From a bacterium (GTDB taxonomy: Bacteria; KSB1; UBA2214): 5,735 nt of DNA. Shown piece by piece: positions 1-5,735 of this stretch. The stretch covers positions 1-5,735 of the forward strand of contig JAKQKF010000473.1 in the NCBI GenBank assembly GCA_029560815.1. Reading direction: 5' to 3'. Numbering within the stretch: position 1 is the first letter of the stretch; each line of letters begins with the position of its first letter. Made by a program: the position numbers and the translations under genes. The notes beneath the pieces were generated by a model. It worked only from the letters and a program-made list of their open reading frames with translations. It ran no database searches and was not told the origin of the DNA.

Positions 1-2
1 AG

Positions 3-38
3 CTGCTGCGCCCGCTTTCCAGAAGGTTCTTTGCATGA
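3..38 (+). CDS. Possible 3' end of an upstream gene (partial)
   Basis: The frame open from the window edge reads LLRPLSRRFFA and then stops at TGA 36-38, which overlaps the ATG at 35 in an ATGA arrangement. This is the usual pattern of translationally coupled genes, and the Shine-Dalgarno-like AGAAGG of the next gene would lie inside these last codons. Only eleven residues are visible, so no family can be assigned, and an open frame this short can occur by chance. If real, the radical SAM gene is not the first of its operon. Confidence 0.3.
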   Translation: MLRPLSRRFFA

Positions 39-1156
39 AGCAGATTTCCAAAATTGAAATACAGGATTTCGCTCTTTGGAAAAAGCTCGAGGCCAAACGG
101 ACGCTTTACTCTTTTGACCTGGACCTGACCGCCCGCTGCAATCTCAACTGCCGCCACTGCTACATCAATCTGCCGGCGGGGGATGAAACTGCCCGGGCAA
201 AAGAGTTATCGCTGGATGAAATCGGTCATATCGCCGATCAGGCGATCGAACTGGGCGCTCTCTGGTGCCTGATCACCGGCGGCGAGCCTCTGCTGCGGCC
301 CGATTTTGCTGAAATCTATCTGATGCTCAAGCGCAAGGGGCTGTTGATCTCGCTCTTTACCAACGCGACCCTGATCCGGCCCGAACATATTGAGCTGTTT
401 AAAAAATACCCTCCGCGTGACATCGAGGTGACTATCTACGGAGCCTCGGCCGAGACCTATGAGCGGGTCACGCGCAGGCCCGGTTCTTTCAGACAATTCG
501 TCGCCGGCCTGGACGCCCTCTTCAACGCGGGTATCCGCGTGCGCCTCAAGGCCATGGCCCTGCGCTCCAATCTGGATGACATGGAGACGATCGCAGAATT
601 CGGCCGCAGCCGTACCAAGGACTTTTACCGCTTCGATCCCCAGCTGCACCTGCGCTACGATCGCAATGCCGAGCGCAATGAAGAGATTAACTCGGAGCGG
701 CTGACCCCACAGGAGGTGGTGGCCCTGGAAAGGGCCGATACCGCCCGCTTCGGCGCACTGCAGAAGGGCTGCGACTCGCTGATCATTCCCGATCTGGCCC
801 ACCGGGGCTGCGACCACCTCTTTCACTGCGGCGCGGGCAACGGCAGCTTCACCGTCGGCTATGACGGCACTTTCCGCCTCTGCCAGTCGCTCTGGGCGCC
901 GGATACGACGGTCAATCTGCGCGAGGTCTCCCTGCGCGAGGCCTGGGAAGAGCTGGTGCCGCGGGTGAGGGATATGCGTTCCCGGGATCCACAGTTTCTG
1001 GCCAGCTGCCGCAAATGTCCGATCGTGAATCTCTGCCTCTGGTGCCCGGCGCACGCGTATCTGGAGACCGGCCGCATGGACGGGGAGACACCGTTCTTCT
1101 GTGCCGTGGCCCACGCCCGGGCTGAGGCCTTACAAAACGCTATTATTGGCGAATAA
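35..1156 (+). CDS. Radical SAM/SPASM domain protein (putative peptide-modifying enzyme)
   Basis: This is a complete 373-residue cytosolic iron-sulfur enzyme. The radical SAM cluster motif CNLNCRHC (Cys35, Cys39, Cys42) binds the [4Fe-4S] cluster that cleaves S-adenosylmethionine, and TGGEP at 81-85 is the SAM-contacting motif. The IYGASAETYERVTRRPGSF stretch (134-152) is typical of MoaA/PqqE/NirJ-like members. The C-terminal third is a SPASM domain for auxiliary clusters: Cys265-X12-Gly278-X4-Cys283, then Cys325-X2-Cys328-X5-Cys334-X2-Cys337, and Cys356. The third spacing is X2 where the consensus has X3. Further cysteines are at 78, 246 and 259. SPASM enzymes usually modify ribosomal peptides or cofactor precursors such as PQQ, mycofactocin and sactipeptides. 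No precursor peptide is evident, so the substrate is unknown. The start is supported by AGAAGG eight bases upstream and by the ATGA overlap with an upstream frame. Family assignment is secure; function is inferred. Confidence 0.95.
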   Translation: MKQISKIEIQDFALWKKLEAKRTLYSFDLDLTARCNLNCRHCYINLPAGDETARAKELSLDEIGHIADQAIELGALWCLITGGEPLLRPDFAEIYLMLKRKGLLISLFTNATLIRPEHIELFKKYPPRDIEVTIYGASAETYERVTRRPGSFRQFVAGLDALFNAGIRVRLKAMALRSNLDDMETIAEFGRSRTKDFYRFDPQLHLRYDRNAERNEEINSERLTPQEVVALERADTARFGALQKGCDSLIIPDLAHRGCDHLFHCGAGNGSFTVGYDGTFRLCQSLWAPDTTVNLREVSLREAWEELVPRVRDMRSRDPQFLASCRKCPIVNLCLWCPAHAYLETGRMDGETPFFCAVAHARAEALQNAIIGE

Positions 1157-1342
1157 TAAATTATTTACTTGCTTTTTATGCGGTTATTTTCTAATTTCAG
1201 TTATTAGGGGTAGTGTGGTGAGGTATCTCTTGACCATACGGTTATACTGTCTTTGCTCCGCATCCTTTGCCCGCCAACATGACCGTCCCATCCCCCTGGT
1301 AACACCATGTCAAAACGCTCCGGCAACCTTGTCAGGACCTCC
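1157..1342 (+). promoter_or_regulatory. AT-rich intergenic region, likely regulatory, before the envelope genes
   Basis: Composition drops sharply from GC-rich coding sequence to a strongly AT-rich stretch at about 1141-1207, then recovers. It begins with a small perfect inverted repeat, TATTATT-ggcg-AATAATA (1141-1158), that contains the stop codon of the preceding gene. A second, weaker one is CTAAT-N7-ATTAG (1191-1207). A T-rich patch at 1173-1177 lacks a strong GC stem before it, so I cannot call a classical terminator. Position and composition suggest a promoter for the downstream genes. However, no convincing -35/-10 pair is present: TTGACC (1230-1235) and TATACT (1243-1248) are only seven bases apart. 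Confidence 0.3.
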
Positions 1343-1346
1343 ATGA
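1218..1346 (+). CDS. Possible 42-residue small ORF or leader peptide
   Basis: A GTG start at 1218 lies seven bases after AGGGG (1206-1210) and opens a 42-residue frame beginning MRYLLTIRLYCLCSASFARQ. It carries cysteines at 11, 13 and 31 and has a proline-rich tail. Its TGA (1344-1346) overlaps the ATG of the following secreted protein as ATGA, a translational-coupling layout. The N-terminal half is hydrophobic with arginines, so it could be a short leader or a chance frame. Its position downstream of a SPASM enzyme raises the idea of a modified-peptide precursor, but no repeat, double-glycine site or known leader motif is visible. I recognise no family, and the call rests on ribosome-binding-site and overlap evidence only. 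Confidence 0.2.
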   Translation: MRYLLTIRLYCLCSASFARQHDRPIPLVTPCQNAPATLSGPP

Positions 1347-2599
1347 CGATCCGACGCATCCTTGTGCTGTTCTTTGTCATTTGCGCCTCGGCGCAGCCGG
1401 CCCGGCCGGATGATTTTCAGGATCTTTACGCGCGCCTGGCTTACCATGGCTTTGAGAATCTCCGTATCAGCGCTACGGCCGACAGCGGGCTGGCGATTGC
1501 CTTTGAGAACCGCGTCTATCGCCACGATCTCAAGGCCGTTGGCGAGATTCTCCGCCTGGTCAACGAGTCCGATTCGACCTGGCAGCGCGCCTATCTGCTG
1601 CCCTGCACCCGGGGCGTGCCGCGCGGCCAGATCACTGTCGATGGCGATGCCTATCGCAGTTTCGTGGCCGGAGCGATGGATGAAAAGAGCTTCGCCAAAA
1701 CCCTGGTGGTCGGAGAGGCGAGTGAGCAGCCGCGGACACCGGTCCTCGCGTGGAAAAACCGTTCTTTCCTGCGGGTCGATGCCAATATCACTGTCGGCCA
1801 CCAGATCCAGCTTGGCCAGTATGATGACCGCCTCAAACTCTATGGCGAGTTCATTCCCGGCCTGCGCAGCACGCTCTGGCACGGCACCATGATCCAGCTG
1901 GATGGATATATCCCCTTCCATGACGAGATCAGCGTCTATGATGCCGGCCCCCGCATCGGGCGCATCAGCGTCAGCCAGCTCGTGCGCTTGCCGGCAGACA
2001 TCTACGCTTCGCTTCAATTTGGGGCTTTTCCCCCGGAGCGCTGGGGCCTCTCGGCCGAGACGGCCAGGTTCTGGCTGCAGCGCCGTCTGTTGACCGGGGC
2101 GCAGCTCGATAACACCGGCTTTTTCTACCACGATGAGGGCACGTGGTTTTATTCCAATATGCATCTCTGGACCTATAAAATCTATACCCAGTATTTTCTG
2201 CCCTGGACCGACATGATGCTCGGGCTGGATTACAGCAAGTACCTGCAAGGCGACCGGGGTTGGCGCGTCACCATGCGCCGCACCTTCGCCGAAACCGATA
2301 TCGCTCTTTATTATGCCATAACCGACCAGGACAGATTCGGCGGCGTTCAGCTGATGATACCTCTGCCGACGCAGCGGCGCATGCGCCCCGGGGCGGTCCG
2401 GCTGACCTGGCCCAACCAGTATTCAACCGGATATCGGGCCACCAGCAAGGCCACGACCGACAGAAGCGAGGGCCTTATGCAGACCGGCCTCGCCGTTGAT
2501 TCCGGCCTTTCGCTGGCCGAATTGGTCAAATATCTTACACCAGCCCATGTGATCAGCAGCGTTGCGGGCTGGCGCGAGGGGGCTGAACAAGCCGATTAG
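1343..2599 (+). CDS. Secreted outer-membrane protein resembling the C-terminal half of YjbH/GfcD
   Basis: This 418-residue protein starts with a signal peptide (RR at 4-5, hydrophobic core 6-14, probable cleavage after ASA at 15-17). A short globular part follows, with GFENLRIS (36-43) and AFENRVYRHD (53-62); this resembles the middle segment of YjbH-family proteins. From about residue 138 the sequence alternates polar and aromatic/hydrophobic residues as in a beta barrel. It contains the YjbH-like landmark YSKYLQGDRGWRVTMRRTF (297-315), followed by ALYYAIT. Family members of about 700 residues take part in exopolysaccharide or capsule production at the outer membrane, but here the N-terminal half is missing. 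ATG 1343 is preferred over ATG 1307 because AGGA (1334-1337) precedes it and the signal peptide then begins cleanly; 1307 adds twelve residues and lacks a ribosome-binding site. The lipoprotein gene follows after 35 bases, so they are probably co-transcribed. Family placement is by pattern recognition. Confidence 0.8.
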   Translation: MTIRRILVLFFVICASAQPARPDDFQDLYARLAYHGFENLRISATADSGLAIAFENRVYRHDLKAVGEILRLVNESDSTWQRAYLLPCTRGVPRGQITVDGDAYRSFVAGAMDEKSFAKTLVVGEASEQPRTPVLAWKNRSFLRVDANITVGHQIQLGQYDDRLKLYGEFIPGLRSTLWHGTMIQLDGYIPFHDEISVYDAGPRIGRISVSQLVRLPADIYASLQFGAFPPERWGLSAETARFWLQRRLLTGAQLDNTGFFYHDEGTWFYSNMHLWTYKIYTQYFLPWTDMMLGLDYSKYLQGDRGWRVTMRRTFAETDIALYYAITDQDRFGGVQLMIPLPTQRRMRPGAVRLTWPNQYSTGYRATSKATTDRSEGLMQTGLAVDSGLSLAELVKYLTPAHVISSVAGWREGAEQAD

Positions 2600-2620
2600 T
2601 AAAGCAAAGATATACCATCA

Positions 2621-2626
2621 GGGAGG
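2621..2626 (+). promoter_or_regulatory. Strong Shine-Dalgarno site of the lipoprotein gene
   Basis: GGGAGG sits eight bases before the ATG at 2635, within the 35-base gap after the preceding stop. It is the strongest ribosome-binding site in the window. This fixes the lipoprotein start and suggests that the lipoprotein is translated more strongly than its two YjbH-like neighbours, whose sites are weak. Confidence 0.75.
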
Positions 2627-2634
2627 AAACAGGT

Positions 2635-4362
2635 ATGAAACGATTTAAAAAAACGGGCTGGGCGCTGGCGCTGCTGCTTATGGTGCTGGCGATCGGCTGT
2701 GAGCAGGTCTCCGATCCGCTCACGCTCTCCAGCTTTGACGTCGCCAGGAACGCCTCTTTTAACAGCGGCGCGACCATGGGGACCAACCGGTCGGTCTTTT
2801 ACCCCTATGAGACCATCTTTTTCTCCTACTCCGGTCTCTATCCCAGCGAGCAGACTGACATCCAGATCATCCGGCTCAGGGACAAGCAGATGGTCAAACG
2901 CCTGATCGTGATCACCGATGAGAACGGCGAGATCAGGAATCTGCCCATCTGGTACACCATCGGCCATGTCAGACCGGGCGTCTTCAAGGATGAAGCGGAT
3001 GAGTACGCTGTTCACCTCGAGCAGCCGGGACTCGACCGCCCCTGGAAGATCTACACCATCCCCTTTGACATCCGTAACAGTACGCCTCCGCCCCACGCCC
3101 AGGTGCTGACGGTCAATGCGGCGGGCCAGTTTGTCGCCGGGCAGTATATCACCGGAAGCGCGGTCTATGCCAAAGGCACCAAATTCGGCGCCGGCAAAAA
3201 CCTGCAGCTCCTCATCGTCCAGGATCGCAGCAGCTACGCCACCGGCGATCTCTACACGGATGTGAGCGGTGATGGCATTGAGGCCGTCACGACCAGTGGC
3301 AGCGGGGCTTTTCCCGCCACGCGCATCTGGACCAGCGCGGCCGCCGGCAGCTATGATGTGGTCGTGGATACCGAGCCTTTCGGCCAGTTCAATGCGGGCG
3401 ATGTGATCAGCGATCCCCTCATCACCGGTGTGGTCGTGCAGGGCGCCGCCCTTTCGGGCGTCGATCTGGTGCAGGATATCGCCTGCGATCAGGGCGGTCT
3501 GCACAAGAACAGCTTTGCCACCACCGAGGCGGTTTTCGCGCGCGCGGACGCCCAGACCATGCCGCAGGATACCTGGGAGAGCGAGTATATCGCCGTCTAT
3601 ATCACCCCGCACAAAGAGGTCTGGGAACATGGCGACTCTCTGGTTGCGGTGCGCACGGTCGGTACCCACGAAATGCCGATCTTCTGCCTGTGGCAGCGCA
3701 ATTCGGGCAGCCTGGCGACGATCCGCACCCGCGGCGTCACCAACGCCATTGATCCCATGCCGGTTCAGCTCTGGCCGGGCAAGTATGACGTCATCATCGA
3801 TGTGGACCGCAATACCGTCTATAACAAGGGCGTCGACATCATCGACGGCGGCAGCCAGATCGGTTTTGAAGTTACGGGTGATGTGCCCGGTTACCGCCTG
3901 GTCGCCAGCGCGGACGTTGATTTCCTCGGCTGCCGCCAGGATTGCGAAGATTACTGGGGCAATTTCAAGGGCCCGATCGATCCCAGGCGCTGCTATGACC
4001 GGGGTATCTGGGGCAGGTTCAAGGACAAACATCGCACCATGGTCTGGGGCGAGGTTGTCGATTCGACCGGTTACCTGATTCCGGGCGCCAAGATCAGCTA
4101 CACCAAGATCAGCGGTCCCGGCTGGCTGGACCGCAAATCCGCCACGACCAACGCCTCCGGCAATGCCTGCGCCGTCTTTCAGGGCTCCGGCATCGGACAA
4201 AAAACTGTCGTGCGCGTCGATGCCGATTTCGATGTGCTCCAGCCGGACGGCATCACCTGGAAACACCACCACCTCACCCACAATGTGGTGCTCTTCATCA
4301 AGGTCTGTTACTACCACAGCCAGGGCATCATCCACAACCAGGGCACGGTGGGTGGCAATTAG
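2635..4362 (+). CDS. Large modular outer-membrane lipoprotein with Ig-like C-terminal domain
   Basis: This 575-residue protein has a lipoprotein signal peptide: MKRFKK, a hydrophobic core at 9-20, then AIGC with the lipidated Cys22. Glu follows the cysteine rather than Asp, which fits transport to the outer membrane. The mature part is beta-rich with apparent internal repeats. GSYDVVVD (238-245) with NAGDVISD (253-260) parallels GKYDVIIDVDRN (382-393) with NKGVDIID (397-404); a more diverged copy lies around 95-147. A Cys-containing linker (Cys433, Cys437, Cys453) leads to a bacterial Ig-like domain at about 466-560, with VWGEVVDSTGYLIPGAKISY and TTNASGNACAVF typical of Big/invasin-type folds. 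I recognise no named family for the whole. It lies between the two YjbH-like half genes, and yjb/gfc operons also pair a lipoprotein with YjbH/GfcD, so an outer-membrane partner role is inferred. No enzymatic motif is visible. Confidence 0.85.
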   Translation: MKRFKKTGWALALLLMVLAIGCEQVSDPLTLSSFDVARNASFNSGATMGTNRSVFYPYETIFFSYSGLYPSEQTDIQIIRLRDKQMVKRLIVITDENGEIRNLPIWYTIGHVRPGVFKDEADEYAVHLEQPGLDRPWKIYTIPFDIRNSTPPPHAQVLTVNAAGQFVAGQYITGSAVYAKGTKFGAGKNLQLLIVQDRSSYATGDLYTDVSGDGIEAVTTSGSGAFPATRIWTSAAAGSYDVVVDTEPFGQFNAGDVISDPLITGVVVQGAALSGVDLVQDIACDQGGLHKNSFATTEAVFARADAQTMPQDTWESEYIAVYITPHKEVWEHGDSLVAVRTVGTHEMPIFCLWQRNSGSLATIRTRGVTNAIDPMPVQLWPGKYDVIIDVDRNTVYNKGVDIIDGGSQIGFEVTGDVPGYRLVASADVDFLGCRQDCEDYWGNFKGPIDPRRCYDRGIWGRFKDKHRTMVWGEVVDSTGYLIPGAKISYTKISGPGWLDRKSATTNASGNACAVFQGSGIGQKTVVRVDADFDVLQPDGITWKHHHLTHNVVLFIKVCYYHSQGIIHNQGTVGGN

Positions 4363-5197
4363 GCAGTATGCACTTCCTGCTCCCGGTACCCCTGTGCCGG
4401 GAGCAGGGATCAATCGGGGGATTGCAGCAGCGGCCGCGCGCCGGCTGTATGGTATAGTCAAACGCATTTCATGTATCCTCCCCGCTTTGGCGCCCGGGCT
4501 TGGCCTGGGCGCCATTTTATTTATCCTGCTCTCGCCCATGCCTGTTTCGTCCCAGAACGCCTCCCTCTTTGGCTATACTGGATTGATGCTGGTGCCTTCC
4601 GCGGAGATCGCGGACGACGGCGAGATTACAGGTGGAGTGAGCCGCATACCTATGCTCTATTCCAATTGGTGGCCCAACCGGCGTACGGTTTTCTGGGGGA
4701 GGATCGGCTTTCTTCCCTTTCTCGAGGCCGGCGGCATGTTCGTGCGGCCTGACCACTATGGAGGCGGCTTTGGCGACCGCTCGGTCTATATCAAGGTGCA
4801 GCTGCTGAAAGAGAAAGGCCGGCGGCCGGCCTTGGCCATCGGCACGCAGGACTTTTTCGCCATCAAACAGCTCAAGTGGGAGACCGCCACCGCCCAGCAT
4901 TTCGGCGCCCTCTATCTGGTCGCCTCCAGACACGATACTCTCCGGGGCGTGCCGCTGCACTTTCATCTCGGCTATGGCCCGGACTGGCTGGTCGCAAGGA
5001 CGAAAATGCTGGTCGGCCTCTTCGGCGGTGTGACGTATTCGCCGCACCGTTACGTCACGCTTCTGGCTGAGTATGACGCTGTGTGCTTCAACGCCGGCCT
5101 GCGCCTGCAGCCCACCCCTTTTCTCCAGGCCCACATCGGCTGGTGGAAGCTGCGCGAGCTGACCGCCAATCTCGCCCTCACTGTACATCTGCAGTGA
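4352..5197 (+). CDS. Secreted outer-membrane protein resembling the N-terminal half of YjbH/GfcD (start uncertain)
   Basis: The secure part starts with a signal-like segment: VKRISC at 4457-4474, a hydrophobic run to about 4540, and probable cleavage near VSSQ. The mature N-terminus LFGYTGLMLVPSAEIADDG is the hallmark opening of YjbH-type proteins (G-x-x-GL-x-x-P-[ST]-A). Barrel-like strands follow, including DRSVYIKVQLL, PALAIGTQDF, GALYLVASR, HLGYGPDW, TLLAEYD and a final ANLALTVHL. At about 240 mature residues it covers only the N-terminal half of the family. The start is unresolved. GTG 4352 has AGGG (4340-4343) eight bases upstream and overlaps the lipoprotein end by eleven bases, but it leaves a long leader before the signal. 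GTG 4394 lies in a hairpin, TTG 4487 loses the positive charges, and ATG 4538 loses the signal altogether. Its C-terminal counterpart is encoded upstream of the lipoprotein, so the two products probably work together at the outer membrane. Confidence 0.75.
   Translation: MAIRQYALPAPGTPVPGAGINRGIAAAAARRLYGIVKRISCILPALAPGLGLGAILFILLSPMPVSSQNASLFGYTGLMLVPSAEIADDGEITGGVSRIPMLYSNWWPNRRTVFWGRIGFLPFLEAGGMFVRPDHYGGGFGDRSVYIKVQLLKEKGRRPALAIGTQDFFAIKQLKWETATAQHFGALYLVASRHDTLRGVPLHFHLGYGPDWLVARTKMLVGLFGGVTYSPHRYVTLLAEYDAVCFNAGLRLQPTPFLQAHIGWWKLRELTANLALTVHLQ
4374..4409 (+). other. Long stem-loop after the lipoprotein gene
   Basis: Bases 4374-4389 pair with 4394-4409 around a four-base loop CCCT (4390-4393). 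This gives a 16-bp stem with only two G-T (G-U in RNA) wobbles (4375/4408, 4387/4396). The inner arms are TGCTCCCGGTAC and GTGCCGGGAGCA. It begins twelve bases after the lipoprotein stop codon. No T-run follows, so it is not a standard intrinsic terminator. It could be a terminator lacking a U-tract, an mRNA-end stabiliser that sets lipoprotein dosage, or a block on translation of the next gene, whose GTG candidate at 4394 lies inside it. Confidence 0.6.
4448..4458 (+). promoter_or_regulatory. Weak extended -10-like element
   Basis: TGG followed by TATAGT (4453-4458) resembles an extended -10 promoter element and lies just past the hairpin. No -35 hexamer is found at normal spacing. A transcript from here would start inside or after the charged part of the signal peptide of the YjbH N-half protein, which makes a functional promoter doubtful. 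It is recorded because the start of that gene is unresolved. Confidence 0.15.
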
Positions 5198-5207
5198 TCC
5201 CGCGTCC

Positions 5208-5227
5208 GCCGGGAATTTTCTCCCGGC
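5208..5227 (+). terminator. Short stem-loop after the YjbH N-half gene, possible terminator
   Basis: GCCGGGA (5208-5214) and TCCCGGC (5221-5227) form a perfect 7-bp stem around the loop ATTTTC, ten bases after the stop codon at 5195-5197. The T residues sit in the loop rather than after the stem, so it would be atypical as an intrinsic terminator. Its position between two genes and its GC-rich stem still fit an end-of-transcript element. It shares the CCGGGA core with the longer hairpin at 4374-4409. Confidence 0.4.
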
Positions 5228-5244
5228 CATCCCCGTTGTCCGGT

Positions 5245-5250
5245 TATAAT
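5245..5250 (+). promoter_or_regulatory. TATAAT -10-like box upstream of the ABC transporter gene
   Basis: A perfect TATAAT hexamer lies 33 bases before the ATG at 5283 and just downstream of the hairpin, a sensible place for a new promoter. No TTGACA-like -35 hexamer is found at 16-19 bases upstream, so this is only a candidate. If active, the ABC transporter gene is transcribed separately from the YjbH/lipoprotein genes. Confidence 0.3.
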
Positions 5251-5282
5251 CCCGTCCCCCTCACTATTCAAGGCCGAGAATC

Positions 5283-5735
5283 ATGACTCCAAGCCGCTTG
5301 CGGCCCCTGCGCAAACTGAACCGCCGGCAGTTCCGTGAAGAATTGCTGCCCAACATCCTCCGCTCGCTCGAGATGGTCTGGCGCGCCTCGCCCTTTCTTT
5401 TCATCATCAGCATTCTGCTGCTGGTGCTGCAGAGCGTTCTGCCCCTGGGTATTTTGTATGCCAGCAAGCTGATTCTCGACGGTGTTGCCGCCGCGCTGCA
5501 GCAGGGCGCGCTTGCTTCCACGCCCCGTTCGCTTATTCTGATCGCCTCCCTGGTGGGGGGACTCGTCTTCCTGCAGGTGGTCGCCTCCACCATTCACTCC
5601 TGGCTGCAGAGCCACCAGTCCGCTATGGTGCAGGAGAATATCATGGAAAAACTCCACCGTAAATCGGTGGAGATCGATTTCGCCTACTATGAGAACCCCG
5701 AATTTTTCAACACCCTCCATCGGGCTCAGCACCAG
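5283..5735 (+). CDS. ABC transporter with fused permease domain, N-terminal part (truncated by window end)
   Basis: An open frame from ATG 5283 runs 151 codons to the window edge with no stop. AAGG (5269-5273 region) precedes the ATG. A basic cytoplasmic N-terminus is followed by two predicted membrane helices at about 35-60 and 82-105. Next comes the long cytoplasmic extension MEKLHRKSVEIDFAYYENPE (121-140), then FFNTLHRAQ. That last pattern, basic then E-[IL]-D with an aromatic-YEN/D-P-EF-N-x-L-x-RA run, is characteristic of exporter-type ABC half transporters with fused membrane and ATP-binding domains (MsbA/MdlB-like). The ATPase motifs would lie beyond the window, so ATP binding is inferred. 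There is no N-terminal C39 peptidase domain, so it is not a double-glycine leader-processing exporter. Substrate is unknown: lipid, peptide and glycan precursor are all possible. Confidence 0.85.
   Translation, partial: MTPSRLRPLRKLNRRQFREELLPNILRSLEMVWRASPFLFIISILLLVLQSVLPLGILYASKLILDGVAAALQQGALASTPRSLILIASLVGGLVFLQVVASTIHSWLQSHQSAMVQENIMEKLHRKSVEIDFAYYENPEFFNTLHRAQHQ

Follow-up and report, generated by a model that had tools for sequence, protein, structure and literature searches.

The window, that is, the whole 5,735-nucleotide stretch of DNA analysed here, carries a two-chain variant of YjbH/GfcD and no standard member of that family. We regard it as reasonably probable that its three core genes encode a two-chain, double-barrel outer-membrane unit for polysaccharide export with a dedicated tail-bearing lipoprotein, a reading in which complex formation, the docking site of the tail and the substrate are inferred. 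As the original prediction described, the lipoprotein gene lies between the two YjbH-type genes and the C-type gene comes first:

35..1156, + strand: neighbouring radical SAM/SPASM protein, outside the core set (PF04055, E = 1.6e-26; SPASM, E = 5.3e-5)
1343..2599, + strand: YjbH C-type subunit gene (C-half), with signal segment, alpha/beta middle domain, barrel of ~13 strands and C-terminal helices
2635..4362, + strand: partner lipoprotein gene, 575 residues, with Ig-like domain
4315..4359, + strand: C-terminal tail of the lipoprotein, HSQGIIHNQGTVGGN, with the HNQG core at 4333-4344
4352..5197, + strand: YjbH N-type subunit gene (N-half), with signal segment and a barrel of 12 strands; GTG at 4352 is the likely start
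5283..5735, + strand: membrane domain of a neighbouring ABC exporter, truncated at the window end (PF00664, E = 1.3e-4, under Pfam's own cut-off)

For the N-type gene, GTG 4352 is the probable start, which gives an 11-base overlap with the end of the lipoprotein gene, stop codon included; this choice rests on the near relative P0019, which has the same N-terminus. The truncated exporter matches the ABC transporter adjoining the YjbH set in L003/L142 (E = 6e-59). Searches returned 17 relatives of the C-half, 30 of the lipoprotein (the window's own included) and 16 of the N-half. With these relatives, and with the gene order recurring in other genomes, the set is not a chance assembly. A promoter and terminator scan of the window was uninformative (two promoter-like sites versus 1.4 expected; six terminator-like sites versus 3.5).

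The claim that the products of 1343-2599 and of the gene ending at 5197 are two halves of YjbH was borne out by profile searches. Both proteins align to PF06082 above its curated cut-off of 24 bits (C-half, 38.6 bits, E = 8e-10; N-half, 56.6 bits, E = 2.8e-15). When whole proteins and pieces were scanned, the C-half covered profile positions 270-415 and 474-619 and the N-half positions 3-132 and 171-193, with zero overlap. Compared profile to profile with aligned E. coli YjbH/GfcD sequences, the N-half matched approximately residues 24-273 (probability 99.1) and the C-half, in a collinear and weak alignment, approximately residues 314-654 (probability 20.6, E = 0.001). The halves showed no resemblance to each other in a further profile comparison (probability 0.5); a duplication rather than a split is therefore ruled out, as they match separate PF06082 regions. 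A single frameshift or assembly error is likewise ruled out, as had been argued from the reversed order, since the C-lipoprotein-N arrangement recurs in other genomes.

When the two barrel alignments were searched against PDB sequences, no convincing relative emerged (best E values, 0.13 and 0.76). The AF2 model of the C-half (mean pLDDT 80.2, pTM 0.79) shows alpha/beta elements at residues 26-124 and long strands from residue 144 onward, with a barrel of approximately 13 strands by DSSP, while the N-half fold is a FapF-like barrel of 12 strands. On the basis of PF06082 coverage and expected folds, the N barrel, middle domain and C barrel are all present and divided between two chains; the two barrels are not in one polypeptide but come from two genes. 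The folds of the two chains agree with the limits of GfcD-N, GfcD-M and GfcD-C in PMC11494523, where GfcD was modelled with a lateral gate in the C barrel, at a missing 14th strand, for lipid-anchored molecules. The window's set is thus like E. coli YjbH/GfcD in its 12-strand FapF-like barrel, middle alpha/beta domain and ~13-strand barrel with a C-terminal segment, and unlike it in having two chains instead of one, in the leading position of the C-type gene and in the identity of the lipoprotein partner.

The assumption that the family consists of single chains of about 700 residues does not hold for the related phylum KSB1, where YjbH matches were found in 23 of 82 genomes and no listed frame in these 23 contains both halves. 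Five gene orders were seen (C-L-N, C-N, C-N-L, N-C-L and L-N-C, where L is the lipoprotein), the commonest of several in KSB1 being C-lipoprotein-N; the reversed order is therefore correct for the window and only one arrangement among five. Lipoprotein-N-C is the usual layout in a Cytophagales-type order, and fused N+C chains were found in three genomes of that order and in E. coli. A 692-residue Poribacteria protein (L009/L144) considered as a fused YjbH was rejected as LysM plus C-type; it was excluded from the N tree and retained, relabelled, in the C tree. The Cytophagales-type fused chains are nested within a two-gene clade, and fusion therefore appears the likelier event than a split in that order.

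It is very unlikely, in our estimate, that the two-gene state arose when a fused YjbH broke up late and was rearranged, and that it carries no functional weight. Fused chains of the E. coli type are familiar, and the tree used here does not place the root of the family; however, each chain has its own signal-like segment and several gene orders are stable, and the nested position of the fused chains and the lack of a listed fused frame in KSB1 also speak against a break. A further alternative is that N and C are separate porins of one operon that act independently and never enter a joint complex. Stand-alone N-type genes are in keeping with it: 38 of the 84 genomes in G009's phylum gave a match and all listed matches are N-type except G009's own, one N-only gene lies within a polysaccharide cluster (L161), and N and C are separated by 5.6 kb in G005. 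Nevertheless, most other loci carrying both N and C have them side by side or with a single gene between, and the two are joined in the fused chains of E. coli and the three Cytophagales-type genomes, which makes independent action quite unlikely.

A role in polysaccharide export is suggested by the neighbouring genes. Polysaccharide genes lie near the YjbH set at 12 of the 15 loci from the Cytophagales-type order and at half of the KSB1 loci (12 of 24), and at none of four N-only control loci (L163-L166). The flippase query WzxC matched in L145 only, and the 5.7-kb window itself contains no OPX, BY-kinase, initiating sugar transferase or sugar-nucleotide genes. The presence of OPX was dropped as a marker, since all but two of the 82 KSB1 genomes have such genes (80 of 82) and they do not discriminate. 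The known partners GfcB/YjbF (PF11102; 0/82) and GfcC (PF06251; 0/22 searched) were not found in searches of other KSB1 genomes, in which the E. coli control was positive. What stands of the predicted two-subunit, lipoprotein-linked version is a pair of separate barrel gene products associated with a lipoprotein, in many cases among genes for polysaccharide export; the idea that single chains are the rule and that one had been split here is not supported.

Cys22 of the lipoprotein (2698-2700) is, judged from the sequence, the likely lipidation site and is invariant in all 15 aligned rows. Big_1 matches at E<=0.1 were obtained in 13 of these rows (best, 9.3e-9), and the lipoprotein profile matches intimin in the PDB (E = 5e-11). 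The window's lipoprotein family, gathered by homology and not by linkage and hence independently of any choice based on the tail, has members at E<=1e-10 in 11 of 82 KSB1 genomes, all among the 23 YjbH-positive ones (0/59 others). In G005 and G055, the family member is unlinked to the YjbH genes yet ends in THNQG. The Cytophagales-type lipoprotein family showed a similar distribution over 241 genomes at E<=1e-15, with 13 of 15 YjbH-positive genomes against 0 of 226 others; all 13 positives were already known from their loci and the alignment A5 profile drew its 12 rows from 11 of them, so that the informative part is the 0/226. Fisher values for co-occurrence are overstated, as the genomes are related.

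The feature common to these lipoproteins is the tail. An ORF with an H[NDS]QG tail lies within 3.5 kb of 32 of the 45 non-E. coli YjbH genes that are C-type or fused, and the tail-bearing bodies, chosen mostly by their tail, fall into seven groups without detectable mutual similarity. The H[ND]QG form ends 28 of 176 gene-like ORFs near a C-type gene versus 1 of 300 elsewhere, and that single case adjoins an N-type gene. Among 18 matches to CHNQGxG in the 241 genomes, 12 are YjbH-partner lipoproteins; of the others, two fall in frames of 56 and 85 residues and four in no frame of at least 30 residues. The tail is unlikely to be a side effect of a Shine-Dalgarno sequence for the next gene, because it also ends set-final lipoproteins (L136, L137, L134, L135) and synonymous variation is seen at each of the four codons across 31 tails.

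No adjoining H[NDS]QG ORF was found for the remaining 13 of the 45 genes. Two have variant tails (G045, G012), six lie at contig or locus ends (G002, both C genes of G010, G046, the second C gene of G047, G064), two belong to the genomes with an unlinked lipoprotein (G005, G055), and three (G068, G070 and one G009 gene) have no tail ORF despite a complete view of their surroundings. A search of G010, G064, G068 and G070 for a partial tail pattern gave no case in which it closes a gene-like frame, and the E. coli yjb and gfc operons are without the tail. Pfam searches of nine partner lipoproteins outside the window's family, and NCBIfam searches of seven of them, gave nothing over cut-off except in L008 (CarboxypepD_reg and ZU5), and the tail strings were not found in a literature search.

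Two other roles for the tail were considered. Close homologues of the radical SAM/SPASM neighbour (E<=1e-100) lie near the set in L146, L143 and L128 among 42 other loci scanned, as in the window, and the H-N-Q-G tail could be the substrate of this enzyme, giving a modified peptide. We consider this extremely unlikely, as a radical SAM match is present at none of the 15 Cytophagales-type loci (L147-L160, L162) and at 5 of 24 KSB1 loci, whereas the tail occurs beside YjbH at all 15 and at most of the 24. Alternatively, the lipoprotein may be cargo, a surface lipoprotein, perhaps polymer-bearing, with a tail that the YjbH barrels read as an address and with acyl chains that exit by the lateral gate. 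The constant tail on widely diverging bodies would fit such a role, as would the gate for lipid-anchored molecules in the PMC11494523 model. In the Cytophagales-type proteins, the residues after the lipid Cys (CKKDD, CKTKD, CRNKD) resemble the C-X-K-(D/E)2 export signal (PMC5080379); by eye, the match is exact in L153 (CKKDD) and near in other Cytophagales-type partners, and the window has CEQVSD. According to PMC8592465, GfcA of E. coli might be glycosylated and exported by GfcD. However, there is approximately one tail lipoprotein per YjbH set, where a sorting signal of general use should mark a number of proteins, and the cargo role seems unlikely.

In the preferred reading of an export unit, the N-subunit would supply the FapF-like 12-strand barrel and the C-subunit the periplasmic middle domain and the ~13-strand barrel, with a lateral gate as in the published GfcD model. 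The dedicated lipoprotein would join both chains in one complex, replacing the GfcB/GfcC partners not found in KSB1. Its H-[N/D]-Q-G tail may dock on the C-subunit, at the middle domain or the barrel mouth, and the docked tail would gate or plug the pore during passage of the substrate, presumably a polysaccharide polymer and possibly lipid-anchored. In LptD-LptE, a lipoprotein is inserted in a lateral-gate barrel, which may offer an analogy in working only.

Among described systems, PMC8592465 reports that the lipoprotein of the GfcB-GfcC-GfcD system of group 4 capsule binds GfcD. The window resembles that system in a lipoprotein gene adjoining the double barrel and differs in a partner with an Ig-like domain and H-N-Q-G tail, without a YjbF-family match. 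The accessible part of PMC9603273 reports C-terminal barrels of the YjbH/GfcD type that stand alone, close to OPX genes and Wzp/PgaA-type porins; the table of that paper gives two with the GfcD query and three with YjbH, sets that may overlap. These also place a C-type barrel as a separate protein near export genes; unlike in the window, no separate N-barrel gene or tail lipoprotein is described in that part. Apart from these barrels, no two-gene YjbH was found in a literature search with most subscription papers outside its scope.

The two-gene sets bear on the origin of double-barrel proteins by fusion of neighbouring genes; multi-barrel proteins are reportedly the subject of a study by Solan et al. 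in 2021. In natural two-chain versions each barrel can be removed separately, and it becomes possible to ask which barrel moves the polymer. Additionally, the conserved tail points to an overlooked third component of the exporter and offers a seven-residue target. More tentatively, and with less than even confidence, the H-[N/D]-Q-G C-terminus may be a new address code that recruits dissimilar lipoproteins to the YjbH-type double barrel, either as a pore gate or as lipidated, possibly polymer-bearing cargo leaving via the lateral opening. If so, two barrels plus a lipoprotein would be the broader machine, and the fused protein of the E. coli type, together with GfcB/GfcC, one version derived from it.

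The window carries the following genes, in which C-type denotes the middle domain and C-terminal barrel, and N-type the N-terminal 12-strand barrel, of the outer-membrane polysaccharide-export protein YjbH/GfcD (PF06082):

35-1156, plus strand, radical SAM/SPASM gene
1343-2599, plus strand, C-type YjbH gene
2635-4362, plus strand, lipoprotein gene
about 4352-5197, plus strand, N-type YjbH gene
5283 to window end, plus strand, ABC exporter gene, start only

The original prediction that the 1343-2599 product and the protein ending at 5197 are the C- and N-halves of a YjbH protein was borne out by Pfam, in which the former matched positions 270-415 and 474-619, and the latter 3-132 and 171-193, of the 658 in PF06082. 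On profile comparison with a two-row E. coli YjbH/GfcD alignment, the N-half covered approximately 24-273 (probability 99.1), and the C-half was collinear with approximately 314-654, but as a weak match (probability 20.6). As the halves occupy different regions of PF06082 and showed no match to each other on profile comparison, the arrangement is not a duplication. On the basis of this mapping, the cut separates the N barrel of GfcD (19-278) from its middle domain (279-423), using the limits given in PMC11494523. Within the signal-segment coding part of the N-type gene, a GC-rich hairpin of 12 pairs with a T-rich run after it (4488-4514) resembles a terminator or attenuator.

Searches with the three window proteins returned 17, 30 (one being the window's own) and 16 matches, and a genome scan identified 13 loci, six of them from KSB1. 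Across this phylum, PF06082 matched in 23 of 82 genomes, 22 above the cut-off. The suggested survey for the three-gene order showed that C-lipoprotein-N recurs at 11 loci in 10 KSB1 genomes (G001 twice, G003, G006, G007, G008, G040, G041, G045, G053 and G058) and is cut by contig ends in G002 and G004. Other KSB1 orders were C-N-lipoprotein (G004, G047), N-C-lipoprotein (G078, G079) and C-N with no tail lipoprotein in view (G068, G070, G010, where the contig begins within C, and G046, where it stops within N). The YjbH genes were dispersed or broken in G005, G055 and G064, and G071 gave a weak N-only match. The single chain had been taken as the family form, which holds for E. coli-type fused chains; however, no frame with both halves was present among the matches listed for the 23 positive KSB1 genomes.

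In the order of G011 (Catalimonadaceae; Cytophagales in NCBI), YjbH matches were found in 15 of 241 genomes: ten have lipoprotein-N-C, at 11 loci in all; G465, G424 and G413 have a lipoprotein followed by a fused chain; G011 itself has C-lipoprotein-N; and G353 has a weak fragment. In the class of G011, 2 of 149 genomes matched. Between the tail lipoprotein and the N-type or fused gene, seven Cytophagales-type loci checked (L149, at 1773-2549, L150, L151, L155, L156, L158 and L159) encode an extra conserved secreted protein of ~240-260 residues (SVGASYWKPSLDYWN) that may be another outer-membrane barrel. The G009 phylum had matches in 38 of 84 genomes, and among the matches listed all were N-type apart from G009 itself. 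N-type barrels without a C-type partner (L104-L127) are common in one phylum; at L161 (8470-9231), from another group, an N-only barrel adjoins Wzz/kinase and Wza-like genes. A C-type protein from Poribacteria (L144, 2844-4922) is fused to apparent LysM domains, read by eye, in place of the N barrel.

Quick IQ-TREE trees with SH-aLRT support only (44 C rows, 37 N rows, E. coli as outgroup) scattered the three Cytophagales-type fused chains within the lipoprotein-N-C clade, requiring three changes between fused and two-gene forms on the C tree and four on the N tree. Given the long branches flagged and the unsure root, the trees support what would be repeated fusion within this order, and not the family's ancestral state.

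Comparison of the genes between C and N across genomes showed that lipoproteins of differing sequence end alike. The motif H[NDS]QG lay within the last 30 residues of 75 of the 4482 closed frames of at least 80 residues in the collected, redundant loci, all of them proteins adjoining a YjbH gene, or pieces of such, as far as hand matching went. Such an ORF lay within 3.5 kb of 32 of 45 C-type or fused genes outside E. coli (near-copies included) and of neither E. coli YjbH/GfcD gene; E. coli YjbE/F and GfcA/B also lack the tail. Among the 13 misses, the tail reads HYQG in G045 and CHDSGG in G012, the gene is truncated by the end of its contig or locus in G002, G010 (twice), G046, G047 (second copy) and G064, and the lipoprotein is unlinked in G005 and G055; at G068, G070 and the G009 gene fused to LysM, the tail ORF was absent in full view. 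A partial tail pattern matched 10 times in G010, G064, G068 and G070, never ending a gene-like frame. In the same loci, H[ND]QG ended 28 of 176 gene-like ORFs within 2.5 kb of a C-type gene versus 1 of 300 elsewhere, the latter adjoining an N-type gene (L084); the frame choice dropped the tailed lipoproteins of the window, L142 and L146 for longer antisense frames. With their ends removed, 33 lipoproteins, mostly chosen by their tail, formed seven groups without BLASTP similarity between them at E 1e-3, although remote homology may remain. Codons of 31 tails varied synonymously at all four positions. In the window family, whose profile resembles Ig-like/intimin domains, Cys22 is invariant (15/15 aligned rows), as is CHNQG in the Cytophagales-type family (12/12). 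Partners of differing sequence also have in common a loose motif following the lipid cysteine, roughly C-x(3-6)-[DNE]-x-L-x-P (CEMKYIEPLKP, CRNEDAEPLKP; CEQVSDPLT in the window, 2698 onward). The G053 lipoprotein (L128, 8832-10651) is spread over two overlapping frames, which may reflect a frameshift or an error in sequencing.

Gathered by homology alone (E<=1e-10), the window lipoprotein family occurred in 11 of 82 KSB1 genomes, namely 11 of 23 YjbH-positive and 0 of 59 negative; G005 and G055 carry it on another contig than YjbH, with the THNQG tail kept. At E<=1e-15, the Cytophagales-type family was found in 13 of 241 genomes, all among the 15 YjbH-positive ones (the exceptions being G011, which has a type of its own, and the G353 fragment), and in 0 of 226 negatives, which gave two weak matches (E about 1e-4, 50-65 residues). 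Since 11 of the 13 positive genomes had supplied the 12 profile rows, the informative part is 0 of 226. The pattern CHNQGxG matched 18 times in 15 of 241 genomes, and its reverse never; 12 matches were YjbH partners, two lay in frames of 56 and 85 residues and four in no frame of at least 30. Fisher values for these tests (1e-19, 1e-7 and 6e-13) are overstated because the genomes are related and the positives were partly known beforehand.

Eighteen polysaccharide-gene queries, 15 from E. coli and three (Wzz/kinase, sugar transferase and CapD type by Pfam) from L003, L005 and L008, gave at least one match at 12 of 15 Cytophagales-type loci that encode N plus C or a fused chain (not at L155, L157 and L162) and at 12 of 24 KSB1 loci, with L142, L143 and L008 positive partly through queries of their own. 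In a small control, none of four N-only loci of 18 kb (L163-L166) matched; N-only L161 has five. In seven of the 15 Cytophagales-type loci, OPX and BY-kinase genes lie downstream of those for the lipoprotein, N and C (or fused chain). Of the three relatives closest to the window on the C tree, L146 and L142 have a Wzz/kinase gene adjoining C. A radical SAM/SPASM enzyme lies near the set in some relatives (window 35-1156, L146 7247-8374, L143 1991-3151, L128 16063-17202); L146 and L128 carry more radical SAM genes, of which one, in L128, shows a weak HPr-kinase-like match; the arrangement is reminiscent of a peptide-modification cluster.

The two chains together show the sequence and domain features of YjbH/GfcD but not its single-chain feature, and are therefore a two-chain variant. 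C barrels as proteins of their own have some precedent, as a few stand-alone ones near OPX genes are tabulated in PMC9603273; two-gene YjbH sets and the tail lipoprotein were not found in searches of an open-licence library. YjbF/GfcB was found in 0 of 82 KSB1 genomes and GfcC in 0 of 22, with positive E. coli controls, and both GfcB and GfcC bind GfcD, as shown in PMC8592465. The tail lipoprotein may be lipidated cargo of a lateral gate. As GfcB and GfcC bind GfcD and were not found in the KSB1 genomes searched, we propose instead that it would replace them as partner of the two-chain double barrel, with the tail serving as its docking element.
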